Source: Lentisphaerae bacterium WC36
GTDB taxonomy: Bacteria; Verrucomicrobiota; Lentisphaeria; Victivallales; SZUA-371
Direction: 5' to 3'
Assembly: GCA_020683205.1 (NCBI GenBank)
Contig: CP085689.1
Location: 2,660,230 to 2,724,229 of the forward strand
Length of the DNA: 64,000 nucleotides
The notes beneath the pieces are model-generated. The model saw nothing but the letters and a program-made list of their open reading frames with translations. It made no database searches and was not told the origin of the DNA. Positions 1-64,000 of this stretch are shown here, piece after piece; positions within the stretch are counted from its first letter, which is position 1; each line of letters opens with the position of its first letter. The position numbers were made by a program, and so were the translations under genes.

Positions 1-496
1 TCTGTCCATGACCACTGCTACTCATAATCGGTTTAACAACACACGGAATACCAATATCTTTAACTGCCGCTAAAAACTCTTCTTTAGTTGTTGCAAATTC
101 GTATGGTGAAGTTTCAAGTTGCAATTCTTCAGCAGCCAAACGACGAATGCCTTCACGATTCATCGTTAACATTGTTGCTTTTGCTGTCGGAATTACATTA
201 AAACCTTCTTTTTCAAGCTCTAATAAAGTTTCAGTCGCAATAGCTTCAACCTCTGGAACAATATAATCTGGTTGTTCTTTTTCTGCAATCTCACGTAATC
301 TTGCACCATCAAGCATTGATGCGACATATGAACGGTGTGCAACTTGCATTGCAGGAGCATTCTCATAAGCATCAACAGCAATAACTTCTACATTATATCT
401 TTGAGCTTCAATTACGAATTCTTTGCCTAATTCACCAGAACCACACAACATAACCTTTGTGGCATCTTTGCGCAATGCTGTTCCTAATTTTGTCAT
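1..496 (-). CDS. purT: Formate-dependent GAR transformylase PurT (N-terminal part, runs off window)
   Basis: PurT makes formyl-GAR from GAR, formate and ATP in purine synthesis, in the cytoplasm. Translating the minus strand from the ATG at 496 gives a protein starting [26 protein letters not shown] in two pieces of the ATP-grasp pre-domain, followed by the very conserved [16 protein letters not shown] and a [16 protein letters not shown]-grasp segment. This matches E. coli PurT from its first residue. About 165 codons are inside the window; the C-terminal part lies to the left. An AGGAAA Shine-Dalgarno sits about 8 bases before the ATG. The gene is divergent from dnaE. A PurN-like enzyme at 61364-62266 could serve the same step. 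Confidence 0.93.
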
Positions 497-562
497 TATA
501 TTAATTTCCTATTGATATTTTAATACTATAAAGATTCTTTTATTTTTTATATTAATCATTAC

Positions 563-591
563 AATTTAGCATGATGCAAATTCAATGTCAA
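563..591 (-). promoter_or_regulatory. Sigma-70-type promoter of purT
   Basis: On the minus strand a perfect -35 TTGACA (586-591) is followed, after exactly 17 bases, by TAAATT (563-568), about 70 bases upstream of the purT ATG. Seen in sequence; promoter activity is inference. Confidence 0.6.
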
Positions 592-716
592 TTAACAACA
601 AAATAATATTGTTTTTTTTACAAAAATATTTGGGAAAAAGAGGATATTAGTTGTATTGTAAAAACGTATTATATTTAAGGGTATCTCTAAAAATCAAACT
701 TTCTTAGGAGTTAATA

Positions 717-3700
717 ATGGCAGCAGATTTTGTACATTTGCACGTGCATTCTCACTATAGTTTACTAGATGGAGCGTGTACGATAAAAGGTTTAGCCGAA
801 ATGGCAAAAGAAAACAATATGAGCGCAGTAGCAATTACTGACCACGGATTCATGGGTGGTACTATCGATATGTATAATACTTTTACACGCTCGGGTTTAA
901 AGCCAATTATTGGCTGTGAAGCATATGTTTCACCTACAGATCGTTTTGATAAAAATTCTGCGGTGCCGAATATTCGTGGTAATCACTTGGTTTTATTAGC
1001 TAAAAATTATGACGGCTATATTAATTTATGTAAATTAATCAGCGAAGCATACTCAACTGGAATGTTTTACAAACCAAGAATCGATAAAGAATTGATGGCT
1101 CAATACAGCGACAACTTAATTGCATTATCTGCATGTATTGGAGGTGAAGTGCCGCAGAGTATTTTGAATGGCAACATCGACTTAGCGCGCAAACAGATAG
1201 GCGAACATATTGATATTTTTGGGAAGGATAATTATTACCTTGAGTTAATGGACCATGGCATGGAAGAGGAAATTCGTGTTAATCGTGAATTAATTACCTT
1301 AAGCAAAGAATTTGATTTGAAGTGCGTTGCAACCAACGACGTACATTATTTGCGAAAAGAGCATGCAAAAGCACATGAAATTATGCTTTGTATTCAAACA
1401 CAATCAAAACTAGATGATCCAAAACATTTTCAATTCCCTGCTCCAGAATTTTATTTTAAAAGCACTGATGAAATGAAAGAGCTATTTAAAGAAATTCCAG
1501 AGTCAATTACGAATACCGTTGAAGTCGCTGAAAAATGCGATATTGAGTTTAAATTTGCTCCAGAGGTCAACCACTACCCTAAATATGACCCAAATGATTC
1601 ATTTGAAGATGAAAAACATAAACTGCGTGAAATTTGTTTAGATGGTCTTGAAGAGCGTTATAAATTTAATCCTCGCGATGAGGAAAATTTGACGGAAGAA
1701 GATCAAGCTAAAATCGACCGTATGGATTATGAATTAGATGTTATTTCAACAACTCAATACTGCAGTTATTTCCTTGTAGTTGCAGACTTTATTAAGTATG
1801 CAGAAGATATTGGTGTTCCGGTAGGACCAGGACGTGGTTCTGGTGCTGGTAGTTTAGTTGCCTACTTAACCCATATTACAAATATTGAACCGCTACGTTA
1901 TAATTTACTGTTTGAGCGTTTTCTTAATCCTGAACGTGTCAGTCCTCCCGACTTTGATATTGACTTCTGCGAGAAAAGGCGTGTCGAGGTTATCGAATAT
2001 GTTCGCAATAAATACGGTTCTGAATCAGTTGCGCAGATTGGAACATATGGAACATTAAAAGCAAAAGCGGTTATTAAGGACGTTGCTCGAGTAATGGGCC
2101 TCAATTTTGCTGACGGTGATAAGATTACAAAATTAATTCCGACCGACCCAAAAATGACATTAGCAAAAGCAAAAGCTGAGGTTCCAGAACTTGTTGAGTT
2201 GATTGAAACAGATCCAGTAGTTGCAGAAATTTTTGAATACGCTGAAGTTTTAGAAGGTGTAAACCGTAATATGTCAATTCACGCTGCGGGTGTAATTATT
2301 GGAGACCAACGCCTTGATAACTTAGTGCCGTTAGCGCGTGGAGCTGGTGGTGAAGTTATTACCGAGTTTCCTGCAGTACCGTGTGAAGATTTAGGTCTAC
2401 TAAAAATGGACTTCTTAGGCTTAAGAACATTAACAGTAATCCAAGAAGCTGTAGATAATGTCAAAATGAGCAAAGGCATTGAAATTGATTGGGATACAAC
2501 ATCTTTAGAAGACAAAAATACCTTTGATTTATTATCTCGCGGTGACACTGTTGGTGTATTCCAGCTAGAATCAGGTGGAATGCAAAATTTATGCCGCTCA
2601 TTCGGTGTAGAAACAGTAGAGCATATTATTGCATTATTAGCGATTTATCGCCCAGGTCCAATGCAATTTATCCCTGATTTTATTGACTGTAAAATGGGAC
2701 GCAAAGAAATTGTTTATGACCATCCTAAAATGGAGCCATTATTAAACGAAACCTACGGTATTATGCTTTATCAAGAGCAGATTATGCAGGTAGTTCAGGT
2801 TTTGGCAGGCTTCACCTTAGGTCAAGCAGATATTCTCCGTCGTGCAATTGGTAAAAAGAAAGAAGACGTTTTAGCGCAACAGAAAGCAAAATTTGTTGAA
2901 GGTTGTAAGAAAGCTTCTGATATTAATGAAAAATTAGCCGACCAAATTTGGGCAAAAATTGAATTATTTGCTGGTTACGGTTTCAATAAATCGCACTCTG
3001 CAGCTTATGGATTTTTATCATATCGTACGGCATACTTAAAAGCAAATTATCCTGAAGAATTTATGGCGGCGGTGTTATCAAGTGAGATTAACAATGCCGA
3101 AAAAATTGCATTCTTTATTGGCGAATGCAAAGAGATGGGGATTTCAATTTTGCCACCATGTGTAAGCAAAAGTGAAATCAACTTTACAGTGGATGGAAAC
3201 TCAGTTCGTTTTGGATTAGGGGCTATTAAAGGTTGCGGTGAAGCTGCTGCGAGTAAAATTATTGCCACCCGTAAAGCAGACGGAGCGTTTGAATCATTGT
3301 TAGATTTCTGTGAACGCGCTGGCGATGCAATGAATTCACGTATGATGGAGAATTTGACCCGTAGTGGAGCATTTGATTCTTTTGGTCATAAACGTTCACA
3401 ATTATTACAATTGGCAGAACCGACGTTAAAACATGCAGCACAATCTCGAAAAGATAAAGAGTCTGGACAAGGATCATTATTTGATATGTTAGCAGAGCCA
3501 GATGATTCGATGGAAATTCCTGTCCCTAATATTCCTGAATTAGATGAACATGAAATTCTAAGTAGTGAAAAAGAATTACTTGGTTTTTACGTTACAGGTC
3601 ATCCATTAAGCAAATACAGTGAAATTCTGAGTAACTACACGACATCAACAACTGTTAAAATTTCCGAAATGAATGATCGTGAGGGTATAAAATGTGGTGG

Positions 3701-4250
3701 AATAATTAAAAGTATTCAACGAAAAATTACTCAAAAAGGAGCACATTGGGCAATTTTAGAGCTTGAAGATCTATATGGTACAATTGAGTGCTTAGTTTAT
3801 AGCAGAACACTAGAAGAAGCAGAAATGAATGGCGTAGAATTTGCCGAAGACAAATTAATTTTTGTTGAAGCATTGACGCAAAAACGTGATGAAAATGCTC
3901 GTGTCAATTTAACCGCCCAAAAAATAATTCCTCTTGATTTTGTTATGGCACAAAACACTAATGAGATTCACCTGCATTTATATGAAGGAAGCGCAACAAC
4001 TGAAAAAATTACTAAGCTTAAGAATCTTTGTAATAATTACCCCGGTGAAACTGAAGTTATTTTAGCTGCAACTCTTAGCAGTGGGGAAATTGTTTTTATT
4101 GAGGCTTCAAGTAAAATGAAAATATCTGTTGATGAAGATTTTTTAACCCAAATTAGAGATATTTTAGGGGAAAAACGTTACCGACTTAAGGCTGATTTAA
4201 CAGTACCTAAACCAAAAAATAACTTTTATCGTAAGAAAAGTGATAGTTAA
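717..4250 (+). CDS. dnaE: DNA polymerase III alpha subunit
   Basis: Catalytic subunit of the replicative polymerase. The 1177-residue length fits bacterial DnaE (E. coli 1160). It opens with the PHP domain (HLHVHSHYSLLDGA, residues about 7-20). The polymerase active site shows PDFDIDF with Asp412 and Asp414, and KMDFLGLRTLT with Asp565, matching the three catalytic aspartates of E. coli. A helix-hairpin-helix-like segment lies near residues 830-880, a clamp-binding motif QGSLFD at 918-923, and an OB-fold at about 985-1060. AGGAG at 706-710 fixes the start. The N-terminal PHP motif keeps its His residues, so metal binding is plausible. It is followed after 73 bases by kdsD. Confidence 0.97.
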   Translation: MAADFVHLHVHSHYSLLDGACTIKGLAEMAKENNMSAVAITDHGFMGGTIDMYNTFTRSGLKPIIGCEAYVSPTDRFDKNSAVPNIRGNHLVLLAKNYDGYINLCKLISEAYSTGMFYKPRIDKELMAQYSDNLIALSACIGGEVPQSILNGNIDLARKQIGEHIDIFGKDNYYLELMDHGMEEEIRVNRELITLSKEFDLKCVATNDVHYLRKEHAKAHEIMLCIQTQSKLDDPKHFQFPAPEFYFKSTDEMKELFKEIPESITNTVEVAEKCDIEFKFAPEVNHYPKYDPNDSFEDEKHKLREICLDGLEERYKFNPRDEENLTEEDQAKIDRMDYELDVISTTQYCSYFLVVADFIKYAEDIGVPVGPGRGSGAGSLVAYLTHITNIEPLRYNLLFERFLNPERVSPPDFDIDFCEKRRVEVIEYVRNKYGSESVAQIGTYGTLKAKAVIKDVARVMGLNFADGDKITKLIPTDPKMTLAKAKAEVPELVELIETDPVVAEIFEYAEVLEGVNRNMSIHAAGVIIGDQRLDNLVPLARGAGGEVITEFPAVPCEDLGLLKMDFLGLRTLTVIQEAVDNVKMSKGIEIDWDTTSLEDKNTFDLLSRGDTVGVFQLESGGMQNLCRSFGVETVEHIIALLAIYRPGPMQFIPDFIDCKMGRKEIVYDHPKMEPLLNETYGIMLYQEQIMQVVQVLAGFTLGQADILRRAIGKKKEDVLAQQKAKFVEGCKKASDINEKLADQIWAKIELFAGYGFNKSHSAAYGFLSYRTAYLKANYPEEFMAAVLSSEINNAEKIAFFIGECKEMGISILPPCVSKSEINFTVDGNSVRFGLGAIKGCGEAAASKIIATRKADGAFESLLDFCERAGDAMNSRMMENLTRSGAFDSFGHKRSQLLQLAEPTLKHAAQSRKDKESGQGSLFDMLAEPDDSMEIPVPNIPELDEHEILSSEKELLGFYVTGHPLSKYSEILSNYTTSTTVKISEMNDREGIKCGGIIKSIQRKITQKGAHWAILELEDLYGTIECLVYSRTLEEAEMNGVEFAEDKLIFVEALTQKRDENARVNLTAQKIIPLDFVMAQNTNEIHLHLYEGSATTEKITKLKNLCNNYPGETEVILAATLSSGEIVFIEASSKMKISVDEDFLTQIRDILGEKRYRLKADLTVPKPKNNFYRKKSDS

Positions 4251-4323
4251 TTTTAAATTTTGTAAAATCAGAGTATATTTTATAGTGAGTTTAATTTAAA
4301 AATAAAAATTAGAAAGGTTTTAA

Positions 4324-5301
4324 ATGAGCAAATTTATTAAACACGCACAGGAAGTTTTTGATATTGAAATTGAAGGCTTAAAATATTTGCGTGATAATTT
4401 AGATAGAGAAAAATTCAATGAATTAATTGAAATGAGTAAAAAAACTTTAGACAATGGCGGTAAATTAATTTTAACCGGTATTGGCAAAAGTGGCTATATT
4501 GGTCAAAAGATTTCTGCGACGCTTTCAAGTGTTGGCTCTCCATCAATTTTCATGCACCCTGTTGAAGCATTGCATGGAGATTTAGGAATTGTCCAAGAGA
4601 ATGACCTTCTAATTGCAATTAGCTATAGCGGCGAAACTGACGAACTTTTAGCAATTATTACTCCTGCTAAACGCTTAGGTTTACATATTGTGGCAATTAC
4701 AGGTTGTTCTGACTCTCGTCTAGCAAATCTTTGTGATTTAACAATCGACATGAATGTACCTAAAGAAGCTTGCCCTTTTAACCTAGCTCCAACAACTACT
4801 ACTACTGCATTACTAGTTTTAGGTGATGCCTTAGCAATGGTTTTACTTGAAGAACGCGGCTTCACAAAAAGAAAATACGGCAGTCTACATCCAGGTGGAG
4901 CAATTGGTAGAGCTGTAACAATGCGCATTAGCGATATAATGAGACCTAAGGAAAAATTAGCAATTTCGACTGCAAACAAAACTGTTAAAGAATGCTTGTA
5001 TGAAATGACTAGAGTGCGCTGTGGTGCAACGATAGTTGTTAATGAAAATAGCGAATTGCTCGGAGTATTTACTGACGGCGACTTTAGACGCCATGCTGAA
5101 AGCGACATTACAGTCCTAGACAAAAAGATTTCAGAGGTCATGACAGAAAACCCTATCTCAGTAAATGCTAATATTTTAGCAGTAGAGGCATTGAAACTAA
5201 TTGAAAATAAGCATATTAATGATATTGTAGCTATTGATGATGAATCTAAAGTTATTGGTTTAGTTGACATTCAGGACTTACCTGGTCTGAAATTGATGTA
5301 A
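4324..5301 (+). CDS. kdsD: D-arabinose 5-phosphate isomerase (KpsF/GutQ family)
   Basis: Converts ribulose 5-phosphate to arabinose 5-phosphate, the first committed step to Kdo for LPS. The 325-residue protein has an N-terminal SIS domain (TGIGKSGYIGQKISATLSS about residues 50-70; HPVEALHGDLG; AISYSGETDE) and two C-terminal CBS domains (about 205-325, IMRPKEKL and VMTENPISV). Length and order match KdsD (328 residues in E. coli). AAAGG precedes the ATG by a few bases. Its place upstream of a TPR envelope protein and lptE supports an outer-membrane biogenesis cluster. Pathway assignment is from family knowledge; GutQ-like or KpsF-like roles cannot be separated here. Confidence 0.93.
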   Translation: MSKFIKHAQEVFDIEIEGLKYLRDNLDREKFNELIEMSKKTLDNGGKLILTGIGKSGYIGQKISATLSSVGSPSIFMHPVEALHGDLGIVQENDLLIAISYSGETDELLAIITPAKRLGLHIVAITGCSDSRLANLCDLTIDMNVPKEACPFNLAPTTTTTALLVLGDALAMVLLEERGFTKRKYGSLHPGGAIGRAVTMRISDIMRPKEKLAISTANKTVKECLYEMTRVRCGATIVVNENSELLGVFTDGDFRRHAESDITVLDKKISEVMTENPISVNANILAVEALKLIENKHINDIVAIDDESKVIGLVDIQDLPGLKLM

Positions 5302-5334
5302 AACTTTGAGGGTTAAAAACGGTACAAATTAAAT

Positions 5335-6648
5335 ATGAAACTTACTATAAATAAATTTTACAGCATAGCGTTATTAGCTTTATGTATCAATCAAGCTCAA
5401 GCAGTGAAATTAGAGGACAAAAAACTGGACTTTAATAAATCAAGCGGCTTGAAAGGATTCTTTTTTAGTGATGATGATAATGACTATAGCAACAATGCCA
5501 AAAGTCAAGTTAATGCAGCAAAGGCTGCTAAAAGCTTAAAGGAAGCTAAAAAACTAGAGTTAGCTAAAGATTACCGCGATGCTGCTGATAAATATTTAGA
5601 GGTAAGGTTATATTCAGATATTAACAAAACTAAAGCTAAAGCTGTACAAAAAGCTGCAGAATGTTATGAAAAAGCAGGATTACTTTTTGAGCAATTTAAA
5701 TGTTTAGAAAGGTTAATAAAAAGTTACCCTCATTATGTTGATTTTGCAGAAGTTGTTGATAAACAATTTGCTATTGCTGATAAATTCTTTGCAGGTCACC
5801 GTGACCCAGAATTTTATTCATTACGCTGGGTTCCTTGGCTTACTGGCGAAGACAAATCTGCAGAAATATACGAAAAAGCTATTGCTAATGCACCTTTTTC
5901 AAAATATTCAGCTCAAGCAACTTTACGATTAGCAAAAATGAAAGTAAAAGAAGAACTTTATGAGGATGCGATGAAGCTTTTCAGAAAAGTTATTTATGAC
6001 CATTCAAAAAGTAAAAGTGCTGAATTTGCTTATTTAGAAATGATTATGCTATTAACCTCACTGTCAAAAAGTGGTGATGGTGATGGCAGAATGGCATATG
6101 AAGCAATTCAATTAATAACTAGCTATAAAGAAAAATACCCGAATTCAAAAGAAATAGAATGGGTAGACAAACAGCTAATTATCACCAAAAATAATGCGGC
6201 ACGCCGCCTTTATAATATCGCTAAATTTTATAAACGTTATAATAACGAAAAAGCAGCAAAAGATTATTTAGAGGAAATTATTCAGCGCTATGATACAAGT
6301 AAAACAGTTGTACAAGCTGAAGATATGCTTAGTAGCATTGACCCAAATTTTGAATTAAGTGAACTGCCTCCAAAAATTAAAAGTGAGTACATTCCATATC
6401 AAAAACATGAAATGCTTAGTAGTCCAAGAAAAATTTTAATTGTGCCAGAAAATAGTAACAATAAATGGTTACTACCAATTCGTGATTTAGGAATTGGAGA
6501 CAAAGACAACCTGTCCGATAGCGAAGAAAATGAAAGAGCCAAAAAAGAATTAGAACTAAGTGACCAGCTTAAAAGGGAGCTGCTTTCTGATGAATACAAT
6601 AACAAAGAAAAGAAACAGAGTAACAGTTCTTTGAAAAAATCGTTATAA
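5335..6648 (+). CDS. Exported TPR-repeat protein, envelope cluster
   Basis: A 437-residue protein with a signal peptide ending near AQA-VK (residues about 1-24), so probably periplasmic. Residues about 55-330 are helical with TPR/BamD-like spacing: AKSLKEAKKLELAKDYRDAA, AAECYEKAGLLFEQFKCLERL, ASATLR-like and YEDAMKLFRKVI segments, and CQ-free amphipathic pairs such as NNEKAAKDYLEEIIQRY. The C-terminal 100 residues are highly charged and low complexity. It lies 33 bases after kdsD and 22 bases before lptE, so it is probably co-transcribed. BamD/YbgF-like solenoids commonly work in outer-membrane assembly; a specific function is not assigned. No lipobox is present. Confidence 0.72.
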   Translation: MKLTINKFYSIALLALCINQAQAVKLEDKKLDFNKSSGLKGFFFSDDDNDYSNNAKSQVNAAKAAKSLKEAKKLELAKDYRDAADKYLEVRLYSDINKTKAKAVQKAAECYEKAGLLFEQFKCLERLIKSYPHYVDFAEVVDKQFAIADKFFAGHRDPEFYSLRWVPWLTGEDKSAEIYEKAIANAPFSKYSAQATLRLAKMKVKEELYEDAMKLFRKVIYDHSKSKSAEFAYLEMIMLLTSLSKSGDGDGRMAYEAIQLITSYKEKYPNSKEIEWVDKQLIITKNNAARRLYNIAKFYKRYNNEKAAKDYLEEIIQRYDTSKTVVQAEDMLSSIDPNFELSELPPKIKSEYIPYQKHEMLSSPRKILIVPENSNNKWLLPIRDLGIGDKDNLSDSEENERAKKELELSDQLKRELLSDEYNNKEKKQSNSSLKKSL

Positions 6649-6670
6649 CATTAATTATGGATTCTAAATT

Positions 6671-7207
6671 ATGACTTTAATGACAATGAAATTTATTAAA
6701 TTTTTTAATTTTACAGCGGCTTTAAGCTTACTTTTATTTTTAAATGGTTGTGGTTACCACATTGGTTCAATCAATCATCCACAATTTAAAAGTTTAGCAA
6801 TTGCTCCTGTAACTAATGAAACGCTAACCTATAATGCATCATCAATTTTGCGCGGAAAACTAACAGAAAAATGTACAGTATTTAGTAATTTAAAGTTGAA
6901 ATCACAAAAAACAGCAGACGCCATTTTATACTGTAAAATTTTAAAAATTACTACCCGTGAAATTGTTGATACATCTACCGACAATCAAGAGATTTTCCGT
7001 CCTGCTGAATGGGAATTGGTGATGGAAGTTGAATACTCAATTTTAATTCCTGGTCGTAAACGTCCTTTAATTGACAAAAGAATTGTTGTCGGCAGAAGTA
7101 ATTTTCAATACTTAGGAGATTACACCACCAGTAAACGTAATGGAATAAATCAAGCATCACAGCGACTAGCAACCAAAATTATAAATCAAGCGACCGAAGC
7201 TTGGTAA
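6671..7207 (+). CDS. lptE: LptE-like LPS-assembly lipoprotein
   Basis: LptE plugs the LptD barrel that inserts LPS in the outer leaflet of the outer membrane. The 178-residue protein has a signal peptide with lipobox LNGC followed by the family hallmark GYHIG, then the typical FKSLAIAPVTNET strand and a predicted alpha/beta fold with an R-RP-EWELVMEVEY stretch. The family is weakly conserved, so the call rests on the lipobox-GYH start, size and context (kdsD nearby). Three ATGs (6671, 6680, 6686) could start it; none has a strong Shine-Dalgarno, and the choice only changes a few residues of the signal peptide. Confidence 0.8.
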   Translation: MTLMTMKFIKFFNFTAALSLLLFLNGCGYHIGSINHPQFKSLAIAPVTNETLTYNASSILRGKLTEKCTVFSNLKLKSQKTADAILYCKILKITTREIVDTSTDNQEIFRPAEWELVMEVEYSILIPGRKRPLIDKRIVVGRSNFQYLGDYTTSKRNGINQASQRLATKIINQATEAW

Positions 7208-7233
7208 AAAAAGCCATGAGCAAGGAGTCTCAA

Positions 7234-8109
7234 ATGCGTTACAGAATGTCATTTTATTTACTATTTGCTTGCTCTTTAGCATTGCTGAATGTTACCGGCT
7301 GCTCAGAAAACGAGCGACCACGCAGTTTTGTCGATAAAAAAGTTATTGCTTTGGAAAAAATTCACCCCTATGCATTTAAGTTAATTGCGCAAGGAAAATC
7401 AATTCAAGAAAATGTTTTTGAATCAATTGATTATAAAGCAATTCACACAGATAACATTCTCTTAAAAAATATGTCTTTAACAAGAAAGACCTCTGGAATG
7501 CTTCTAGAGTCTACAAGTGGCGAAGAAAGTTTTAGCACAGAAGTCATTGGCAAAATTGTCAACACTGATAGCTATGTTGTTGATTTTTCGCAAAAAAATA
7601 GCACGCAGGATTTAACAACAACTGAAAGACTTAAGGTTAAACTAAGCAAACGTCAATTCTATTTTCAGGGTCTTTTTGTAGAAAGGTATTTTCTTGATAT
7701 TAGCAGAGCAGAAAAAATTGCTGATCCATTTGCGGAAATTAAAGCAGTACACCCATATGCAATATACCGCCTTGTGAATGGTATGTCATTTAGTATTGGT
7801 GAAGTAAATGAAATTAATTATCTAGCCTTAATGAAGTCAAATATCATTAACAATTTCCTAATTTGGGAAAACGAAGGTTTTTATGGAACAAAGACAAGTG
7901 ACAATACTGAGATTTGTAGCTATAAAATTTTAAGTAAGAAAAAAAATATTTACACACTAGAAGTTAATGTCATAACTCAAAATATGATTGAACAAACTTC
8001 ACAGCAGGTTACGAAAAAAGCCACCTTCCAATTACTACATAGTAAAGATGATCAAATTAAAAGCATTCGCTGTTTAGGGTGGGAAATAATTCCTCAAGAA
8101 AAACTATAA
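7234..8109 (+). CDS. Lipoprotein of unknown function
   Basis: A 291-residue lipoprotein: signal peptide MRYRMSFYLLFACSLALLNV and lipobox VTGC. The ATG at 7234 is chosen because AAGGAG (7222-7227) lies 6 bases before it; a longer reading from a TTG at 7201 would overlap lptE and lacks a ribosome site. The mature part seems to contain two similar halves, each beginning IHPYAFKLI or VHPYAIYRLV followed by a G-S-I-E/G-V pattern and an N/D-Y-LALMKSN-like helix, so it may be an internal duplication of an about 130-residue domain. No family is recognised. It is the last gene of the dnaE-kdsD-lptE run. Confidence 0.7.
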   Translation: MRYRMSFYLLFACSLALLNVTGCSENERPRSFVDKKVIALEKIHPYAFKLIAQGKSIQENVFESIDYKAIHTDNILLKNMSLTRKTSGMLLESTSGEESFSTEVIGKIVNTDSYVVDFSQKNSTQDLTTTERLKVKLSKRQFYFQGLFVERYFLDISRAEKIADPFAEIKAVHPYAIYRLVNGMSFSIGEVNEINYLALMKSNIINNFLIWENEGFYGTKTSDNTEICSYKILSKKKNIYTLEVNVITQNMIEQTSQQVTKKATFQLLHSKDDQIKSIRCLGWEIIPQEKL

Positions 8110-8192
8110 AAAATATTTCCAAAAATTGATTCTACAAAAATTTATCTTATCAAAGAGTCTTTTAATAAGTTACTAAAGTAAAAATCAGCAAT

Positions 8193-8240
8193 AAAAAGTT
8201 GTAACCCACACTTAATGATAATTTATAACAACTTTTTGAT
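8193..8240 (+). terminator. Rho-independent terminator after the lipoprotein gene
   Basis: AAAAAGTTGT (8193-8202) pairs with ACAACTTTTT (8228-8237) across a 25-base loop, giving an A/T-rich stem ending in Ts. It separates the lptE cluster from the hydrolase gene. The stem is weak in GC, so confidence is moderate. Confidence 0.5.
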
Positions 8241-8320
8241 TAGTTTTTATAATTTTAATCTCTTTCCTTTTTATAAAAATGAAGTTAAATTAAAAGAAAA
8301 TAAATTTAAGGAAAGACAAG

Positions 8321-10654
8321 ATGATTAAACTTACTACAAAGGTTGCTTTTAGTTGCATTATGGCTTTAGGGTTTGCTAACGAATTATTAAGCAAGCAAAA
8401 AAATAATTCTCAACGCAAAATTACTATCAAAAAAGCAACTTCAGATGCTAAAATATACAATAATAGTTCTAAATTCAGTATTAACAACTGTTTTGATAAT
8501 AAAATTAGTGACAACTCTCGCTGGATAGGTGTCAAAGAAAATGATAAAAACTTAATTGTTACCTTTAACTTATCCCAAAAAGAAAAAATTGCTAGAGTAC
8601 ATCTTTTTTCAGGATATAAAACAGAAGCGGCAATTAGCGATTTTCACTTTACATTTTTAAATAAAAACAACCAAATTGTTAAAATTCCATCTGCAAATTT
8701 CACAAATAACAAAGAAAGTGCATTAGCAATTCCATTTGACACTACTTTAAACGTCGAAACAAAACAGTTACAATTAGTTATAAAGAAAACTCCAGACAAC
8801 CTTGCACGCATTAAGGAATTGGTAATTTGGCGCGAAAATGGCAAAAATATTCCATCACTTAAGACAAAATTAAATATTAAACAAAGTGCTCAAAAAATTA
8901 TTTTTGTTAATCAGAGTGGCTATAACATCAATAAAGCCAAGTTATTTACTGCTCCTAATATAGCAAACGGAACAACTTTTGAAGTTATCAATTCTGAATC
9001 TAAAAAAGCTGTATTTACAGGTAAAATTTTCAACCAAAAGGGTGACTTTTCTGCATTCAATCCTCAAAACAGTAGCGCTGATAACGCTTTTCAAATCAAA
9101 ATAGGCAATAATTTATCAGTTCCATTTGCGATTGCCAATAATTGGATAGAACGAGTAACCTATCAAAACTCAATCAATTTTATGATTGATAGCCGCCACC
9201 GTTTTGGCACTTATAAAAAATATTGTGGAGGTTCATTTGGTTGGCGTGACGATCACCATTTTGGTTGGGAATTAAATACGTTAGTCCCACAATTTTTATC
9301 AAATCCAGAGGCATATTTACGAATGCCTAAAACTGTTAAATATGAGAAATTAGCTAAATTTAACGGTGCGTTAACTCCATTCAGTGAAAGCGCACCTGAT
9401 ATTGTTAAATTAATTCATTTTGGAGCAGATATCATTGTAACTCAAAAGCTTCGTCATGAATTCTTCAAAGAACAGTTGGCTTACTTTTTATATGCTTATC
9501 CTCATTTAAAAGAATGGTTGCCAGCTCAAAATTATCAAATTGTAAAAGGTTATGCGTTAAAAACTTGGGGTAATAGTGCAAAAGATCGCAATTACCCCTA
9601 TGATAATAGCACTGATCATAATTTATTTGCAATTAAACCAATCATTGGTACAACAAAAGGTAATAACCCTCCTGGACACAGCGTTTTACCAAATTTATTA
9701 ATGTATGAAGTATTAAAACGTGATTGTCAAGATAAACTGGCACAAAACTTCTTTAATGCTGCTTACAACCAAGTAGAATGGATGATTAAAAACATTGATT
9801 GGAATAACCCACAAACTACTAAAGGACAACGCATGAGCGAACATATTACTATGACTGGTTTAGTATTTATGTTGCAGCAATATCCAAATAAGGCACCAAA
9901 AGGTTTAAAGAAAAAAATTAATGACTGGCAAAACATTGTGATTGAAAGAAGTAAAAATTTATGGGATTTTCGTAAACTTTCGACAACAAAATGGGTTCCT
10001 GATGGGAAAAAACGTACAATGTGGAATGAAGTTGGAAATGTAGTTGGTTTACCAGCAGTTATTTTTGCAACAATAAGCTTAGACTCTGACAAGGAAAGAA
10101 TTAAACGATTAAATCAAATTGCATACAGTCATATTGACAATATGTTTGGTCGTAACCCAACTGGCAGACATTTTTCATACCACGCTCCCGAACAAGTCGA
10201 AGGCGTTGAACATGGTTGGTATAGTTTTCATAAAGGAGGCATTGGAAAACTAGAAGAAGCACGTTTTGTTTTAGATGGATGTCCCTATCCATTCCACCCA
10301 GAAGTCGGTAATATTGGCTGGACAGAAGGTTGGATTCAACACAATAATCCTCTAAATTTAAGCCTAGCATATATGGCTTATCTTGATACAAAATTCAACT
10401 ACAAAGTAAATAAAGTTAGTGGATTTACAGAAATTAATCTACAAGTACCACTAAATTTTGATTACAGAAAAATTGAAAGTGTCTCTGTAAACATCCTCTA
10501 CAAAGATGGTTCCTCAGAGCGATTGAAATTATTTGAAAAAGGTTGCGATTCTGCCATTTTTTCAGTAAAAGTAAATAATAAAAAAATTGCTAAAATCACT
10601 AAAATTAGCTACGGATTAGGCTATTTTGAGAAATTTATTAGTCCTAAAATTTGA
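8321..10654 (+). CDS. Secreted GH9-like glycoside hydrolase with discoidin-like N-terminal domain
   Basis: A 777-residue exported enzyme. After a signal peptide (about residues 1-24) comes a discoidin/F5-8C-like carbohydrate-binding domain (about 45-185; SRWIGVK, HLFSGYKTEAAISDF, NLARIKELVIW), then an Ig-like CelD_N domain (about 195-270; FVNQSGYNINKAKLF). The rest looks like an (alpha/alpha)6 barrel related to GH9: MIDSRHRFGTYKKYCGG, then FGRNPTGRHFSYHAPEQ and a closing NIGWTEGWIQHNNPLNLSLA helix resembling the GH9 C-terminus. The substrate is likely a beta-glucan or related polysaccharide, but catalytic residues are not pinned down. The N-terminal module closely resembles that of the GH31 protein at 47715-50465. 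GH9 assignment is moderate; the exported hydrolase call is stronger. Confidence 0.68.
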   Translation: MIKLTTKVAFSCIMALGFANELLSKQKNNSQRKITIKKATSDAKIYNNSSKFSINNCFDNKISDNSRWIGVKENDKNLIVTFNLSQKEKIARVHLFSGYKTEAAISDFHFTFLNKNNQIVKIPSANFTNNKESALAIPFDTTLNVETKQLQLVIKKTPDNLARIKELVIWRENGKNIPSLKTKLNIKQSAQKIIFVNQSGYNINKAKLFTAPNIANGTTFEVINSESKKAVFTGKIFNQKGDFSAFNPQNSSADNAFQIKIGNNLSVPFAIANNWIERVTYQNSINFMIDSRHRFGTYKKYCGGSFGWRDDHHFGWELNTLVPQFLSNPEAYLRMPKTVKYEKLAKFNGALTPFSESAPDIVKLIHFGADIIVTQKLRHEFFKEQLAYFLYAYPHLKEWLPAQNYQIVKGYALKTWGNSAKDRNYPYDNSTDHNLFAIKPIIGTTKGNNPPGHSVLPNLLMYEVLKRDCQDKLAQNFFNAAYNQVEWMIKNIDWNNPQTTKGQRMSEHITMTGLVFMLQQYPNKAPKGLKKKINDWQNIVIERSKNLWDFRKLSTTKWVPDGKKRTMWNEVGNVVGLPAVIFATISLDSDKERIKRLNQIAYSHIDNMFGRNPTGRHFSYHAPEQVEGVEHGWYSFHKGGIGKLEEARFVLDGCPYPFHPEVGNIGWTEGWIQHNNPLNLSLAYMAYLDTKFNYKVNKVSGFTEINLQVPLNFDYRKIESVSVNILYKDGSSERLKLFEKGCDSAIFSVKVNNKKIAKITKISYGLGYFEKFISPKI

Positions 10655-11072
10655 CATTGATATAAATAAAGCTAGATTAATGTTAGGTGTTTGCTAAATA
10701 TCTTCAAATTAACAAGGTGCTATTGATGCATTTTAACGTTTAATATTTAGAAAACAATTAATTAAATTACAACACCGCTGCTAAGTATGAATCAAGATTA
10801 TTTAGTTGCAGTGATAATTTTGTATTAAGTATGATCTAGGTTTTATATATACAGGTAAAGATCAGGGATTTTGCCGAAAGTTTTACAATATAAAGCAAAA
10901 AAGTATTTTTGACCGAAATTTCTCTTGTTTTAATTTATGGAAAGAGGCTTTTCAAATTAAACTTGAGAACAAATAATTGAGGTTTAAGAAAAAAAACACT
11001 GGATAAATTATTTAGTCTATAATTTAGTTTATCCAACAAAAGTCTAAATTTAAGATTTAGGAGGAAAATTAA
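10655..11072. other. Intergenic region (418 bases) before the symporter
   Basis: No gene or structured RNA recognised on either strand; only tiny unsupported frames. Its right end holds a TATAAT box inside an inverted repeat (11001-11034) and the AGGAGG ribosome site of the symporter. Confidence 0.5.
11001..11034 (+). promoter_or_regulatory. Inverted repeat flanking a perfect -10 box (putative operator/promoter of the symporter)
   Basis: GGATAAA (11001-11007) and its exact complement TTTATCC (11028-11034) flank TATAAT (11018-11023). The -35 region is poor (AACACT at 17 bases), as expected for an activated or regulated promoter. The ATG follows about 40 bases later. The repeat is seen; regulator binding is inference. 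Confidence 0.45.
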
Positions 11073-12851
11073 ATGGGAATGTTTTGGTTAGCATTGCTAA
11101 TTTGTACGGGTCTCGTGGGAGTAATTACACTATTTATTACTCGTCGTGGTGACCACAAAAGTTCTGAAGGTTTTTACCTAGGTGGTCGTTCATTGACTTG
11201 GCCGGTAATTGCTGGATCATTATTATTAACAAACCTTTCTACTGAACAGATGGTTGGCTTAAACGGTGCTGCTTTTGTTCATGGTTTCCACGTTATGGTA
11301 TGGGAAGTTGTAGCGGTTATCGCTCTTGTGATGATGGCATTATATTTCCTGCCTCGTTTCTTACGTAGTGGTATTTCTACAATTCCTGAACTGCTTGAGA
11401 TTCGCTTTGATAAGCAAACAAGAACAGTTTGTGACTTTATTTTTCTTGGTGCTTACATTGTAATTTTGTTCCCAATTATTCTCTACACTGGAGCAAAATG
11501 CTTAGACAAAATTATTGACGTTCAAGAAATTACAGGCATTACTAGCCAAATGGGTCGTCTATATGTAATTTGTGCCGTAATTGCAATTCTTGGCGCTATT
11601 TATGCACTAGTTGGTGGTCTGAAAACTGTTGCTGTTGCAGATACATTAAATGGTATCTTGTTACTAGCAGGCGGTTTTTTAGTAGCTTATTTAGCATTTG
11701 ATAAACTTGGTGGCGAAAATGGTGGTGTTATCGAAGGTTTCAAAAATATGCAACAAGCTATCACTGATAATCCAAAAATTAGCATGAACTCAATGGGTGG
11801 ACCAAATGATAATGTGCCATTCTTTACTATATTCAGTGGTGTAATGCTTATCAATGCATTCTACTGGTGTACAAATCAGCAAATCATTCAGCGTACGCTT
11901 GGTGCAAGTAGTTTAGCAGAAGGCCAAAAAGGTGTTTTATTCACTGGCTTATTAAAATTATTTGGTCCTTTCTACTTAGTATTCCCTGGTCTGATTGCTG
12001 CGGCATTATTCAGCACAGAATATGGTGCATTAAGATCAGACGATGCAGCTGTTTATGGTAAATTAGTAAATCATATTATCGAAAGCAAGTTTGTTTTAGG
12101 TTTCTTTACTGCAGCATTAATGGGTGCTATTTTAAGTTCATTTAACGGTGCATTGACTGGTTCTACCACATTATTTGGTACCGGTGTATATAAAAACGTT
12201 ATTAATAAAGATGCAACTGAGCGTGACACGGTTATCGCTGGTAAAATCTTTGGTATTATCGTTACAGGTATTACTATTTGTATTGCCCCATTATTATCAT
12301 TACTTGAAGGTAAAACGATTTTTGGATACCTACAAGATATGAATGCTATCTATTTCATTCCAATTTTTGCGGTAGTTTTAGTAGCATTATTTACAGGTCG
12401 TGTACCAGCTGTTGCGGCTAAAATTTCTTTAGTTGGTGGTATTCTTTTATTAATGGGAATTTATTTCCTTGATAAAACTTTATTAGGCTTCACATCATAT
12501 ATTCACTGGTTCTACATCGTTGGTTATGTATTTGCATTATTAATTGTCTTCATGTTAGTAATGGGTGATTATATGCCACGTAAAGAAGAATTCATTTATA
12601 AAAATGTTGAAGCTGTAGATATGACTCCATGGAAAAAAGCTCCAGCTGTAGGTCTAATTCTAGTTGTAATCGTAGTTATTATTTATATCACATTTGGTCA
12701 AGCATCAACAGTTATAGGCGATTCTAGAAAAAATATTGATGATAGAATTATGAAAACTGAAAAAGTTCTTAAAGAACTGAAAGCTGAAAAAGCTAAAGAA
12801 GCTAAAACTTCTTGTGGAACGCCAGGTTGCTCAACTGAAGCTGCTAAATAA
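11073..12851 (+). CDS. SSS-family sodium/solute (probably sugar) symporter
   Basis: A 592-residue polytopic inner-membrane transporter of the solute:sodium symporter family (SGLT-like, SLC5). Hallmarks: N-terminal helix, then FYLGGRSLTWPVIAGSLLLTNLSTEQ (Na+/substrate region, read in two parts), SGISTIPELLEIRF, YALVGGLKTVAVADTLNG, and MGAILSSFNGALTGSTTLF in helix 8-9. About 14 helices are expected. AGGAGG precedes the ATG. Coming straight after a GH9-like hydrolase it likely imports released sugars. The cytoplasmic tail ends with a Cys motif (CGTPGC) after a charged coiled stretch, which is unusual for the family. Confidence 0.9.
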   Translation: MGMFWLALLICTGLVGVITLFITRRGDHKSSEGFYLGGRSLTWPVIAGSLLLTNLSTEQMVGLNGAAFVHGFHVMVWEVVAVIALVMMALYFLPRFLRSGISTIPELLEIRFDKQTRTVCDFIFLGAYIVILFPIILYTGAKCLDKIIDVQEITGITSQMGRLYVICAVIAILGAIYALVGGLKTVAVADTLNGILLLAGGFLVAYLAFDKLGGENGGVIEGFKNMQQAITDNPKISMNSMGGPNDNVPFFTIFSGVMLINAFYWCTNQQIIQRTLGASSLAEGQKGVLFTGLLKLFGPFYLVFPGLIAAALFSTEYGALRSDDAAVYGKLVNHIIESKFVLGFFTAALMGAILSSFNGALTGSTTLFGTGVYKNVINKDATERDTVIAGKIFGIIVTGITICIAPLLSLLEGKTIFGYLQDMNAIYFIPIFAVVLVALFTGRVPAVAAKISLVGGILLLMGIYFLDKTLLGFTSYIHWFYIVGYVFALLIVFMLVMGDYMPRKEEFIYKNVEAVDMTPWKKAPAVGLILVVIVVIIYITFGQASTVIGDSRKNIDDRIMKTEKVLKELKAEKAKEAKTSCGTPGCSTEAAK

Positions 12852-12907
12852 TAAATAGCTAATTGCTAAAGCATTATGTTTTAAGCATAAATTTATTTAA
12901 AATATGG

Positions 12908-12943
12908 AATAAGCATTCATTTTTATGGGTGCTTATTTTTTTT
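12908..12943 (+). terminator. Terminator of the symporter gene, interrupted by an IS
   Basis: AATAAGCA (12908-12915) pairs with TGCTTATT (12930-12937), followed by an unbroken T run to 12943. The T run is also the left target-site duplication of the insertion sequence that begins at 12944. Confidence 0.8.
12936..12943. repeat. Target-site duplication, left copy (8 T)
   Basis: Eight Ts directly abut the left inverted repeat; the same eight Ts abut the right end at 13671-13678. Eight bases is the duplication length typical of the IS1595 family. A homopolymer is less informative than a mixed sequence, but both copies are exactly eight long. Confidence 0.6.
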
Positions 12944-13670
12944 GATTCAAGATACTTTAAGCGGTTTATTTCTGATGATTTTTAACATCATTAAATACAA
13001 GTCTTGTTCTGTAATTAAACCTAAATTCGCACTCTTTAAAGTGCAAATAAAATGTATTTTTGGTGATACTTCGAAATTTTGCAAATCTAGTCTTAACCAA
13101 GCCCCAAAAATTTTCAATTCCGTTGATGTGATTGTACCCTTTGGCAAATTCATTTTCGCCATGTTTTACCCTATAATGCTTTTTATAGCCAGCGTCGACG
13201 AGTCCATCATAGGACTTGAATCCATCGGTATAAACAGCTGAATTTTCATTGACTTCTTCTCTAATAATCGGTAAAAGTGTGCTCGCAGAACAATTTGTAA
13301 CGACCTGCGTGTAAACTCTCCCTTGGCGTTTTATTAGCCCAAAAACGATATGTTTTCCACGAGCTCCACGACCTCTGACCTCATGTACGCGACGGGCTCC
13401 AAAATAGCTTTCATCGATTTCAACTTCACTAGCATCAAATAGGCTTTCGTCTTCACAAAACTCAGCAATTCGCTGCCTTGTAGCCTTTAAAATTCGATTA
13501 ATGCAAGGATGGCTCAAACCAGTTAAATGGGCAATTTTATTAGCTTCAATATCAAGCGAATAATTTCTCTGAATTTAGCTTCAGAAATTATTGCACAAAT
13601 CATATATTTATTTTTCATTGAATTAGAGTAACTTAAATAGTTAATTTTTCAAGTTAAAGTATCTTGAACC
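12944..13670 (-). mobile_element. IS1595-family insertion sequence (727 bases), transposase broken
   Basis: The ends carry inverted repeats: TTCAAGATACTTTAA at 12946-12960 and its exact complement at 13654-13668, with outer bases GA and GG. It encodes an ISXO2-like DDE transposase on minus. The element sits in the T run of the symporter terminator and is flanked by T8 on both sides (13671-13678 on the right). Only one copy is in this window. The transposase reading frame is shifted near its start, so this copy is probably not autonomous. Confidence 0.85.
12966..13618 (-). pseudogene. IS1595-type (ISXO2-like) transposase, frameshifted near the N-terminus
   Basis: Cut-and-paste DDE transposase. 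The main open frame (13517 down to 12966, 183 residues) has EIDESYFGARRV (first Asp), RGRGARGKHIVFGLIKR, VYTDGFKSYDG (second Asp) and HINGIENFWGLVK, the conserved IS1595/IS1016 core. The natural ATG is probably at 13618: it reads MKNKYMICAIISEAKFREII, then loses the frame. The other frame resumes with SLDIEANKIAHLTGLSHPC, the expected helix-turn-helix part. The two halves join as K-F-R-E-I-I-(R-L-F)-S-L-D only if a few bases are missing around 13560, so a small deletion is inferred. Programmed frameshifting was considered, but no slippery run sits at the junction. Confidence 0.8.
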
Positions 13671-13678
13671 TTTTTTTT
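13671..13678. repeat. Target-site duplication, right copy (8 T)
   Basis: Eight Ts immediately outside the right inverted repeat, equal to 12936-12943. Confidence 0.6.
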
Positions 13679-13781
13679 AATATTCTAGTAACTTTCTTAC
13701 ATTTTATACTATTTAATGTAACCAATTAAGTAATTTATACTAATTAACTATAGATTGTTAACAAAGTAAGGAGTTGCTATC

Positions 13782-14568
13782 ATGAAAACTCTACAACAAC
13801 TTAAACTACTAAAGTTTACTTTAATTGAGCTACTAGTTGTAGTTGCAATTATTGCTATATTGGCTGGAATGCTGTTACCAGCTCTTGGTTCTGCCCGTGA
13901 AAAAGCTCGTGCTATAAATTGTGTAAATAATCAAAAACAAACTGGTGCAATATTTACATTGTTGATGGGTGATACGGATGGTGCAATTTTAAATGGTCGC
14001 TATATGGCTCCATGGAGTGGAATTATCTCTAGTGAGAAAATTTATTGGAACGATCCTGATGAAAAAGGGTTTGGCTATATTAACAGCGCAGAAAAAAGCA
14101 AAATAATTCGCTGTCCAAAACGTGAATTTGATGGCGACGTTAGAACAGGAGTATACTGAGTAAATAGTGGGGATCGCAAAGATGGACTATTAGAATACTC
14201 TGGGGATCTTAACAAAGGTACTTCAACTTATTATAAAACAAATCCTAACACCCGTATTCTAATTGATAAATGGACTCAACCTTACTAGCACAGCTATTTT
14301 GACCGACACTCAACAAAATTCACCTACTAAAAGCGGACATTATACAATGGTTAATAAATCAGGAGCCGTTAGAGATGGTTATGGATTCTTATTCCTAACA
14401 CATGCAAATCGTGCCAATGTATTATTTGGGGATATGCATGCAGAAACTCTTGATGAAAATAGTTTAAATAATATTTATATGAAAAAAAACAATATTCATA
14501 AAAATTATCATGATGGAATAAAATTTGAAGAATATATTAATGAAAAAAATGAGTTAGAAACTTTATAA
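13782..14568 (+). pseudogene. Broken type II/IV-pseudopilin-like gene (DUF1559-type)
   Basis: The first part (13782-14159, AAGGAG at 13768-13773) encodes a class III signal with prepilin cleavage/methylation motif [20 protein letters not shown] and then [12 protein letters not shown], the standard start of the many pseudopilins of Lentisphaerota and Planctomycetes. An in-frame TGA (14157-14159) stops it. The same frame continues sensibly (VNSGDRKDGLLEYSGDL) to a TAG near 14286, while the C-terminal part continues in the +1 frame from about 14265 and carries the family's closing THANRANVLFGDMHAE (the H-x9-DG type motif, here with M instead of G). So one nonsense and one frameshift lesion break the gene. 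It lies about 100 bases from the IS. Confidence 0.82.
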
Positions 14569-14585
14569 CAAATGTCCTAAATATT

Positions 14586-14622
14586 AATTAAAAAGCATCT
14601 CAATATGAGGTGCTTTTTAATT
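14586..14622. terminator. Bidirectional terminator
   Basis: AATTAAAAAGCA plus CTC (14586-14601) pairs with GAG plus TGCTTTTTAATT (14607-14622). T runs occur on both strands, and it lies between the plus-strand pseudopilin and the minus-strand O-antigen-ligase-like gene, so it can serve both. Confidence 0.85.
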
Positions 14623-14702
14623 ATAGTAAAACTAAATATTGAGGCATGAATAAAATTCATTCAAAAAAATAATTTCTGAAATAAATACTTTATAAGGGAT
14701 AA

Positions 14703-16718
14703 TTATTTTTTCCTAAAATTATTTTTTACAAGTTGATACGGTGAAAAATTTTTCATTCTTACTGCTGATGTTAATATTTTCAAAGTTTCACCAAGTTTGT
14801 GCTTATCTTTGATTTTTAATTCCAAATTTCGTTCTAAATTTTTTAACGAAATTAATGCTGCCGAATTATCATTTAATCGCACATTATATATATAAAATTC
14901 AAGTAACACTGGCATCACTTCAGCAGGGAAATTAGCAATTTCCCTTTTAACATAAATTAAAGCTAACTCATCACGATTTTCTTCTAGCTTGACAACGCAC
15001 ATGAATAAATTATTGTGACTATAATTTTCAACTCCACAATCTCTTAAATAACCATAATATTTTTCTGTTAGCGACAAATTACTAAGATTAAAAAAAGCAT
15101 TATACATAGCATCAAAAGCCACCTGTGCTCTAGGGTATTTTTTTAAAGACTGCGCAAAAAGACTATCTGCTCCTTGATAATTATTTAAAGCTCTGCGACA
15201 ACGGCCTTTCCTGCCAATATAGGTTGCCATTGAAAACTGACATATTTCAAATAATAAAATTACTGTTAAAAAAATTGTCACAAAACTCTTCAACCCATTT
15301 CTATGTTTATCGGTACAAACAGTTTTTTGAAATGGAAAGACTTCATTGGCAAGAATCCCAATTAGTATTAAAAATACAATATTTGTTGGCCATTCAAAAA
15401 GTACTAAATCAACCATTCCATGTACCAGTAACATTAAAGAACTAATCGTCACAGCTTTAATAAACCAACTTTTCTGCGAAAAATTTTTAAAAATATTACT
15501 ATAAATTTTAAATAACAACACTAAAAGCAAAGACGCTACCACAACTCCATAACTTAAAAACAGATACAAAAGTTGACTATGTGGATGGTTATTACGGTCA
15601 CTAGCTAAATTTGTTAAATAATAATCCAAGCTATTAAAAGAAGCAAAAGCCGATTCAAAAGCTCCCTCGCCAGCACCGTTAGCAACTCCAAAAAAATAAT
15701 TTATTTTGCTGTTGACCAAAAGTTCAACGCTACCACTCCACAAAAACCTTCTAATATCATTACTGATTAACTTTATATCATAATTATAACTTATAATTGC
15801 AACTGCAACCAAGATAAATCCTAACCCAAAAACTGATAAAACAATCACACTATTGATGTACTTATCTGAAATCCTATTCCAAGATAAAATATTTTTCTCA
15901 ACTTTCAAAAATTTATCATCTTGCATTTTTTCCTTTGACAACGATAATAATTTTTGAAAGAATAAATGTGAAACACGCTCCCCATACTGCCCAACAATAA
16001 AAATGATTGAACAAATAAGCAAAGCTAACCTTGCACCTTTTGAATCAGCACTATATTCAAGCCAGCCCGTCATCAATATCACAAAACCAACTAAAATAAT
16101 AGTTATTTTCTTTTCCCTTAATTTATATGGAATGTATTCTACTATCCCCCATACAATTATAGGAAAAAATGCTACGGCTAAAATAGCCTGCCAGTTCGTA
16201 TTCCCAGGCAATCCAAATGGCAAGCGCTTTGGAGCAGTTAATTTCATTGAGAAAACAATCAAGAAATTACAGCTAAATAAAAATACAATAAAGTAAAAAA
16301 TAATTTTTTTTATGTCAACAGTCGCAGTACAAGTTCTCACAAAATAAGGGATAACAATGATACTCGTGCACAACATAAAATTAGCGATTTTAATTTCAAA
16401 GATACCGCTACCACGCCAAAAGATATTTATAAATGAAACAAATGAAACAAATAAAGAGCAGACTAAAAAAAACTTATTTTTCATTAAATCCTTTTTTAAA
16501 CTTTCAAAATCAAGTAAATCAAAAAGAAAAATAGAGCAAAAACAACTAATAAAGGAGATATTAAAAACTGACCAATAAGCATAATGACTTACAATTATTC
16601 CAAAAATTTTAATATAAACTAGAGGATAAAACATTAATGAAAAAAAGAGCAAAAACAATAAATAAGCAAATGTTCTTTTTATAAAAAATTCCGATGGCTT
16701 TTCAAGCTCTTGAAGCAT
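14703..16718 (-). CDS. O-antigen-ligase-like polytopic membrane protein with C-terminal helical repeat domain
   Basis: A 671-residue inner-membrane protein. About 12 hydrophobic helices cover residues 15-480. The Wzy_C/WaaL signature is visible: EYSADSKGARLALLICSII (the S-x-S-x-G family helix) and the large periplasmic loop ending DRNNHPHSQLLYLFLSYGVV, where the conserved His of ligases lies. Residues about 490-671 are TPR-like (RRALNNYQGADSLFAQSLKKYPR). Such proteins join polymer to lipid A core or glycosylate proteins. Lying beside flagellin genes it might instead be a glycosylation ligase, but that is only context. It has no tandem glycosyltransferase neighbours here. Confidence 0.8.
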   Translation of the reverse strand: MLQELEKPSEFFIKRTFAYLLFLLFFSLMFYPLVYIKIFGIIVSHYAYWSVFNISFISCFCSIFLFDLLDFESLKKDLMKNKFFLVCSLFVSFVSFINIFWRGSGIFEIKIANFMLCTSIIVIPYFVRTCTATVDIKKIIFYFIVFLFSCNFLIVFSMKLTAPKRLPFGLPGNTNWQAILAVAFFPIIVWGIVEYIPYKLREKKITIILVGFVILMTGWLEYSADSKGARLALLICSIIFIVGQYGERVSHLFFQKLLSLSKEKMQDDKFLKVEKNILSWNRISDKYINSVIVLSVFGLGFILVAVAIISYNYDIKLISNDIRRFLWSGSVELLVNSKINYFFGVANGAGEGAFESAFASFNSLDYYLTNLASDRNNHPHSQLLYLFLSYGVVVASLLLVLLFKIYSNIFKNFSQKSWFIKAVTISSLMLLVHGMVDLVLFEWPTNIVFLILIGILANEVFPFQKTVCTDKHRNGLKSFVTIFLTVILLFEICQFSMATYIGRKGRCRRALNNYQGADSLFAQSLKKYPRAQVAFDAMYNAFFNLSNLSLTEKYYGYLRDCGVENYSHNNLFMCVVKLEENRDELALIYVKREIANFPAEVMPVLLEFYIYNVRLNDNSAALISLKNLERNLELKIKDKHKLGETLKILTSAVRMKNFSPYQLVKNNFRKK

Positions 16719-16821
16719 AAACAGTTATTCTCCTCATACAGTTCAGTCTTTTTATGGATTTAGTACAACTTAAACTAACAATCATTTAGTCTAATTACAA
16801 GAAGAAAAGATATTTTCTCAA

Positions 16822-16858
16822 AAAAATAATGCCTCCAAACTTTATGTTTAAAGGCATT
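16822..16858 (-). terminator. Terminator of flagellin copy 1
   Basis: On minus, AATGCCT (complement of 16852-16858) pairs with AGGCATT (complement of 16828-16834), with an inner AAAC/GTTT pairing, followed by a T run to 16821. Identical units follow the other two flagellin genes. Confidence 0.88.
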
Positions 16859-16897
16859 ACCATTTAAATCAAACTTAATGTCTAATTATTAACTTCC

Positions 16898-17734
16898 TTA
16901 GAAGTTTAATAATTGTTGTACACCTTGGCTTAATTTATTAGCTTGTGCTAACATTGCATTTGCAGTGTTAGTTAACACTTGATATTTGCTAAAGTTTGTT
17001 GTTTCGCGAGCCATATCAACGTCACGAACTTTACTTTCAGCAGAAGTTAAGTTGTCTTCATAAGCTAACAAACCATCACGCGTTTGTGATAAACGGTTTT
17101 GTTGTGCAGCCATTTGAGCACGTTCGTTAGAAACGTAGTTAATAGCTGTGTCTAAATGAGCGATAGCACTTGAACTTGTAACAGAGAAACTAGTATTGCT
17201 TGTTAAGCTACCAATCGTCATACCACCAGTTGAAGTTTCAGCCGTTGCTTTTAGATTTGCTAGTTCTACATCTACAGCTTGACTATCTTTTGATCCAATT
17301 TGAATATTCTTGCTTGTAGCATCAAATAAGTTCTCGCCGTTGAACTGAGCAGCAGCAGTATCACCATCAGTAATACGTTTGATCTCTTCTTGCATTGCTT
17401 TAAATTCAGCGTTGATATTAGTTTTATCAGCGTCTGAAGTTACACCTTTAGCCTCAATTGCTAATGATTTCATGCGGTTAAGCATATCACTAATTTTTTG
17501 AGCCCATGCATCAGCAGTTTGCATCATAGAGATAGCATTTTCAGTGTTGTTACGAGCCATTGCAGTACCTTTAATATCAGATCTCATGTTTTCACTGATA
17601 CCAACTCCAGCTGGGTCATCTGTATTTTTGATTACACCAGTTGAAAGTCTGCTCATAGACTCTTGTAGTTTAGTTGTGTTTGCAGAGTAACTACTCCAAA
17701 CATTGAATGCCGCAGTGTTGTTGTTAATTCTCAT
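16898..17734 (-). CDS. fliC: Flagellin, copy 1
   Basis: Structural subunit of the flagellar filament. The 278 residues contain only the conserved D0/D1 helices: N-terminal MRINNNTAAFNVWSSYSAN and RLSTGVIKNTDDPAGVGISE, C-terminal SKVRDVDMARETTNFSKYQV and ANKLSQGVQQLLNF. Large D2/D3 outer domains are absent (E. coli FliC is about 500 residues). The central variable stretch (about 155-195) matches copy 3, while the flanks match copy 2, so the gene is a mosaic. GGAG lies 9-10 bases before the ATG. Each copy has its own promoter and terminator, so they are three separate transcripts. Export is by the flagellar type III system. Confidence 0.95.
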   Translation of the reverse strand: MRINNNTAAFNVWSSYSANTTKLQESMSRLSTGVIKNTDDPAGVGISENMRSDIKGTAMARNNTENAISMMQTADAWAQKISDMLNRMKSLAIEAKGVTSDADKTNINAEFKAMQEEIKRITDGDTAAAQFNGENLFDATSKNIQIGSKDSQAVDVELANLKATAETSTGGMTIGSLTSNTSFSVTSSSAIAHLDTAINYVSNERAQMAAQQNRLSQTRDGLLAYEDNLTSAESKVRDVDMARETTNFSKYQVLTNTANAMLAQANKLSQGVQQLLNF

Positions 17735-17808
17735 TTTTTAAACTCTCCATAGTTTAAGATTTGAAGGATAATGAACCAGTCATCACCCACATCTAAGTTT
17801 GTTGCATT

Positions 17809-17860
17809 AACTGAACCACCTTGTTCAGTTATAACTACAAAAAACATCCTTGTTTTTTGT
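17809..17860 (-). promoter_or_regulatory. Flagellin 1 leader: two tandem hairpins, first with CsrA-type loop
   Basis: On minus, ACAAAAAAC-AAGGAT-GTTTTTTGT (17860-17837) forms a perfect 9-bp stem whose loop and closing pairs read ACAAGGATGT, equal to the core of the CsrA SELEX consensus. Next, AACTGAAC-AAGGTG-GTTCAGTT (17830-17809) forms a perfect 8-bp stem. They lie about 75-125 bases before the ATG. CsrA binding is inference. Confidence 0.7.
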
Positions 17861-17899
17861 AAAACAAAACTGCCGAATGCAGTATTGCTCTATACATTA

Positions 17900-17926
17900 T
17901 TAACGACATAAAATCAAAATGATTTA
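17900..17926 (-). promoter_or_regulatory. Sigma-28-like flagellar promoter of flagellin 1
   Basis: On minus, TAAA (17926-17923), 15 bases, then GTCGTTAA (17907-17900). Sigma-28 consensus is TAAA-N15-GCCGATAA; six of eight -10 bases match. The same arrangement recurs at the two other copies. Confidence 0.72.
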
Positions 17927-17959
17927 GTCTGATTACAAGAAGAAAAGATATTTTCTCAA

Positions 17960-17996
17960 AAAAATAATGCCTCCAAACTTTATGTTTAAAGGCATT
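17960..17996 (-). terminator. Terminator of flagellin copy 2
   Basis: Same hairpin as for copy 1: AATGCCT at 17966-17972 pairs with AGGCATT at 17990-17996, with a T run on the minus strand. It prevents read-through into copy 1. Confidence 0.88.
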
Positions 17997-18035
17997 ACCA
18001 TTTAAATCAAACTTAATGTCTAATTATTAACTTCC

Positions 18036-18878
18036 TTAGAAGTTTAATAATTGTTGTACACCTTGACTTAATTTATTAGCTTGTGCTAACATTGCATTTG
18101 CAGTGTTAGTTAACACTTGATATTTGCTAAAGTTTGTTGTTTCGCGAGCCATATCAACGTCACGAACTTTGCTTTCAGCAGAAGTTAAGTTGTCTTCATA
18201 AGCTAACAAACCGTCACGAGTTTGTGATAAACGGTTTTGTTGTGCAGCCATTTGAGCACGTTCGTTAGAAACGTAGTTAATAGCTGTGTCTAAATGAGCG
18301 ATAGCACTTGAACTTGTAACAGAGAATTCATCATTATCTGTTAAAGTAGAAATAGTCATTGCGCCAACAACAGTAGAAATTGCCGCAGTACTTTGTAAGT
18401 CTGCTAAAACTACATCTACAGCTTGACCATCTTTTGCACCAATTTGAATATTCTTGCTTGTAGCATCAAATAAGTTCTCGCCGTTGAACTGAGCAGCAGC
18501 AGTATCACCATCAGTAATACGTTTAATCTCTTCTTGCATTGCTTTAAATTCAGCGTTGATATTAGTTTTATCAGCGTCTGAAGTTACACCTTTAGCCTCA
18601 ATAGCTAATGATTTCATGCGGTTAAGCATATCACTAATTTTTTGAGCCCATGCATCAGCAGTTTGCATCATAGAGATAGCATTTTCAGTGTTGTTACGAG
18701 CCATTGCAGTACCTTTAATATCAGATCTCATGTTTTCACTGATACCAACTCCAGCTGGGTCATCTGTATTTTTGATTACACCAGTTGAAAGTCTGCTCAT
18801 AGACTCTTGTAGTTTAGTTGTGTTTGCAGAGTAACTACTCCAAACATTGAATGCCGCAGTATTGTTGTTAATTCTCAT
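18036..18878 (-). CDS. fliC: Flagellin, copy 2
   Basis: Filament subunit of 280 residues, identical to copy 1 over almost the entire N- and C-terminal helices. It differs in the central segment (about residues 152-195), where copy 2 reads VVLADLQSTAAISTVVGAMT, two residues longer than the other copies. This segment would lie at the tip of the D1 domain, the exposed surface of the filament. Start context, leader and terminator are the same as for copy 1. The short length without D2/D3 suggests a thin, smooth filament. Different surface segments under separate control may allow filament variation. Confidence 0.95.
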   Translation of the reverse strand: MRINNNTAAFNVWSSYSANTTKLQESMSRLSTGVIKNTDDPAGVGISENMRSDIKGTAMARNNTENAISMMQTADAWAQKISDMLNRMKSLAIEAKGVTSDADKTNINAEFKAMQEEIKRITDGDTAAAQFNGENLFDATSKNIQIGAKDGQAVDVVLADLQSTAAISTVVGAMTISTLTDNDEFSVTSSSAIAHLDTAINYVSNERAQMAAQQNRLSQTRDGLLAYEDNLTSAESKVRDVDMARETTNFSKYQVLTNTANAMLAQANKLSQGVQQLLNF

Positions 18879-18952
18879 TTTTTAAACTCTCCATAGTTTA
18901 AGATTTGAAGGATAATGAACCAGTCATCACCCACATCTAAGTTTGTTGCATT

Positions 18953-19004
18953 AACTGAACCACCTTGTTCAGTTATAACTACAAAAAACATCCTTGTTTT
19001 TTGT
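18953..19004 (-). promoter_or_regulatory. Flagellin 2 leader: two tandem hairpins
   Basis: Same two hairpins as copy 1: the AAGGAT-loop stem at 18981-19004 and the AAGGTG-loop stem at 18953-18974. The leader is practically identical in sequence to copy 1, so it adds no independent covariation. Confidence 0.7.
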
Positions 19005-19044
19005 AAAACAAAACTGCCGAATGCAGTATTATTTCAACATGGTA

Positions 19045-19071
19045 TTTACGACATAAAATCATAATAATTTA
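19045..19071 (-). promoter_or_regulatory. Sigma-28-like flagellar promoter of flagellin 2
   Basis: On minus, TAAA (19071-19068), 15 bases, GTCGTAAA (19052-19045). Confidence 0.7.
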
Positions 19072-19102
19072 GTCTGATTACAAGAAGAAAAGATATTTTC
19101 TC

Positions 19103-19141
19103 AAAAAAATAATGCCTCCAAACTTTATGTTTAAAGGCATT
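19103..19141 (-). terminator. Terminator of flagellin copy 3
   Basis: AATGCCT (19111-19117) pairs with AGGCATT (19135-19141), T run on minus; third copy of the unit. Confidence 0.88.
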
Positions 19142-19180
19142 ACCATTTAAATCAAACTTAATGTCTAATTATTAACTTCC

Positions 19181-20017
19181 TTAGAAGTTTAATAATTGTT
19201 GTACACCTTGGCTTAATTTATTAGCTTGTGCTAACATTGCATTTGCAGTGTTAGTTAACACTTGATATTTGCTAAAGTTTGTTGTTTCGCGAGCCATATC
19301 AACGTCACGAACTTTACTTTCAGCAGAAGTTAAGTTGTCTTCATAAGCTAACAAACCATCACGCGTTTGTGATAAACGGTTTTGTTGCGCAGCCATTTGA
19401 GCACGTTCGTTAGAAACGTAGTTAATAGCTGTGTCTAAATGAGCGATAGCACTCGCACTTGTAACAGAGAAACTAGTATTGCTTGTTAAGCTACCAATCG
19501 TCATACCACCAGTTGAAGTTTCAGCTGTTGCTTTTAGATTTGCTAGTTTCACATCTACTGCTTGACTATCTTTTGACCCAACTTGAATATTTTTCGCTGT
19601 TGCATCAAATAAATTCTCACCGTTAAACTGAGCTGCAGCAGTATCACCATCAGTAATACGTCTAATCTCTTCTTGCATTGCTTTAAACTCAGCGTTGATA
19701 TTAGTTTTATCAGCATCTGAAGTTATGCCTTTAGATTCAATAGCTAGTGATTTCATGCGGTTAAGCATATCACTAATTTTTTGAGCCCATGCATCAGCAG
19801 TTTGCATCATAGAGATAGCATTTTCAGTATTATTACGAGCCATTGCAGTACCTTTAATATCAGATCTCATGTTTTCACTGATACCAACTCCAGCTGGGTC
19901 ATCTGTATTTTTGATTACACCAGTTGAAAGTCTGCTCATAGACTCTTGTAATTTAGTTGTATTTGCCGAATAGCTACTCCAAACGTTAAATGCCGCAGTG
20001 TTGTTATTAATTCTCAT
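19181..20017 (-). CDS. fliC: Flagellin, copy 3
   Basis: Filament subunit of 278 residues with the same conserved ends as copies 1 and 2, but more silent and several amino-acid changes in the first 150 residues (IESKGITSD, EEIRRI, TAKNIQVGSKD). Its central segment (KLANLKATAETSTGGMT) is nearly that of copy 1. It is the first gene of the array in transcription order and has the most diverged leader, which makes it the best candidate for the ancestral unit. GGAG precedes the ATG. It is divergent from rpsP with about 440 bases between. Confidence 0.95.
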   Translation of the reverse strand: MRINNNTAAFNVWSSYSANTTKLQESMSRLSTGVIKNTDDPAGVGISENMRSDIKGTAMARNNTENAISMMQTADAWAQKISDMLNRMKSLAIESKGITSDADKTNINAEFKAMQEEIRRITDGDTAAAQFNGENLFDATAKNIQVGSKDSQAVDVKLANLKATAETSTGGMTIGSLTSNTSFSVTSASAIAHLDTAINYVSNERAQMAAQQNRLSQTRDGLLAYEDNLTSAESKVRDVDMARETTNFSKYQVLTNTANAMLAQANKLSQGVQQLLNF

Positions 20018-20089
20018 TTTAAACTCTCCATAGTTTAATAGTGAAGGACAATGAATAAGTCATCACCCAAATTTAAGTTTGTTATCGTA

Positions 20090-20139
20090 AATAAGTACAC
20101 CTATACTATTCACAATTATGAAGAACATCCTTGTTCTTC
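20090..20139 (-). promoter_or_regulatory. Flagellin 3 leader: same two hairpins with different stems
   Basis: On minus, GAAGAAC-AAGGAT-GTTCTTC (20139-20120) keeps the loop AAGGAT of the other copies while the outer stem pairs differ compensatorily. A second stem, AATA-GTA closing loop TAGGTG with TAC-(T)-TATT (20110-20090), replaces the AACTGAAC stem. Conserved loops on changed stems argue for selection on RNA structure. Confidence 0.7.
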
Positions 20140-20186
20140 TGACGGAAAGAACTCAACAACCTCTATGTTATTTTGTTCTGTTTATT

Positions 20187-20213
20187 TTTACGTCATAGTT
20201 ATGAAAGAATTTA
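20187..20213 (-). promoter_or_regulatory. Sigma-28-like flagellar promoter of flagellin 3
   Basis: On minus, TAAA (20213-20210), 15 bases, GACGTAAA (20194-20187). The surrounding sequence differs from copies 1 and 2, yet both boxes and the spacing are kept. Confidence 0.7.
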
Positions 20214-20262
20214 GTATTTTTTATATTTTTTTATAAATTTTTCATTTTTTTACTAAAAATAT

Positions 20263-20290
20263 TTGTAGTTCGTTGTGTTTGTGGTATATT
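20263..20290 (+). promoter_or_regulatory. Putative promoter of the rpsP operon
   Basis: TTGTAG (20263-20268), 16 bases, TATATT (20285-20290), about 165 bases before the rpsP ATG. A second AT-rich candidate (TATATAATA near 20361) lies closer. Weak -35 match. Confidence 0.4.
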
Positions 20291-20455
20291 TGCGTTCATT
20301 TATTAATTTTACAAAAATAAGAATTTTACAGTCACGTCAGATCATAATTTGTCGTACGAGTATATAATAATGTGAAAAAAGTTGTTCTTATTATATATTC
20401 AACAAACTAAAAACCACGAAAAATTGTGAATTATTAAAATTTAGAGGAAAACTAA

Positions 20456-20806
20456 ATGGCAGTTAAATTAAGACTAAAAAGAACTGGTTCAAAAAATGCA
20501 CCATGTTATCGTATTATCGCAGCAGACATGAGAGCTGCTCGTGATGGTAAAGCAATTGATACATTAGGATTTTATGATCCAATTCGTAAACAAGAAAAAA
20601 TTGATCTAGAAAAAGTTACATACTGGAAAGGTTGCGGAGCATTAGTTTCACCAACAGTTGCATCTATTGCAAAAAGAGCTGAAAACGGTGTTAGCTTAGC
20701 AGAGCTAAAAGCTAGTAAGACTAAAAAACCATCAAAGAAAGCTATTGCTAAAATGGAAGCTGAAAAAGCAGCTGCAGCTGAAGCAGCGGCTGAAACAGCA
20801 GAATAA
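20456..20806 (+). CDS. rpsP: 30S ribosomal protein S16
   Basis: Small-subunit protein that binds 16S rRNA early in assembly. The 116-residue protein begins MAVKLRLKRTGSKNAPCYRI, the family signature, and has IDTLGFYDP. Canonical S16 is about 80-90 residues; here a Lys/Ala-rich tail (residues about 85-116) is added. GAGG precedes the ATG. It leads an operon with khpA, trmD, rplS and rnhB. The usual order is rpsP-(khpA)-rimM-trmD-rplS; rimM is missing here. Confidence 0.97.
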   Translation: MAVKLRLKRTGSKNAPCYRIIAADMRAARDGKAIDTLGFYDPIRKQEKIDLEKVTYWKGCGALVSPTVASIAKRAENGVSLAELKASKTKKPSKKAIAKMEAEKAAAAEAAAETAE

Positions 20807-20844
20807 TAACTTTGAGCTAGACTAAACCACTAGAGGTAACGAAA

Positions 20845-21159
20845 GTGATAAAGAAATTATTACGATTTTTTACTGGTTCAACAGAAGAGAATCGTGTAGC
20901 AGATAGCCACGTAGACGGATTACACGAGCTTGAGAGTTTTGTAGACTATGTTGTAAAATCATTAGTTGATTCTCCTGATAGTGTTCGTATTTGTTCTGTA
21001 GAAGGCAACAATGAAAATGTTATTCAAATCCACTGCAAAAAAGAGGATATTGGTAAAATTGTTGGAAAAAAAGGCAAAACAATTATGGCTATTAGATCTT
21101 TGGTTAGCGGAGCAGCAGGAAGATTGCAAAAAAGAGTTGCAGTTGAAGTTGTAGATTAA
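20845..21159 (+). CDS. khpA: KH-domain RNA-binding protein KhpA (YlqC family)
   Basis: Small cytoplasmic RNA-binding protein, usually partner of KhpB and often encoded next to rpsP. The 104-residue protein has a KH domain with the GxxG loop in IGKIVGKKGKTIMAIRSLV (residues about 69-87). It has an N-terminal extension of about 28 residues compared with typical 75-80-residue KhpA, unless the start is internal; no better in-frame ATG with a ribosome site is seen. Start is GTG with GAGG about 10 bases upstream. It lies 38 bases after rpsP. Confidence 0.88.
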   Translation: MIKKLLRFFTGSTEENRVADSHVDGLHELESFVDYVVKSLVDSPDSVRICSVEGNNENVIQIHCKKEDIGKIVGKKGKTIMAIRSLVSGAAGRLQKRVAVEVVD

Positions 21160-21211
21160 TTTTTGAAATTTTTAACAATTTGTTTAAGCGAAAAAGTGTT
21201 AAAGTAAGTTA

Positions 21212-21898
21212 ATGAAAATAGATATCTTAACATTGTTTCCAAATAGTTTTTTTGGACCATTTGCCGAAAGTATCGTCAAAAGAGCAATCGATGGCAATTT
21301 TGTTGAAATCAACGCAGTAAATCTGCGTGATTACAGCCATGATAAACGAGGAACTGTCGACGATAAACCATATGGCGGAGGTCCTGGAATGCTCCTCAAA
21401 GCAGAACCTCTAACCGAGGCAATTGAGGACATAAAAAGAGAAGATACTATTGTTATTTTAACAACACCACAAGGTGAAGTTTTCGACCAGAAAAAGGCTT
21501 TAGAATTAAGCAAGGCAAAACATTTAGTGTTTGTTTGTGGTCATTACGAAGGCGTAGATGAAAGAATTAGAGAGACTCTAATTGATTATGAACTTTCAAT
21601 CGGCGACTACGTTTTAACCAGTGGAAATTTACCAGCAATGGTAATGAGTGATGCAATTATCAGATTATTACCGGGCGTATTAGGAGATGATGAATCAAGC
21701 GTTGATGAATCATTTAGTGATAATTTATTGGAATATCCTCAATACACCAGACCAGAAGAATATCGAGGAATGAAAGTTCCAGAAGTATTATTAAGTGGTA
21801 ATCACAAGAAAATTGCAGAATGGCGCAAAGAACAATCATTAGCAAGAACTAAGTTAGTTCGACCAGAATTGTTAGAAAAAAGAAAAATTGAAAGCTAA
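21212..21898 (+). CDS. trmD: tRNA (guanine37-N1)-methyltransferase
   Basis: Makes m1G37 next to the anticodon, preventing +1 frameshifting; SPOUT (trefoil-knot) enzyme using AdoMet. The 228 residues begin [13 protein letters not shown], contain [24 protein letters not shown] and [17 protein letters not shown], all TrmD signatures that form the knot, and end with [13 protein letters not shown]. Length matches the family. The ribosome site is weak (AAGTAAG). It follows khpA by 52 bases; the usual upstream gene rimM is absent. Confidence 0.97.
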
Positions 21899-21978
21899 CT
21901 GAAAAGTTATAGTTCGATAGTAATATTAGAAGAATAATAAAAGTAAAATTAACATATTAGAAATAGTTGGAGATAGCA

Positions 21979-22326
21979 ATGAATATCTTAGATAAAATTA
22001 ATCGTGAGCAATGCAGAGAAGATTTGCCAGCGTTCAACGTTGGTGATACAATTAAAGTTCACACAAAAATCATTGAAGGTACAACTGAGCGTATTCAGGT
22101 TTTCACTGGTGCAGTAATTGCAATTAAAAACTCAGGAGTTCAAAAAGCAGTAACGGTTCGCCGTGTTTCTTATGGACAAGGAGTTGAGCGTGTATTCCCA
22201 TTAAACTCACCACGTATTGCTAAAATCGAAGTAGAAAGACGCGGTAAAGTTAGACGTTCTAAATTATACTATCTTAGAGATAAGATTGGTAAAGCAGCTA
22301 AAATCAAAGAATTACGTACTAACTAA
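21979..22326 (+). CDS. rplS: 50S ribosomal protein L19
   Basis: Large-subunit protein at the 30S-50S interface. The 115-residue protein has [28 protein letters not shown] and [19 protein letters not shown], standard for L19. The ATG at 21979 is chosen because GGAG lies at 21969-21972; an in-frame TTG at 21967 would put the Shine-Dalgarno inside the gene. Fourth gene of the rpsP operon. Confidence 0.97.
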
Positions 22327-22398
22327 TTCACTGATTAGCATTTGCGTAAATATCTTAAGAGGACTTGTGAAAAATTTTAATTATTTAAACATTGTTTT

Positions 22399-23052
22399 AT
22401 GAAATATTTACGCAAAAATAGTAAACTCCTTGCTCTTGAATCAAAAATTCACGACAAGGGGTTTTCATTTATTGCAGGAGTTGACGAAGTTGGCAGAGGA
22501 CCGTTAGCAGGACCAGTAGTTGCAGCAGCAGTTATATTACCAACTAAAGAAAGACTCCCAGCAGTAGATGACTCAAAAAAATTAAATGAAAAGCAACGTG
22601 AAGAACTTTATAAGTATATCATCAATATACCAGGTATAGACTATTCCATCATAGAAATAACTCCTGATAAAATTGACGAAGTGAATATCCTAAGAGCAAC
22701 CCACATTGCAATGATTGAAGCAGTAAACAAACTGCAAAAAGTTGATTTTATTTTAGTTGACGGACTTCCTGTAAAAGGGTTTTCGCAACCAAGTGAAGCT
22801 GTAGTAAAAGGTGACAGCAAGAGCGCCTCAATAGCAGCAGCTAGTATCATAGCAAAAGTTCATCGTGATAATTTGATGAAAAAATACGATAAAGTATACC
22901 CTAAATATGGATTTGCTAAACATAAAGGCTATGGAACAAAGGCACATTTAGAAGCTCTACAACAATTTGGCGTTACAGAAATTCACCGTAAAAGCTTTGC
23001 CCCAGTGAGGGATATTATTACACCGCCCCCCGAACAATTAAGTTTATTTTAA
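22399..23052 (+). CDS. rnhB: Ribonuclease HII
   Basis: Cleaves RNA in RNA/DNA hybrids and starts ribonucleotide excision repair. The 217-residue protein carries AGVDEVGRGPLAGPVVAAAV (catalytic Asp and Glu at about residues 28-29), VDDSKKLNEKQRE, a DG in FILVDGLPV, and the KGDSKSASIAAASIIAKVHRD signature. No Shine-Dalgarno precedes the ATG. Instead, a short frame starting GTG at 22367 behind AAGAGGA ends at a TGA that overlaps the rnhB start (ATGA), so translational coupling is possible. It lies 72 bases after rplS. Confidence 0.95.
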   Translation: MKYLRKNSKLLALESKIHDKGFSFIAGVDEVGRGPLAGPVVAAAVILPTKERLPAVDDSKKLNEKQREELYKYIINIPGIDYSIIEITPDKIDEVNILRATHIAMIEAVNKLQKVDFILVDGLPVKGFSQPSEAVVKGDSKSASIAAASIIAKVHRDNLMKKYDKVYPKYGFAKHKGYGTKAHLEALQQFGVTEIHRKSFAPVRDIITPPPEQLSLF

Positions 23053-23174
23053 ATTTTATTGATTTAAGATAAATAAAATATTTGACTATTTAATAGTTTT
23101 TACTATTTTTATATATTAGATTTTTTAATTAGAAAATAATAATTATATTTTTACAGATATTGGAGAAAGGAAAA

Positions 23175-24902
23175 ATGAGCGAAATTTCGCTAGAAACAAT
23201 TAGACATAGTGCTGCACATATTATGGCAGCTGCGGTTCAACAACTACATCCAGACGCTAAATTTGACATTGGACCAGCGACCGACGATGGTTTTTACTAT
23301 GATTTTGATATCGCACAACCTTTAACTGAAGCAGATTTAAAGAAAATCGAAAAAGCGATGAAAAAATTAATGGGTCGCAAACTACCTTTTGAATATTTAG
23401 AAGTATCGCGTGAAGAAGCTGTGAAAATTTTAGCTGATGCAAATCAGACATATAAATTAGAACGTTTAGCGGACATTCCAGAGGGCGAAAAAATCACCTT
23501 CTACAAAAGTGGTGATTTTTTAGACCTATGCCGCGGTCCACATTTAGAACATTCTGGACAAATCGGAGCAGTTAAACTCTTATCTGTAGCAGGGTCATAC
23601 TACCGTGGTGACGAAAAAAATCCAATGCTTCAACGCATTTATGGCACAGCATTCGGATCTAAAGCTGAACTAGCTAATTACCTTAAATTGATCGAAGAAG
23701 CTAAAAAACGCGACCATCGCAAATTAGGTAAAGAATTAGATCTGTTTAGTATGTCAGATAGCATTGGTCAAGGATTATGTTTATGGCATCCAAAAGGAGC
23801 ATTCATCCGTCATACATTCGAAACTTTTTGGCGCGACGAACACTATAAAAATGGTTATGAATTAATTTACACTCCACACATTGGCAAGAGCCATCTATGG
23901 GAAACAAGCGGCCACTTAGATTTCTACCGTGAAGGGATGTATTCAGCAATGGAAGTTGACGGCAACGATTACTACGTCCGCCCTATGAACTGTCCGTTCC
24001 ATATTGAAATCTACAAATCTCGCATGCGCTCTTACCGTGAGCTACCATGTCGTTGGGCTGAATTAGGTACGGTTTATCGTTATGAAAAAAGTGGAGCATT
24101 GCACGGTTTACTGCGTGTTAGAGGATTCACTCAGGATGATGCACATATTGTTTGTAGTAAAGAGCAAATTGAAGAAGAAATCGCTGAAGTTTTACGCTTT
24201 AGCTTGAGCATCTGGAAACAATTTGGTTTTGAAGATATCAAACTATATTTAGCGAGCCGTCCTGAAAAAGCAGTTGGTGAACCAGAGCGTTGGGATACTG
24301 CAATGACTTCTTTAGAGAAAGCCGTTGATAAATTGGGTTTAGAGTGCGAAATTGATGAAGGAGGCGGTGCTTTCTATGGTCCTAAAATTGACGTAAAAGT
24401 AAAAGATGCAATTGGCCGTGAATGGCAAACAAGTACAATTCAGTTTGACTTCAATCTGCCAGAACGTTTCGATATGACATATATTGGCGAAGACGGTAAA
24501 AAGCATCGTCCATTTATGATTCACCGAGCTCTATTTGGTTCATTAGAGCGTTTCTTTGGAATTTTAATTGAGCATTTTGCTGGAGCATTCCCTGCTTGGC
24601 TTGCTCCTGTTCAAGCAAAAATTGTCCCAATTACAGACAAGCAGCATGAATTTGCTGATGAAGTTTGCAAAAAATTACGAAATCATGGATTGCGTGTAGA
24701 TATCGATAAGCGTTCAGGAAGCATGGGATCAAAAATCAAAGAAGCTCGTAATGAAAGAATTCAATACATTCTTGTAATTGGCGCAAATGAAGCAGAAAAT
24801 GGTACGGTTGCAGTGCGTTCTCGTCGAGAAGATCAGCTTGGTGAGATGAAAATCGAAGAGTTTGCAAAAAAATTACAATTTGATATTGATAATAAGCTAT
24901 AA
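23175..24902 (+). CDS. thrS: Threonyl-tRNA synthetase, lacking the N-terminal TGS domain
   Basis: Class II synthetase charging tRNA-Thr. 575 residues from the ATG at 23175 (AAAGG 4 bases before; an in-frame TTG at 23160 is not favoured). The protein begins directly in the editing region: HSAAHIMAAAVQQLHPDAKF has the HxxxH metal site, with DLCRGPHLEHSGQIGAVKLL further on. The catalytic core has MNCPFHIEIYKSRMRSYREL (zinc-ligand Cys), RVRGFTQDDAHIFC-like text with VRGFTQDDAHI, and PFMIHRALFGSLERFFGILI motif 3. The C-terminal anticodon-binding domain is present. E. coli ThrS is 642 residues, and the missing part is the about 60-residue TGS domain. Precedes infC, the usual order. Confidence 0.96.
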   Translation: MSEISLETIRHSAAHIMAAAVQQLHPDAKFDIGPATDDGFYYDFDIAQPLTEADLKKIEKAMKKLMGRKLPFEYLEVSREEAVKILADANQTYKLERLADIPEGEKITFYKSGDFLDLCRGPHLEHSGQIGAVKLLSVAGSYYRGDEKNPMLQRIYGTAFGSKAELANYLKLIEEAKKRDHRKLGKELDLFSMSDSIGQGLCLWHPKGAFIRHTFETFWRDEHYKNGYELIYTPHIGKSHLWETSGHLDFYREGMYSAMEVDGNDYYVRPMNCPFHIEIYKSRMRSYRELPCRWAELGTVYRYEKSGALHGLLRVRGFTQDDAHIVCSKEQIEEEIAEVLRFSLSIWKQFGFEDIKLYLASRPEKAVGEPERWDTAMTSLEKAVDKLGLECEIDEGGGAFYGPKIDVKVKDAIGREWQTSTIQFDFNLPERFDMTYIGEDGKKHRPFMIHRALFGSLERFFGILIEHFAGAFPAWLAPVQAKIVPITDKQHEFADEVCKKLRNHGLRVDIDKRSGSMGSKIKEARNERIQYILVIGANEAENGTVAVRSRREDQLGEMKIEEFAKKLQFDIDNKL

Positions 24903-25018
24903 GTTGATTATATTAAGGTATTTTTAATAAGGCAAATGAGTAAATATATTATTTTTTGATAATACAAGGTAAACTATATTATATAAAATAACATTAATTT
25001 TAACTGGAGGGCGACAAT

Positions 25019-25537
25019 ATCGCTAAGTTAGTAAAATCAAATGATCGGATTTTGACTGGTAAAGATGTAAGAGTTATTGGTCATGATGGAGAGCAAGTTG
25101 GAGTTGTAAGTTTCAGCAAAGCTATTGAAATGGCGAATGAAGTGGGTTTAGACCTAGTTGTGGTTGCTGAACAAGCAAAACCTGTTGTATGCAGAATTAT
25201 GGATTATGGCAAGTTGCAATATGAGCAAAAGAAAAATCTTCGCATGCAAAAAAAACAAAAGCAAACACATAAAGTTAAAGAAGTTAAGTTCCGTGTCAAC
25301 ATTGATAAACATGATTTTGATTATAAATTGAATCATGCTATTGAATTTTTAAACAAAGGGTGTAAAGTAAAGATCACTTTAATGTTTAGAGGTCGTGAAA
25401 TGGCACATAAAGATTTAGGCTTCGAGCTAGTCAATCGTGTTATTGAAGATTTAAAAGAGCATGCAACACCTGATGGTAAACCAAACTTAATGGGTCGTAA
25501 TATTGGTGTTTCATTATCTCCGATCAAAAAAAAGTAG
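25019..25537 (+). CDS. infC: Translation initiation factor IF-3 with ATC start codon
   Basis: IF-3 prevents subunit joining and checks the start codon. From an ATC at 25019 the 172-residue protein reads (M)AKLVKSNDRILTGKDVRVIG, aligning with the start of known IF-3. GGAGG (25006-25010) lies 8 bases before that ATC. The first internal TTG (25052) would remove the beginning of the N-domain. The C-domain has VKEVKFRVNIDKHDFDYKL and VKITLMFRGREMAHKDLG. E. coli infC uses AUU, and IF-3 discriminates against such codons, giving autoregulation. A similar loop with AUC is inferred here. Downstream is a structured leader before rpmI. Confidence 0.95.
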   Translation: MAKLVKSNDRILTGKDVRVIGHDGEQVGVVSFSKAIEMANEVGLDLVVVAEQAKPVVCRIMDYGKLQYEQKKNLRMQKKQKQTHKVKEVKFRVNIDKHDFDYKLNHAIEFLNKGCKVKITLMFRGREMAHKDLGFELVNRVIEDLKEHATPDGKPNLMGRNIGVSLSPIKKK

Positions 25538-25884
25538 CAAATAGTTTTTAATAATTAATTTTGCTAAACAATAAAGGTGAAAGTGTTATTTAGAATTTTG
25601 CAATTAATGTGAAAAGTTTATTTAACATAAGTATTATCAAAAAGTAAAAGCTCTTTAAATGAATTTTTTATTTGAAGAACTTTTATAGTGTATACGTTTT
25701 TTACAGAAAAATCATAATTGATTATTTCTTGTAGTTAATATGTAGGTGAGTTCAATTGAGATGTTCAAAGATATTGACTCAGTAAGAGGTTACTTTTGGC
25801 TGGCATCGGCCGCAGTGACCAAAATTAAAATTAAACATATTTAATTATAGTCCAATGATTATAATTAAGATGGAGGATTTAACG
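25538..25884 (+). promoter_or_regulatory. infC-rpmI intergenic leader with two RNA structures (possible L20 control region)
   Basis: This 347-base gap holds no gene. A 15-bp stem with one mismatch and one wobble lies at 25646-25684 (AAAAGCTCTTTAAAT with ATTTGAAGAACTTTT). A compact GC-richer structure lies at 25788-25820. L20 represses rpmI-rplT through leader RNA in E. coli and B. subtilis, so an equivalent element is expected here. A TTG/-10 internal promoter may also be present but is not clear. Confidence 0.5.
25788..25820 (+). promoter_or_regulatory. Two-tier hairpin, candidate L20-binding site
   Basis: GGTTACT (25788-25794) pairs with AGTGACC (25814-25820), and inside it GGCTG pairs with CGGCC around a GCAT loop, separated by an asymmetric internal loop (TTT/GC). 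It is notably GC-rich for this genome. Stem-internal loop-stem is the shape of known L20 mRNA sites. Identity with an L20 site is inference. Confidence 0.5.
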
Positions 25885-26088
25885 ATGCCTAAAATGAAAA
25901 CTAGAAAGTGTGCTGCAAAGCGTCTAAAGAAGACTGGTACTGGCAAATATCGTCGTAATAAAGCTGGTGCACGTCACATCATGACAAAGAAAAACGCAAA
26001 ACGTCGTCGTCGTTTAAGACAAGATGGTGAAGTTAAAGCTACTGAAAATAGCAGAATCAAAGCTTCATTACCATACGGTCTTAAGTAA
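25885..26088 (+). CDS. rpmI: 50S ribosomal protein L35
   Basis: 67-residue large-subunit protein starting MPKMKTRKCAAKRLKKTGTG, with the basic RRNKAGARHIMTKKNAKRRR core. The ATG at 25885 has GGAGG (25872-25876) 8 bases before it; an in-frame ATG at 25855 would add ten residues foreign to the family and is rejected. rplT follows after 31 bases. Confidence 0.97.
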   Translation: MPKMKTRKCAAKRLKKTGTGKYRRNKAGARHIMTKKNAKRRRRLRQDGEVKATENSRIKASLPYGLK

Positions 26089-26119
26089 TTAACAGCAATT
26101 TTAACGGGAGATTTATAAA

Positions 26120-26479
26120 ATGCCAAGAGTAACTAGTGCTGTAGCGTCACGTAAACGTCGTAAACGCGTATTAGAGCAAGCAAAAGGTTTTTACGGAGCA
26201 AGTAGCAAAAATATCCGTACAGTATATGATGCAGTAGATAAAGCAATGGCTCATGCTTATGTTGGTCGTAAGCAAAAGAAACGCCAATACCGCCGTTTAT
26301 GGACAACGCGTATCAACGCTGCTTGTCGTCTAAATGGTTTAAACTACTCTCAGTTTATGTGCGGGTTGAAACGTGCTGAAATCGATTTGAATAGAAAAAT
26401 GCTTTCAGAAATTGCTATTCACGAACCAGCTGCGTTTACAGCCCTTGTTGAACAAGCTAAGGCTCAGCTCAATAAGTAA
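26120..26479 (+). CDS. rplT: 50S ribosomal protein L20
   Basis: Early-assembly 23S rRNA-binding protein, also repressor of its own operon in studied bacteria. The 119-residue protein begins MPRVTSAVASRKRRKRVLEQ, with AKGFYGASSKNIRTVYDAV and RLWTTRINAACRLNGLNYS, all typical. GGGAG lies before the ATG. Its N-terminal basic tail and globular C-domain have normal length. It follows rpmI by 31 bases and is followed by a strong hairpin, then pheS. Confidence 0.97.
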   Translation: MPRVTSAVASRKRRKRVLEQAKGFYGASSKNIRTVYDAVDKAMAHAYVGRKQKKRQYRRLWTTRINAACRLNGLNYSQFMCGLKRAEIDLNRKMLSEIAIHEPAAFTALVEQAKAQLNK

Positions 26480-26527
26480 TAAACTGTAGATCAGTACATT
26501 AAATATAACTTTTAGTTATGTTTTCAT

Positions 26528-26598
26528 AAAAACAGCTAGAGATGGGTTTCAGGCTAATTTTTTAAATTAGTGTAAACATTGTCGCTAGCTGTTTTTTT
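26528..26598 (+). terminator. Terminator/attenuator between rplT and pheS
   Basis: AAAACAGCTAG (26528-26539) pairs with CTAGCTGTTTT (26585-26595) followed by Ts. The 45-base interior holds a second stem (CTAATTT/AAATTAG). No leader peptide rich in Phe codons and no T-box sequence were seen, so simple or partial termination is most likely. Confidence 0.75.
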
Positions 26599-26707
26599 AT
26601 TGAAAATTTAAAACTTAAAAAAAGCCTTTTACAAACGGGGTAAAAAGTTTCTTTTAAGTATTAAATAAAATATAGATAAAAACTTTAATAATAGAGATAT
26701 AAAGACT

Positions 26708-27733
26708 ATGTCATTAGAAATTATTGAAAAGTTAAACGAAGCATTAAATAATGTTGAAGTTAGCTTACAAAATGTTAGTAATGCTCAAGATATTGAAGAT
26801 GCTCGAATTGCCAGCATAGGCAGAAAAGGAGCAATCACTCTTTTGAGTAGAGAAATGAAAAGCGTTCCAGCAGAAAACAAGCGTGAAGTTGGTATGGCTT
26901 TTAACGCTGCAAAAAATAAAATTGAAGATCTTTTGAAAGTAGCTCAAGAAAAATTAGAAGATGCTCAATCTGATTCAGAGGCGGCTGGTGTTGATTTAAC
27001 ATTACCAGGTCGTAAATGGCATGCAGGAACAAAGCATCCTGTTACACGCGTAATGGATGAGTGCGTGGCAATTTTCCGCCGTATGGGTTTTATTGTTGCC
27101 GATGGTCCAGAAATCGAAACTGTTTATAATAACTTTGATGCGTTGAACTCACCAAAAGACCACCCTGCCCGTGACCCACGCGACACATTTTATTTTGATG
27201 ATGGTCGTTTATTAAGAACGCAAACAAGTCCAATTCAGATTCGTGTTATGGAAAAACAAGATCCACCAGTGCGTATTGTTGCCCCTGGTCGTACATTCCG
27301 TCGTGACACTCCTGATGCAACTCACAGTATGAACTTCCACCAAATCGAAGGTTTATATATTAATAAAGATGTTTCTTTAGCTGACTTAAAGAGCATTCTT
27401 TTAGCATTTGCTCACGATATGTTTGGTGATACAATTGGTATTCGCTTACGTCCACATTTTTTCCCATTCACTGAGCCATCAGTTGAGGTGGATTTTAGCT
27501 GTATCATGTGCGAAGGTAAAGGTTGCCGTATTTGTAAGAATTCTGGTTGGATTGAGATTGCCGGTGCAGGAATGGTTGACCCGAACGTTTTAGAATCTGT
27601 TGGTTACAACCCAGAAGAAGTTAGCGGTTTCGCATTTGGATTTGGTATCGAGCGTATTGCAATGTTAAAATACCGCATTGGCGACATCCGTTACCTTTAT
27701 GAAAATGACAAACGTTTCTTAACACAATTTTAA
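26708..27733 (+). CDS. pheS: Phenylalanyl-tRNA synthetase alpha subunit
   Basis: Catalytic subunit of the alpha2-beta2 class II enzyme charging tRNA-Phe. 341 residues with an N-terminal coiled-coil tRNA-binding domain (1-90), motif 2 APGRTFRRDTPDATHSMNFH, LRPHFFPFTEPSVEVDF, and motif 3 SGFAFGFGIERIAMLKY. The Ala of GFAFG, corresponding to E. coli Ala294, is present. A Cys cluster (CIMCEGKGCRICKNSGW, residues about 263-279) replaces the usual CxxCxGxGCxxCxxxGW. The beta subunit gene follows after 24 bases. Confidence 0.97.
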   Translation: MSLEIIEKLNEALNNVEVSLQNVSNAQDIEDARIASIGRKGAITLLSREMKSVPAENKREVGMAFNAAKNKIEDLLKVAQEKLEDAQSDSEAAGVDLTLPGRKWHAGTKHPVTRVMDECVAIFRRMGFIVADGPEIETVYNNFDALNSPKDHPARDPRDTFYFDDGRLLRTQTSPIQIRVMEKQDPPVRIVAPGRTFRRDTPDATHSMNFHQIEGLYINKDVSLADLKSILLAFAHDMFGDTIGIRLRPHFFPFTEPSVEVDFSCIMCEGKGCRICKNSGWIEIAGAGMVDPNVLESVGYNPEEVSGFAFGFGIERIAMLKYRIGDIRYLYENDKRFLTQF

Positions 27734-27757
27734 GTTGCATAAAGCGGAGAAAATAAC

Positions 27758-30175
27758 ATGAATGTATCATATAATTGGTTAGCTAAATATGTCGACTTGA
27801 ATTGTTCAGTTGAGGATTTAGCAGATAAAATGACAATGGCTGGTATCGAAGTTGAAGCCATTGATAAAGTTGGTATGATTCCTAATGGAATTGTTGTCGG
27901 TGAAATTTTAGAACGTAATCCACATCCAGATGCTGAAAAATTATCTGTATGTAAAGTTTCTGATGGCAATGAGGAGTTACAAATTGTTTGTGGAGCTCCT
28001 AACTGCGACGCTGATAAAAAAGTTCCATTGGCAACAATTGGCACGGTATTCCCTCCTGAAGAAGAAGGTGGTAAAGAGTTTAAAATTAAAAAATCTAAGC
28101 TCCGTGGCGTGCCTTCTTTTGGTATGCTTTGCAGCTGTGACGAGTTAGGTTTAGCGGGTGACACTACTGGTTTAATGGAATTACCTGCTGATTTTGAAGT
28201 TGGTAAACCTTTAGGTGAAGTTTTACAAGTTGGTGACACTGTTTACGAAATCGAAGTAACTCCAAACCGTCCAGATTGGTTAAGTCATTGGGGTGTAGCT
28301 CGTGACGTTGCGGCACTTTTAGATTGTCCTTCACAACTACCTGAAATCAACGAGCCTGCTCCAACAAAAACAGAAGATGTTACAAATGTAGTAACGGTTG
28401 AAGATAATGACTTATGCCCACGTTACACGGCTCGTATTATTCGTAACGTAACTGTAAAAGAAAGCCCAATGTGGTTACAAGAGCAGTTAACGGCGATTGG
28501 TTTACGTCCAATCAATAATATTGTTGACATTACAAACTATGTTCTTTATGAACTAGGTAATCCTTTACACGCGTTCGATTTAAATGAATTAACAGAAAAC
28601 AAAATCGTTGTTCGTCGTGCTAAAGATAAAGAAAAAATCGTTACTCTTGATGAAAAAGAGTTAGAATTAACTACTGATAACTTAGTTATTTGCGACGCTG
28701 AAAAACCTGTTTGTTTAGCTGGAGTTATGGGTGGTTTACACAGTGGTGTAACAGAGAAAACAACTGATGTTCTTTTAGAGGGTGCTGTATTCTTTAGTTC
28801 AAATATCCGTTCAACAGCTAGCAAGTTAAAAATTTCAAGTGATTCATCATACCGTTATGAGCGTGGTGTTGACTGGAATGGTGCTAAGTTAGCAAGTGAC
28901 CGTGCTACGCAAATGATTTTAGATATCGCTGGTGGTGAATTAGTTACTGAATTAGTTGACATTAATACTGGCGAGCCTGAAATGCCAAAAATCGATTTCA
29001 ACTTTGAACGTTGCCGTAAGCTTTTAGGTATTTATGACTTAAGCAACGAAACTATGATTAATATTTTTGAGCGTTTACGTTTAAATGTTACCGAAATCAC
29101 CGATGAAAGCTGTGTGGTTATTCCTCCTACTTTCCGTTTGGATTTATACCGTCAAGCTGACTTAGATGAAGAGATTGCACGTATTTACGGCTTAGATAAA
29201 GTTCCAATGAAGCCTGTTGAAGCTGTTGGTTGTGATAATTTCTCTAACGATGCATATTTCAAACAAGAAACAGCACGTAACCAGCTAATTGGCTTAGGTT
29301 TAAATGAGTGCATGAATTACTCAATGATTAGCACTGAATCAGCACTTAAAGATGCCCGCTTCACTAAAGATGATTTAGTAAAAATTTCAAATCCATTGAA
29401 CCTAGACTTTGCGGTAATGCGTCCATCACTATTTGGCGAAATGTTAAACTCTGTTGAGCGTAATATTTCACACCGTAACTTAAATTTAGCATTATTTGAG
29501 TGTGGTCGTGTGTTCTGTGCGAACGAAAAATTATACTCTGAAGAACGCATGGAAGTTTGTATAGCATTAACAGGTCAACGTCATGCAGAGCAGTTCTCTA
29601 ATGAATTAGAAGTTGCTTATGATATTTATGACTTAAAAGGTTTAGTTGATAGTTTCTTTGAAATGCGTAAAATCACTGGTTACCGTTACCAGTTAATTGA
29701 AGATGCTAAATTTGCCAAAGGTTTTGCTCTTGAAATCATCATGCACAACCGTTCAATCGGTCAGCTTGGTGTACTAAGCAAAAAACTAAGCAAAGGATTC
29801 AAAACATCATATCCAGTGATGTTTGCGATTTTAGATTTAGATCCAATCATCAAGCTAAAAGAGAAGAAGTTGACGTATCAAGAAATTTCTCAATACCCAG
29901 CTACAACTCGTGATATTGCGTTTACTGCTAATGAAAGCTTACAACATAATGATGTCATTAATTTCATCAGTAAATGTAAATTAAAAAATCTTGAAAGCGT
30001 TGCTTTATTTGATATTTTCCGTGACGAAAAAGTTATTGGAGAAGGTAAGAAAAGTATGGCTTACAACTTAACTTTCCGTGGCAGTAACAAAACATTGACG
30101 GACAAAGAAGTTAATAATGCTTATGAAAAATTACGTAGTCAAATGGCAAAAAATTTACCAATTGAATTGCGTTAA
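27758..30175 (+). CDS. pheT: Phenylalanyl-tRNA synthetase beta subunit
   Basis: 805-residue editing/tRNA-binding subunit. Domains in order: tRNA-binding EMAP-like (about 40-150; VVGEILERNPHPDAEKLSVC, VCGAPNCD), B3/B4 editing domain (about 210-380; INNIVDITNYVLYELGNPLH, RYERGVDWNGAKLA), B5 domain (about 400-475), class II-like core, and C-terminal FDX-ACB anticodon-binding domain (about 710-805; YQEISQYPATTRDIAFTANE). Length fits E. coli PheT (795). GGAG lies about 8 bases before the ATG. It ends the translation cluster, with a terminator after it. Confidence 0.97.
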   Translation: MNVSYNWLAKYVDLNCSVEDLADKMTMAGIEVEAIDKVGMIPNGIVVGEILERNPHPDAEKLSVCKVSDGNEELQIVCGAPNCDADKKVPLATIGTVFPPEEEGGKEFKIKKSKLRGVPSFGMLCSCDELGLAGDTTGLMELPADFEVGKPLGEVLQVGDTVYEIEVTPNRPDWLSHWGVARDVAALLDCPSQLPEINEPAPTKTEDVTNVVTVEDNDLCPRYTARIIRNVTVKESPMWLQEQLTAIGLRPINNIVDITNYVLYELGNPLHAFDLNELTENKIVVRRAKDKEKIVTLDEKELELTTDNLVICDAEKPVCLAGVMGGLHSGVTEKTTDVLLEGAVFFSSNIRSTASKLKISSDSSYRYERGVDWNGAKLASDRATQMILDIAGGELVTELVDINTGEPEMPKIDFNFERCRKLLGIYDLSNETMINIFERLRLNVTEITDESCVVIPPTFRLDLYRQADLDEEIARIYGLDKVPMKPVEAVGCDNFSNDAYFKQETARNQLIGLGLNECMNYSMISTESALKDARFTKDDLVKISNPLNLDFAVMRPSLFGEMLNSVERNISHRNLNLALFECGRVFCANEKLYSEERMEVCIALTGQRHAEQFSNELEVAYDIYDLKGLVDSFFEMRKITGYRYQLIEDAKFAKGFALEIIMHNRSIGQLGVLSKKLSKGFKTSYPVMFAILDLDPIIKLKEKKLTYQEISQYPATTRDIAFTANESLQHNDVINFISKCKLKNLESVALFDIFRDEKVIGEGKKSMAYNLTFRGSNKTLTDKEVNNAYEKLRSQMAKNLPIELR

Positions 30176-30195
30176 AATTAATTCATTTAAATCAT

Positions 30196-30238
30196 AAAAA
30201 ATAACATCATCTTAATTTAGGTGGTGTTATTTTTTTTA
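30196..30238 (+). terminator. Terminator after pheT
   Basis: AATAACATCA (30200-30209) pairs with TGGTGTTATT (30222-30231), followed by eight Ts. Confidence 0.9.
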
Positions 30239-30250
30239 TTCTAAATATTG

Positions 30251-30279
30251 TTGATATTTGTGCGATTATTTGTTATACT
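30251..30279 (+). promoter_or_regulatory. Sigma-70-type promoter of the first GH27 gene
   Basis: TTGATA (30251-30256), exactly 17 bases, TATACT (30274-30279), about 65 bases before the ATG. Confidence 0.65.
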
Positions 30280-30343
30280 ATTAAACAACAACGAAATTTT
30301 GATAGTATTTAATTTTTTACAAGACAAAAATTAGGAGATTAAA

Positions 30344-32302
30344 ATGAAAGTAAACTATAAAAACATTGTTCTTTCAACAACCTTTGCAGCAATGCTCACA
30401 GCATCTTTATCTGGGTGCAGCACAACCTACAAGACAAAAAGTGTCACACTTGCCGATTTAAACCTTAAAAAGGCGAGCGGAGTTGTTACTAAAAATTCAA
30501 TTACTGAAAACAGCATGGTGGTAATTTACCTTGAAGGACACGGCAAACTTTTAACAATCAACTGCGCAAAAAATTTAGTCGTTAAACTAGACCGACAACA
30601 AGTAAAATGCAGTTCATTAACTCCGATTGACATTTCTGGAGTACAACGGTTAGAGATTTCTTTACCTGATGATGGCGACAAAAAACTAGAAAGTTGCCCT
30701 CTTCAAGTTAACATTGAATACCATGCAAAGGGTACAAAACCTCAAACAGTTAATGTTGCAGAACGTTTCATTTTAACTCCAAAAGCACCAAAATTTCCAT
30801 TAATTAATAGTGCAAGAATCTTCGGCATTAGACCAAATAATCCATTTTTATATACGGTTGCGGCAAGCGGCGTTAAACCTATGAGATTTAAGGCAAAGAA
30901 TCTGCCTGCAGGACTTAAAATCAATTCTCGCACAGGTGTTATCACAGGTAAAATTGCTGATACTAGCGAAGCAACATACAAAGTAACGCTTATGGCTGAA
31001 AACCGTTTTGGTTCAACCCAACAAGAGCTAACAATTAAAGTCGGTGAAACAATTTGCTTAACGCCGCCAATGGGCTGGAATAGTTGGTATTGCTGGAGCG
31101 AATCCGTTAGCCAAGATAAAGTTATTGACACAGCTCGTTCATTCGTAAAAACTGGCATTAAAGATTACGGTTGGACCTATGTAAATATTGACGACTGTTG
31201 GCAAGGTGTGCGTGGCGGAAAATATAATGCAATTCAAGGAAACGAACGCTTCCCTAATATGAAATTTATGGCTGATGCAGTGCACAATATGGGATTAAAA
31301 GTTGGTATTTACTCATCTCCATGGCAAGGAACCTATGCTGGATTTATTGGAGGTAGCGCTCCATCAGCAGACGGCCGCTATGACTCATTGAATTTATTGC
31401 CTGAAAATAAACGTAAACAAAAACATCAATTTTTTGGTAGCTATCCAGGTTCAATTAAACGTGGTGCAGCAAAAGTTGGTCCACATTGGTTCTTTGCTCA
31501 AGATGCTAAACAGTTTGCAGACTGGGGTATTGATTATATTAAAGTAGACTGGAATCCAAATGATGTCCCAACAACAAAGCGTATGGCGGAAAATTTACGC
31601 GCAAGTGGTCGCGATATTGTTTACAGTTTATCCAATAAAGCGCCGTTTAAAAATGCTGCTGGATTAGCCAAATATGCAAATTTATGGCGCACAACTGGAG
31701 ATATTCATGATACCTGGGGATCAATCGCTCCAAAAGGTTTTGGTGCTAATAAATGGCGCAAGTTCCAATCACAAGGTCACTGGAACGACCCAGATATGCT
31801 ACAAATTGGTAATTTAGGAAAACCAAATCAATACGTAAAATCATTCAAAAAAAATCGCCTAACTCCTGATGAGCAGTATACGCAAATTACATTATGGAGC
31901 TTTTTAAGTGCGCCATTATTGTTAAGCTGTGATATTGAATCTTTAGATAAATTCACCCTTAATCTACTTAAAAACCGTGAAATCTTAGCAATTAACCAAG
32001 ACCCTAAGGGCATTCAAGCATACCCAGTAATGAAAAAAGATGGCATGGAAATTTGGGTTAAGCCTCTAGCGGAAGAAAATAACTACGCAGTAGCAATCTT
32101 TAACAACGGCAATAATGTTGATAAAATGATTAGTTTCAACTGGAGCGATGTTGATTTCACTGAGGATGGGAAAAAGTATCAAGTTGAAATGATTCGTGAT
32201 TTATGGCGTCAACGTAATATCACAACTAATAATAATACAAAAATGTTTACAACAAACATCCACCGCCATGGTGCTGAAATTTATCGAGTTAAAATCAAAT
32301 AG
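30344..32302 (+). CDS. GH27 alpha-galactosidase-like lipoprotein, copy A
   Basis: Secreted lipid-anchored retaining glycosidase, probably removing terminal alpha-galactose (alpha-N-acetylgalactosamine or beta-arabinopyranose are alternatives in GH27). 652 residues: signal peptide with lipobox LSGC, a beta-rich domain to about residue 145, an Ig-like putative-Ig module (about 150-235; GLKINSRTGVITGKI), then the (beta/alpha)8 barrel from LTPPMGWNSWYCW. Nucleophile is Asp402 in DYIKVDW, acid/base Asp453 in WRTTGDIHDTW, and the GHWNDPDMLQIGN signature is at about 478-490. A beta-sandwich C-terminal domain closes it. Copy B, 140 bases downstream, is nearly the same. Confidence 0.92.
   Translation: MKVNYKNIVLSTTFAAMLTASLSGCSTTYKTKSVTLADLNLKKASGVVTKNSITENSMVVIYLEGHGKLLTINCAKNLVVKLDRQQVKCSSLTPIDISGVQRLEISLPDDGDKKLESCPLQVNIEYHAKGTKPQTVNVAERFILTPKAPKFPLINSARIFGIRPNNPFLYTVAASGVKPMRFKAKNLPAGLKINSRTGVITGKIADTSEATYKVTLMAENRFGSTQQELTIKVGETICLTPPMGWNSWYCWSESVSQDKVIDTARSFVKTGIKDYGWTYVNIDDCWQGVRGGKYNAIQGNERFPNMKFMADAVHNMGLKVGIYSSPWQGTYAGFIGGSAPSADGRYDSLNLLPENKRKQKHQFFGSYPGSIKRGAAKVGPHWFFAQDAKQFADWGIDYIKVDWNPNDVPTTKRMAENLRASGRDIVYSLSNKAPFKNAAGLAKYANLWRTTGDIHDTWGSIAPKGFGANKWRKFQSQGHWNDPDMLQIGNLGKPNQYVKSFKKNRLTPDEQYTQITLWSFLSAPLLLSCDIESLDKFTLNLLKNREILAINQDPKGIQAYPVMKKDGMEIWVKPLAEENNYAVAIFNNGNNVDKMISFNWSDVDFTEDGKKYQVEMIRDLWRQRNITTNNNTKMFTTNIHRHGAEIYRVKIK
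30421..32208 (+). repeat. 1788-base direct repeat, unit A (inside GH27 copy A)
   Basis: Matches 32516-34303 at an offset of 2095 bases. Reading both, I found one substitution (G at 32120, A at 34215). Outside, the signal-peptide region and the last 95 bases of the genes diverge sharply. The start and end of identity lie within the coding sequence. Confidence 0.9.
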
Positions 32303-32329
32303 ATGATAATTAATTGAATATGTTTTGAA

Positions 32330-32363
32330 GGCATAGCAATAAAAATATTGCTATGTCTTTCTT
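32330..32363 (+). terminator. Terminator after GH27 copy A
   Basis: GGCATAGCAAT (32330-32340) pairs with ATTGCTATGTC (32347-32357), one wobble, followed by TTTCTTTC. Confidence 0.7.
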
Positions 32364-32378
32364 TCGCCTGTTTTTTAT

Positions 32379-32406
32379 TTGCCTTTTTCTATTAATAGTC
32401 TAAATT
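32379..32406 (+). promoter_or_regulatory. Putative promoter of the second GH27 gene
   Basis: TTGCCT (32379-32384), 16 bases, TAAATT (32401-32406), about 35 bases before the ATG; with the upstream terminator it suggests separate transcription of copy B. Confidence 0.45.
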
Positions 32407-32441
32407 AAAATAACCAGTAAACTTAAAGAAAGGAAAATAAA

Positions 32442-34397
32442 ATGAAAAAAAACATTAAACAGCTAGTTACAAGCTGCGCGCTTATAGCTATGACTTCAAG
32501 TTTAACTTCATGTAACACAACCTACAAGACAAAAAGTGTCACACTTGCCGATTTAAACCTTAAAAAGGCGAGCGGAGTTGTTACTAAAAATTCAATTACT
32601 GAAAACAGCATGGTGGTAATTTACCTTGAAGGACACGGCAAACTTTTAACAATCAACTGCGCAAAAAATTTAGTCGTTAAACTAGACCGACAACAAGTAA
32701 AATGCAGTTCATTAACTCCGATTGACATTTCTGGAGTACAACGGTTAGAGATTTCTTTACCTGATGATGGCGACAAAAAACTAGAAAGTTGCCCTCTTCA
32801 AGTTAACATTGAATACCATGCAAAGGGTACAAAACCTCAAACAGTTAATGTTGCAGAACGTTTCATTTTAACTCCAAAAGCACCAAAATTTCCATTAATT
32901 AATAGTGCAAGAATCTTCGGCATTAGACCAAATAATCCATTTTTATATACGGTTGCGGCAAGCGGCGTTAAACCTATGAGATTTAAGGCAAAGAATCTGC
33001 CTGCAGGACTTAAAATCAATTCTCGCACAGGTGTTATCACAGGTAAAATTGCTGATACTAGCGAAGCAACATACAAAGTAACGCTTATGGCTGAAAACCG
33101 TTTTGGTTCAACCCAACAAGAGCTAACAATTAAAGTCGGTGAAACAATTTGCTTAACGCCGCCAATGGGCTGGAATAGTTGGTATTGCTGGAGCGAATCC
33201 GTTAGCCAAGATAAAGTTATTGACACAGCTCGTTCATTCGTAAAAACTGGCATTAAAGATTACGGTTGGACCTATGTAAATATTGACGACTGTTGGCAAG
33301 GTGTGCGTGGCGGAAAATATAATGCAATTCAAGGAAACGAACGCTTCCCTAATATGAAATTTATGGCTGATGCAGTGCACAATATGGGATTAAAAGTTGG
33401 TATTTACTCATCTCCATGGCAAGGAACCTATGCTGGATTTATTGGAGGTAGCGCTCCATCAGCAGACGGCCGCTATGACTCATTGAATTTATTGCCTGAA
33501 AATAAACGTAAACAAAAACATCAATTTTTTGGTAGCTATCCAGGTTCAATTAAACGTGGTGCAGCAAAAGTTGGTCCACATTGGTTCTTTGCTCAAGATG
33601 CTAAACAGTTTGCAGACTGGGGTATTGATTATATTAAAGTAGACTGGAATCCAAATGATGTCCCAACAACAAAGCGTATGGCGGAAAATTTACGCGCAAG
33701 TGGTCGCGATATTGTTTACAGTTTATCCAATAAAGCGCCGTTTAAAAATGCTGCTGGATTAGCCAAATATGCAAATTTATGGCGCACAACTGGAGATATT
33801 CATGATACCTGGGGATCAATCGCTCCAAAAGGTTTTGGTGCTAATAAATGGCGCAAGTTCCAATCACAAGGTCACTGGAACGACCCAGATATGCTACAAA
33901 TTGGTAATTTAGGAAAACCAAATCAATACGTAAAATCATTCAAAAAAAATCGCCTAACTCCTGATGAGCAGTATACGCAAATTACATTATGGAGCTTTTT
34001 AAGTGCGCCATTATTGTTAAGCTGTGATATTGAATCTTTAGATAAATTCACCCTTAATCTACTTAAAAACCGTGAAATCTTAGCAATTAACCAAGACCCT
34101 AAGGGCATTCAAGCATACCCAGTAATGAAAAAAGATGGCATGGAAATTTGGGTTAAGCCTCTAGCGGAAGAAAATAACTACGCAGTAGCAATCTTTAACA
34201 ACGGCAATAATGTTAATAAAATGATTAGTTTCAACTGGAGCGATGTTGATTTCACTGAGGATGGGAAAAAGTATCAAGTTGAAATGATTCGTGATTTATG
34301 GCGGCAACGTGATGTCACAAACAAATCTAATATCACTACATTCAGAACAAACGTTCATCGTCATGGTGTTGAAGCATACCGTGTGAAATTAAAATAA
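32442..34397 (+). CDS. GH27 alpha-galactosidase-like lipoprotein, copy B
   Basis: 651-residue paralogue of copy A. Only the signal peptide (ending LTSC, a lipobox) and the last about 30 residues differ; the intervening protein differs at one position (Asn for Asp in the NNGNNVNKM segment). Catalytic residues are the same two aspartates. The tail, RDVTNKSNITTFRTNVHRHG, replaces RNITTNNNTKMFTTNIHRHG, so the C-terminal beta-sandwich edge varies. AAAGG precedes the ATG. Because both ends diverged while the middle is essentially identical, gene conversion between older paralogues is likelier than a fresh duplication. A collapsed or mis-joined assembly repeat must also be considered. Confidence 0.92.
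   Translation: MKKNIKQLVTSCALIAMTSSLTSCNTTYKTKSVTLADLNLKKASGVVTKNSITENSMVVIYLEGHGKLLTINCAKNLVVKLDRQQVKCSSLTPIDISGVQRLEISLPDDGDKKLESCPLQVNIEYHAKGTKPQTVNVAERFILTPKAPKFPLINSARIFGIRPNNPFLYTVAASGVKPMRFKAKNLPAGLKINSRTGVITGKIADTSEATYKVTLMAENRFGSTQQELTIKVGETICLTPPMGWNSWYCWSESVSQDKVIDTARSFVKTGIKDYGWTYVNIDDCWQGVRGGKYNAIQGNERFPNMKFMADAVHNMGLKVGIYSSPWQGTYAGFIGGSAPSADGRYDSLNLLPENKRKQKHQFFGSYPGSIKRGAAKVGPHWFFAQDAKQFADWGIDYIKVDWNPNDVPTTKRMAENLRASGRDIVYSLSNKAPFKNAAGLAKYANLWRTTGDIHDTWGSIAPKGFGANKWRKFQSQGHWNDPDMLQIGNLGKPNQYVKSFKKNRLTPDEQYTQITLWSFLSAPLLLSCDIESLDKFTLNLLKNREILAINQDPKGIQAYPVMKKDGMEIWVKPLAEENNYAVAIFNNGNNVNKMISFNWSDVDFTEDGKKYQVEMIRDLWRQRDVTNKSNITTFRTNVHRHGVEAYRVKLK
32516..34303 (+). repeat. 1788-base direct repeat, unit B (inside GH27 copy B)
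   Basis: Partner of 30421-32208; offset 2095, a single mismatch seen. Confidence 0.9.
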
Positions 34398-34421
34398 TTA
34401 CACAGAGTCATTACTTTTAAT

Positions 34422-34461
34422 AAAAAAAGCACTTCTAATATATCTTAAAAGTGCTTTTTTT
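34422..34461 (+). terminator. Terminator after GH27 copy B
   Basis: AAAAAAAGCACTT (34422-34434) pairs with AAGTGCTTTTTTT (34449-34461). The 270 bases that follow show no supported gene. Confidence 0.9.
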
Positions 34462-34732
34462 ATGTTCCTAATAGATTTATAAACTTATCATATTAAACAA
34501 AAAATATAATAAATTAAACTAAAAAATTTGTTAATTCAATCATTTAAAAAATCATTACTTTACTTTATTTTTGGGTTTCAAATTCCTAAATTATTCTGTT
34601 TACTAATGATATAGAAAAATTTTTAGACTTGTTATTTTAATTATTAACTATAAAAAAATTGCACAATCAATAAACCCATATATTGAATTAGAAAAAATTT
34701 TAAAATCTTTAAACATCAATATTAAATCGACC

Positions 34733-34765
34733 AAAAAAAAGACTAGATAATTCCAGTCTTTTTTT
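34733..34765. terminator. Bidirectional terminator
   Basis: AAAAAAAAGACT (34733-34744) pairs with AGTCTTTTTTT (34755-34765). It ends the minus-strand operon of the small lipoprotein, 10 bases after its stop. Confidence 0.85.
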
Positions 34766-34775
34766 ATTTACATAT

Positions 34776-34922
34776 TTAAAATCTAGTATTAATTTGTTCC
34801 CAACTAGCAGGTCGATTTTGAGGTATTGATGACACTCCTCGTCGCTCCTGTTCAGTAGTTTCACAACCCGTTAATAAAAGAACTCCGAAAGTTGCAAATA
34901 ATAATAATACAATTTTAAACAT
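34776..34922 (-). CDS. 48-residue small lipoprotein
   Basis: Minus-strand frame from the ATG at 34922: MFKIVLLLFATFGVLLLTGC, i.e. a compact signal peptide with a perfect lipobox LTGC, then ETTEQERRGVSSIPQNRPAS and WEQINTRF. The mature part is only 29 residues and ends with a Trp-containing tail. It lies 7 bases after the 41-residue gene and is closed by a terminator, so it is the last gene of a three-gene operon headed by 36496-35078. No family function is known to me; short lipoproteins ending R-P-A-S-W are found near membrane genes in this phylum by my recollection only. The ribosome site is weak. Confidence 0.72.
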   Translation of the reverse strand: MFKIVLLLFATFGVLLLTGCETTEQERRGVSSIPQNRPASWEQINTRF

Positions 34923-34929
34923 TTTATTT

Positions 34930-35055
34930 TTAATTTCCAATAATCATTTCTAGCATACCATAATCATGCATTTCCCATACTTGGAAAACTAACGTAGTAA
35001 TTAATGCAACAAGAATCATAAATGAAATAAATGTCCATAATCCACTATTTAACAT
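34930..35055 (-). CDS. 41-residue single-pass membrane peptide
   Basis: From the ATG at 35055 (GGAG 9 bases upstream): MLNSGLWTFISFMILVALIT, continuing TLVFQVWEMHDYGMLEMIIG and N. One hydrophobic helix (residues about 7-25) with a short acidic tail. Spaced 22 bases after the coiled-coil protein and 7 bases before the lipoprotein gene. Too short for a family call. Ribosome site, operon position and hydrophobic pattern make it a likely real gene, perhaps a small subunit of a membrane complex with its neighbours. Confidence 0.65.
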   Translation of the reverse strand: MLNSGLWTFISFMILVALITTLVFQVWEMHDYGMLEMIIGN

Positions 35056-35077
35056 TTTTCTATCTCCGTTATTTTAC

Positions 35078-36496
35078 TTATAGGTCTAAGTCATTTTCAA
35101 ATTCACTACCAAAATCATCTAACTCTTTTTCAGTTTTTGTATTTACAGGCTCATCTTTTTTATCTTCTTCTGCTGCTGTATCATCCTCAACTGAACTTGA
35201 TTCATTTTTAATTTTATCAGCAATTCTAGCTCCCTGTGCCATAGCTTTATCAATACGGGCTTGCTTTTCAGCCGCCATTTTCTTTCTTAAATCATTAAGG
35301 AACTTATCAGAGAAAAATACTGTATCGCCAACTTTAATATCCTTAATTGTATCTGGATCAATATCAGCAATAGAGCAATAAGGATCAACTTTAGTTAAAT
35401 TAATCTTACCCACAAAAGCATTCTTTGGATCTTTTACCATGTCACGAGCAACAACTAAAGAATAACCTTCTTTCAACATTGTCGCTAAACGATGAGGTTT
35501 TCCATTAATACTTTGAACAACTGTTGTATCATAACCAATATCAATTACTACATAGTTCCATTTTTTATTTACATCTATAATCTTACCTTTAGCTCGTTGT
35601 AAAACATTTGGAGAACCTGGCACCCAAACAATTCCAGTACCATCACTTTTAATATTAAGAAGGTTATTTACTTGATTTTGTAAATCCTCAATTTTAATTG
35701 CATAGGCTTCATTTACGCCTTTTAAGTCAGCGTGCAATTTACTTAATTCACCATATTGCTGAATTTTTGTAGTTAATTGTTCTTTAGTTCTTTGTTGAGT
35801 TAGATATAATTCTCGAACTTTTGATTCAACTTTACCCAAAACAGATTTATAATCAGATTGCATTAAACCAATGTTTTGTAAACCAATATTTTCAGAAATT
35901 GTAACAATTGAATTGCCATAGCTATCTTGACGATCTTTAACATTTTTAGCTGTTGATACAATTTGACTTAACGTAGATTTGTAGTTTTTAGATTGTAGGT
36001 TGTTTACAGAAACAGAACCGTAGCCTAAGCTCTTAGAAGTATTTACTAATTCCGCATAAACATCTTTATTTCTTTTTAAAGTGTCTGAACCAGCTTTCTT
36101 TACACTTTTAACATATTTTTCATAAGACTTTATTTTCTGAAACGAAGAAGTTTTATATTTGCTAGACAGCTGCAAATCTTTAGATAATGTAGCAACCGTA
36201 TTTGCTAAAGCATCACGTTGTGCCGCATATTTTTTAACTTGATCTTCAAATTGTTTCAAGTTTCCTTCTAGTTCACTATATTTTGTGTGATGTAAACTAT
36301 CCGCATTAACACTTGAAGATTTCTTTGTTCCACTTTTAGAATCTAATATTTTTACAACTGATCCTATAGCATTTGCTGTTTTTTCCGATCCTTTTACATA
36401 CTGTTCTCTTTTTTCAAAAAGGAAGTAACTAATTACCGCAGTAGCAATCGCTAATACCGCCACTAAACTAATAACAATCTTGTTGAAAGTGCCCAT
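35078..36496 (-). CDS. Membrane-anchored coiled-coil protein of unknown function
   Basis: 472 residues: an N-terminal transmembrane anchor (IVISLVAVLAIATAVISYFL, about residues 7-26), a long helical coiled-coil region (about 70-290; ELEGNLKQFEDQVKKYAAQR, LYLTQQRTKEQLTTKIQQYG), then a beta-rich domain (about 295-405; GKIIDVNKKWNYVVIDIGYD, GYSLVVARD, INLTKVDPYCSIADI, VGDTVFFS) and an acidic tail. The beta domain pattern, G-x-I-x-x-V-x-x-x-W-x-Y-V-V-I-D-I-G, resembles one seen in other PVC coiled-coil proteins. It probably scaffolds something at the inner membrane, facing the periplasm. Function unknown. Heads an operon with the two tiny genes. Confidence 0.75.
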   Translation of the reverse strand: MGTFNKIVISLVAVLAIATAVISYFLFEKREQYVKGSEKTANAIGSVVKILDSKSGTKKSSSVNADSLHHTKYSELEGNLKQFEDQVKKYAAQRDALANTVATLSKDLQLSSKYKTSSFQKIKSYEKYVKSVKKAGSDTLKRNKDVYAELVNTSKSLGYGSVSVNNLQSKNYKSTLSQIVSTAKNVKDRQDSYGNSIVTISENIGLQNIGLMQSDYKSVLGKVESKVRELYLTQQRTKEQLTTKIQQYGELSKLHADLKGVNEAYAIKIEDLQNQVNNLLNIKSDGTGIVWVPGSPNVLQRAKGKIIDVNKKWNYVVIDIGYDTTVVQSINGKPHRLATMLKEGYSLVVARDMVKDPKNAFVGKINLTKVDPYCSIADIDPDTIKDIKVGDTVFFSDKFLNDLRKKMAAEKQARIDKAMAQGARIADKIKNESSSVEDDTAAEEDKKDEPVNTKTEKELDDFGSEFENDLDL

Positions 36497-36533
36497 CTCA
36501 AGCTCCTATGAACTAAATTTAAAGATTTATATC

Positions 36534-36702
36534 TTATTTTAAATACTCTTTTGGAATTAACATTTGATTATGAAAACTTGCGCATCATCTCACTTAATTC
36601 AATAATATTTTAATTAAGCAAAAGTTGCTGACGCTCAAACATCAATCCATCAAAATGTTTCTTACCTACATCAAAAACAATAGCTATATTTGAAATAGCC
36701 AC
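36534..36702 (-). pseudogene. Possible degraded gene remnant
   Basis: On minus, GTG at 36702 reads VAISNIAIVFDVGKKHFDGL then MFERQQLLLN and a TAA. The same frame continues NIIELSEMMRKFS to another TAA, and a one-base shift gives HNQMLIPKEYLK ending at a TAA (36534). The joined peptide looks like real protein and the composition is coding-like, which random AT-rich DNA rarely gives over 55 codons. No family recognised. It fills most of the 341-base gap before rsmD. Could be chance. Confidence 0.35.
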
Positions 36703-36798
36703 AAAAATAATTTAGCATCATAAATACCTTTTGCAAACTGTATTTACAATATTATTGGTTGATTTTATTTTTCCTTAGTTATATTCAACCAATTTGAT

Positions 36799-36822
36799 AC
36801 TCTAAAAAAACAAATTTAGAGT
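36799..36822 (-). terminator. Weak terminator after rsmD
   Basis: On minus, ACTCTAAA (36822-36815) pairs with TTTAGAGT (36806-36799) with the T-rich run inside the loop rather than after it; hence modest confidence. Confidence 0.4.
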
Positions 36823-36837
36823 GTTCCAAAAACAATC

Positions 36838-37407
36838 CTAAACCAGCCCTCCGTTCAATTTTATGAATAAAAACTTCACATTATCAAATATTTTTAAAGT
36901 TCCTTGTGAAAATAATTCAACTTCACCAAACCCCATGAAATCCTCTAATTTTGCAGGCATTTCCCAAACCAACAAAGCATCATTTAAACTTTTGACAAAT
37001 GATTTGTTCGCCGCCAAATTAGCAAAAACTTGCGCAGAATCACGATATGGAGGATCTGCAAAAATAACATCCGCTCCAAAAATATCATACTTAGTGTATT
37101 TAGTAACGTCACATTTTTCAACACTAAACTGAGAAAAACCACTTCGCGTAAAATTATCAACTATACATTCACAATGCAAGCTATTTTTCTCCAAACATAA
37201 AACTTTATCTGCACCACGGCTTGCAGCCTCTAAAGCCAACGTTCCAACTCCAGAACATACATCAATAACATTTAAATTATCAAATGATCCCAAGCTATCA
37301 AATAAAGCTTTTCTAGAACGAACCGAAGTTGGTCGAACCTCAAAACTTGCAGGAGTATGAAGCTTTAAGTTTTTAAATTTACCGCTAATAATTTTTATAT
37401 CACTCAT
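36838..37407 (-). CDS. rsmD: 16S rRNA (guanine966-N2)-methyltransferase
   Basis: Methylates G966 of 16S rRNA in the 30S subunit using AdoMet. 189 residues from the ATG at 37407 (MSDIKIISGKFKNLKLHTP). A TTG seven codons earlier is not favoured. Class I Rossmann methyltransferase: VRPTSVRSRKALFDSL signature, VIDVCSGVGTLALEAASRGA AdoMet motif I, and the catalytic FADPPYRD. Length matches RsmD (about 190). It lies 28 bases after the small membrane protein gene. Confidence 0.93.
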   Translation of the reverse strand: MSDIKIISGKFKNLKLHTPASFEVRPTSVRSRKALFDSLGSFDNLNVIDVCSGVGTLALEAASRGADKVLCLEKNSLHCECIVDNFTRSGFSQFSVEKCDVTKYTKYDIFGADVIFADPPYRDSAQVFANLAANKSFVKSLNDALLVWEMPAKLEDFMGFGEVELFSQGTLKIFDNVKFLFIKLNGGLV

Positions 37408-37435
37408 GAAATACTTAGACCATTTCAACTTTCAA

Positions 37436-37723
37436 TTATTTAGAAATTTTTTCTTCAACTTCTTTTTTAACTTCATCTACAGCAGCTTCTCCACCCTTCT
37501 TAGCAGCCTCATTAATAATTTCGGTCCCAGCCTCTTTAACCTCTTCTCCAACATCTTCAGCCTTATCAGCAACCGATGTAAAAATTTGAGCTGATTTTTC
37601 TTTAACTGTCTCAAGAAAATCACGCCCAAAATATCCCCCCATGACAAATGATATAATACAGAAAAATAGCAAAATAATTCCAAAACAGCCACAGCCAACA
37701 ATTTGATCTTTTAGTGAACTCAT
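37436..37723 (-). CDS. Small membrane protein with amphipathic helical tail
   Basis: 95 residues. One hydrophobic helix (IVGCGCFGIILLFFCIISFV, about residues 8-27) with a Cys-Gly-Cys, followed by a long charged amphipathic helix (VADKAEDVGEEVKEAGTEII, KKGGEAAVDEVKKEVEEKIS) of the YtxH/apolipoprotein-like type. Likely inner-membrane with a cytoplasmic or periplasmic helix. No specific function. It sits between guaA and rsmD on the same strand. A shorter reading inside another frame is a shadow. Confidence 0.72.
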   Translation of the reverse strand: MSSLKDQIVGCGCFGIILLFFCIISFVMGGYFGRDFLETVKEKSAQIFTSVADKAEDVGEEVKEAGTEIINEAAKKGGEAAVDEVKKEVEEKISK

Positions 37724-37895
37724 TTCAACTTAACCTTCTTTTAAGCATTATTTATAGTTAAATTATAATTTTATTATTTAAAGATTTTTCCTAAAAATAA
37801 ATCAACTATTTTTCTTTGTTAATTTCCAACTTTCAACCAAAATTATTTTTTAGTTACTCCTACCTTAATTATAGCAAAAGTAACTAAAACATTTA

Positions 37896-39443
37896 TTACT
37901 CCCACTCAATTGTACCTGGAGGCTTTGATGTAACATCATAAACAACACGATTCACTCCACGTACTTCATTGATTATACGATTTGACATTTTTTCAATTAA
38001 ATCATATGGCAAGCGACACCAATCAGCAGTCATTCCATCCATACTGTCAACAGCACGAATCGCAATTACATTCTCATAAGTCCTCTCATCACCCATTACT
38101 CCAACAGTTTTTACAGGTAAAAATACTGCAAAAGCTTGCCATGTACTGTAATAAAGATCTGCTTTTTTCATTTCTTCAACGACAATTGCATCGGCTTCTT
38201 GAAGAACATTAATTGTCTCTTTTGTTATTGGACCAAGATGACGAACACCTAAGCCTGGACCAGGAAATGGCTGGCGAAGAATAACTTCATCTGGTAGCCC
38301 CAATTGACGTCCAACCTCACGAACTTCATCTTTAAATAATTTTGCTAACGGCTCTAATAATTCAAACTTCATATCTTCTGGCAAACCACCAACATTGTGA
38401 TGACTTTTAATCATTGCCGCAGGATTTCCATCAATTGGCACTGATTCAATAACATCTGGATATGTTGTCCCTTGAGCCAAAAATGTTGCATCTTCAATTG
38501 AATCTGCCGCATCATCAAAAACTGCTACAAACTCATGTCCAATGATTTTACGTTTAGTTTCTGGATCAGTCTCATCAGCTAATTTTGTTAAAAATCTATC
38601 CGTTGCATCAACTGTGATTAATTCCATATCAAAAGCGCCAGCAAACAACTCATTAACACGTTCGGCTTCGCCTTTACGTAGCAACCCGTTGTTTACAAAA
38701 ATATTTGTTAATTGTTTACCAATCGCTTTTTGAATTAATGCTGCAGCAACAGATGAATCAACTCCACCACTTAGACCCAAAATAACTTTCTGATCACCAA
38801 CAGTTTCGCGAATAGCTTTTACTTGACTTTCAATAAATGACTTCATTGTCCATTCAGCTTTGCATTCACAAATCTTATGGCAGAAATTGCTCACAATTTC
38901 TTTACCTTGTATTGAATGGACAACTTCTGGATGGAATTGAATACCATAGAAATGTTTTTCTGGATGATTAATTGCTGCATACTCTGTATTATCAGTGACA
39001 GCTACAGTTTTAAAACCTTCAGGTAAACTTAATACTTTATCACCATGACTCATCCAAACTTGAGTTTCGCTATCAATATCTTCAAATAAAGCATCGGCTC
39101 CAGTTTTGCGCAAGATAGCTTTACCATATTCACGAGCAGAACTTGCTGCCACTTCACCACCTAATGTGTGAATCATTAACTGCAAACCGTAACAAATACC
39201 TAAAACAGGAATCCCCATCTCAAAAAGAGCAGGATCACACTTTGGTGCTGTTTCTAAATATACACTTGCAGGACCTCCACTTAAGATAATACCTGCTGGA
39301 TTTTCTTTTTTCAGCTCTTCAGCTGGAGTATTGAACGGTAATATTTTACTATAAACATTACATTCACGGATTCGGCGTGCAATCAACTGACTGTACTGCG
39401 ATCCGAAATCCAATACCAATATTGTTTCAACTTTCTCTGACAT
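37896..39443 (-). CDS. guaA: GMP synthase (glutamine-hydrolysing)
   Basis: Converts XMP to GMP. 515 residues. N-terminal class I glutaminase: [18 protein letters not shown], catalytic Cys in [10 protein letters not shown] (about residue 83), His-Glu in [14 protein letters not shown]-pyrophosphatase domain with [16 protein letters not shown]-loop (about 224-238). C-terminal dimerisation domain ends [17 protein letters not shown], typical for GuaA. Full length (E. coli 525). An AGG-rich ribosome site lies close to the ATG. Confidence 0.97.
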
Positions 39444-39915
39444 TTTACCTCGTCGAATTTAATTTATCTTATTTATAATTAATTTTTTATATTTTCATTT
39501 TTATACACATATTCAAAATGTAATTTACTACTAATTATGCAAATTTTAAAGTTATTTTATAAAAATTTTCTCAATAAAAATTTTTTTATATTTTTTTTTC
39601 AAAAATAATTATTTTTCTCTTGCAATCAATTTATAAATAGGGTAAACTAGTTTTAGAGACTATTTCATTAATAGCTTCTTGAATAAAAGGTTTTATATGT
39701 AGTTCAACACTAAAAATAATCCATCGTAATTTTACAGTATAACATTTTAATTAATAACTTGTTACAAATACTTAATCTTTTACAGTAATTATTTTTAGCG
39801 CAATCAGAAAATCGAATATTTGCTATTTAGTAATCTTAAATTATTCAATAGCTAACTGAATAATTAGATTGCTAAAAAATCCGCAAATATTCTTAAAACA
39901 AAGGGTAATATTATT
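39444..39915. promoter_or_regulatory. 472-base divergent intergenic region with promoter and giant hairpin
   Basis: Holds a promoter-like pair TTGCAA (39620-39625), 17 bases, TAAACT (39643-39648), reading toward the RAM-domain gene, and a 79-base hairpin ending 23 bases before that gene. No gene is seen on either strand. The leader would be about 260 bases, long for a 90-codon gene. Confidence 0.55.
39814..39892 (+). promoter_or_regulatory. 79-base two-part hairpin upstream of the RAM-domain gene
   Basis: Outer stem GAATATTTGC (39814-39823) with GCAAATATTC (39883-39892), perfect 10 bp. Inner stem TTTAGTAATCT plus AATTATTCA (39826-39847) with TGAATAATT plus AGATTGCTAAA (39857-39876): 20 bp with one wobble and a 2-base bulge, loop of 9. 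No T run follows, so it is not a terminator. Likely an RNA switch or a cruciform operator. Confidence 0.6.
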
Positions 39916-40188
39916 ATGGTTACAGGAATTGTTTTAGTAAATGTTGAAAGACCTCGCCTCAAAGATGTGATTAAAGAAATTCTAGAACTCAATGGTGTAT
40001 CTGAAGTTTACACTGTTGCAGGAGAATATGACTTGGTTGCATTAATTCGTGTAGAAACAAATAAGGAGCTCTCTGATATCGTTGCGAATAAAATGCCGCA
40101 TGATATTGATGGAATCACGCATACGAAGACACTCGTATCTCTTGATGTCGATAGTAATTTAGACATAAAGGCACTGTATGCTGTATAA
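39916..40188 (+). CDS. Stand-alone Lrp/AsnC ligand-binding (RAM) domain protein
   Basis: 90 residues forming only the alpha/beta RAM (AsnC_trans_reg) domain: GIVLVNVERPRLKDVIKEIL, GVSEVYTVAGEYDLVALIRV, then DIDGITHTKTLVSLD. The helix-turn-helix of full-length Lrp is missing, so it does not bind DNA by itself. Such stand-alone modules bind amino acids or effectors, usually as dimers or higher rings, and may modify a partner regulator. AGGG precedes the ATG. It is preceded by a 79-base hairpin and followed by a terminator, so it is monocistronic. Confidence 0.88.
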   Translation: MVTGIVLVNVERPRLKDVIKEILELNGVSEVYTVAGEYDLVALIRVETNKELSDIVANKMPHDIDGITHTKTLVSLDVDSNLDIKALYAV

Positions 40189-40220
40189 ATAATTAAAATT
40201 TATACGTTTAATTAAATCAG

Positions 40221-40257
40221 ATACACCTGTGATTTTTATAAAGAAATCGAGGTGTAT
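40221..40257 (+). terminator. Terminator after the RAM-domain gene
   Basis: ATACACCT (40221-40228) pairs with AGGTGTAT (40250-40257), inner GATTT/AAATC pairing, then TTT. The hairpin overlaps an in-frame GTG at 40252, a further reason to start the next gene at 40288. Confidence 0.65.
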
Positions 40258-40287
40258 TTTAGTTATTTAGGAATTGAGCCAATTTTT

Positions 40288-41580
40288 ATGAAAAAAAATA
40301 TTTTAGTAATTTTTTATATTTATTTAATAACCTTTTGTTTATATGGTCAAGAAAATGTTAAAAATGATCGCCTGAAAAACGATAAAGCATTACGTGAATC
40401 AGCACATAAAGGCAATTTAACGGCACAGAAGAAATTAGCATATGAATATTTCATGGGAAATAACCGCTCAAGAAACTATAAGCTGGCGGTTTATTGGTTT
40501 AAAAAAGCAGCAGAGCAAAATGATAGTTTTTCGAAATTTAATTTAGCAGTTTGTTATTCAAAAGGTTTAGGAATTAAAGAAAATAAGTATCTCGCATTCA
40601 AACTCTGCGAAGAGGTTGCTAACGATATCCCCAAAGCTAAATATATGCTTGCACAATTTTATCAAAAAGGTTTCTTACCTGTAAATAACGATCCTCGAAC
40701 AGCTTTACAAGCCAACTTATCAAAAGCTTCAAAGCTATATGAACAATTAATAACTAAAGATAAATATGCCGACGCTTATTATAGTTACGCAAAAATGCTA
40801 TTAACTAATATTGATGCCACCGAAAAAGATAAAGAAAAAGCAGTCAAATTGTTACAAATTGCGATAAAAAATAACGATAGTCATGCAATGAATCTTTTAG
40901 CTGACTGTTATAATTCCGGAGATGGGGTTCCACAAAGTTTTCAAAAGATGTTTTTTTGGTTGAAAAAATCATCACTACAAAACAATCACCATGCTATTGC
41001 CCGTTTAGCACACTGTTATTATCATGGTTATGGAACCAAAACTAACCGCAAGTTAGCATTTAAGCTTTTCAAACACGCTGCGGCGGTAAATGAACCAATG
41101 GCAATGAATCAAATGGGTGATTTTTATGCCTATGGTGAATTTGTTGAGGAAAACTTAACAACAGCAGTAGAGTGGTATAAAAAAGCTGCGGAAGCAAAAA
41201 ATACTAATGCAATTTACACGTTAGCAACTTTTTATATAAAAGGAATTTATTTTAAAAAAGATTTACAAAAAGCGGCTCGATTATTACATCAAGGATCATT
41301 GTTAAATAACTCCAAGGCGCAGTATGAATTTGCCTCAATGCTATTGGCGGGAGCAGGCGTAAAAACTAATGTTAACTTAGCTTTCTATTGGTTCGAAAAA
41401 TCGGCATTAAATAATTACGCACCAGCGCAACGTGAATTAGCAATTTGTTTTTTAAATGGCATTGGCACTCTTAAAGACACAAAAAAAACACTTTTTTGGT
41501 TAAAAAAAGCTGCTGAAAATGGTGACATGCGATCAAAAGCACTCTATTTAGAAATGCTAAAAAATAATAAAGGAGAATAA
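40288..41580 (+). CDS. Exported Sel1-like repeat (SLR) protein
   Basis: 430 residues from ATG 40288. Signal peptide (KKNILVIFYIYLITFCLYG) followed by about ten Sel1 repeats of 36 residues: KLAVYWFKKAAEQNDSFSKF, ALANCY-like LAVCYSKGLGI, MNLLADCYNSGDGVPQSF, MNQMGDFYAYGEFVEENLTT, FYWFEKSALNNYAPAQRELA. Sel1 solenoids bind proteins or peptidoglycan-related partners, often in the periplasm. An in-frame GTG at 40252 lies in the preceding terminator and would spoil the signal peptide. The gene overlaps by spacing (5 bases) with the next. Confidence 0.87.
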   Translation: MKKNILVIFYIYLITFCLYGQENVKNDRLKNDKALRESAHKGNLTAQKKLAYEYFMGNNRSRNYKLAVYWFKKAAEQNDSFSKFNLAVCYSKGLGIKENKYLAFKLCEEVANDIPKAKYMLAQFYQKGFLPVNNDPRTALQANLSKASKLYEQLITKDKYADAYYSYAKMLLTNIDATEKDKEKAVKLLQIAIKNNDSHAMNLLADCYNSGDGVPQSFQKMFFWLKKSSLQNNHHAIARLAHCYYHGYGTKTNRKLAFKLFKHAAAVNEPMAMNQMGDFYAYGEFVEENLTTAVEWYKKAAEAKNTNAIYTLATFYIKGIYFKKDLQKAARLLHQGSLLNNSKAQYEFASMLLAGAGVKTNVNLAFYWFEKSALNNYAPAQRELAICFLNGIGTLKDTKKTLFWLKKAAENGDMRSKALYLEMLKNNKGE

Positions 41581-41585
41581 AAGTA

Positions 41586-41906
41586 ATGAATTATAAATCA
41601 AGCGATGAAATTAATTTACAAAGAAAAATTGATGCAAACCCACTAACTTTGCTTGAAGGATTATTTTTAGCAGCTGGAATATTATTTATTTTATTTGCAT
41701 TGTTTACATTAATAACAGGAAATTTAATTGCAGCTGTTGGAGTCTTTTTTGGAGCAGCATTTTATTTTGCTATAAAAATAATATTAAAGCAGGGGTGCAT
41801 AAATCAATATATCAATGAAGCAATTATCAAACAAAATAATATAATTATTAAACAAAATAATGAAATCTTAGAAAATTTATCTAGTAACACTAACGAAACG
41901 AATTAA
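41586..41906 (+). CDS. Small two-helix membrane protein with coiled C-terminus
   Basis: 106 residues. Two hydrophobic helices (GLFLAAGILFILFALFTLIT and LIAAVGVFFGAAFYFAIKII, about residues 26-75) and a hydrophilic tail with tandem AIIKQNN/IIIKQNN heptad-like repeats, likely coiled coil. AGGAG lies in the end of the previous gene, with only 5 bases between stop and start, so it is co-translated with the Sel1 protein. No known family. It may anchor or oligomerise with the Sel1 protein; that is inference. Confidence 0.7.
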   Translation: MNYKSSDEINLQRKIDANPLTLLEGLFLAAGILFILFALFTLITGNLIAAVGVFFGAAFYFAIKIILKQGCINQYINEAIIKQNNIIIKQNNEILENLSSNTNETN

Positions 41907-42008
41907 TTTTTAGACTTAAGATGAAACTATTAATTTCCAAAATTTTTACAGACTCTTCCTATAACAACACCATCTTCTAAAATTTATTTATAAAGCTAAT
42001 GTTAAATC

Positions 42009-42050
42009 ACAGCACCTCTTAATGAAGCTTAAGAGGTGCTGTATATTTTT
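42009..42050. terminator. Strong bidirectional terminator
   Basis: ACAGCACCTCTTAA (42009-42022) and TTAAGAGGTGCTGT (42029-42042) form a perfect 14-bp stem with loop TGAAGC, then TATATTTTT. It lies between convergent genes. Confidence 0.9.
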
Positions 42051-42069
42051 AATTATAATAACATAAATA

Positions 42070-45000
42070 TTATTTTGCTTCCATTACAATCCTGAATCCA
42101 ACATTATAAACACCTTGATAAGTTGGATAACTTAAACGATAACTGCTTGTCGCATATCTTGGTCGATCACGCCATGAACCACCACGCACAACTTTTTCCT
42201 TTGTTAAGTCTAAAGAGTTAGCTATTTCACAATTATATGGATAACGTTCATAATCACTACTTGTCCATTCTGCAACGTTACCAATCATGTCATAAAGCCC
42301 CCAGGCATTTGGCTTATAATGTCCTACTCCCGACACAATCATTTCGCCATCATTAAAGCGTGCTTCACGCGGAATAAAATCATAAATTGGATTACTTCGC
42401 AGTCTTTTATTGAAAACAGGATTAACGCCAGTTACTGCAAAACGCTCAATACTTTCATCAGCCAAGTTAGCGTATTTACTAAAATCTAATCCGACACGAC
42501 CAAAGTAAGTAGCGGCATCACTACCAGCACGAGCAGCCCACTCCCACTGAGCTTCAGTTGGCAGTGAAACTTTAATTCCTAACTTTATAGATAATACTTC
42601 ACAAAATTCGCTTGCCTGTTTCCAAGTTAAACGCACTGCAGGTTGTTCATCACTATTTGCTTCATAACCGCGACGAGTATGATCTTTCCATTGTTGATCA
42701 TAAACCATCGAACTATGATCTGGAAAAACAGTTCTAAATTGACCATTTGTAATTTCAGTAGCAGAAATCCAAAATGGTTTTTTAATAACAACTTTATTAC
42801 GTGGCGCTTCCCATTTTGTCTCATTCCATGACCCCATTACGAATTCACCTGCAGGAATTAACATCATCTTAACGTTACCCCCCTTACCAATATCAATAAC
42901 TTTACTAATTTCTTTACCTGCCTTTTTTTGTAATTCTTTAGCCTGTTCAATATTAAACGGCCAATTTTTAGCAGTTATTTCAACGACTTTAATGTGTTCC
43001 TCTTTGCGTTGATTAATTCTTTTTAATGGATATGGCTTTGAAGCAACATTTTCCCAATTATGAGCCACAATTGAGTACTTTTTACGTAATTCACGTGCTT
43101 GACCAGCTATTTTTTCTGTATAACCATCTTTTTGGTATTCATAAATATTACTCCAGCTACCGCCAAAAGGAACATTTAAATCAATCCATGTATAAATTCT
43201 ACGCCATGATTCATCATCTAAGTTAACTCCATGATGACCTTTCTTGAGAATTTGCACACCCTCACTCGTTGAAGCATGATACTCATATGGCATAAACATA
43301 TAACCATCACTTTCTGGTCCTGGACGACGAAAATATTTGTGAAAATCATAATAAGCACGACTAAAACGTTCTTCAGCACGATTTTCTTTACCTTTAACAA
43401 TATTTCTATCTCTAAAGTTAGGAATCATTTTATTAGTACCATCATGACATTCACTACAATAGGCATCTAAAATTGGTTGAATTTCATTATTAAAAGAATA
43501 TCCCTCAATCTTATTGCTACCATTATGCAATTGAATATTTTGAGGTGGTTTATTCGCTGCAATAGTTCGACGCACTAGTGGCGGCTCATTTGGAGGCTCA
43601 TGGCAACCCACACAAGATAAATTTTCTCCAGGCATTGCCACAAACCAACTTCTAAAGAGCTGGATTGCACGCCCTTCACTATCAAGAGGTTGAATTGAAA
43701 TCGTCGTATTTGCTGGTATTTTAAATGATGCTGAACCATCTTTTTCTACTTCAACCTCCCCGATCACACGTTTCACGGTCCAACTACTTTCAACTCCTAG
43801 ATGAAAATGACTACCTTGACGGAAATACCCATACACATAAGTAAATAAACGCAATTTCTTAACTGTGCCACGTGCCACATTTTTTAACCCTGGTCCACGA
43901 TAAATATCTTGAATATTTACAACTGCTTCTTTTGAAGTTAAATCAACTTTGCTTGGAATCACAGGTGGACGCTGACGTTTTTTCAGTGGAATTGGCTCTA
44001 AAAAGGCATATTCCTCATCAATTTTAATTGGAATGATATTATCAAATTTATCAACTAAATATAAATTCCACTCATCACGCTTCGCCAACCTTGCAACAGT
44101 GAAGTAATAACTATCACTAACAGGATACGGTTGCGTAAATTTTGGCCACTGATTATGAACTAAATGATCAATGTCCAACGCAAATCCAGGATAGTAATCT
44201 CGCAAATGTGGATAAATTTCAACATAGAACATATTGATTTTATCTTGATAATATTTTTGTTTTTTAAATCTTCGTCCATGTCTAGCGATTAATTTCTTGA
44301 TATTTTCCTTTAAGTCAGGATATTTTTTTAGCAACTTCGCACTGACCGTTGGGTAAACATCAGTCATTCCAACGTGCTCAATTTCAATTCCATAACCAGG
44401 CACTCTTTGAAGAGCACCATCTGCTTCTATTGAACCTTTATTTGCATCAAAAATAGTTAATTCTCCAGCTCGCTCCGAAGAGTTGTGATAACTGCCATGA
44501 TGACCAGTAACGACTGTTAAAAATTGCCCAGGTTTACCTGGAATTGGACGCGCATAAAACATACTGTTTGGATATAAACTTTGCGACCCATAAATTGATC
44601 GTTGATTAGTGCCGTCAGGATTCATTGTCATCAAAATACGTGAATAATAGTGCATAATATCAACATATTCCCAACGAAGAAACATCACTTTTCCATCTTC
44701 TAAAACAACAGGATGCCAATCGGCATCTTGCTCATAGGTCAACTGGCGAATATTCTCGCCATCTTTATCCATTTTATAAAGGTTAGGAACGCTTTGACGC
44801 CCGCTAATGCACGGAACTCCAAACATTGGTGCTGTTGAACTAAAAATAATTTCACCACTAGGTAAATATATTGCATTATAATTATGAATGTTTTTCCCAT
44901 GAATATTTTTTGAAATTTCTCGCAAATTTTTACCTTCAACATCTATTTCCATGACTTGTAAACTATCATCTGCTTTGTTCAAACTTGAAAACATAATTTT

Positions 45001-45588
45001 ATCAGAATCATAGCTTAATTCTAATTCAGTTAAAAACTTTTTATTAGCAGGTCTAAAAACTGGAGTGATTATATCATTTTTAAAATTGTAGCGAATTATT
45101 TGATTATCAAATACACTATTTTTAAGATTCCCAATTTCTCCAATTTTTGAATTTGCTAACCCATGAGTTCCTAGATAATTTAATGGTAAAATTACATGTT
45201 TAGTTTTAATTAATAATAATTCATCAAAATTAATTTCAGGGTTTTCTATTAATAATGATTGACGTTGAATTTTAAGAAACTTTTCAAAATCTGCTCTCTT
45301 TTGCAAATTTCCATTTTTCTTTAACTCTTTTAATTGCTTAAGAAAATTTCGCCCATTTTTGTATTCTCTAGGGTACTTACGCATTAAATGTTTAACAGAA
45401 GTAATTGCGGCATCAATATTACTACGTTTTTGTAATAGCTTGTAAGTTTTTTCTGTTTGATAACCTTTCTCGACTCCTGATTTGCGTAAAAACACCTCCA
45501 TTTTTGGATTTTTAGGAGCGGCCAAACATTCGGCAACTTGAATTCCTAAAAGTGAAAGTAAAAGTGACCCCATCAAAATTCTTTTCAT
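42070..45588 (-). CDS. Exported TolB-like / cytochrome c / SUMF1-like fusion protein
   Basis: 1172 residues. Signal peptide (1-24). Residues about 150-420 carry PD40/TolB-like repeats (NIRQLTYEQDADWHPVVLED, MTMNPDGTNQRSIYG). A middle domain resembles the hydrazine synthase alpha/PVC cytochrome type. Two heme c sites, CVGCH (about residue 659) and CSECH (about 713), imply a diheme periplasmic domain. The C-terminus (about 900-1172) is a SUMF1/formylglycine-generating fold: MLIPAGEFVMGSW, PTEAQWEWAARAG, DMIGNVAEWTSSDYE, VVRGGSWRDRPRYATS. The two catalytic Cys of FGE after GGS are replaced, so it is probably not an FGE. It lies downstream of the sugar operon but has its own GAGGA ribosome site. 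Likely periplasmic redox or sugar-linked function, unknown. Confidence 0.8.
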   Translation of the reverse strand: MKRILMGSLLLSLLGIQVAECLAAPKNPKMEVFLRKSGVEKGYQTEKTYKLLQKRSNIDAAITSVKHLMRKYPREYKNGRNFLKQLKELKKNGNLQKRADFEKFLKIQRQSLLIENPEINFDELLLIKTKHVILPLNYLGTHGLANSKIGEIGNLKNSVFDNQIIRYNFKNDIITPVFRPANKKFLTELELSYDSDKIMFSSLNKADDSLQVMEIDVEGKNLREISKNIHGKNIHNYNAIYLPSGEIIFSSTAPMFGVPCISGRQSVPNLYKMDKDGENIRQLTYEQDADWHPVVLEDGKVMFLRWEYVDIMHYYSRILMTMNPDGTNQRSIYGSQSLYPNSMFYARPIPGKPGQFLTVVTGHHGSYHNSSERAGELTIFDANKGSIEADGALQRVPGYGIEIEHVGMTDVYPTVSAKLLKKYPDLKENIKKLIARHGRRFKKQKYYQDKINMFYVEIYPHLRDYYPGFALDIDHLVHNQWPKFTQPYPVSDSYYFTVARLAKRDEWNLYLVDKFDNIIPIKIDEEYAFLEPIPLKKRQRPPVIPSKVDLTSKEAVVNIQDIYRGPGLKNVARGTVKKLRLFTYVYGYFRQGSHFHLGVESSWTVKRVIGEVEVEKDGSASFKIPANTTISIQPLDSEGRAIQLFRSWFVAMPGENLSCVGCHEPPNEPPLVRRTIAANKPPQNIQLHNGSNKIEGYSFNNEIQPILDAYCSECHDGTNKMIPNFRDRNIVKGKENRAEERFSRAYYDFHKYFRRPGPESDGYMFMPYEYHASTSEGVQILKKGHHGVNLDDESWRRIYTWIDLNVPFGGSWSNIYEYQKDGYTEKIAGQARELRKKYSIVAHNWENVASKPYPLKRINQRKEEHIKVVEITAKNWPFNIEQAKELQKKAGKEISKVIDIGKGGNVKMMLIPAGEFVMGSWNETKWEAPRNKVVIKKPFWISATEITNGQFRTVFPDHSSMVYDQQWKDHTRRGYEANSDEQPAVRLTWKQASEFCEVLSIKLGIKVSLPTEAQWEWAARAGSDAATYFGRVGLDFSKYANLADESIERFAVTGVNPVFNKRLRSNPIYDFIPREARFNDGEMIVSGVGHYKPNAWGLYDMIGNVAEWTSSDYERYPYNCEIANSLDLTKEKVVRGGSWRDRPRYATSSYRLSYPTYQGVYNVGFRIVMEAK

Positions 45589-45930
45589 AAATCCATCCTC
45601 GCTTTTGTAAATCTTTTTTTAAAACCTTAAAAACTAAAACTTAAGGAAATTCACATTTTAAATGTAATTTTTTAAATTTTGCTACTTTCAATCTCTTAAA
45701 CCCTTGTAATACAATAAATAACCAAACAAATTGTAACATAATTTTAAGCTAATTACAATTATTTCACATAATTTTGACTAAATTTTATTAATTAATTAAG
45801 TAAACCAAATATATCATTTATAAATATAAAAATAGTTACCAAAAATAGAAAAACACCAAGCATTAAACTTGGTGTTTTTTTGTATCATTTTTTTTAGCTA
45901 AACAATTTTGAGATATTTTACAAAAAATGT
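45589..45930. other. Intergenic region with terminator
   Basis: AT-rich 342 bases between the fusion gene and the FAD oxidoreductase gene, both on minus. It holds the terminator of the sugar operon (45848-45881) and presumably the promoter of the fusion gene, although no convincing -35/-10 pair was identified. Confidence 0.5.
45848..45881 (-). terminator. Terminator of the SSS-GH31-FAD oxidoreductase operon
   Basis: ACACCAAG (45853-45860) pairs with CTTGGTGT (45868-45875) flanked by A and T runs that extend the stem; on minus a TTTTTC tail follows. It lies 50-80 bases after the oxidoreductase stop. Confidence 0.85.
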
Positions 45931-47697
45931 TTATAAAAAATCAAAACTAAATACATGTCCTGCGCTATTTTCATCATGCATCTTTAGCAATTTTAGCCTA
46001 CAACCAACAACATTCTTTAAATTTAAATTTTTAAAATTAACCAAACGTTGTTTATTATTTGTAACTAATTTCACAGTTTTCCATTCATCACTATCAGCAA
46101 ATTTAGCCTCAATCATAAATTCTTTTGACATCATTTTTGGATATTCTGCTGAAAAACCTTCTTCTTCATAACGACATAACATACGTTTTTCTAAAGTTAA
46201 ATCACTATCGAATAACAAGCGAATACCATTAATTTCTACGGGTTTATCAAAAGAATATTCCAAATAATCATTACTATTTCCCCACCAACCATTATCAACA
46301 CCATCTAATGAACGCTCAATTCCGTTACGAATTGCTGTTACATCATTGCCATTAGAAGAGATTAAAGCTGCATTTTTTGTCAAGTCCGACATTTTACGTG
46401 CATGCCACGGAATATAGCAATCTTGATCCATCAATGTGTTTTGCAGCTCAACCATTTTCCCAGCCGAATACACTTCACGTGGAGTTAATGAATCGCGCAC
46501 TGCAATTGCTGCAGCAGTACCAATTGCCTGCCCCATAATTGACGTTGTACCCATCACTCGAGTTGATGACATTGCCATATGCGTTGTTGAAATATTACGC
46601 CCAGCAAATAATAAATTGTCTATATTGCGTGAATATAAACAGCGATATGGAATACCAAATGGTGATGGCGCGTAGTGAAAAATTGTTGGCTCCCCAGGAT
46701 AATGAATCGCTTCAGGATGATGATCATCCATTGGCCAACCACCAAATGCTACAATATCATCAAAATGTTTACCTTCTGCTTCAACATCATTTTGATTTAA
46801 GATTACATCGCCCATATAACGAACGTTTTCACGCTTCCCAGGAATTGATCCAATCCAATCTAATTCCCAATCATGACCACGGCCATCTGGATGATTTTTA
46901 ATATATTCCCAAACTCCATAAGCAATCTTTAAAAGTTCATCACGAATATTATCACAATCAAGCAACGTATTTTGCATTCCACCAATTTCTAACCACCAGA
47001 AATTATGACCTGTTGGAACTAATTCACGTTTTGGCGCTGTTTCATCCGTATAATGATGAGCCCATTCTGGAGCCGTAAATTCACGATGCGGCAAATTAGT
47101 TTTGCGAATTTGAATTAAAATTGAATTACCCATTGTGAAGTCATCAGCTTTTTCTGGAGCATGAGCTTCATTGAATTCATCGCGAGCTTCACGACCACAA
47201 CGATAATCAGCACCACTTAAACGTAAAATTGAATCGCCAGAGCAATCTGCAAACAATTTTGCACTAATTTCATAAAAACATTGCTCATGAGTATGCCATG
47301 CATTGACTTTAGCAATTTTTTTATTGTCATCAGTCATTTCTAGGCTATAAACACTACAATTTAAAATAACTTGTAAATTTTCTTGTTCTAAACATTTACC
47401 ATAGATAACATGATCCCAAACATTAAAATTTAAACTCTCGTTTGTGAAAATATTTTCTAACTGTAACTCTTCAATGATTCCTGTTTCTTTATTTTCACTA
47501 CCGTGAGCGCCACAAATCCACATTCTTACCTCACTAGAGGCGTTCCCTCCTAGCACACTACGATCTTGAACTAATACAGTTTTTACGCCGTTACGAGCAG
47601 CAGCTAAAGCAGCACATACTCCTGCCATTCCTCCGCCTACTACGCAAAAGTCAGCACCGACTTTCTTAGTATTTAATGATAGTTGTTTTAAATCCAT
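45931..47697 (-). CDS. FAD-dependent oxidoreductase (PF12831-type)
   Basis: 588 residues. N-terminal FAD site FCVVGGGMAGVCAALAAARN (GxGxxG, residues about 17-36) and VLGGNASSEVRMWICG, the GGN-SSE signature of the FAD_oxidored family common in PVC carbohydrate clusters. Middle: AKLFADCSGDSILRLSGADY, and RNISTTHMAMSSTRVMGTT, the FAD-binding closing motif. The last 130 residues (NGWWGNSNDYLEYSFDKPVE) look like a discoidin-type sugar-binding module. Substrate is unknown; probably a sugar or sugar-derived alcohol. No signal peptide, so cytoplasmic. It is 17 bases after the GH31 gene and ends the operon. Confidence 0.86.
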   Translation of the reverse strand: MDLKQLSLNTKKVGADFCVVGGGMAGVCAALAAARNGVKTVLVQDRSVLGGNASSEVRMWICGAHGSENKETGIIEELQLENIFTNESLNFNVWDHVIYGKCLEQENLQVILNCSVYSLEMTDDNKKIAKVNAWHTHEQCFYEISAKLFADCSGDSILRLSGADYRCGREARDEFNEAHAPEKADDFTMGNSILIQIRKTNLPHREFTAPEWAHHYTDETAPKRELVPTGHNFWWLEIGGMQNTLLDCDNIRDELLKIAYGVWEYIKNHPDGRGHDWELDWIGSIPGKRENVRYMGDVILNQNDVEAEGKHFDDIVAFGGWPMDDHHPEAIHYPGEPTIFHYAPSPFGIPYRCLYSRNIDNLLFAGRNISTTHMAMSSTRVMGTTSIMGQAIGTAAAIAVRDSLTPREVYSAGKMVELQNTLMDQDCYIPWHARKMSDLTKNAALISSNGNDVTAIRNGIERSLDGVDNGWWGNSNDYLEYSFDKPVEINGIRLLFDSDLTLEKRMLCRYEEEGFSAEYPKMMSKEFMIEAKFADSDEWKTVKLVTNNKQRLVNFKNLNLKNVVGCRLKLLKMHDENSAGHVFSFDFL

Positions 47698-47714
47698 AAT
47701 ATTCTTGTTAATTC

Positions 47715-50465
47715 CTAATTATTAATAATTTCATAATTACAATTTGGTTCAATTGTAAATTTTAAAATGTTCTTTTTCATATCAACTGTAAATTTAACAA
47801 TACTGTTTTTAGTTGTGTTAACAACTTTAACCTTTGAAAAGTTCACGTCACTCATTTTACCGTATTTTATAATGCTCTTATCCTTTCCATTCATATACGT
47901 ATATTCATATACATTGTTTGAAATTTTAGATACAGGGTACACACTAACTTCAATTGCTGAATCATCACTCTTACGAGATGTAATAATACCTTTTCCTCCA
48001 ATAAATACTGGAGTTTTTCCTAACGGCATTTCAAAATTCTTTAGCATCTGTTTACCTTCATATACTTTATTGGTATCATAATCAATCCATTTACCTGCTG
48101 GTAAATAAATATCCATAATGCCACTTTTATAATTCTTCAGTAATGGTGTTGCTAAAATGCTTTCCCCAATCATCCATTGATAATTTGGTAAATGTTTCGC
48201 ATTTAAATCATATTTATTTGCAATCGTCAATGGAGTTAGTGTATATGGGTAACCAGTATTAAATGCTCTTACCGCTTCACTATAAAAATATGGAGTTAAT
48301 GCATAACGAAACATAATCGCTTTTTTCAGCATTGCTTCATCTTCAACAGACCATTTTTTTGGTAACGCTCCAACTGCAATACCTGCAGTCATTGCTTGCA
48401 TCCATGCCAAACGAATTGAACTTACTTTATCTCGTATACGGTGAAATCCGATTGTATCCGAATAAACATTTGGAGCACCACATGCCGCATATTGCATATA
48501 ATTTAATGGAGTGCGCCTTTGCATTGAACTAGCACCACCTGTATCATTAATTCGTAACAATGTTCCTGGAGAACTAAAAGCACCACAACGCGCCATAATT
48601 AAATAATTTTGTTTCGCATTTGCCAAAGCAGAGATTGGTCGATTAAACACATCAACATTACCGCCTAATCTCATCATGGTATCTTCTTTAATACCATCAA
48701 CATTCCATTTATTGAATTGTTTTAAGAACCATTGTCCAGTTCCTTTAACTCGTCCATCAATAATATAAGTTGGTACTACAGGGAAAACTCCGGATGTAAA
48801 TTTTTTTGCGTCTCCATTTTGATCTTTAATGAAATATCCTTTTGCTAACCCTTCTGTCGCAATTGGATTACCTTTAAAACCTCCAACTTTTAAATTTCGG
48901 TCAAATCTTTTACGTTTTGAATAATATGGACCACCTGCTGGAACAATATTTGTTCTTAAACCAATCATCCATGCAATTTTATTGTCATTTAACCATTTTT
49001 TTAATGCTACTGCATTTGAAAATTTAGGTCCAAACTTTCCAAAACTTGTTGTTGTTCCCCCCTCTTCCCAAAAACCTGAACCAGTCACTGCCCAACGAAT
49101 TGGATAACCTCTATCCAAAAATTCCTGCAATGTTTCTTTAACAGTTTTTTCATTGGTGTTCCAACCTAATGCATCCCATGTTTCCCAACCTAATTCAAAT
49201 AATTGTGATTTTGGATAAACATCATTATAGCCATATTTATTACGTAATGTTTTATAATGTTGATAGATTTGTTTATTATTTCCTAATATATAATAAAAAT
49301 CAGCGGTGTTAACACCATCAATTGCCATCTCATAGCTACCAGCTATCCCATCAAGTAGAACCTTTTTTGCACCTAAATTAAAATGGACCCCTGCATAACC
49401 ACTTTGAGGGAAAATCACAAAGCTACTCGCCCAGCGGTGACCTCCGCCATTATTATCTATAGGGTAAACTCGACGACGACTTGTCAAATCAAATTTTTCA
49501 TGAAAACCACCACTATCTCCCAATCCATGCGCAACTCCATCAACTCCAGCATTTAAAACAATGCGACTATTATCATCAGTTTCAACCGTAAATTTGATAA
49601 CATTTTCATCATTAGTTAATACAGTCACTTTAGCAATTTTATTTACTGAATTTTTAACTTTAAAAACAGCAATTCCTTTTTCACGATCTGCATTAAGCAA
49701 ACGTCCTGTCATTGCCTTGCCACCAGAGAAGTACAATCCACTAATTTTATGACTTGGAATAACAATTTCTCCGTCAGAGTCACTCACTGAAAATTGAAAA
49801 TTTTTCATACTAACGTGTAACTGAAAATCTCCAGTAATAAAAGGAATATTAACAATTGAATCTAGAACAATTTGATCACTTGGGAAGCGTTTAGAATCAT
49901 TCCATAAACTTTCATATTTATACTTAACTTTTATTTTCGCTTTCAGATCATCAATCGCTGGAAATTTACCTTGTAAATTTTTAATAACTTTAATCTCTTT
50001 AATTCGAGCTAAATTTTCTTTTGTTTTGGTAAAAACAATTTTTAATTCAGCAGTATTTACCGCCCTTTTAAATGGCACAGCCAAAGCAGTTTTACTGTTA
50101 TTTCTGATGTCTTTAACTTTCTTCCAATTTGAATTAACATCTTTGTAGTAAACCACAAAGTCTTTAACAGCATCTTTATGACCAAAGCCACTATATAAAT
50201 GAATCCCACGAACTAACTGTTTTTTCTTTAAGTTCAATACAATCTCTGGATGCCCTTTTTCATTACGTTGATTAATCCAGCGCGATTTATCACTAACAAC
50301 ATTATCAACAGCTTTTTCTGCAGAATAATTCTGTAATTCTGAATTGCCTTTAGCACTTTTTATTTCTGCAAAAACAGTATTATTTTGAGCTAATAAAACT
50401 GTTGATAACCCTAACAATGATAATGACATTGTTAACTTTTGATATGTTTTTTTTGTGTTTAACAT
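47715..50465 (-). CDS. GH31 glycosidase with discoidin-like N-terminal domain
   Basis: 916-residue exported enzyme. Signal peptide ends near LLAQN (about residue 27). Residues about 35-155 form a discoidin-like carbohydrate-binding domain (SRWINQRNEKGH, GIHLYSGFGHKDAVKDF, NLARIKEIKVI) nearly the same in design as in the GH9-like protein. GH31 (alpha/beta)8 domain: WGLGGFH-like HGLGDSGGFHEKFDL, WDALGWNTNEKTV, nucleophile region KWNVDGIKEDTMM (Asp about 595), acid/base region RINDTGGASSMQRRT. Then PYLYSEAVR-like FRYALTPYFYSEAVRAFNTG and beta-sandwich domains. Activity (alpha-glucosidase, alpha-xylosidase, alpha-galactosidase) is not resolvable. AGGAG before the ATG. Confidence 0.9.
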   Translation of the reverse strand: MLNTKKTYQKLTMSLSLLGLSTVLLAQNNTVFAEIKSAKGNSELQNYSAEKAVDNVVSDKSRWINQRNEKGHPEIVLNLKKKQLVRGIHLYSGFGHKDAVKDFVVYYKDVNSNWKKVKDIRNNSKTALAVPFKRAVNTAELKIVFTKTKENLARIKEIKVIKNLQGKFPAIDDLKAKIKVKYKYESLWNDSKRFPSDQIVLDSIVNIPFITGDFQLHVSMKNFQFSVSDSDGEIVIPSHKISGLYFSGGKAMTGRLLNADREKGIAVFKVKNSVNKIAKVTVLTNDENVIKFTVETDDNSRIVLNAGVDGVAHGLGDSGGFHEKFDLTSRRRVYPIDNNGGGHRWASSFVIFPQSGYAGVHFNLGAKKVLLDGIAGSYEMAIDGVNTADFYYILGNNKQIYQHYKTLRNKYGYNDVYPKSQLFELGWETWDALGWNTNEKTVKETLQEFLDRGYPIRWAVTGSGFWEEGGTTTSFGKFGPKFSNAVALKKWLNDNKIAWMIGLRTNIVPAGGPYYSKRKRFDRNLKVGGFKGNPIATEGLAKGYFIKDQNGDAKKFTSGVFPVVPTYIIDGRVKGTGQWFLKQFNKWNVDGIKEDTMMRLGGNVDVFNRPISALANAKQNYLIMARCGAFSSPGTLLRINDTGGASSMQRRTPLNYMQYAACGAPNVYSDTIGFHRIRDKVSSIRLAWMQAMTAGIAVGALPKKWSVEDEAMLKKAIMFRYALTPYFYSEAVRAFNTGYPYTLTPLTIANKYDLNAKHLPNYQWMIGESILATPLLKNYKSGIMDIYLPAGKWIDYDTNKVYEGKQMLKNFEMPLGKTPVFIGGKGIITSRKSDDSAIEVSVYPVSKISNNVYEYTYMNGKDKSIIKYGKMSDVNFSKVKVVNTTKNSIVKFTVDMKKNILKFTIEPNCNYEIINN

Positions 50466-50482
50466 ATTTTTCTCCTGAGATC

Positions 50483-52294
50483 CTATTTTTCTTCTTTGGT
50501 TATTAAATTATATTTTTTATACTGTAAATATTCAACAGCAAAAATGGTTATACTAATAGCTAATAATACCGTTCCAAAAATCACTAATAACAGATGGTCT
50601 TCCTTACCATTAAAACCAAGTAATGCATACATCATTAATGAACACATAAACAAACATCCAGCTACTATTAGCGCTGGCATACTGCTGGCTTTTTTAACAC
50701 CAGTAGCATTTTTCACCTCAGTTTCAGCAATTAAATCTTCGACTCTTTTAACCCCTGGCGCTTCGCCTTTAGCAATCAATTGCATTACTGTTAAGATTAC
50801 AATCGGCACTATTACACCAATAACTAACTCAACGGCTTTTGAATTACTAGCGATAAATGAACTTAACGGTTCATTAAAAGAAATTATTCTTGTATATAGT
50901 GGCTCTAAAGCAGGAAAATTATTTGTTCCACTTAATGTTTTTAAGAATCCATTTGGATTTAATAGCATTGCGACCAAGCCAAGAATAAAACTAAATGGAG
51001 CAGTAATCCAAATTGCGCTAACACCAACTCTTTTACTAAATAACCCCCACAAGGTTGGTGCTAATAATGGTCCAACCATAATACTTGTTACGGAAATAAT
51101 AACTTTTTCGACTCCACCAAGCTTAGGGATCAATAATGCAACCATAACTAAAACAACCCCTATTAATACGGTAAAAATTCTTCCAACATTTAATAATACT
51201 TTGTCGCTAGCCTTAGGGTTAAATACACGACGATATAATTCATCAGTTAATACTCCTGCAAAAACGTTGAGCTGAGAACTTACCATTGAAGCAGTTGCGG
51301 AAAACATTGCGGCAACCATAAGTCCCAACATTCCACTCGGCAATACAAATTCACAAGCTTTAATATAAGCATCTGCTTTATTCACCGTCGGGTCGATTAC
51401 GCGATATACCATTGGAGGCAATAACCATAGAATTGGACTAACTATATATAAAATACCAAATAAATAGGTACTTTTACGTGCATCCTTTGCAGTAGGCACA
51501 CAAATAAAACGTTGAGCAAAAGCCCATTCAGCACCAACCATAAAGAAGTGGATCATTACCCAGCCAAACATAAAAAACCATGTAAATTTATCATTAGTTA
51601 AACTAAAAAATGCATCTGGAAGTTTATCCGCGAAACCACTGAGTCCTCCAACTTTATCATTCATCAAAATCAATGGAATAATAAATAATACAGCCAAATT
51701 CAATACAATAAATTGTAACACATCAGTCATCAAGACAGCCCAAAGACCACCAGCCATAGTGTAAACAACCACCATGCCACCAAAAATGATAATTGCCCAC
51801 ATTAGTGATAAATTACCAGTCACATCATCACGTAAAAAATTTCCTTCTTCCAAAGGCATTAGAGCTACCAAAATCTTTGACAAAGCGTAAAGAGCAACAG
51901 CAGAACCGACCACACGATAAACTAACATACTCCAAGTATAAAATTGAACAGCAGATGAACCGAAGCGGTATTCAATAAATTGAGCAGGAGTTCGCACTCC
52001 TAACTTTTTCCATTTTCCTGCCACAAAATAACCAACTAATAATGCAGCAATACCATAACAAATATTAATCATTACTGCAACAAATCCATGCTCATATGCA
52101 ATTCCACCCCAAACCACGAACGTACCTGCAGAAAACATTGTCATAAATGCACTAAGTCCAGAAGTCCACCATGGGGATTCACCCCCAGCCGCAAACATAT
52201 CGTCAGCATTTTTGTTTTTCAATGATAACAATGCACCGACACCAAAAATACCAACCAAATAAATAATTAAAATTACATAATCAACAGACTTCAT
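50483..52294 (-). CDS. SSS-family sodium/solute symporter, sugar operon
   Basis: 603-residue polytopic transporter. Hallmarks: DYVILIIYLVGIFGVGALLS first helix, DDMFAAGGESPWWTSGLSAF, VRTPAQFIEYRFG, YTMAGGLWAVLMTDVLQFIV (SSS signature), MLGLMVAAMFSATASMVSSQ (helix 8-9). About 14 helices. First gene of the operon, reading away from the AraC regulator; GH31 follows 17 bases later. Likely imports the oligo- or monosaccharide released by the GH31 enzyme, driven by the Na+ gradient that Rnf can supply. Confidence 0.91.
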   Translation of the reverse strand: MKSVDYVILIIYLVGIFGVGALLSLKNKNADDMFAAGGESPWWTSGLSAFMTMFSAGTFVVWGGIAYEHGFVAVMINICYGIAALLVGYFVAGKWKKLGVRTPAQFIEYRFGSSAVQFYTWSMLVYRVVGSAVALYALSKILVALMPLEEGNFLRDDVTGNLSLMWAIIIFGGMVVVYTMAGGLWAVLMTDVLQFIVLNLAVLFIIPLILMNDKVGGLSGFADKLPDAFFSLTNDKFTWFFMFGWVMIHFFMVGAEWAFAQRFICVPTAKDARKSTYLFGILYIVSPILWLLPPMVYRVIDPTVNKADAYIKACEFVLPSGMLGLMVAAMFSATASMVSSQLNVFAGVLTDELYRRVFNPKASDKVLLNVGRIFTVLIGVVLVMVALLIPKLGGVEKVIISVTSIMVGPLLAPTLWGLFSKRVGVSAIWITAPFSFILGLVAMLLNPNGFLKTLSGTNNFPALEPLYTRIISFNEPLSSFIASNSKAVELVIGVIVPIVILTVMQLIAKGEAPGVKRVEDLIAETEVKNATGVKKASSMPALIVAGCLFMCSLMMYALLGFNGKEDHLLLVIFGTVLLAISITIFAVEYLQYKKYNLITKEEK

Positions 52295-52379
52295 ATATCT
52301 CTTTTGACTCCTTTTTTAAATAAGCAATTATTTTAAATTTAAACTCTTTGTAATTATTTTAATCAGTGACAGCATAAAT

Positions 52380-52446
52380 AAGGTATTATAAGCTATTTTA
52401 TACCGTCAAAGCTTTAATTGAAATACTTAAAGGTATTTTTATAAGC
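52380..52446. promoter_or_regulatory. Direct repeat in the symporter/AraC intergenic region (putative AraC operator)
   Basis: AAGGTATTATAAGC (52380-52393) and AAGGTATTTTTATAAGC (52430-52446) are direct repeats 50 bases apart, about five helical turns; the second has three extra Ts. AraC-family regulators bind direct half-sites, so these are candidate sites controlling the divergent promoters. Confidence 0.5.
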
Positions 52447-52506
52447 ACCCTTAATTATCTATAAATTTATTTTAAATGTTTTTGTGTTGTTTACAACGCA
52501 AATTAG

Positions 52507-52534
52507 TTGTATATTTTTGTCAAAAAGTTATATT
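52507..52534 (+). promoter_or_regulatory. Putative promoter of the AraC-family gene
   Basis: TTGTAT (52507-52512), 16 bases, TATATT (52529-52534), about 50 bases before the ATG. The spacer contains TTTTTG-T-CAAAAA, a perfect short inverted repeat that may be an operator. Confidence 0.5.
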
Positions 52535-52584
52535 ATTTTATCAAAGAGGTTATTTTTTTAATTATTTAAGGGACTGAGTAAACA

Positions 52585-53484
52585 ATGAAAAAAAATTATC
52601 AAGAAACAATGCTGTATCGTAATTGGCTAAACTTAAGCACCCATTTATTATGGTGTTATGACCACAAAGTTCATATTGATTCAATTGATGCGCTGAAAAA
52701 AAGCTATTCTGAATTCAATAATAATGCAGCATGGCTAGTTCGATCTGGTTGGGCACGTGTTGAACACAATAATAAAGTATACCATGCTGGACCAGGTCAA
52801 TGGATTATTGTTAAACCAACATTAAGAATTCAAACATTTGAAGCAAATTCTCATATTTTATCCGTCGCATTTGATGCCCGTTGGCCAGATGGTAGCCGTT
52901 GGCTAGATGAAGGACTGAGCGTTGTTTTTGATGCCGACGAATGCCCAGAACTAGAAGAAAAAGCTATACCAATGACAAAAGTTGTTAGTAGTATTGACCC
53001 TTCTCTATGGGATCTACGCCGTCATCAAGTAAGTTTTCGACAATTTTTAGAACTCGAAAAATATCTTAATGACTGGTTTATCACCCTCATTGATGTTTTA
53101 GAAACAAAAGGTGTAAAACCAACTGGGCATTTTGGTATTGACGAGCGTGTCAGTCAAGCTTTACGTTTACTAAACGCCAAGCCAATAGGTGAAGCGCTTG
53201 ATCAACAGCAATTAGCAAGTAACGTCGGACTAAGCCTAATTCATTTAACAAGATTGTTTCAAAATGATATTGGATTAACCCCAAAGGCATATTTTGAAAA
53301 TATCCGCATTGAACATGCCTGCCAACGCCTTCATGTAAAAGGTGAACGCATTAAAGATGTTGCTATTGAATTAGGTTTTTCTTATATCTCAAATTTTTCA
53401 AATTGGTTTCACAAACAAACTAATTTATCGCCACGAGAATACATTGCAAAATATCAAAATAGTGACCATCACAAATATAAATAG
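52585..53484 (+). CDS. AraC-family transcriptional regulator
   Basis: 299 residues. The N-terminal part (1-160) is a cupin-like sensor (GWARVEHNNKVYHAGPGQWI). The C-terminal 100 residues hold two helix-turn-helix units: QLASNVGLSLIHLTRLFQND and IKDVAIELGFSYISNFSNWF, ending HKQTNLSPREYIAKYQN, the AraC/XylS signature. It is divergent from the SSS-GH31-FAD operon and probably controls it in response to a sugar. Direct-repeat candidate operators lie between. Start ATG is preceded by GGGACTGAG, a weak ribosome site. Confidence 0.92.
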   Translation: MKKNYQETMLYRNWLNLSTHLLWCYDHKVHIDSIDALKKSYSEFNNNAAWLVRSGWARVEHNNKVYHAGPGQWIIVKPTLRIQTFEANSHILSVAFDARWPDGSRWLDEGLSVVFDADECPELEEKAIPMTKVVSSIDPSLWDLRRHQVSFRQFLELEKYLNDWFITLIDVLETKGVKPTGHFGIDERVSQALRLLNAKPIGEALDQQQLASNVGLSLIHLTRLFQNDIGLTPKAYFENIRIEHACQRLHVKGERIKDVAIELGFSYISNFSNWFHKQTNLSPREYIAKYQNSDHHKYK

Positions 53485-53628
53485 CATACATCATTTTATA
53501 TAAATTAATATTAATATAAATATATTTATATCAAAAGGTTACAAACATCCTGTTTTAGATATTTTTTTATCGAAATGATAAAAAAAAAGGATAATTTTAT
53601 AAGACTTTAATTTTCAGCTATTTAAACT

Positions 53629-53681
53629 AAAAAAAAGCAAATAATAATATCACACCCATTAATTTATTATTTGCTTTTTTT
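53629..53681. terminator. Terminator after the AraC gene
   Basis: AAAAAAGCAAATAATAA (from 53630 to 53647) pairs with TTATTATTTGCTTTTTT (53664-53681): long A/T-rich stem with a T run. Confidence 0.8.
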
Positions 53682-53786
53682 ATAGTTTATGATTATTGTT
53701 TACGATTGTTTTTGAAAAAAGAAAAAAAGTTTTTCAAAGAAATTCAAAATAAAATATTAAGTAACAATACTTTTAGGAATGATAAC

Positions 53787-54398
53787 ATGAATGAAGAATT
53801 AGCAAAATATATGCAAATAACCATCGGTATCGTGTTAGTAAACAATATTGTTTTGGCACAATTTTTGGGTATTTGTCCTTTTTTAGGAGTATCAAAAAAG
53901 CTAAAAACGGCACTAGGTATGTGTGGAGCAGTAATTTTTGTAATGACTTTAGCCTCTCTTGTGACTTCTGCTATTAGTAAATACGTACTCAGTAAAACAT
54001 TTATTTACGAAAATTCACAAATTAATTTTAAGTTTTTACAGATTTTAGTTTTTATTGTTGTAATTGCATCATTAGTTCAATTAGTTGAAATTTCACTAAA
54101 AAAATTAAGCCCAAGCCTTTATGGAGCACTGGGAATTTATTTACCACTAATTACTACAAATTGTGCGGTCATGGGTATTGCCGTAAACAATGTTGATTTA
54201 CATTTATCAGTTTTTCAATCAACGATTCACGGTTTTTTTGGTGGAATCAGTTTTTCATTAGCGCTAATTTTATTTTCAAGTTTACGTGAAAAATTGGATT
54301 TAGCTAATATTCCAAAACCATTTCAAGGTACTGCAATTGCATTAATTACAGGTGGTCTTTTGGCAATGGCATTCCAAGGATTTAGTGGATTAGTTTAA
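53787..54398 (+). CDS. rnfA: Rnf complex subunit A
   Basis: Integral membrane subunit of the ferredoxin:NAD+ oxidoreductase that pumps Na+ or H+. 203 residues from the ATG at 53787, fixed by AGGA at 53775-53778; a frame open to 53706 adds 27 residues foreign to the family. It has VLVNNIVLAQFLGICPFLGV and LPLITTNCAVMGIAVNN, the two family motifs with the Fe-S cluster Cys near helices 1 and 4. About six helices, last one ending in QGFSGLV. First gene of rnfABCDGE, the gamma-proteobacterial order. Confidence 0.95.
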   Translation: MNEELAKYMQITIGIVLVNNIVLAQFLGICPFLGVSKKLKTALGMCGAVIFVMTLASLVTSAISKYVLSKTFIYENSQINFKFLQILVFIVVIASLVQLVEISLKKLSPSLYGALGIYLPLITTNCAVMGIAVNNVDLHLSVFQSTIHGFFGGISFSLALILFSSLREKLDLANIPKPFQGTAIALITGGLLAMAFQGFSGLV

Positions 54399-54469
54399 AT
54401 TATTAAAGTTTTTTAAAATTAAAGAATATTTACATATTATAAGAGTTAAACGTAAGGATTTATTAAGTC

Positions 54470-55294
54470 ATGTTCGAAACGATTTTATTTTCAATTATTT
54501 TAATGGCGGCAGTTTGTTTGCTCCTAGGAGTGCTAATTGGTTTCGCCGTTAAAATTTTTGCAGTGCAAGTTGATCCACGAATTGAAGAAATTGAAGAATT
54601 ATTACCAGGCGCAAACTGTGGTGGTTGTGGTAAAGCAGGATGTAGTGATTTTGCTAAAGCTTTAGTTGCGGGAGAAGCAATGCCAAGTGGATGTCCTGTT
54701 GCAGGAAAAGCATTACTAGAGGAAGTTGCAAAAGTGTTGGGTGTTGATGCTGAAACAGGTGAAAAACAAATTGCATTAGTTCGCTGTGGCGGTGATCGTA
54801 GCAGTTCTTCACGTTCTGAATTATATAATGGCGTAAATGACTGTGCATCTGCAATGTTAATTGCTGGTGGACCAAAAGGCTGTAGTTACGGGTGTTTGGG
54901 TTTTGCGAGTTGTGCAAGAGCTTGTCCATTTAACGCAATTGAAATGGTTGATGGATTAGCAATCGTTCATGAAGATTTATGTGTTGGCTGTGGAAAATGT
55001 TTAACTGCGTGTCCACGTGATTTAATTATTCTACGACCACAATCAGCAAAAGTTAATGTTTACTGTAATTCGCCAGCTAAAGGTGCACAAAAACGTAAAA
55101 TTTGTTCTGTTGCCTGTATTGGTTGTCGTAAATGCTTTAAAGTTGCAGAAGAAAATATTGAAATGAAAGGATTTTTGGCAACAGTTAATTATGACAATCC
55201 GCCACAAGAAGACATTATTGAAGAAGCAAAGTGTCCAACAGGTTGTTTAAGTACCACAACGACATTATTGAAAAAATTTCATAGTCACGATTAG
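54470..55294 (+). CDS. rnfB: Rnf complex subunit B (polyferredoxin)
   Basis: Accepts electrons from ferredoxin. 274 residues: N-terminal membrane helix (about 1-28), then the A1-type 4Fe-4S domain ANCGGCGKAGCSDFAKALVA, followed by ferredoxin domains with CSYGCLGFASCARACPFNAI, LCVGCGKCLTACPRDLIILR and ICSVACIGCRKCFKV. That gives about three to four clusters, more than the E. coli protein (192 residues) and like clostridial or Bacteroidetes RnfB. GTAAGGA precedes the start. 71 bases after rnfA. Confidence 0.95.
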   Translation: MFETILFSIILMAAVCLLLGVLIGFAVKIFAVQVDPRIEEIEELLPGANCGGCGKAGCSDFAKALVAGEAMPSGCPVAGKALLEEVAKVLGVDAETGEKQIALVRCGGDRSSSSRSELYNGVNDCASAMLIAGGPKGCSYGCLGFASCARACPFNAIEMVDGLAIVHEDLCVGCGKCLTACPRDLIILRPQSAKVNVYCNSPAKGAQKRKICSVACIGCRKCFKVAEENIEMKGFLATVNYDNPPQEDIIEEAKCPTGCLSTTTTLLKKFHSHD

Positions 55295-55322
55295 AGGATA
55301 AATTAAAGGGTATTTTATTATT

Positions 55323-56666
55323 ATGAGTGAAAATCAAGGTAAAAGAAAATATTTTCGTGGTGGAGTTCATCCTCATGACGGCAAAGCATTATCTGCAAAA
55401 AATAGCATAAACGAAGCGCCATTATTTGATAAATATCAGGTTGTTTTACAACAAAACATTGGCGCACCTCCAAAAGCAATTGTAAAAAAAGGTGATGTAG
55501 TTTTAAAAGGGCAAATGATTGCTGAATCAACAGGATTTGTTTGTACTCCAGTTCATGCACCAACAAGTGGAGTAGTTAGTGGAATTGTTGAGATACCGGG
55601 AGCAATGGGGCAAAGTGTTAAAGCAATCGAAATTGCTAGTGATGGGGAAGATAAATGGGGAAGTTCATTAAAACCAATGAAAGACTGGGAACAACGTGAT
55701 GATAGCGAAATAAAACAACGTATTCACGATGCAGGGATTGTGGGAATGGGCGGAGCCGCATTTCCAACCCATGTTAAATTATCCCCCCCAGAAAACAAAA
55801 ATATTGATTACCTAATCTTGAACGGTGCCGAGTGTGAACCATATTTAACGGCTGACCATCGCTTGATGATTGAAGATCCTGAACGTATTTTAAAGGGCGC
55901 GTTAATTATTGCCAACAGTTTAAATATCAATAAAATTGCGATAGGAATCGAGAAAAATAAACCAGATGCAATTAAAATTTTAAAGAAACATTCAGCTGAT
56001 TATGGAATAAGCATTGTACCATTACGAATGATGTATCCACAAGGTGCTGAAAAACAATTAATATATTCAGTTACTAAACGCAAAGTTCCAGCAGGCGGTC
56101 TTCCAATGGATTGTGGTTGTGTGGTACAAAATGTAGCAACTGCTGCGGCTGTTTATGACGCAGTAGTTAAAGGTCAACCACTAATTGAACGCGTTACAAC
56201 TATTACTGGAAATAGTGTTGTTAATCCAGGAAACTGGCGTTTAAAACTAGGAACAACAGCCCTTGATGCATTAAAGTTGGCATCTGGGGTAAAGAATAAT
56301 CCGGCGAAAATTATTATGGGTGGACCTATGATGGGGTTCGCACAAAAAAGCTTAATGGTAACTATTACTAAGAATAGCTCCGGTATTTTGCTATTAGATA
56401 AAGAGGATACCTCTATTTATGAATCTAGACAATGTATAAATTGCAAAGGCTGCGTCGATGTTTGTCCCATGAATTTAACGCCAAGCGTGCTAAGTAAGGC
56501 TGCTGTTAAAGAAAATTTTGACATTGCGGAACGCTTCAACGTTATGGATTGTATGGAGTGTGGCTGTTGTGCATATGTTTGTCCTTCACGACGTCCAATG
56601 GTACAACACTTAAGATTAGCAAAAGGCAAAATTTTAGCCAAGCGTCGTGCCCAACAAAATAAATAA
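55323..56666 (+). CDS. rnfC: Rnf complex subunit C
   Basis: NADH-binding peripheral subunit, homologous to Nqo1 flavoprotein. 447 residues: barrel-sandwich N-terminus, FMN/NADH region GIVGMGGAAFPTHVKL and YLILNGAECEPYLTADHRLM, TGNSVVNPGNWRLKLGT, then two 4Fe-4S sites: CINCKGCVDVCPMNLTP and CMECGCCAYVCPSRRPM. Matches E. coli RnfC without its long C-terminal repeat tail. 28 bases after rnfB. Confidence 0.95.
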   Translation: MSENQGKRKYFRGGVHPHDGKALSAKNSINEAPLFDKYQVVLQQNIGAPPKAIVKKGDVVLKGQMIAESTGFVCTPVHAPTSGVVSGIVEIPGAMGQSVKAIEIASDGEDKWGSSLKPMKDWEQRDDSEIKQRIHDAGIVGMGGAAFPTHVKLSPPENKNIDYLILNGAECEPYLTADHRLMIEDPERILKGALIIANSLNINKIAIGIEKNKPDAIKILKKHSADYGISIVPLRMMYPQGAEKQLIYSVTKRKVPAGGLPMDCGCVVQNVATAAAVYDAVVKGQPLIERVTTITGNSVVNPGNWRLKLGTTALDALKLASGVKNNPAKIIMGGPMMGFAQKSLMVTITKNSSGILLLDKEDTSIYESRQCINCKGCVDVCPMNLTPSVLSKAAVKENFDIAERFNVMDCMECGCCAYVCPSRRPMVQHLRLAKGKILAKRRAQQNK

Positions 56667-56721
56667 GATGTTATAAAGAAGATAAATTTGTAACTTTAAA
56701 AATAAGGATATTTTAATAATA

Positions 56722-58116
56722 ATGAATGTTGAAAATATAGAAAAAGAACCGCTAGTTCCTAAGGAAAATCAGTTAATGATTAGTTCTTCGCCACATGTGC
56801 ATAATGGTAACAGCGTACCAAGAATTATGGGGTTAGTCATCTTGGCTTTAGCACCTGCTATTGGGGCAGGAGTATATTTCTGGGGCATGAGTGCGCTAAC
56901 AGTATTACTTTATTGTGTTATTTTTTGTGTTGCAATGGAAGCATCGTGTTTGTCATGGCGTTTTGCAAAAACTTTATTAGCACCGTTTGTTATTTACGGG
57001 ACCTTATGCGTTTTAACAAAAGCAATATTTTTTATTGGTAGATTTATCAATATGGGATATGTTTCGGCAACGTCTAAAGAACCAATAGCATTTATTGATT
57101 CACTGTCTGAAATGAGTCAAAATTTATTTACAAAATTATTTTCAATTCCAGAAGTTGTTGTCATTATTTTTTCATTAGTGATGATTGCATTAGCCTTAAC
57201 GCTTGAAATTATTAAGGATAAAAAAGACCGTTTAGCAAACAAAGAGTGTAGTGGCGCATTGATCGCAATCAAAGATGGATCAGCCATTTTAACTGGTCTA
57301 TTATTGGCGATGAATTTAGCTGCTGGCACTCCATGGTGGATCTGTTTAGTTGGAGCATTTTTAGCAATCGTTATAGGCAAACAAGTATTTGGTGGAATTG
57401 GAAACAACCCATTTAATCCTGCTTTAGTTGCCCGTGTTGGATTATTTATTGGTTTTGCAAGTTATCTATCAACTTGGCGCCCTACGACATTAATGTTGAA
57501 AACATCCGATAGTATTTATAACAAGTTATTTTTTAATAACGATACGGTATATAACTCAGCAAAAACAGTAATGGATTTTACGACTGCAACACCATTAGCA
57601 GTTGCTAAAGAACTAGCTGACAAAGGTGCTGATTTTTCACCTTTAACAACCAAAACTGCCTATTTAAATTACTTTTTAGGTAACATGGGTGGTTGTATTG
57701 GCGAAACATCTGCACTAGCATTATTAATTGGTGCAGTTATATTAATTTGGTTCAAGTTAATAAAATGGGAAGTACCTGTTTATTTTGTCGGAACTGTTGC
57801 AGTCGTAGTAACATTAGCAAATTTATTTGGCAACAAACCTGTTACTCCTAACGCATTATTTCACATTTTAACTGGTGGTTTATTACTTGGAGCAATATTC
57901 ATGGCAACGGATATGGTGACTAGTCCATCAACAAAGCTAGGTTGCATTGTTTTTGCCATTGGTTGCGGTTTATTAACTAGTGTGATTCGTATTTGGGGTG
58001 GTTATCCAGAAGGAGTAAGCTTTTCAATCCTAATTATGAACGCGTTGGTTCCAATGATTAACAATTTTACAGCTAAAAAGCCTTTTGGTTACGTAAATGT
58101 AAAGGCTGAGGCATAG
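56722..58116 (+). CDS. rnfD: Rnf complex subunit D
   Basis: Integral membrane subunit carrying covalent FMN. 464 residues, about 110 longer than E. coli RnfD, with insertions after helix 3 (KATSKEPIAFIDSL region) and around residue 255-300. It begins ISSSPHVHNGNSVPRIMG, the family N-terminus (SPH), has GKQVFGGIGNNPFNPALVAR, and the flavinylation motif DFTTATPLA at about residue 286-294, with the Thr before -AT being the probable FMN site. LKTSDSIYNKL lies in a loop. About nine helices. The extra length resembles NqrB. 55 bases after rnfC. Confidence 0.93.
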   Translation: MNVENIEKEPLVPKENQLMISSSPHVHNGNSVPRIMGLVILALAPAIGAGVYFWGMSALTVLLYCVIFCVAMEASCLSWRFAKTLLAPFVIYGTLCVLTKAIFFIGRFINMGYVSATSKEPIAFIDSLSEMSQNLFTKLFSIPEVVVIIFSLVMIALALTLEIIKDKKDRLANKECSGALIAIKDGSAILTGLLLAMNLAAGTPWWICLVGAFLAIVIGKQVFGGIGNNPFNPALVARVGLFIGFASYLSTWRPTTLMLKTSDSIYNKLFFNNDTVYNSAKTVMDFTTATPLAVAKELADKGADFSPLTTKTAYLNYFLGNMGGCIGETSALALLIGAVILIWFKLIKWEVPVYFVGTVAVVVTLANLFGNKPVTPNALFHILTGGLLLGAIFMATDMVTSPSTKLGCIVFAIGCGLLTSVIRIWGGYPEGVSFSILIMNALVPMINNFTAKKPFGYVNVKAEA

Positions 58117-58125
58117 AGGAAGATT

Positions 58126-58821
58126 ATGAAAATAAAAGATACCGAAAATATTTTTGTTCTTGGAGTTTATTTGGCAATGATTGGAGCAATTGCTGCAGCT
58201 ATTTTAGCAGTAGTTTATAAAAAAACAGAACCTATAATTTTAAAAGCAGAAGCAAAAACAGCTCAAGAAAAAGTTGCCAAAATTGTTCCAGAATTTAACA
58301 ACAATCCTATTGCTGAAAAAACGATTGAAATTTCTGCAGTAAATCAGGCAAAAAAAATTGAATTTTACCCTATTAAAAAAGACGGAAAATTAATTTCAAT
58401 AGTCGCTTTTAGCAAAGAAAAAGGATATGGACCTGAGATCGAAGTTTTAACAAGTTTTAATTATCCATCCTTAACAATTGATAAAATTATAATCCAAAAA
58501 GAAAATGAAACTCCTGGAATTGGATCAAAAGTTGTCAAGCGTGAAGTGCAGAAGAACTCCAGTGATATTGGAAAAGAAACAACCAAAATTAAATTACCTC
58601 CAAATATTTTTCTTGATGATAAAATTTGGACTGATTTAAGTAAAAAGGGTAATTCTTGGAATGCTAAGGGAGAATGGAAGGTAAAAAAAGATGGCGGGCA
58701 AATTTCAGAAATTACTGGAGCTACAGTTTCATCTCGTGCTGTAACAAAAGCTGTTTATGCTTCGATAGCAACATTAAAAAGTAAACAGCAAATCATTTTA
58801 AAACAATTTAATAAACAATAA
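58126..58821 (+). CDS. rnfG: Rnf complex subunit G
   Basis: Periplasmic subunit with covalently bound FMN. 231 residues: one N-terminal anchor helix (IFVLGVYLAMIGAIAAAILA), then the FMN-binding domain with GYGPEIEVLTSFN and the flavinylation site EITGATVSSRAVTKAV (S/TGAT motif, Thr at about residue 205). Length agrees with E. coli RnfG (206). Nine bases after rnfD with GAGGAAG for ribosome binding. Confidence 0.94.
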   Translation: MKIKDTENIFVLGVYLAMIGAIAAAILAVVYKKTEPIILKAEAKTAQEKVAKIVPEFNNNPIAEKTIEISAVNQAKKIEFYPIKKDGKLISIVAFSKEKGYGPEIEVLTSFNYPSLTIDKIIIQKENETPGIGSKVVKREVQKNSSDIGKETTKIKLPPNIFLDDKIWTDLSKKGNSWNAKGEWKVKKDGGQISEITGATVSSRAVTKAVYASIATLKSKQQIILKQFNKQ

Positions 58822-58841
58822 CTTGAGGACACTTTTTTATA

Positions 58842-59519
58842 ATGCAATTATTTAAAGATTTTGTAAGAGGATTATGGGCTGAAAACCCCGTTTTAGTATT
58901 ACTTTTGGGAATGTGTCCAACGTTGGCGGTAACTAGTGATGCAAAAAATGCATTGGGAATGGGCTTAGCAACAACTGCAGTTTTAATGGGCAGTAACTTA
59001 GTTATTTCATTAATTCGTCACGTTGTTCCAAAGAAAGTACGAATCCCAACTTATATTATTGTAATCGCAACATTTGTTACTGCGGTAAAATTATCAATGA
59101 AAGCATACTTACCAGCGCTAAACAGTGCACTTGGAATGTTTATTGATTTGATTGTGGTAAATTGTATCGTTTTAGGACGTGCAGAAGCATTCGCTTCAAA
59201 AAATGGTCCAATTCGATCAATTACAGATGGACTTGGTATGGGATTAGGTTTTACTTTTGCGTTAGTCTTACTTGGTGGTTTTCGTGAATTTTTAACTAGC
59301 GGATCATTGTTTACCTACAAAATCGTAGAAAAATGGAGTGAAAATTTCACATTGCCAACAAATGCAGTTGGAGCTTTTGTAATATTAGGTTTTTTCATTG
59401 CGTTTATGAATTTACTACAAATTAGAAAAATTAAAAAAAATGGTAAAGGTTTTTATACTCCAAAAGAATTTGATTGTAGCAAATGTAACATTTGCGACCT
59501 CAGCGGATCTAGCAATTGA
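58842..59519 (+). CDS. rnfE: Rnf complex subunit E with Cys-rich C-terminal tail
   Basis: Integral membrane partner of RnfA, six helices. 225 residues: N-terminal ENPVLVLLLGMCPTLAVTS, then MFIDLIVVNCIVLGRAEAFA motif with the Cys for the shared 2Fe-2S cluster. The C-terminus is extended and ends with CSKCNICDLSGSS, a CxxCxxC cluster not in E. coli RnfE. It could bind an extra Fe-S or metal; inference. 20 bases after rnfG; last gene of the operon. Confidence 0.93.
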   Translation: MQLFKDFVRGLWAENPVLVLLLGMCPTLAVTSDAKNALGMGLATTAVLMGSNLVISLIRHVVPKKVRIPTYIIVIATFVTAVKLSMKAYLPALNSALGMFIDLIVVNCIVLGRAEAFASKNGPIRSITDGLGMGLGFTFALVLLGGFREFLTSGSLFTYKIVEKWSENFTLPTNAVGAFVILGFFIAFMNLLQIRKIKKNGKGFYTPKEFDCSKCNICDLSGSSN

Positions 59520-59909
59520 GTTTATCATAAAGTGATATTTAATTGCTAAACTTGAGTGATTATAGAGTATTTAGAAATAATCTGCAAATATATTTGCAAT
59601 TTTATAAAGACAATGTAAGTTATTTACAAAACATGTAATTAATCTGCATTGTTTTTAATTTTAGGAATAGTTTTAAGCTATTCTATAATATAATGAGTAT
59701 CTATTGAAGTTTTGCAAAATTTTTCTAACAATAATGTCTTTTTTTAAATTTTTATATTAAAAAAATGTTACTTTATAAATAAAATTGACAAATAATTAGT
59801 TAAATAAAGTTGTAAAAACTCCGATAAGATTTAAAATAGAAGAAAAACTATTAACTAAGGATTTGCAATTATTTGCATATGCCAAAATTATATAAAGGTA
59901 ATTATTAAA
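59520..59909. other. 390-base intergenic region before the phosphofructokinase gene
   Basis: No gene seen. It contains a perfect palindrome GCAAATATATTTGC (59584-59597) and a promoter-like pair TTGTAA (59810-59815), 16 bases, TAAAAT (59832-59837), about 70 bases before the next ATG. No clear terminator for rnfE was found. Confidence 0.5.
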
Positions 59910-61193
59910 ATGACTAAACTAGACTTATCAGTTAAAAAATTAGGCGAGTGTCAAATCCCTTCACCATTAAATAAGATTGCATTTGTTCCAGAAGATTCTA
60001 CTGTTGTTTATCTAAAAGATACCAGGGAAATTAAAAATTATTTTCAAAAGTATAATGAATTAGCAGCTTTTGATAAAGCTGGTCCTCGTGAAAAGATTTT
60101 TCATGATCCAAATTGGTGTAAAGCAGCAATTGTTACGGCTGGAGGCTTATGCCCAGGACTGAATGATGTAATTAAAGGTTTAACTATTACATTAAAAGAT
60201 TTATATCAAGTCCCTGTAGTCTATGGTATCCCATATGGTTACCAAGGATTAGTTCCCGAATTTGGTCATAAACCTGTTCTTTTAGACAGTCATAGCGTCG
60301 ACGATATTCATGAAAATGGAGGTTCTATTCTAGGCTCATCTCGTGGACGTCAAGACGAAAAAATTATGGTTGACACTTTAGTTAGAATGAATGTCAATGT
60401 ATTATTTTGTATTGGCGGTGACGGCACCTTGCGTTGTGCTCACGATATTGCTAAAGAAGTGGAAAAACGCGGTTTATCAATTAGCATTGTAGGTATTCCA
60501 AAAACTATTGATAATGATATTAATTTAATCGACCAAACTTTTGGATTTGAAACTGCCGTTTATGCAACATACCCAGTGATCACTGCAGCTCATAATGAAG
60601 CAAAGGGAGCATACAATGGAGTTGGTTTGATTCGTGTGATGGGTCGTGATAGTGGATTTATTGCTGCATATGCAGCGTTAGCAAATAGCCATGTAAACTA
60701 CTGCTTAGTCCCAGAGGAAAAATTTAAGCTTGAAGAAGAATTTTTACCACACTTAAAAAATCGTTTAAAAAGTTCGAAACATGCCGTGATTATTGTGGCT
60801 GAAGGTGCAGGACAAGAATTCTTTGATAATGAAGAAGAAAACCGTGACAAATCAGGTAATGTATTACATAAAAATATTGGCCGCTTTTTAGAGTATAAAA
60901 TTAATCAATATGCTCAAGATGAAGGTTTTGAGGTCAATGTTAAGTATTTTGACCCAAGCTACATGATTAGAAGTTTGCCTGCTCACGGTACCGATGCGGT
61001 ATTCTGTTTGATGTTAGCACAAAATGCTGTTCATGCAGCAATGGCAGGTTGTACAGATGTAGTGGTAGGACACTGGAATAATTCTTTCACATTGGTACCT
61101 ATTAAAGAAGCGACACGCTCACGAAAACATATTGATATTGAAGGCTCTCTATGGCGTAGTATTAAAGCTGTTACATGGCCAAACTCAAAATAG
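59910..61193 (+). CDS. pfkA: 6-phosphofructokinase (ATP-dependent type with GGDGT...PKTIDND)
   Basis: Phosphorylates fructose 6-phosphate, the committed step of glycolysis. 427 residues. GGLCPGLNDVIKGL (phosphate loop, about 75-90), GSILGSSRGRQD, CIGGDGTLRCAHD (about 168-172), VGIPKTIDNDINLIDQTFGF (about 194-213), and VMGRDSGFIAAYAAL. GGDG rather than GGDD points to ATP as donor; the Lys in PKTIDND is that of plant and trypanosomal ATP-PFKs and PPi-PFKs. Length (E. coli PfkA is 320) fits the longer TP0108-type family. GGTAA stretch weak as ribosome site. Monocistronic with its own terminator. Confidence 0.93.
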   Translation: MTKLDLSVKKLGECQIPSPLNKIAFVPEDSTVVYLKDTREIKNYFQKYNELAAFDKAGPREKIFHDPNWCKAAIVTAGGLCPGLNDVIKGLTITLKDLYQVPVVYGIPYGYQGLVPEFGHKPVLLDSHSVDDIHENGGSILGSSRGRQDEKIMVDTLVRMNVNVLFCIGGDGTLRCAHDIAKEVEKRGLSISIVGIPKTIDNDINLIDQTFGFETAVYATYPVITAAHNEAKGAYNGVGLIRVMGRDSGFIAAYAALANSHVNYCLVPEEKFKLEEEFLPHLKNRLKSSKHAVIIVAEGAGQEFFDNEEENRDKSGNVLHKNIGRFLEYKINQYAQDEGFEVNVKYFDPSYMIRSLPAHGTDAVFCLMLAQNAVHAAMAGCTDVVVGHWNNSFTLVPIKEATRSRKHIDIEGSLWRSIKAVTWPNSK

Positions 61194-61221
61194 TTTTTCA
61201 TTTTTTATAAAATATAGATTA

Positions 61222-61257
61222 ACAAAAAAACATGCTCTCTTGAGTATGTTTTTTTGT
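61222..61257 (+). terminator. Terminator after phosphofructokinase
   Basis: ACAAAAAAACATGCTC (61222-61237) pairs with GAGTATGTTTTTTTGT (61242-61257), one mismatch/wobble, loop TCTT. Confidence 0.9.
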
Positions 61258-61363
61258 ATTTTTATAAATTTATGTTAAATTTAACTTTGTAAATAGTCAA
61301 ATTTATTCAATAAAAATTTTATAAGATTTTATTGTTAAAAATAATATAAGGTATAAGTGTATA

Positions 61364-62266
61364 GTGATTAAAGAGTATTTCAAAGAGAAAGAGTTACAGC
61401 AAAGAAAAGTTGCAGTGTTTTTGAGTGGTAGCGGTTCGAATGCGGAAAAATTATTGGAAAAACAAAATGAAGAAGGTACCGACTGTGCCTATGAAATAAC
61501 TGTTTTATTATCGGATAGAACAAAAAACTGTCGAATTCTTGAGCTCGGGAAAAAATACAATATTCCTGTTGAAGTTGTGGATATAAAATCGTTTTATGCG
61601 ACTTATGGTTTAAAAAGCATTTCTCTAGCATTAAAAGAAGGACAAAAAGTTCGTGAACTTTGGACCGCTGAGTTATATAAACGCTTGAAGGCTTATGATG
61701 TTGATTTTGCAGTTTTAGCAGGATTCATTCCATTAACAAATATAACAGGTTATTTACCATGCCTAAACGTTCACCCAGGCGATTTATTGATAGAAGATTC
61801 TGCTGGAAAACGATTATTAGTTGGCTTGCATGAAGCTCCTATTGAATTAGCTATCATTGCCGGAAAAAACTCGCTACGCTCGAGTGTTATTATTGCTGAG
61901 CCTTATTCTAGTTTAAATGATATGGATAATGGACCATTATTGGGAGTCTCTAGTGAGGTAGCAGTTGATTTACAAGGCCATTCACTTGGAGAATTAGTTA
62001 AAATTTATAATGCTAGAGATAAAAAACGCCCCGTTGGCGGTTACAAAGACTTGGTTCAAGAAGTGGCTATTCACAACCAAGAACAATTAAAGGTAGCTGG
62101 AGATCATATCGTTTTACCACAAACAGTTGAAAGCTTTGCAAAAGGATTATACGCCTTTGACAATGACTCTAAAGAATTATATTTCAGAAGTAATAGTGAT
62201 ATTCAGTTCAAAAAAATTAAAACTATTCAATATAGCCAAGATAGTGAGCCAAATATTATTGATTAA
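61364..62266 (+). CDS. PurN-like formyltransferase family protein
   Basis: 300 residues, cytoplasmic. N-terminal VAVFLSGSGSNAEKLLEK matches the PurN/Fmt fold (GSGSN), FAVLAGFIPLTNITGYLPCL is followed by NVHPGDL, the N-x-HPG catalytic motif, and a DNGP motif (about residue 190) stands where PurN has its catalytic Asp. PurN itself is about 210 residues; here there are about 90 extra at the end. It may transfer formyl from 10-formyl-THF to GAR, or to another amine. Since purT is also present, redundancy or a different substrate is possible. GTG start, no strong ribosome site. Confidence 0.75.
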   Translation: MIKEYFKEKELQQRKVAVFLSGSGSNAEKLLEKQNEEGTDCAYEITVLLSDRTKNCRILELGKKYNIPVEVVDIKSFYATYGLKSISLALKEGQKVRELWTAELYKRLKAYDVDFAVLAGFIPLTNITGYLPCLNVHPGDLLIEDSAGKRLLVGLHEAPIELAIIAGKNSLRSSVIIAEPYSSLNDMDNGPLLGVSSEVAVDLQGHSLGELVKIYNARDKKRPVGGYKDLVQEVAIHNQEQLKVAGDHIVLPQTVESFAKGLYAFDNDSKELYFRSNSDIQFKKIKTIQYSQDSEPNIID

Positions 62267-62329
62267 ATTCATATTTTTATTTATATCATAAGATTTGCAA
62301 ACCTACTTACCATTAGAGATTTAAATATT

Positions 62330-62357
62330 TAGTGCAGCCAATTGTTGCACTATTTTT
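62330..62357 (+). terminator. Terminator after the PurN-like gene
   Basis: TAGTGCA (62330-62336) pairs with TGCACTA (62346-62352), then TTTTTG. Confidence 0.8.
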
Positions 62358-62510
62358 GTTTTTGATATATATTAAAATATTATAGCAATGCAAGAATATT
62401 ACAATTTATGCATTGAATAAATAAAAAGAGATTACAAGATTATTGTTGAATTACAATTAAAATAACATTTTAGTTTATAATTTATAACTACTATTGGAGG
62501 CATAGTTTTT

Positions 62511-63449
62511 ATGTTGAAGAAGTTGTTTTTACTTGTTTTTTTATTAGGTATTTCTCTTTACGGTGCGGATTCAAAAGTTGTCCCAATCGTAAAAAATAAT
62601 GAAATAAAAGCTACGAATAACCAAAAAAATAATGCTCAAAAAGCAGAAAATAAAGTTATTGCTCAGCTAAACTATTTTGATGCAAGCAGGCTTTATCGTG
62701 GTGGTGTATCTGGCGCATTCTTAGATTGGGAGTTGGCTATTGCAAAATTTACGGTTCCCAAGGGTAAGTTTTTGCGTGTGACAGTTTTTTTCAACCAAGA
62801 AGGCAAACGTTACGAAATCATTCAAACCATTGACGATCTCAAAGATAAATTGAATTTATCATTAAATGTTAATTCACATAAAGGGAGCTTCCCCCATCTT
62901 TATTTGTCATTAATTAATCAAAAAAGTGATAAGCGAGTCAAAATAGCTCAACGTTTCGGACTTGATTATGCCAATAAGCTAACACTATGCACTAAAAAAG
63001 TAATTAATTTACAGCTAAATAAAGAATATACTTTTGCGAGTAGTTGTAGTAGAAAAAACTATCCTATTACAAATAAAAAAACAACCTTTACTACAGAAGA
63101 CCAAAAGCTTAAATTTTTACCAAAAGTTGAGTTTAAAATAAAATTAACTTTATCTGATATTAATCATTCATTCTCACAGCCTCGTAATTTAGAGCCAGAA
63201 CTAATGTCAATTCCATTGGCAAAGCGCATCAAGTATTTATCACGCAAACGTGAATTATATTTTCAAGATTTTCGTGTTGGGATGCGCCCTTTAGGTGATA
63301 TCAATATTATTCAATCCTATTTGATAATTACTAGCTTAACTCTTGAAATTGCAGATGCAATTCAACAAAATGTTGCTGAAGAAAAAATTGCTAAACTAAA
63401 AAAAGAACTAAAAAAAGAGCGAGAGCAATTAGCAAAACTTCAAGACTAA
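62511..63449 (+). CDS. Exported protein of unknown function with C-terminal coiled coil
   Basis: 312 residues. Signal peptide MLKKLFLLVFLLGISLYGAD (cleavage near residue 19), a Lys/Asn-rich linker (about 25-50), a beta-rich region (LNYFDASRLYRGGVSGAFLD, KFTVPKGKFLRVTVFF), then a charged helix-rich C-terminus (EEKIAKLKKELKKEREQLAK). GGAGG precedes the ATG. No family recognised. It is convergent with xseA and monocistronic. Probably periplasmic. Confidence 0.7.
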   Translation: MLKKLFLLVFLLGISLYGADSKVVPIVKNNEIKATNNQKNNAQKAENKVIAQLNYFDASRLYRGGVSGAFLDWELAIAKFTVPKGKFLRVTVFFNQEGKRYEIIQTIDDLKDKLNLSLNVNSHKGSFPHLYLSLINQKSDKRVKIAQRFGLDYANKLTLCTKKVINLQLNKEYTFASSCSRKNYPITNKKTTFTTEDQKLKFLPKVEFKIKLTLSDINHSFSQPRNLEPELMSIPLAKRIKYLSRKRELYFQDFRVGMRPLGDINIIQSYLIITSLTLEIADAIQQNVAEEKIAKLKKELKKEREQLAKLQD

Positions 63450-63482
63450 ATTAACAAGCAAAGTTTTAAAATACATACTAAG

Positions 63483-64000
63483 TTAACGCACCTTAAACTT
63501 AACGCTACCATCTTTAAGTTTTGCACTAACACTTTGATTGTGTTTAAAATCCGCAACAGAAGTTAGAACTGTTCCATCATCTTCAGAAGTTATCACAGCA
63601 AAACCACGATTAATGATTGCTTCAGGATTAAAAGCTTTAATTTTTGTCTCAGCAATTTTGAGGCGTTGCTTTTGGTTCGTCAAAGCGTAAGAATAACATT
63701 CAGTTAAACGGTTTTGTAAAATATGTAAATCCTGCTGATTTTTCATTAGAATATTTTGAACCGTTTTTAAGCTCAAAGATTGCGATACCAATTTTAATCG
63801 ATGCTGATAATTTTTCATAACTTCATCAAAATTATGCTCTAAAGCAATACTTAGTTCATCTATTTGCTGTTGCTTAAACTGTAGCGCATATTTTGGTTCG
63901 CGAAATAATTGTGAATTCGCTAAATACCTCAATCGTTGTTTAGCATTATCAAGGGCATACTTTAAATTTTGCAGTAATAACTTTTCTCCATTCGCAATAT
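63483..64000 (-). CDS. xseA: Exodeoxyribonuclease VII large subunit, C-terminal part (runs off window)
   Basis: Minus-strand frame open to the window edge, 172 codons visible. It is helical and coiled (RLKLVSQSLSLKTVQNILMK, LHILQNRLTECYSYALTNQK) and ends with NRGFAVITSEDDGTVLTSVA and DFKHNQSVSAKLKDGSVKFKV, the conserved RGY/F-AI-T and V-L-DG end of XseA. Exo VII degrades single-stranded DNA in both directions. The TTG at 63932 is not the start; upstream codons (KYALDNAKQRL) continue the family's coiled region. Confidence 0.9.
   Translation of the reverse strand, partial: IANGEKLLLQNLKYALDNAKQRLRYLANSQLFREPKYALQFKQQQIDELSIALEHNFDEVMKNYQHRLKLVSQSLSLKTVQNILMKNQQDLHILQNRLTECYSYALTNQKQRLKIAETKIKAFNPEAIINRGFAVITSEDDGTVLTSVADFKHNQSVSAKLKDGSVKFKVR

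Follow-up and report, generated by a model that had tools for sequence, protein, structure and literature searches.

The minus strand of the window, by which we mean the whole stretch of 64,000 nucleotides analysed here, carries three flagellin genes in tandem, each with its own leader. Copy 1 (16898..17734, 278 aa), copy 2 (18036..18878, 280 aa), and copy 3 (19181..20017, 278 aa) are open reading frames with a match to Pfam Flagellin_N, and copy 3 is also recognised by NCBIfam flagellin models. All leader features described below lie on the same strand. Read by eye against the sigma28 consensus, candidate sigma28-like promoters can be placed at 17899..17926 for copy 1 (TAAA ... TCGTTAA), at 19044..19071 for copy 2, and at 20187..20213 for copy 3. 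The leader transcripts would then start about 160 nt upstream of each flagellin gene, and leader length here is about 150-170 nt. The 3' 150 nt of the leader are identical in copies 1 and 2, which are near-identical duplicates, so the window offers only two independent leaders.

Four hairpins, H1 to H4, can be drawn in these leaders. The original prediction held that each leader contains a hairpin with loop AAGGAT and the core of the CsrA consensus, and that its paired bases had changed together around a fixed loop; both statements stand. H1 reads UUACAAAAAAC-AAGGAU-GUUUUUUGUAG in copy 1 (17835..17862), is identical in copy 2 (18979..19006), and becomes GAAGAAC-AAGGAU-GUUCUUC in copy 3 (20120..20139). 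Two stem pairs that are A-U in copies 1/2 are G-C in copy 3, a compensatory double change in each case, while the loop plus its closing pairs, ACAAGGAUGU, is unchanged in all three leaders, and AAGGAU is closed by AC/GU in every copy. The CsrA core obtained by SELEX is RUACARGGAUGU with a preferred hexaloop, and its GGA was fully conserved among the ligands (PMC7652899). Judged as a site of this type (ACARGGAUGU, GGA in a hexaloop, AC/GU paired), H1 holds the exact ACAAGGAUGU in all copies, although its stem in copies 1/2 runs to 11 bp and the typical SELEX winner has no more than four pairs. Across the genome there are five copies of the 10-mer ACAAGGATGT, one in each of the three flagellin leaders, one in the leader of rpoN, and one inside recQ. 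The recQ occurrence codes for NKDV and was rejected as a CsrA site, being taken as chance.

A frame of 38 codons (MFFVVITEQGGSVNATNLDVGDDWFIILQILNYGEFKK) opens at the ATG in the H1 loop of copy 1 (~17735-17847), and the same frame is found in copy 2; its stop overlaps the flagellin start. This frame is probably non-coding. It is not kept in copy 3, where an early stop interrupts it, and for that reason a leader-peptide explanation was dropped.

At the other end of the leader, H4 places the Shine-Dalgarno sequence GGAGA in the loop of UUAAAC-UAUGGAGA-GUUUAA, a second CsrA-type site that spans the ribosome-binding site and is common to all three copies (17738..17757, 18882..18901, and 20019..20038 for copies 1, 2, and 3, respectively). 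The suggestion that GGAGA might provide a second CsrA contact had thus half seen this hairpin. Each window copy, as well as leaders of relatives, combines a GGA hairpin upstream with a second GGA on the Shine-Dalgarno sequence.

Between H1 and H4 lie two further hairpins. H2 has the loop AAGGUG in copies 1 (17809..17830) and 2 (18953..18974), with GG but without GGA, and the loop UAGGUG on a different stem in copy 3 (20084..20116). It had been said to behave as H1 does. This was right insofar as the hairpin is real and copies 1/2 and copy 3 share the loop core AGGUG despite unrelated stems, but wrong insofar as it was to be a CsrA site: GGA was looked for in the H2 loops of all three copies and GGU was found instead. 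Because the GGA that is fully conserved in SELEX ligands (PMC7652899) is absent, H2 was not counted as a CsrA site and does not read as a canonical one; copies 1/2 score 13.4 bits, versus 23.6-25.7 for H1. It might be a decayed CsrA site, serve as a structural spacer, or have another role. H3, a predicted fold, reads GGGUGAUGA-CUGGU-UCAUUAUCC in copy 1 (17766..17788), has the same sequence in copy 2 (18910..18932), and is conserved in copy 3 (20046..20068) apart from one U-A to U-G change. The minimum-energy fold of copy 1 shows all four hairpins; that of copy 3 shows H1, H2, and H4, with the H3 stretch paired otherwise.

Hairpins of this kind are rare in the window. The two strands of the 64 kb together hold nine ANGGAN hexaloops on stems of at least 6 bp, and six of the nine are H1 and H4 of the three leaders, so that their placement is not chance. 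The leaders also fold better than shuffled sequence (z = -4.0 and -3.1). A covariance model built from 25 relatives only, with the window leaders left out (R2), ranks the three leaders first to third in the window, the best being H1 of copy 3 at 18.6 bits, with 16.0 bits each for copies 1 and 2 and 13.7 for the next match. An Rfam search of 16500-21500 returned no family match up to E = 1. One whole-genome model match, at 2997288, lies antisense within a coding sequence and was set aside as chance.

The genome (3.66 Mb, one contig) was searched for csrA and fliW, and contains one of the former and two of the latter. The csrA product matches PF02599 (E 1.5e-21) and scores above the cut-off of TIGR00202, and both fliW products match PF02623 above cut-off. 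One fliW stands directly before csrA in an operon of the order rpoN-fliW-csrA, which is kept in several relatives; the second adjoins flgB-flgC-fliE-like genes, identified by reading the sequences. CsrA has 82 aa and possesses R44, I51, N55, and a C-terminal extension, and R44 is invariant among the aligned CsrA proteins of relatives. In published work, R44 is tied to RNA binding, and V/I51 and N55 to FliW binding (PMC7829508). Among solved structures, the best match in sequence is 5dmb, a Geobacillus CsrA with a C-terminal extension, and it covers residues 2-75.

Some possible CsrA sites were encountered around these genes. The leader of rpoN holds UUACAAGGAUGUAA, an exact SELEX-type site on a 4-bp stem, some 20-30 nt ahead of the rpoN start (L015:5151-5172, that is, C1:3153150-3153171 of the same genome), which suggests CsrA feedback on its own rpoN-fliW-csrA operon. 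The site was not seen in the rpoN leaders read from five relatives, and may be a chance occurrence in this genome. In three relatives (L078:7924-7960, and the csrA starts of G005 and G020, L079 and L080), the first codons of csrA, CTGACAAGGAAGTC (LTRKS), resemble the flagellin-leader hairpin and make an autoregulatory site within the coding sequence possible; no such hairpin is present at the csrA start of the genome of the window.

Metagenome-assembled genomes of Lentisphaerae/Victivallales make up most of the named relatives recovered by sequence comparison, in agreement with the assignment to a Lentisphaerota-like organism. Across the order (137 genomes), flagellin was found in nine, csrA in eight, and fliW in eight, the last two in the same eight genomes. 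Across the class (197 genomes), flagellin occurs in 17, csrA in 16 (15 shared with flagellin), and fliW in 14. Expressed as an association, csrA is present in 15/17 genomes with flagellin versus 1/180 without (p = 2e-19), and fliW in 14/17 versus 0/180 (p = 7e-19; both by Fisher's test over the 197 genomes, with kinship ignored). G019, a genome 78% complete, has flagellin, and neither csrA, fliW, nor the upstream hairpin was found in it.

The hairpin itself is widespread in the class. An ANGGAN hexaloop on at least 4 bp was found at -150..-22 in 28 of 45 flagellin leaders, versus 0.62 expected from shuffles, and with at least 6 bp in 22 of 45, versus 0.10 expected; about a third of the relatives' flagellin genes have no strict upstream hairpin. 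A typical form in the class is CUGAC-AAGGAC-GUCAG, and outside it GCAACAC-AAGGAC-GUGUUGC and GCGGC-ACGGAU-GCCGC are typical; the second loop base varies among relatives (AAGGA, AGGGA, ATGGA, ACGGA). As had been anticipated for relatives, the stem pairs change together and the loop remains constant. In 46 distinct hairpins, 93% of cells at the six inner pairs are standard-paired, double changes occur at all six, and the covariation score is 0.94; shuffling brings the score down to 0.22, and sliding the partners leaves it at 0.22 or below. Because only hairpins with at least 4 bp had been admitted to this set, pairing is inflated in it, and the safer argument comes from ANGGA sites picked regardless of pairing. 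At -60..-22 in the class, 25 of 36 such sites sit in stems, versus 5 of 124 over 13 control pentamers; in other classes of the phylum, 39 leaders gave 19 of 25 versus 1 of 78. Both outcomes on which the original prediction was to fall, a genome lacking csrA and a patternless loss of stems and loops, thus failed to appear.

The second site is conserved as well: the Shine-Dalgarno GGA lies in an ANGGAN loop on a short stem (at least 3 bp) in 27/37 flagellin leaders versus 6/34 control genes (p = 4e-6, Fisher's test, kinship ignored). In the leader of a typical relative, the first GGA hairpin is strong and the second, 20-47 nt further downstream on the Shine-Dalgarno sequence, is weak.

Several flagellin genes add detail to this picture. 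The fourth flagellin of the genome, located outside the window, is without a convincing upstream hairpin; an A-U-rich hairpin there does have an ANGGAN hexaloop, is counted among the 28 leaders above, and is probably spurious. In three relatives, hairpin-less flagellins lie directly downstream of a fliW paralogue (G144:C56:64000-64433, G143:C17:10509-10948, and G145:C195:87374-87811), as if linkage to fliW had replaced CsrA control. Finally, the promoters of the order's flagellin leaders, read by eye, are of two kinds, some sigma54-like (TGGCAC-N5-TTGC; for example, L021, L036, and L042) and others sigma28-like (CGATAA; for example, L023 and L029). Both kinds occur upstream of the CsrA-type hairpin, which suggests that early and late flagellins are under one translational switch.

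We regard the three leaders, with a probability of about 90%, as translational switches of a FliW-CsrA system for flagellin homeostasis. The reading is built on the two GGA hairpins with their conservation and covariation, on the fliW-csrA operon, and on its co-inheritance with flagellin; CsrA binding, repression, and the FliW switch are proposed by analogy with B. subtilis and C. jejuni. A CsrA dimer would dock with one half on the high-affinity H1 loop ACAAGGAUGU and with its other half on the GGA at the Shine-Dalgarno sequence in H4, excluding ribosomes. Export of flagellin would leave FliW free to bind the C-terminal helix of CsrA and strip it from the RNA, allowing flagellin to be made; accumulation of flagellin in the cell would sequester FliW, and CsrA would repress again. 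H2 and H3 may act as a folded spacer that brings H1 and H4 together.

Several observations count against reading these leaders as CsrA switches. The H1 stem of copies 1/2 is long, as noted above; the fourth flagellin of the genome and about a third of the relatives' flagellin genes lack the strict upstream hairpin; and the two sites of each leader stand far apart. Their distance is 101 nt, the same in every copy, with H2 and H3 making up the extra length, and all of the 43 other leaders measured have a shorter one, 20-47 nt (median 25). We would advance only as a speculation, and probably a wrong one, that the leader has been rebuilt in this lineage, with H2 and H3 inserted to form a folded spacer, constant in length, that separates the distant sites, perhaps with a ligand of its own for the AGGUG loop, and with the three tandem leaders acting jointly as a CsrA sponge.

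Other explanations of the hairpins need to be weighed against the same evidence. Flagellin mRNAs are abundant, and the better-than-shuffled folding of the leaders would suit protein-independent stabilisers or protective 5' stems in which the loop sequence is irrelevant. Such stems would hardly be coupled to GGA loops as observed (the 25/36 and 19/25 unselected ANGGA sites, with control pentamers almost never in stems), nor covary around a fixed loop; in G019, for which no csrA was found, the upstream motif is missing, and csrA and fliW co-occur with flagellin. We therefore consider this explanation extremely unlikely. The same small credence goes to a CsrA-independent role for AAGGA as a decoy or standby Shine-Dalgarno sequence that parks ribosomes near the start. 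The loop does resemble a Shine-Dalgarno sequence and in relatives lies 20-47 nt upstream of the true one, but in this species it is ~100 nt upstream, its AC/GU closing pairs are those of the CsrA SELEX consensus, and the variation at its second base is tolerated by CsrA and would not be favoured by Shine-Dalgarno pairing.

CsrA might also bind these leaders mainly to be titrated away from other targets, with flagellin repression secondary. One genome with three leaders of two sites each would make a plausible sponge, and a precedent has been reported for C. jejuni flaA (PMC4894983). The site overlapping the Shine-Dalgarno sequence (27/37 versus 6/34) favours direct repression instead, and titration as the main function strikes us as very improbable, though the two roles are not mutually exclusive.

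As read from the sequences, this is an extension of the known FliW-CsrA mechanism to new taxa, conserved across a little-studied phylum. Judged by the open-licence literature, the claim that CsrA control of flagellin in a Lentisphaerota-like organism would be new holds for the taxa, but not for the mechanism. The earlier work that established FliW-CsrA control of flagellin was done in Firmicutes and Campylobacter. Planctomycetes and "Chlamideae" appear in a 2015 survey among the groups that may use FliW (PMC4682653), and in the open-licence literature we found no paper on FliW-CsrA flagellin control in Lentisphaerota or the rest of the phylum, nor on its RNA side. What is added is the RNA target across a phylum, together with a class in which csrA and fliW come and go with flagellin, and this supports the view that the switch is ancient and has been conserved as a component of flagellar gene sets. 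It also provides a sequence signature for locating CsrA targets in uncultured bacteria, and the 101-nt version offers a natural test of the reach of CsrA dimer bridging.

In C. jejuni flaA, two ANGGA stem-loops were established as CsrA sites by footprinting, gel shift, and mutants, and FliW antagonises CsrA (PMC4894983). The likeness is close: two stem-loops with ANGGA in the loop, the second over the ribosome-binding site (PMC4894983), compensatory changes in relatives that support the structure, and csrA and fliW in the genome. The flaA 5'UTR is 45 nt long, whereas the leader predicted here runs to ~150-170 nt and separates its sites by 101 nt, a stretch that also holds two extra hairpins. 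B. subtilis hag likewise has two CsrA sites, one overlapping the Shine-Dalgarno sequence (PMC7652899, PMC6529632), and shares with this genome the fliW-csrA gene pair and a CsrA whose C-terminal extension carries N55. It differs in spacing and leader architecture; here, in addition, three leaders stand in tandem, a fourth flagellin is without a convincing site, rpoN heads the fliW-csrA operon, and fliW has two paralogues. From E. coli come the glgC and CsrA SELEX hairpins, with a GGA hexaloop and AC/GU closing pairs, to which H1 conforms as an exact ACARGGAUGU (PMC7652899). In glgC, a high-affinity hairpin tethers CsrA, which then bridges to the Shine-Dalgarno sequence (PMC7652899); glgC is, however, a metabolic target, and E. 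coli CsrA is antagonised by sRNAs rather than by FliW.
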